NCBI GenBank assembly: GCA_019314105.1
Contig: JAFCZY010000027.1
Coordinates: 1 to 12,310, forward strand
Direction of reading: 5' to 3'
DNA: 12,310 bases
Source of the DNA: Deltaproteobacteria bacterium
GTDB taxonomy: Bacteria > Desulfobacterota > Desulfobacteria > Desulfobacterales > Desulfobacteraceae
Part shown: piece by piece, positions 1-12,310 of the stretch
How positions within the stretch are numbered: position 1 is the stretch's first letter
Layout of the letters: every line of letters starts with the position of its first letter
Notes under the pieces: model-generated
Told to the model about the DNA's origin: nothing
The model's database searches: none
Seen by the model: only the letters and a program-made list of their open reading frames with translations
Program-made: the position numbers and the translations under genes

Positions 1-86
1 CCTGCAATGGGAGCAATCTCTTTTTGGGCAAACTTTCTAACTTCCTTACGGATCATTTCCTGCTCTTTGGTAAGGTCAAAATCCAC
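1..86 (-). CDS. Acyl-CoA dehydrogenase, N-terminal fragment (runs off the left edge)
   Basis: On the reverse strand a GTG codon at 86-84 follows a strong AGGAGG (98-93) by 6 nt. It opens a frame reading VDFDLTKEQEMIRKEVRKFA and on through QKEIAPIA to the window edge. This is the typical first helix of the acyl-CoA dehydrogenase N-terminal domain (an F-x-L-T-x-E-Q start followed by a charged helix ending in A-P-I-A). Only about 28 residues are present, so catalytic base and substrate class cannot be read. Family members are FAD enzymes that make the 2,3-double bond of acyl-CoA and pass electrons to electron-transfer flavoprotein. The gene is divergent from the TetR gene and has a consensus promoter and operator in front of it. 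With IcmF, thiolase and hydroxyacyl-CoA dehydrogenase nearby, a short-chain (butyryl-CoA or isobutyryl-CoA) dehydrogenase is a reasonable inference. Confidence 0.8.
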   Translation of the reverse strand, partial: MDFDLTKEQEMIRKEVRKFAQKEIAPIA

Positions 87-125
87 CCTGCGCCTCCTTA
101 TATTATGAGTTATTTCTTTGTTTTA

Positions 126-147
126 TTTATGGTTTTTCAGCCATAAA
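126..147 (-). other. Small hairpin in the leader of the acyl-CoA dehydrogenase mRNA
   Basis: A perfect 7-bp inverted repeat (TTTATGG at 126-132, CCATAAA at 141-147) encloses an 8-nt loop. It lies in the roughly 107-nt leader expected if transcription starts near 193. No T-run follows on either strand, so it is not a terminator. It may be a leader stem-loop affecting mRNA stability or simply chance in AT-rich DNA. Confidence 0.3.
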
Positions 148-170
148 AAGCGCTTGATAATTTAAGAAAC

Positions 171-187
171 TGATCGAGCGCTCAGTC
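171..187 (-). promoter_or_regulatory. Operator 1 for a TetR-family repressor
   Basis: Read on the reverse strand this 17-mer is GACTGAGCGCTCGATCA. It differs at a single base from the 17-mer at 339-355 read on the forward strand. Its core is an inverted repeat TGAGCG-CT-CGATCA, near-symmetric as expected for a TetR dimer. It starts about 12 nt downstream of the -10 box of the leftward promoter, so a bound repressor would cover the start of transcription or block early elongation. The TetR gene next door is the obvious candidate ligand. Binding is inferred, not shown. Confidence 0.75.
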
Positions 188-199
188 TATTTTCAAAAT

Positions 200-227
200 A
201 TTATATTTAAAGAGATTAATTTGTCAA
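200..227 (-). promoter_or_regulatory. Consensus sigma70-type promoter for the acyl-CoA dehydrogenase gene
   Basis: On the reverse strand TTGACA (227-222) and TATAAT (205-200) are both exact consensus hexamers, separated by 16 nt of AT-rich DNA. The predicted start is near 193, giving a leader of about 107 nt to the GTG at 86. Operator 1 follows immediately. A consensus promoter checked by an operator is the usual design for a gene that is strongly expressed only when the repressor is released. Confidence 0.75.
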
Positions 228-302
228 ATGTTTTTTAAAGGTTTTGTTTTTACCTTTGAAGGATAAAAGATAAAAATTCAAAGAAAGGCTTCAGATAATT
301 TC

Positions 303-332
303 TTGACAAAAATTGGAAGAAATGCGACAAAA
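303..332 (+). promoter_or_regulatory. Possible weak promoter for the TetR gene
   Basis: A perfect TTGACA lies at 303-308. At 17-18 nt spacing only a poor -10 (around 326-332, GACAAA or ACAAAA) is present. The -35 box sits 31 nt before operator 2, much like the 35 nt between the leftward -35 box and operator 1, and this parallel layout is the main reason to list it. If correct, the regulator has a weak, autorepressed promoter. Confidence 0.35.
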
Positions 333-338
333 ACATAT

Positions 339-355
339 GACTGAGCGCTCGCTCA
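339..355 (+). promoter_or_regulatory. Operator 2 for a TetR-family repressor
   Basis: The 17-mer GACTGAGCGCTCGCTCA contains the perfect inverted repeat TGAGCG-CT-CGCTCA (342-355). It matches operator 1 (on the other strand) at 16 of 17 positions. It lies between the promoter-like TTGACA and the TTG start codon of the TetR gene at 400, a position suited to autorepression. I saw no third copy in front of icmF or elsewhere in the window. Confidence 0.75.
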
Positions 356-399
356 AGTCTTTTTATTGATAGCGGTATTGAAGGGAAAGGAGAAAACTT

Positions 400-1059
400 T
401 TGGGAAGAGTTAAAAAATTTAAGCTTCCAGCAACTGATGGTGAAGTTCCCACACAAATAAAAAATCCTGAGCTGGTCAGAAAAAGAAGACGTCAGATTGT
501 CGATTCAACGGTTAATCTTTTTATTGAACATGGATATCACAAGACCACAACACGGATGATTGCCAAGGCTGCCAATTTTTCCATTGGCTCTTTGTATGAA
601 TATGTCAGTTCTAAAGAGGACCTTCTTTATCTGGTGTGTAAAACCATTCATGAAGAGGTTTGGGATGCTGTTGAAAATGCGTTATCGGGTACAGATAAAG
701 AAAAAGAGAGATTGGCCCGGGTGATTCGTCATTATTTTTATGTGTGTGATAAGATGGGGGATCATATTCTGATGATGTACCAGGTAACTCAATTTTTGCC
801 GGAAAAATGGAAAGTCAGAGTCCTGGTGAATGAGTTGAATATAACAGATATTTTTATCAATGCACTTTCTTCTCTCTCCGGGAAAAATAATTTTCCAAAC
901 CTGGATGACAAAATATTGAATCTTGTGGGTCACAATATATCGGTACTGGGCCAGATGTGGGCCTTTCGGCGCTGGCATGTGCAACGGAATTTTACCATTG
1001 AGGAATACATTAAAATTCAAACTGACTTCATTCTTGGACTTATATTTTTGCAAAAATAA
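400..1059 (+). CDS. TetR/AcrR-family transcriptional repressor
   Basis: This is a 219-residue protein of typical TetR length. After a basic N-terminal extension of about 25 residues, the DNA-binding three-helix domain spans roughly residues 28-75. The recognition-helix region reads TTTRMIAKAANFSIGSLYEY, followed by VSSKEDLL, which is the TetR signature. The C-terminal ligand and dimer domain is not recognisable to a ligand class. The start is a TTG at 400, chosen because AAAGGAG (386-392) lies 7 nt upstream and no better start keeps the full domain. The divergent acyl-CoA dehydrogenase, the downstream mutase and beta-oxidation genes and the paired operators point to a repressor of short or branched-chain acyl-CoA degradation, probably released by an acyl-CoA. 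That effector is inference. Confidence 0.9.
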   Translation: MGRVKKFKLPATDGEVPTQIKNPELVRKRRRQIVDSTVNLFIEHGYHKTTTRMIAKAANFSIGSLYEYVSSKEDLLYLVCKTIHEEVWDAVENALSGTDKEKERLARVIRHYFYVCDKMGDHILMMYQVTQFLPEKWKVRVLVNELNITDIFINALSSLSGKNNFPNLDDKILNLVGHNISVLGQMWAFRRWHVQRNFTIEEYIKIQTDFILGLIFLQK

Positions 1060-1068
1060 TTTTTTTTT
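1043..1068 (+). terminator. Weak terminator-like palindrome at the end of the TetR gene
   Basis: A 16-nt perfect palindrome (TATTTTTGCAAAAATA, 1043-1058) overlaps the TetR stop codon and is followed by a run of eight T (1061-1068). The possible stem is only about 6 AT pairs with a TGCA loop, so termination would be weak at best. icmF may therefore be partly cotranscribed with the regulator. Confidence 0.3.
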
Positions 1069-1069
1069 C

Positions 1070-1089
1070 ATTTATTTATTTATTTATTT
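1070..1089. repeat. Five perfect tandem copies of ATTT
   Basis: ATTT is repeated five times without error directly after an eight-T run, in the 101-nt gap between the TetR gene and the icmF start. Such tetranucleotide tracts can change length by slippage. Here it lies about 70 nt before the icmF ribosome binding site, so a length change could alter promoter or leader geometry, but nothing in the sequence shows that it does. The rest of the gap holds no operator copy and no convincing promoter. Confidence 0.6.
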
Positions 1090-1160
1090 GTGTCAGTTAA
1101 ATCATAGCGCATAAACTTTGTTTAGTTTAATCAAACTCCCGAACGTTTTTAAAAGGAGAA

Positions 1161-1253
1161 ATGGTGAGTATGGAAACCCAAATCTACAAACCCAGGTATT
1201 CAGTCAAAATCGTTACCGCCACATCACTTTTTGACGGTCATGAGCAGAAGTGA
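1161..1253 (+). pseudogene. icmF: Detached N-terminal piece of icmF (B12-ligand strand), ends at a premature stop
   Basis: AAAAGGAG (1151-1158) precedes three in-frame starts: ATG 1161, GTG 1164 and ATG 1170. The last two have better spacing. The frame ends YSVKIVTATSLFDGHEQK and then TGA (1251-1253). The segment V-T-A-x-S-L-F-D-G-H-E is the first strand and DxH cobalamin-ligand motif that opens every IcmF protein I know, with the histidine at 1239-1241 being the lower axial ligand. In the family about 14 further residues (the first helix) lead to A-E-V-I-H-L-G-H-N-R-S. Here that last motif appears at once but in another frame. The piece is thus the true beginning of icmF, cut off from the rest by an apparent out-of-frame deletion. 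The stop overlaps the GTG at 1250 (GTGA), so coupled restart of translation is possible. Confidence 0.75.
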
Positions 1254-4200
1254 TTCATATCGGTCATAACCGGTCTGCAAAAGAAGTCGTGGATGCCGCG
1301 ATAGAAGAAGATGCACAGGGTATTGCCGTATCCAGTTACCAGGGCGGACATGTTGAATATTTTAAGTACATGGTGGATCTCTTAAAAGAAAGAAGTGGTT
1401 CACATATTAAGATTTTTGGCGGCGGCGGCGGCGTTATTATTCCTTCGGAAATGGATGAACTGCATGCCTATGGCGTGACACGGATTTATTCTCCTGAAGA
1501 TGGAGCAAAAATAGGACTTCAGGGAATGATCAATGATATGATGCGGTCTATGGATGCCCCTTCGGTTGATTATGATCATCTTGATTATGAGAGTCTGGAT
1601 ATTGATAATAAATATGTGACAGCAAATTTTATTTCTGCGGTTCAGGAGGCTAAGGCGAACAATCAGGAGGAATTTGAAAAAATTATTTCAAAGATTTCCA
1701 AAGTTGCAGACCAAAAGAATGTTTCCATCATTGGATTAACCGGAACCGGCGGTGCAGGCAAGTCGTCTTTGACAGATGAATTGATTATCAGGATTTTGCA
1801 CGATCTTAAAGATGTCAATGTTGCCATTATTTCCTGCGATCCGTCCAGACGGAAAACAGGCGGTGCCCTTCTGGGTGACAGGATCAGGATGAATGCCATA
1901 GACACAGATCGTGTCTATATGCGGTCTCTTGCAACCAGACGATCCCAGACAGAGCTTCCCGAGGCGTTGCCGGATGCCATTAATGTGGTGAAGGCGGCGG
2001 GGTATGATATTGTTTTGGTCGAAACTGCCGGTATTGGCCAGGGGGATTCAAGAGTAGTCGATCTGGTGGATATGTCCATCTATGTCATGACAGCAGAATT
2101 TGGCGCTCCCTCCCAGTTAGAAAAAATAGACATGCTGGATTATGCCGATATTGTTGTGGTGAACAAGTATGAGAAAAGGGGCAGTGAAGATGCATTAAGG
2201 GATGTGCGGAAACAGGTCCAGAGAAATCGAAAGGCCTGGAATATGGATCCAAAAGATCTGCCGGTATATGGTACCATCGCATCCAAGTTTAATGATGATG
2301 GCATTACCGCTTTTTATCATGGCCTTCTGGATCTTATTGCAGAAAAGAAAAATATTAAATATGAATCCGGCATTCCAAGATCAGACAAAAAAGAATCCTC
2401 TTCAAAAACCATTATTATTCCGGGAGAGAGAACCCGATACCTTGCCGAGATTGCCGATACGGTAAGAGAATACCACAAAACAACCGAAGAACAGTCTGAA
2501 GCCGTACGAAACCGGTGGCATTTGATTGAGGCGTCAAAAACCATGGAAAATATGAGTCTTGATCAACTTCCGGATGTTCTGGGAAAATTTAAGGAGGCAG
2601 TTGCAGATGCTCAGTCCTTCGTAGAAAAAGAGACCGATAAGATCATCAATGAATTCAAAATCTGCAAAGAGATGTATAAGAAGAATGAACTGGTGTATCA
2701 TGTTCGGGGGAATGAATTCAGGGTGCCGTTATACAGCGAATCACTCTCTCATTCCAAAATCCCAAAAATTTCTCTGCCACAGTTCAAAGATCCGGGTGAG
2801 CAGTATAAGTGGATGAGAAAAGAAAACTTTGCAGGAAATTTTCCCTATACAGCAGGGGTATTCCCTTTAAAACGGGCAGATGAAGATCCCACCAGGATGT
2901 TTGCAGGAGAAGGTGGGCCTGAGGATACCAACCAGCGGTTTAAATTGCTTTCCGGCTCCTATCCTGCCAAGAGATTGTCCACGGCATTTGATTCGGTTAC
3001 CCTTTATGGGTTTGACCCGGATACCCGCCCGGATATATATGGTAAGATTGGAACATCCGGTGTGAGTATCTGTACCCTGAATGACGTTAAAGTACTGTAT
3101 GGCGGGTTTGATCTGTGTGCTCCCAATACGTCGGTCTCCATGACCATCAACGGCCCGGCTCCCATGATGCTGGCCATGTTTATTAATACGGCCATTACCC
3201 AGCAGATAGACAAGTTTAAAGAGGAAAAGGGTCGGGAGCCTTCTGAAGACGAGGCTGCAGAGATCAGGCAATTTGCCTTGTCCAATGCAAGAGGAACGAT
3301 TCAGGCAGATATTTTAAAGGAAGATCAGGGACAAAATACCTGTATTTTTTCCATTGAATTTGCCTTGAGAATGATGGGAGATATTCAGCAATACTTTATT
3401 GATCATCAGGTAAGAAATTTTTATTCGGTTTCCATTTCAGGCTATCATATCGCAGAGGCCGGGGCTAACCCCATCACCCAGCTTGCATTAACGCTGGCAA
3501 ATGGATTTACTTATGTGGAATATTATCTTTCCCGGGGGATGGATATCAATTCTTTTGCCCCCTCCCTTTCTTTTTTCTTCTCCAATGGGATGGACCCGGA
3601 ATATACGGTGATTGGAAGAGTTGCCAGAAGAATCTGGGCCGTGGCCATGAAATATAAATATAATGCCGATGAAAAATCCCAGAAGCTGAAATACCATATT
3701 CAGACGTCAGGTCGATCGCTGCACAGTCAGGATATCCAGTTCAATGATATTCGGACGACCCTTCAAGGGTTGTGCGCTATTTATGATAATTGCAACAGCC
3801 TTCATACGAATGCATTTGATGAAGCCATTACCACACCGTCTGCAGAATCGGTAAGGCGTGCCCTTGCTATTCAGTTGATTGTCAACCGAGAGTGGGGATT
3901 GACCAAGAATGAGAATCCGTTGCAGGGAAGTTTTATCGTGGATGAGCTCACGAATCTTGTGGAGGAGGCAGTCCTCATTGAATTTGAAAGAATTACGGAA
4001 AGAGGCGGTGTGCTAGGTGCCATGGAAACCGGATATCAGAGAGGCAAGATCCAGGAAGAGTCCATGTATTATGAATATTTGAAACATTCCGGCAAATACC
4101 CTCTGATCGGTGTGAATACTTTTCAGGATCCGGATGCTGATTATGCGGATATGGCAAATCATCTTGAACTTGCAAGATCGACGGATGATCAGAAGGATGC

Positions 4201-4396
4201 CCAGCTTGATAGGTTGAATACCTTTAAAGAAAGTCATCAGGATAAGTCTGAAGCTGCACTTGAAAAATTGAAACAGACTGCGCTGAGTGGTGAAAATATG
4301 TTTGAAACATTAATGGAGACTGTCAAGGTTTGTAGTCTGGGAACGATCACTCAGTCGTTGTATGAGGTAGGCGGGAAATACAGAAGGAATATGTAA
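1250..4396 (+). CDS. icmF: Isobutyryl-CoA mutase fused (IcmF), lacking its first B12-domain strand and helix in this frame
   Basis: This adenosylcobalamin enzyme interconverts isobutyryl-CoA and n-butyryl-CoA and carries its own G-protein chaperone. Domains in this 1048-residue frame are: the remaining B12 domain (1-100, with HIGHNRS and FGGGGGVI), a MeaB-like GTPase (about 155-370, P-loop GTGGAGKS at 165-172, ETAGIGQ at 258-264, base-specificity loop NKYE at 305-308), a linker, and the mutase barrel (about 515-1048). F551 and Q695 occupy the positions where methylmalonyl-CoA mutase has its carboxylate-binding Tyr and Arg. This pair marks butyryl/isobutyryl-CoA specificity. H733 (SGYHIAEAG) is the conserved active-site histidine. 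GTG 1250 is used because a TGA in this frame lies at 1241-1243. The start is not a natural N terminus, since the cobalt-ligand histidine lies upstream in another frame. Full family length would be about 1090. The gene leads the catabolic operon, 28 nt before the thiolase. Confidence 0.9.
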   Translation: MIHIGHNRSAKEVVDAAIEEDAQGIAVSSYQGGHVEYFKYMVDLLKERSGSHIKIFGGGGGVIIPSEMDELHAYGVTRIYSPEDGAKIGLQGMINDMMRSMDAPSVDYDHLDYESLDIDNKYVTANFISAVQEAKANNQEEFEKIISKISKVADQKNVSIIGLTGTGGAGKSSLTDELIIRILHDLKDVNVAIISCDPSRRKTGGALLGDRIRMNAIDTDRVYMRSLATRRSQTELPEALPDAINVVKAAGYDIVLVETAGIGQGDSRVVDLVDMSIYVMTAEFGAPSQLEKIDMLDYADIVVVNKYEKRGSEDALRDVRKQVQRNRKAWNMDPKDLPVYGTIASKFNDDGITAFYHGLLDLIAEKKNIKYESGIPRSDKKESSSKTIIIPGERTRYLAEIADTVREYHKTTEEQSEAVRNRWHLIEASKTMENMSLDQLPDVLGKFKEAVADAQSFVEKETDKIINEFKICKEMYKKNELVYHVRGNEFRVPLYSESLSHSKIPKISLPQFKDPGEQYKWMRKENFAGNFPYTAGVFPLKRADEDPTRMFAGEGGPEDTNQRFKLLSGSYPAKRLSTAFDSVTLYGFDPDTRPDIYGKIGTSGVSICTLNDVKVLYGGFDLCAPNTSVSMTINGPAPMMLAMFINTAITQQIDKFKEEKGREPSEDEAAEIRQFALSNARGTIQADILKEDQGQNTCIFSIEFALRMMGDIQQYFIDHQVRNFYSVSISGYHIAEAGANPITQLALTLANGFTYVEYYLSRGMDINSFAPSLSFFFSNGMDPEYTVIGRVARRIWAVAMKYKYNADEKSQKLKYHIQTSGRSLHSQDIQFNDIRTTLQGLCAIYDNCNSLHTNAFDEAITTPSAESVRRALAIQLIVNREWGLTKNENPLQGSFIVDELTNLVEEAVLIEFERITERGGVLGAMETGYQRGKIQEESMYYEYLKHSGKYPLIGVNTFQDPDADYADMANHLELARSTDDQKDAQLDRLNTFKESHQDKSEAALEKLKQTALSGENMFETLMETVKVCSLGTITQSLYEVGGKYRRNM

Positions 4397-4424
4397 AAAA
4401 ATAATTTTAAGGAGTGTTATCCAT

Positions 4425-5600
4425 ATGAACAAAGCAGTCATTGTCAGTGCAACACGAACCCCTTTAGGTAATTTTGGCGGAACCTTAAGCAAAATCGGTG
4501 CAACAGACCTTGGGGCGCATGTGATAAGAGAAGCCATTACAAGGGCGGGTATTGAGGATAAAGAGATCAATGAGTGTATCATGGGTATGGTCCTGCCCTG
4601 CGGGTATGGCCAGAACCCGGGAAAGCTTGCTGCGGTTAAAGCGGGGTTGCCCTGGGACGTTGAATCCATTACAGTGAATAAAGTCTGTGGATCATCATTG
4701 AAAGCGGTCATGCTGGCAGCCCAGGCCATTCAGTGCGGGGATGCTGATGTGGTGGTTGCAGGCGGTATGGAAAATATGAGCATGGCCCCCTATTATATGG
4801 ATAAGGCCAGATGGGGCCTTCGCATGGGGCCGGGTAAAATCGAAGATCATATGGTCCATGACGGTCTCTGGGATGTGATCAATGATTTTCATATGGGCAT
4901 GTCCAATGAGCTGAGTTCTGAAAAATGGGAAATCTCAAGAGAAGCTCAGGATAAATTTGCGGCCCAATCTTATATAAGAGCCAATGCAGCTATTGCCCAA
5001 GGCCGGTTTAAAGATGAAATCGTACCCGTGGAAATTCCTCAGAGAAAGGGTGATCCTAAGATTTTTGATACAGATGAATGCCCCAAAGAAACAAGCCTTG
5101 AATTCCTTTCAAAGATGAGACCCGTTTTTAAAAAAGATGGGGTGGGAACGGCCGGGAATGCATCCGTTATCAGTGATGGCGCTTCAGCCCTGGTTGTTAT
5201 GAGTGAAAAAAAAGCCAGGGAACTTGGGTGTACAATCATGGCTACCATTGGTGCCCAGGCCTCCTACGGTATTGATATGAAATATGTTTTAATGGCACCC
5301 ATTTATGCTATTCCCAAAGTATTGAAAAAAGAGGGTCTTACTATTTCAGATATTGATTTATTTGAAATCAATGAAGCTTTTGCCGGAAGCTCGACAGGTA
5401 TTAACAGAGTGTTGGAACTGGATCCTGAAAAAGTAAATGTGAATGGCGGCAGTGTCGCTCTGGGTCATCCTATCGGCGCATCCGGTGCTAGGGTATTGAC
5501 CACCTTATTGCATGAAATGGAAAAAAGAGATATAAACAAAGGCCTTGCGTCTCTTTGCCTGGGTGGCGGAGAAGCTGTTGCGCTTGTCGTTAATAGATAA
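4425..5600 (+). CDS. Acetyl-CoA acetyltransferase (thiolase II type)
   Basis: This 391-residue thiolase has the usual family length. The nucleophilic Cys88 lies in NKVCGSSLKA, the NEAFA motif at 316-320, His348 in GGSVALGHPIGASG and the general-acid Cys378 in SLCLGGGEA, so the active site is complete. It cleaves acetoacetyl-CoA (or a short 3-ketoacyl-CoA) with CoA to acetyl-CoA in the cytoplasm. The residues seen do not allow separation of acetoacetyl-CoA thiolase from a broader 3-ketoacyl-CoA thiolase, but the company of IcmF and a 3-hydroxybutyryl-CoA-type dehydrogenase favours the C4 substrate. AAGGAG (4409-4414) lies 10 nt before the ATG. It is 28 nt downstream of icmF and 42 nt upstream of the dehydrogenase, in one apparent operon. 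Confidence 0.93.
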   Translation: MNKAVIVSATRTPLGNFGGTLSKIGATDLGAHVIREAITRAGIEDKEINECIMGMVLPCGYGQNPGKLAAVKAGLPWDVESITVNKVCGSSLKAVMLAAQAIQCGDADVVVAGGMENMSMAPYYMDKARWGLRMGPGKIEDHMVHDGLWDVINDFHMGMSNELSSEKWEISREAQDKFAAQSYIRANAAIAQGRFKDEIVPVEIPQRKGDPKIFDTDECPKETSLEFLSKMRPVFKKDGVGTAGNASVISDGASALVVMSEKKARELGCTIMATIGAQASYGIDMKYVLMAPIYAIPKVLKKEGLTISDIDLFEINEAFAGSSTGINRVLELDPEKVNVNGGSVALGHPIGASGARVLTTLLHEMEKRDINKGLASLCLGGGEAVALVVNR

Positions 5601-5605
5601 AACGG

Positions 5606-5627
5606 GGGGACAGGCTTGCCTGACCCC
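5606..5627 (+). repeat. GC-rich REP-like hairpin between thiolase and dehydrogenase genes
   Basis: GGGG (5606-5609) pairs with CCCC (5624-5627) and CAGG (5611-5614) with CCTG (5619-5622), with one A-A mismatch and a CTTG loop. It is the most GC-rich short stretch in this AT-leaning operon. No T-run follows, and the AAGGAGG of the next gene starts 5 nt later, so it is not a terminator. Its GGGG-ACAGG...CCTG-A-CCCC shape resembles repetitive extragenic palindromes that bacteria scatter between genes. Only a genome-wide search would tell. Confidence 0.5.
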
Positions 5628-5642
5628 ATTCAAGGAGGAATA

Positions 5643-6494
5643 ATGGAAGTAAAGAAATTTGGTGTTATCGGGTCCGGTCAGATGGGCAATGGTATTGCAC
5701 AGGTTGTGGCCGCAAGCGGCCTTGAAGTCGTCATGAGTGATATTAAAGAAGAATTTTGTAAAAATGGGATGGCAACGATTTCAAAAAACCTTGATCGGAT
5801 GGTAAAAAAGGAAAAAATATCCGAGGCGGATAAAGCCGCTATCCTTGGAAGAATTACTACGACTACTGATTTAAAGGATATGGGATCGGTTGATTTTGTT
5901 GTTGAAGCTGCCGTGGAAAGAGAAGATCTGAAATTTAAAATTTTTGAAGATCTGGATAAAATATGTCCGCCTGAAGTTATTTTGTCCACCAATACCTCTT
6001 CCATTCCCATTGGAAGAATAGCCGCCAGAACATCCCGTCCGGATAAAGTGATCGGTATGCATTTTATGAACCCGGTTCCTGTGATGAAACTGGTTGAAGT
6101 TATTAAAGGTCTGGCCACTTCAAGTGAGACATTTGATATCACATGGAAACTTTGCCAAGACTTTGGAAAAACCCCTGCAGAGGCCAATGATTTCCCCGGG
6201 TTTATTGCCAACAGGATATTGATGCCCATGATCAATGAAGCGGTTTTCTGCCTCTACCAGAGTGTGGGAAAACCCGAAGATATTGATACGGTTATGCGGC
6301 TGGGTGCCAACCATCCCATGGGTCCGCTGGCTCTGGCAGATCTCATAGGGCTGGATACCTGCCTTGCCATCATGGAGACATTGTATGACGGTTTCAAAGA
6401 TTCAAAATACAGGGCCTGCCCGCTTTTGAGAAAATATGTGGAAGCCGGCTGGCTTGGAAGAAAGACGGGTAAAGGGTTTTATGATTACAAATAA
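5643..6494 (+). CDS. hbd: 3-hydroxybutyryl-CoA dehydrogenase
   Basis: This 283-residue NAD(P)-dependent dehydrogenase oxidises 3-hydroxyacyl-CoA (probably 3-hydroxybutyryl-CoA) to the 3-keto compound. The Rossmann fingerprint GVIGSGQMG is at residues 7-15. The catalytic set known from the family is complete: Ser119 (STNTSS), His140 (GMHFMNP), Glu152 (LVEVIKG) and Asn190 (PGFIANR). The C-terminal helical domain carries NHPMGPLALADLIGLD and ends with the usual KTGKGFYDY. ATG 5643 was chosen because AAGGAGG (5632-5638) lies just before it and the protein then begins with the standard VKKFGVIG. The in-frame TTG at 5616 lies inside a hairpin and would add nine unrelated residues. Length and layout match the single-domain bacterial Hbd rather than the large fused FadB type. 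Confidence 0.93.
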   Translation: MEVKKFGVIGSGQMGNGIAQVVAASGLEVVMSDIKEEFCKNGMATISKNLDRMVKKEKISEADKAAILGRITTTTDLKDMGSVDFVVEAAVEREDLKFKIFEDLDKICPPEVILSTNTSSIPIGRIAARTSRPDKVIGMHFMNPVPVMKLVEVIKGLATSSETFDITWKLCQDFGKTPAEANDFPGFIANRILMPMINEAVFCLYQSVGKPEDIDTVMRLGANHPMGPLALADLIGLDTCLAIMETLYDGFKDSKYRACPLLRKYVEAGWLGRKTGKGFYDYK

Positions 6495-6518
6495 TTAATC
6501 GATAGTTATCCTTAAATT

Positions 6519-6572
6519 AAAGCTGCAGCAAGGCATAAATAAAAAAATCAATCGCTTTGCCGCAGCTTTTTT
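6519..6572 (+). terminator. Intrinsic terminator or attenuator after hbd
   Basis: The left arm AAAGCTGCAGCAAGGC (6519-6534) pairs with GCTTTGCCGCAGCTTT (6554-6569) over 16 positions, with one A-C mismatch and one G-T wobble. The loop is 19 nt and AT-rich, and the right arm runs into six T (6567-6572). This is a convincing rho-independent terminator for the icmF-thiolase-hbd transcript. The ribosome binding region of the next gene starts only about 10 nt later, leaving no room for a separate promoter downstream, so partial read-through probably feeds the M24 gene. Confidence 0.8.
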
Positions 6573-6592
6573 ATTTAAAAAAGGGTGGACAC

Positions 6593-7792
6593 ATGGCTCA
6601 ATATGATCGAAGCACACCTGAAAAGGAACTGAAATCAAGAATTATCGGCTTCCAGGAAAGACTTGAGAAATGTAATATTGATGGGGCCCTGATTTTACAG
6701 AAAGTAGATATGTTCTATTATTCAGGGACAGCGCAGCAGGGATGGTTGTATATCCCGAATCATGGAGAGCCCTTGCTGATGGTGTTTAAAGAGTTTCAAC
6801 GGGCCAAGGAAGAATCAGAACTGAAACAAGTTGTTTCCCTTGTCAGCCCCAAAGAAATCCCTGAAACCATGGCGACATTCGGATATTCAATACCACAAAA
6901 TTTGGGCCTTGAGCTGGATGTGTTGACAGCCAATCACTATCTGCTATTTCAAAAGATATTTTCTGATTCCAACAGTATTGATATCTCTTTTCAGATCAGG
7001 ATGCAACGGGCTGTAAAGTCGGATTATGAAATTGACTTGATGCGTGAGGCATCACAGATGGCAGATAAAGTTGCTGCCAAAGTGCCTGATTTAATCAAGG
7101 AAGGAATGGCCGAGATCGAATTTGCGGGATTGGTTGAAGCTTATGCCAGAAGCCTTGGTCATCAGGGGCTGATCCGGATGCGAATGTGGGACAATGATCT
7201 TTTCTACGGTCATATCATGGCAGGAGCGGGAGCTGCCGTTCCCAGTTGTTTTGCTTCACCCACTGGCGGCAAAGGGGTCAATCCCAGTATTGCCCAGGGG
7301 CCGGGATTTAATACAATCAAACGAAATGAACCGATTCTTGTGGATTACGTTTTTGCCTTGAATGGCTATATCAGTGATCATACAAGGATTTTTTCTCTTG
7401 GTAAGTTGTCGGATGATCTTTTAAGGGCCCATGACGTTATGTTGGAAATTCAGGAGATGGTAATAAAGACGGCAACCCCGGGAAGTGTTACCGGTGAGCT
7501 GTACGACATGATGATATCCATGGCTGAAAATAAAGGATACAAAGATTATTTCATGGGAGCCTGCGACAGAAGAATCCGATTTACAGGTCATGGTATCGGC
7601 CTTGAACTGGATGAATTCCCTTTTATTGCCAAAGGTCAGAAACTTTCCCTTGAAAAAGGTATGATGATTGCCCTTGAACCCAAAGCAGTTTTCCCGGGGG
7701 AAGGGGTAGTCGGGATAGAAAACTCATTTCTGGTAACAGACAATGGTCTTGAATCCCTTACAACATTCAGTGACAAGATAACAATATTATAA
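6593..7792 (+). CDS. M24-family metallopeptidase (Xaa-Pro aminopeptidase/dipeptidase-like)
   Basis: This 399-residue protein has a creatinase-type N-terminal domain (about 15-135) and a pita-bread catalytic domain (about 145-395). All five metal ligands expected for the family can be placed: Asp251 (VDYVF), Asp262 (SDHTR), His333 (TGHGIGLELDE), Glu362 (LEPKAVFPGEG) and Glu376 (GIENSF). It should therefore be an active two-metal hydrolase, most likely removing residues next to proline from peptides. The true substrate is unknown, and creatinase-like non-peptidase members exist. There is no signal peptide, so it should be cytoplasmic. ATG 6593 follows a purine-rich AAGGGTGG (6581-6588), and the alternative TTG at 6557 lies inside the terminator stem. 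It follows hbd by 98 nt and converges with the stress-protein/receiver gene. Confidence 0.85.
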   Translation: MAQYDRSTPEKELKSRIIGFQERLEKCNIDGALILQKVDMFYYSGTAQQGWLYIPNHGEPLLMVFKEFQRAKEESELKQVVSLVSPKEIPETMATFGYSIPQNLGLELDVLTANHYLLFQKIFSDSNSIDISFQIRMQRAVKSDYEIDLMREASQMADKVAAKVPDLIKEGMAEIEFAGLVEAYARSLGHQGLIRMRMWDNDLFYGHIMAGAGAAVPSCFASPTGGKGVNPSIAQGPGFNTIKRNEPILVDYVFALNGYISDHTRIFSLGKLSDDLLRAHDVMLEIQEMVIKTATPGSVTGELYDMMISMAENKGYKDYFMGACDRRIRFTGHGIGLELDEFPFIAKGQKLSLEKGMMIALEPKAVFPGEGVVGIENSFLVTDNGLESLTTFSDKITIL

Positions 7793-7809
7793 GCAGATCA
7801 CTCGATCGT

Positions 7810-8712
7810 TCATCTACCATATTTGTCATCAAAGGAATTCCAGAAGGATCTGTCCCTGTCTCTCCAGCCTTTTCCAAAGGATTTATCAAAAAAGGGTTTC
7901 AGAGTGGAGAACCAGGCACCATAACCCTGTTTGCCTTCTATCCGGGCTTTGACGACATCTGCCACATGGGTGACAAGGTTGGCCAGCTCGTCTTTGGGAA
8001 TATAGGAATCCGCACCCTTTTGAATGGATTCCTTTAAATTTTCAGGGGTCAGGGCATGGGCGGTGAGCATGAGTGCAGGAATATCTTTTTTGCGGGCAAG
8101 TTTAAGGACATCATATCCGCTGACACCCATGATATCCAGAATCGCCATATCATATGGGTTGTTTTCAAGCAGTTTTTTGGCGTCATCAAAAGTGGCCGCT
8201 GTATCAAGAGAACACATATCCAGAAGTTCTTCAACGGTTTCCAGAATATCAGGCTCATCATCAACCACCAGAACCCGCCGGTCTTTTAATAAATCTTCGA
8301 TTTTAATATTGTTTAATTCGAATTTTACTGTGGTGACAGGGCAGGGGGCTTTAAGGATAACATGTCGTGATGTGGAACCTAAGATAGCTTTCTGAGCTCT
8401 GGATTTTTTCTTTATGCCAAGAAAAATTTGCTCAATTTCATTTTCTTCAGCGAATTTAACCAGATCTTCAGCAGGAGAAAGTCCTCTGACACTTTGCTGG
8501 ACGTCATGCTCAATGCCCGAATCTTCCATGAGTTTTCCGGCAAAATCAAGACCTTGTTCTGCCGCTATAATATCTGACTGTTTTTCAGAAGCCCCGCCTT
8601 CCATTGAAGTGACAATATAAACAAAAGCATTATGGGCCTTTGCAAAATCCCTTGCAAGGGATAAAGAAAGCCTGCCAACCTCTCCACCATTATATCCAAC
8701 CAGTATTTTCAT
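7810..8712 (-). CDS. Universal stress protein domain fused to a response-regulator receiver domain
   Basis: This 300-residue protein has two recognisable parts. Residues 1-131 are a UspA fold (start MKILVGYNGG, end LGSTSRHVILKAPCPVTTVK). Its ATP-loop pattern G-x2-G-x9-G-S is present at G99 and G112-S113, but the second glycine is Lys102. Residues 145-257 are a receiver domain with the acidic pair Asp151-Asp152, phospho-acceptor Asp193 (AILDIMG), Thr217 (LMLTAHA) and Lys240 (YIPKDE), so it should accept a phosphoryl group from a histidine kinase. The last 40 residues form a tail rich in Trp, Phe, Lys and Asp with no known output domain and no DNA-binding helix. It is cytoplasmic by appearance. 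It is the last gene of the leftward liv operon, 40 nt after livF, with AGGAG at 8723-8719. No cognate kinase is visible. A role in tuning transport or metabolism is inference. Confidence 0.88.
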   Translation of the reverse strand: MKILVGYNGGEVGRLSLSLARDFAKAHNAFVYIVTSMEGGASEKQSDIIAAEQGLDFAGKLMEDSGIEHDVQQSVRGLSPAEDLVKFAEENEIEQIFLGIKKKSRAQKAILGSTSRHVILKAPCPVTTVKFELNNIKIEDLLKDRRVLVVDDEPDILETVEELLDMCSLDTAATFDDAKKLLENNPYDMAILDIMGVSGYDVLKLARKKDIPALMLTAHALTPENLKESIQKGADSYIPKDELANLVTHVADVVKARIEGKQGYGAWFSTLKPFFDKSFGKGWRDRDRSFWNSFDDKYGR

Positions 8713-8752
8713 AATGAACTCCTAAAATTACAGTCTACATCCAGCAGGTGGA

Positions 8753-9559
8753 TTACATCCACCGTTTGCGTCGTTTATAAGACTTCACATCTTTAAAAGA
8801 TTTCCTTCCGCCGCCCTTGGTAATTCCCATATAAAATTCTTTTACATCCGGGTTGTTCGCCAATTCTTCAGACGGGCCTTCCAGAACAATTTTGCCCGAT
8901 TCCATGATATAGGCATAATCAGACACGGATAGCGCCACCTTGGCATTTTGTTCAACAACCAGGATGGTTGTATCAAGTTCTTTGTTGATTTTTTTAATAT
9001 TATCAAAAATTTCTTTGACAAGAATAGGTGCAAGTCCAAGAGACGGTTCATCCAGCATGAGCATTTCAGGAGCCGCCATCAATGCCCTTGCAATGGCAAT
9101 CATCTGCTGCTCACCACCGGAGCTGTATCCCGCCATTCTGTTTGTAACATTTGAAAGCCTTGGAAAATGCCTGTACATCAGTTCATTGTCTTCACGGATT
9201 TTTTTTGATCCGTCTTTACGGGTAATGGAACCTACAAGAATATTCTCATTCACTGTCAGGTGTTTAAATATTCTTCTGCCCTCAGGTACCATGACAGCCC
9301 CGAGCTTTACAACATCTGTCCCTAACAGCTGGGTGGTATCTGTACCGTTAAACTTAATATATCCTTCTTTGATGGCACCATTTTCCGGTTTTAAAAGGCC
9401 GCTGATGGCTCTTAGGGTAGTGGTTTTTCCGGCACCGTTTGTCCCAAGCAATGCAACGATACTGCTTTTGGGTACATTAAGGCTGACACCCCGCAGTACT
9501 TGAACAATGTCGTTATAGACCACTTCAATATTATTGACTTCAAGCAGATTGTTTTCCAT
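8753..9559 (-). CDS. livF: Liv-type ABC transporter ATP-binding protein LivF
   Basis: This 268-residue ATPase of a branched-chain-amino-acid-type (HAAT family) importer has Walker A GTNGAGKTT (39-47), signature SSGGEQQ (146-152, with Ser where Leu is usual) and Walker B MLMLDEP (166-172). The motif LLVEQNA, typical of LivF, appears as LVVEQNA (200-206). A tail of about 20 residues after the core, ending KSYKRRKRW plus Met, is a form I associate with LivF proteins of anaerobic deltaproteobacteria whose clusters often sit beside acyl-CoA metabolism genes. The substrate is thus not necessarily leucine or valine. ATG 9559 is preferred over the GTG at 9565, which lies too close to the weak purine stretch upstream. 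It sits 97 nt downstream of livK, with a hairpin between them, and upstream of the stress-protein/receiver gene. Confidence 0.9.
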   Translation of the reverse strand: MENNLLEVNNIEVVYNDIVQVLRGVSLNVPKSSIVALLGTNGAGKTTTLRAISGLLKPENGAIKEGYIKFNGTDTTQLLGTDVVKLGAVMVPEGRRIFKHLTVNENILVGSITRKDGSKKIREDNELMYRHFPRLSNVTNRMAGYSSGGEQQMIAIARALMAAPEMLMLDEPSLGLAPILVKEIFDNIKKINKELDTTILVVEQNAKVALSVSDYAYIMESGKIVLEGPSEELANNPDVKEFYMGITKGGGRKSFKDVKSYKRRKRWM

Positions 9560-9583
9560 ATGCACTTTCTTTATGTTTTTGAG

Positions 9584-9637
9584 TTAAACTTACCGGAAAG
9601 CAAGAATTTTTGTGAATTCAGGTTTCCGGTAAGTTAA
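9584..9637 (-). other. Strong intercistronic hairpin between livK and livF
   Basis: AACTTACCGGAAA (9587-9599) and TTTCCGGTAAGTT (9623-9635) form a perfect 13-bp stem, extendable by two pairs past a bulged A, with a 23-nt loop. In the direction of transcription (leftward) the stem is followed by AACTCAAAAAC, with no T-run, so it does not look like a terminator. A stable stem after a binding-protein gene often protects the upstream message and lets the binding protein be made in excess of the ATPase. That role is inferred here from position. Confidence 0.65.
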
Positions 9638-9656
9638 GGTTCAGCTTAAATAATGT

Positions 9657-10880
9657 TTATTTAATTTTTTTCATGTATTCAGACTCCACCGGTTCTCCGA
9701 CGGCTCTAAATACACCATTTTGTACACTGTAAATCTGGAGCATATCAACACCCATGCGGTCTGTTTTAGAATAGGTTACCGGACCGGTTGTTGAATAGGG
9801 GTTGTATGCATTGGCACCATTCATTTTGTTGAGTGTATTGTAAAGGTTGGCTTTATTTATCTCAAGGCCTGCAGCTTTAGTTCTTCGTATGGCTTCTGTT
9901 GCAACCTGGGCAACCATGATACCGGCTGCATAGTTATGGGAGTTAGCCGCTTTTTGATCACGATTGTAACGTTTTGCCAGGGCCAATTGTTTTGTGGTTC
10001 CTTCGCCCGGAACTGAAGTAATATTAAAGCCAGTTGTCCAGAAAAAATTCTCGGCTGCAGTTCCTGCCAGGGCAATAAGATCATTACCGCCAGTGTAATG
10101 AGCACCCATGAAAGTCAGTTTGCCTGCTTCCCCAAAAGAAGAAGCCGTAAGCCCAAGACGCTGTGAATCTTTGATCATTGTTGCTACAGGAGATTGAACT
10201 GTCTGGCTGATTACATACTGAACGTTTTTGCTCATGAGGCGTTTTAACATGGCTGTATTATCAAGATCTTTACCATGTTCAACCACTTCAACAAGTTCAA
10301 TATTAAGTCCGGCTGCGACGGCTTTTTCTACGTCAACAACAGGTCCACGGCCAAAGGCAGAAGGATGGACAAAAAGAGCTACTTTTGCTTTTCCACCTTT
10401 ATGATTCTTTGCAACATATTCGGCAAGAATTACAAGCTGGTCCGAATAGGAAGCAATGGGAAGGAAAATATAGTTTGAACCATCCAGATTGCCTGCATGG
10501 TAGGAGGCAGGAAGAGTCGCAATCTTTTCTTCATCAAAATCTCTTTTCAAGCCAAGAGTGGATCCGGTTGAATAGTTGAGATACATGACAATGCCATCGT
10601 CAAGATATTCTTCAAAATTTCTTTTGGTGACATCTGTTTTGTACTGGTCATCTCTAATGGTGCAATCAATCGTGTCATCGCCTAAAATTTTAGTATCATT
10701 CACAAATTTAAAATAATCTTCCGTACCTTTTGCATAAGGATTGCCTGCATCAGATGTCGGTCCTGTGATTGCAAGGGACATACCAAGCTTGTAAACTTTT
10801 CCGCCTGCATTTGCAGATGCTGTAAATGCAAACATAACGATAAGAATTAGTAATGCAGTTAAAAAATTTTTGTTTTTCAT
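9657..10880 (-). CDS. livK: Periplasmic substrate-binding protein of the Liv-type ABC transporter
   Basis: This 407-residue type I periplasmic binding protein has an N-terminal signal peptide: K at 2 and 4, a hydrophobic core at 6-19 and an A-N-A cleavage motif at 23-25, so the mature form starts near Gly26. There is no lipobox cysteine, so it should be soluble in the periplasm. The mature protein opens with YKLGMSLAITGPTSDAGN, the usual first strand and ligand loop of the family. The ligand cannot be read from sequence. Branched-chain amino acids, other amides or organic acids are all possible. The ATG at 10880 was chosen because GGAGGAGAGG lies just upstream (10893-10884) and the signal peptide begins there. 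The open frame continues to 10994, but that part overlaps the end of livM. It lies 65 nt after livM. Confidence 0.9.
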   Translation of the reverse strand: MKNKNFLTALLILIVMFAFTASANAGGKVYKLGMSLAITGPTSDAGNPYAKGTEDYFKFVNDTKILGDDTIDCTIRDDQYKTDVTKRNFEEYLDDGIVMYLNYSTGSTLGLKRDFDEEKIATLPASYHAGNLDGSNYIFLPIASYSDQLVILAEYVAKNHKGGKAKVALFVHPSAFGRGPVVDVEKAVAAGLNIELVEVVEHGKDLDNTAMLKRLMSKNVQYVISQTVQSPVATMIKDSQRLGLTASSFGEAGKLTFMGAHYTGGNDLIALAGTAAENFFWTTGFNITSVPGEGTTKQLALAKRYNRDQKAANSHNYAAGIMVAQVATEAIRRTKAAGLEINKANLYNTLNKMNGANAYNPYSTTGPVTYSKTDRMGVDMLQIYSVQNGVFRAVGEPVESEYMKKIK

Positions 10881-10945
10881 GTTTCCTCTCCTCCTGAGTT
10901 TTGGGTTTTTTCCACTAAACAATATATGTAAAGATGCGGCTTTCC

Positions 10946-12040
10946 CTAATAGCGGAATGGCCACAACTTGGTATAGGATTTTACAATTCTCCACCAGTTT
11001 GCAATCCCCCGGGGTTCAAACATTAAAAATAGGACAATGACCAGACCAAAGGAAAAGGGTTTCAATGCTGTTGCCAGATTCATGCTGGACGGCAGGTATT
11101 GGCCTGCTGTTTCAGCAAGGGTTTCTACCTGCAAATCAAGAAATTTTATGGCAACCGGTCCCCAGAAAGAACCATTCAAGGTACCCAGTCCCCCGACAAT
11201 GGCCATGGCAAGATAGCCAATGGATTCATGGAGGGTAAAGGATTCAAATCCGACCCCCCTGTAAACATAGGCATGCAGGGCACCTGCCACTCCTGCAAAA
11301 AAACCGGCCAGGGCAAAGGCATAAACCTTTGTAAGCCCGGGGTTCATTCCCATGGCATCGGCCGCCCTGTCATTGTCTCTGACGGCCACAAGGCATCTGC
11401 CATATCGGGTTTTTAAAAGATTTCTTATCCCAAACCCCAGAAGAATCACAATGGTCAGGATAATGAAATACCAGAACAGGTAATGATCTTTTCTGCCTAT
11501 TTTACCAGTAAACCAGAAAACTCTGCCAACGTAAATGGTCTGACCCTGGTTAAAAAAGGTCATAAATTGAATCGTCCATTGAAAAATCATCTGAAAGGAG
11601 AGAGTGGCTATCGCTAGGTAGAGATGTTTCAACCGGAGAGCCGGCAGACCGACGATTGCGCCAAAAACGGCACCCACAAGGCCGCTGAATATGATCAGTA
11701 CCGGCCAGAAATGGGTGACGATGATATGGGAATCTCCAATCGTCTGACAAAAAGAGGCGACGGTGTAAGCCCCGATGCCCACAAAGGCAGCATGGCCGAT
11801 TGATATCAGGCCAGCAAATCCTGTCACAAGGTTCAGACCCATGACGGCAACAATGGCGATGAGAATATTGTCAACCACCAGCATGTATTTATTGCTCAAC
11901 TCAAACAGCAGGGGCCATCCAAACAGGAGGACCAGAAACAAGGTGAAAAATGATCTGTCCAGGCTTGTTAGAAATGTTCGCTGTTCCTGCTTATATGTCG
12001 TAAAAAAATTTCCTGTTGCTAACCATGAATTTGCTGACAT
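10946..12040 (-). CDS. livM: Liv-type ABC transporter permease LivM
   Basis: This 364-residue inner-membrane permease has about eight or nine hydrophobic segments, starting near residues 31-47. The family hallmark GLNLVTGFAGLISIGHAAF is at 68-86. The cytoplasmic coupling region at about 211-255 reads TRYGRCLVAVRDNDRAADAM followed by G-M-N-P, which contacts the ATPases. The end of the conserved core reads AIVGGLGTLNGSFWGPV (280-296). A hydrophilic N-terminal stretch of about 30 residues precedes the first membrane segment. The gene starts 3 nt after the livH stop with only a weak GGGTG as binding site, so its translation is probably coupled to livH. Confidence 0.92.
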   Translation of the reverse strand: MSANSWLATGNFFTTYKQEQRTFLTSLDRSFFTLFLVLLFGWPLLFELSNKYMLVVDNILIAIVAVMGLNLVTGFAGLISIGHAAFVGIGAYTVASFCQTIGDSHIIVTHFWPVLIIFSGLVGAVFGAIVGLPALRLKHLYLAIATLSFQMIFQWTIQFMTFFNQGQTIYVGRVFWFTGKIGRKDHYLFWYFIILTIVILLGFGIRNLLKTRYGRCLVAVRDNDRAADAMGMNPGLTKVYAFALAGFFAGVAGALHAYVYRGVGFESFTLHESIGYLAMAIVGGLGTLNGSFWGPVAIKFLDLQVETLAETAGQYLPSSMNLATALKPFSFGLVIVLFLMFEPRGIANWWRIVKSYTKLWPFRY

Positions 12041-12043
12041 AGA

Positions 12044-12310
12044 TTACACCCGCTCAATTTCATGGATTCCAAATAATCCATGGGGTTTAAAAAAAAGTAC
12101 AACGACCAGGATGATATAGGGCATGACTTCACCCGTGCCTTTCAGCCCAAAGTTTCCATCCAGGTATCCACTGGAAAACTGCTGGATCAATCCAATGATG
12201 ATGCCTGCCACAACTGCACCAAGGATAGAATCAAGTCCTCCCAGGATGATAACCGGGAACACCACAATCCCAAATGCCTGGAGCGTCTCAAAATTCAATC
12301 CTGTAATATT
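12044..12310 (-). CDS. livH: Liv-type ABC transporter permease LivH, C-terminal part (runs off the right edge)
   Basis: The frame is open to the window end and gives the last 88 residues of a permease. The conserved LivH core VFPVIILGGLDSILGAVVAG is followed by G-I-I-I-G-L and then by a final hydrophobic segment, PYIILVVVLFFKPHGLFG. At least two membrane segments are visible. The true start is outside the window. It is the first transporter gene seen in the leftward operon and is followed after 3 nt by livM. Confidence 0.88.
   Translation of the reverse strand, partial: NITGLNFETLQAFGIVVFPVIILGGLDSILGAVVAGIIIGLIQQFSSGYLDGNFGLKGTGEVMPYIILVVVLFFKPHGLFGIHEIERV

Follow-up and report, generated by a model that had tools for sequence, protein, structure and literature searches.

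An apparently split icmF gene in a draft genome related to Desulfobacula is probably a local assembly error

The window, which is the whole stretch of DNA analysed here (contig C321 of the draft genome G000, 12,310 bases), carries the icmF gene in two pieces lying in different reading frames, and judging from sequence comparisons this split is very probably a local assembly error in a fragmented draft. The initial annotation had put forward two readings, an artefact and a real event; the former is favoured because a near-identical whole protein (P0002) is found elsewhere and because the draft holds other frame breaks of 26-53 nt, including one in the only dsrA found, and the latter is favoured less. 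The draft consists of 2,703,728 bases in 478 contigs, is 90% complete, is related to Desulfobacula and was very likely assembled from a metagenome.

On the + strand of the window the genes follow the order TetR-family regulator, icmF, thiolase, 3-hydroxybutyryl-CoA dehydrogenase and a peptidase-like gene, and the opposite strand encodes a response-regulator-like protein together with genes resembling those of a branched-chain amino-acid transporter; several of the family scores lie below the curated cut-offs. The features around the split are:

400 to 1059, + strand: TetR-family regulator gene upstream of icmF, intact, 91-92% identical to G025, G006 and G011
1161 to 1253, + strand: short N-terminal frame of icmF, MVSMETQIYKPRYSVKIVTATSLFDGHEQK, with the DGH motif, ending at the stop TGA 1251-1253
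1243 to 1244, + strand: junction at which 43 nt of the relatives are absent, from the alignment with relatives
1244 to 4396, + strand: body of icmF in the other frame (AEVIHIGHNRS...), listed as a 1048-codon ORF from GTG 1250 and matching NF045497
4425 to 5600, + strand: acetyl-CoA acyltransferase (thiolase) gene, intact, in the same order in G025, G006 and G011
5616 to 6494, + strand: 3-hydroxybutyryl-CoA dehydrogenase gene, intact, in the same order in G025 and G006

Decay of the whole neighbourhood was considered and rejected: the remaining genes covered by the comparison are intact, and their order is kept in G025 and G006 and, in G011, up to the end of its contig. This comparison was made through the relatives' frames of at least 150 aa, leaving out the gene cut by the left edge of the window. 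Upstream of the TetR-family gene, positions 169-188 and 338-360 both contain GAGCGCTC, which by eye looks operator-like.

As printed, the first frame of icmF opens with ATG at 1161 (or at 1170). The histidine codon CAT (1239-1241) is followed by the two bases GA (1242-1243) and directly by the alanine codon GCA (1244-1246), from which the downstream frame is open to 4396. Every coordinate that the initial annotation had given for the split was checked against the sequence and proved correct, and so was the 43-nt size that it gave for the gap: in the DNA alignment exactly 43 nt are absent at 1244 with respect to the loci of G025 (L118), G006 (L120) and G011 (L121), whose IcmF proteins are 91-92% identical to that of the window. 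Its estimate of about 14 missing residues needs a small correction, since the missing stretch corresponds to D25-G39 in the numbering of P0002, that is, 15 residues less 2 nt that are still present. Apart from this gap, the window has no uncompensated frame change with respect to the same three loci.

The 1048-residue body scores 1799-1801 bits against NF045497 (IcmF; cut-off 1500) and P0002 scores 1868 bits against the same model. Models of MeaB, which represent the GTPase domain, match within residues 120-417 of the body and mutase models within 507-1047, so that a MeaB-like GTPase domain and a mutase barrel lie on one chain. P0002 has the DGH histidine and the next helix of the B12-binding domain in a single chain, and the window does not. 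We take the DGH histidine to be the cobalt ligand of the IcmF family. A word search of the available parts of PMC10481361 and PMC9974510 did not locate this role, and the domain layout of IcmF is described in these parts. The known fused isobutyryl-CoA mutase/GTPase (NF045497) has a solved structure, 4xc6, with which residues 8-1089 of the whole relative P0002 align; by comparison, helix 1 of the B12 domain is missing from the printed gene of the window, where the DGH motif is in a different frame. A predicted model of the B12 domain of L008, whose best structural matches are solved IcmF chains, places a helix at residues 25-37 and a strand at 41-46 (30-row alignment A1; mean pLDDT 88, falling to 69 in residues 21-30). 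The gap covers this predicted helix, in keeping with the earlier remark that a whole helix is gone, and a protein translated from the printed split sequence would have a B12 domain without its first helix.

The whole form of the gene is found very close to the organism of the draft. P0002 is a complete protein of 1089 aa in which 1047 of 1048 residues are identical to the body encoded in the window, and its first 24 residues (METQ...DGH) are those of the short frame. It belongs to a cluster of two member sequences and four contigs, the longest of 48,975, drawn from the sources jgi, lgn and ena. The whole icmF gene is thus present in a nearly identical organism. In the protein collection searched, the 1048-aa form is listed once (P0001, from a contig of 12,310 bases) beside the whole form. 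The spacing after DGH is normal in all 109 relative loci fetched (100 by motif and 9 read directly), which comprise the best 80 of at least 591 stretches in one search and only the best matches in another, some of them being one contig taken from two collections. It is also normal in 117 of the best 120 of 7999 scored proteins; the other three are the window's own protein, P0105 with an in-frame repeat and P0112, which starts downstream. Relatives sharing the split, which the initial annotation had named as favouring a genuine split architecture, are absent among the 109 loci, all of which carry the segment, and a split architecture of the whole lineage was consequently rejected.

Two further anomalies were seen in this gene family. 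In the IcmF entry P0105 five residues, HDAAI, are repeated in frame at the corresponding position behind DGH, and the C-terminus is unrelated; this entry probably reflects another assembly or frame error. In G013, a draft of the same genus, the icmF matches fall in pieces on C317 and C205, in different frames and with one stop; this gene may be broken too, at other places.

The same loci bear on the suggestion of the initial annotation that the mutase might need a split form with a GTGA-coupled restart. In such a form the DGH histidine would sit on a peptide of 30 residues, and translation restarting at GTGA would give the 1048-residue body. The overlap of GTG 1250-1252 with the stop TGA 1251-1253 of the first frame is what such a restart would use, but none of the 109 fetched relative loci shares the split, and the suggestion gains no support from them. 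Moreover, according to the model helix 25-37 would be absent from both pieces and the body would start inside strand 41-46, and in the normal frame the GTG simply encodes a valine, residue V42 in P0002. A genuine split IcmF is therefore highly improbable, and that the pieces would form a working mutase is very unlikely, at an even lower level. Scarcely credible in the same degree is a variant in which one strain would have a real split and the restarted body would be a B12-independent GTPase-barrel protein with another role. Inspection by eye also led to the rejection of programmed frameshifting across 1239-1253: no slippery heptamer was seen there, and a shift would leave the helix missing.

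A different possibility is that the 43 nt were really lost, recently and in one strain. IcmF would then be dead or truncated at its N-terminus in that strain, and sister strains would still have the gene. The flanks of the junction are otherwise clean, as the match of 1047 of 1048 residues to the whole form indicates, and six other contigs of the draft are free of any break of at least 20 nt, both of which agree with such an event. It is nevertheless unlikely, and ranks second after an assembly error: the draft has further breaks of the same size class, including the one in the only dsrA found, and the copies differ in four of its six duplications, unlike what a fresh duplication in one cell would leave. 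Deletion between short direct repeats was examined by eye with L008 as the long form and was rejected, there being 0 bases common to both ends of the gap.

The breaks elsewhere in the draft come from aligning ten of its contigs as DNA to the relatives, over 102,434 bases (for C284, the first 20,000 bases only). Within the relatives' genes six uncompensated events of at least 20 nt were found: -43 in the window, +32, +52 and -26 on C284, +53 on C263 and +31 on C7. These events, of 26-53 nt, fall in four of the ten aligned contigs and in none of the six repeat-free ones; C284, C263 and C7 had been picked for split matches or repeats. The -43 holds against three relatives; the comparisons with G025 and G006 give +32 and -26, those with G025 and G011 give +31, that with G025 gives +52, and +53 comes from G025 alone. 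At two of the sites G006 gives smaller values (+25 for +52 and +10 for +31). In C283, C253, C3, C5, C6 and C291 no break of at least 20 nt occurs over about 50 kb, only events of 1-7 nt; these contigs were already known to be free of close repeats, so that only deletions could be tested there, and deletions like that of the window are not everywhere in the draft. When relatives were compared with one another, no break of at least 20 nt appeared in 26 + 18 comparisons, many of which are the same pair taken in both directions, and the small events measured 1-10 nt. The sites outside the window that lie on aligned contigs are:

L124 (C284), 629-2425: methylmalonyl-CoA mutase-like gene with two breaks with respect to G025, +32 and an exact 52-nt tandem duplication
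L124 (C284), 11139: indolepyruvate:ferredoxin oxidoreductase alpha-like gene, 26 nt absent with respect to G025 and G006
L165 (C263), 516-614: sigma-54-activator-like gene with a 53-nt duplication whose copies differ at 2 bases, with respect to G025 only
L132 (C7), 2788: exact 31-nt tandem repeat within a gene
L132 (C7), 4702-5050: contig end that repeats an earlier stretch with a spacing of 211 and 6 differences

For the mutase-like gene of C284 no near-identical whole copy was found among the 120 listed proteins, the best matches being at 97% to its middle piece and at 85% to its C-terminal piece. The most telling of the further breaks was read from L123 itself, on C322, which is outside the alignment with the relatives. 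A 46-nt duplication, with 2 bases differing between its copies, divides dsrA there into two frames that overlap (1223-1792 and 1737-2591). The gene dsrA encodes the alpha subunit of dissimilatory sulfite reductase and is needed by sulfate reducers, and for this reason its break is hard to take as biology. A search of the whole draft gave no second good dsrA match, although at 90% completeness a further copy could be missing; the other matches were a frame just downstream on C322, by its place probably dsrB, and a weak one on C330.

The form of the duplications also points to the assembly. On C322, on C263, on C284 with spacing 56 and on C7 with spacing 211, four cases out of six, the copies are not identical but differ at a few bases; those of 52 nt and 31 nt are exact. 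Joining contigs of close strains without merging them would be expected to produce such differing copies; a fresh duplication within one cell would not. In the C284 pair with spacing 56 the copies differ at 6 bases by script, some of them at the edge of the block, and the net insertion is 32; the repeated end of C7 has the look of strain variants put together at the end of a contig. When exact repeats of at least 20 nt within 300 nt were scanned, the draft gave 7 rows, representing 6 sites, in 197,598 readable bases (44 stretches, excluding the window); G025 gave a single site (4 rows, all from a 279-nt repeat) in 271,832 readable bases, and G006 and G011 together gave none in 58,635. This excess of 6 sites against 1 is modest (binomial P about 0.013, with nearby sites counted as independent). 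The window itself is free of close exact repeats. The -43 event shows no sign of strain mixture, which weighs against an artefact at this particular site.

Taking these observations together, an assembly error remains the preferred reading, and we infer that the assembler rather than the cell is the cause of the gap and of the other breaks. In the organism, icmF would be an ordinary single gene of about 1089 codons encoding a fused isobutyryl-CoA mutase. The assembler would have dropped 43 nt at one join, probably misled there by close strains or by weak coverage, and elsewhere in the draft it would have added 31-53 nt or dropped 26 nt in like manner. For metagenome-assembled genomes, the available part of PMC7111523 reports genes corrupted by local assembly errors, as well as duplicated sequence at scaffold joins, and it blames co-occurring close strains for fragmented assemblies. 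The draft resembles the cases in that part in its short unsupported stretches corrupting genes and in its duplicated sequence at joins; it differs in that the duplicated joins described there carry runs of N, whereas its own sites have none.

The split of icmF is not a trait of the lineage, as the comparison of loci indicates, because the relatives keep the segment and the near-identical P0002 is whole. The main value of the finding is a warning, since the draft holds several small frame-breaking changes that are probably errors. For this reason gene loss should not be concluded from its apparent pseudogenes, among them icmF, dsrA and the genes for a methylmalonyl-CoA mutase, an indolepyruvate oxidoreductase and a sigma-54 regulator.
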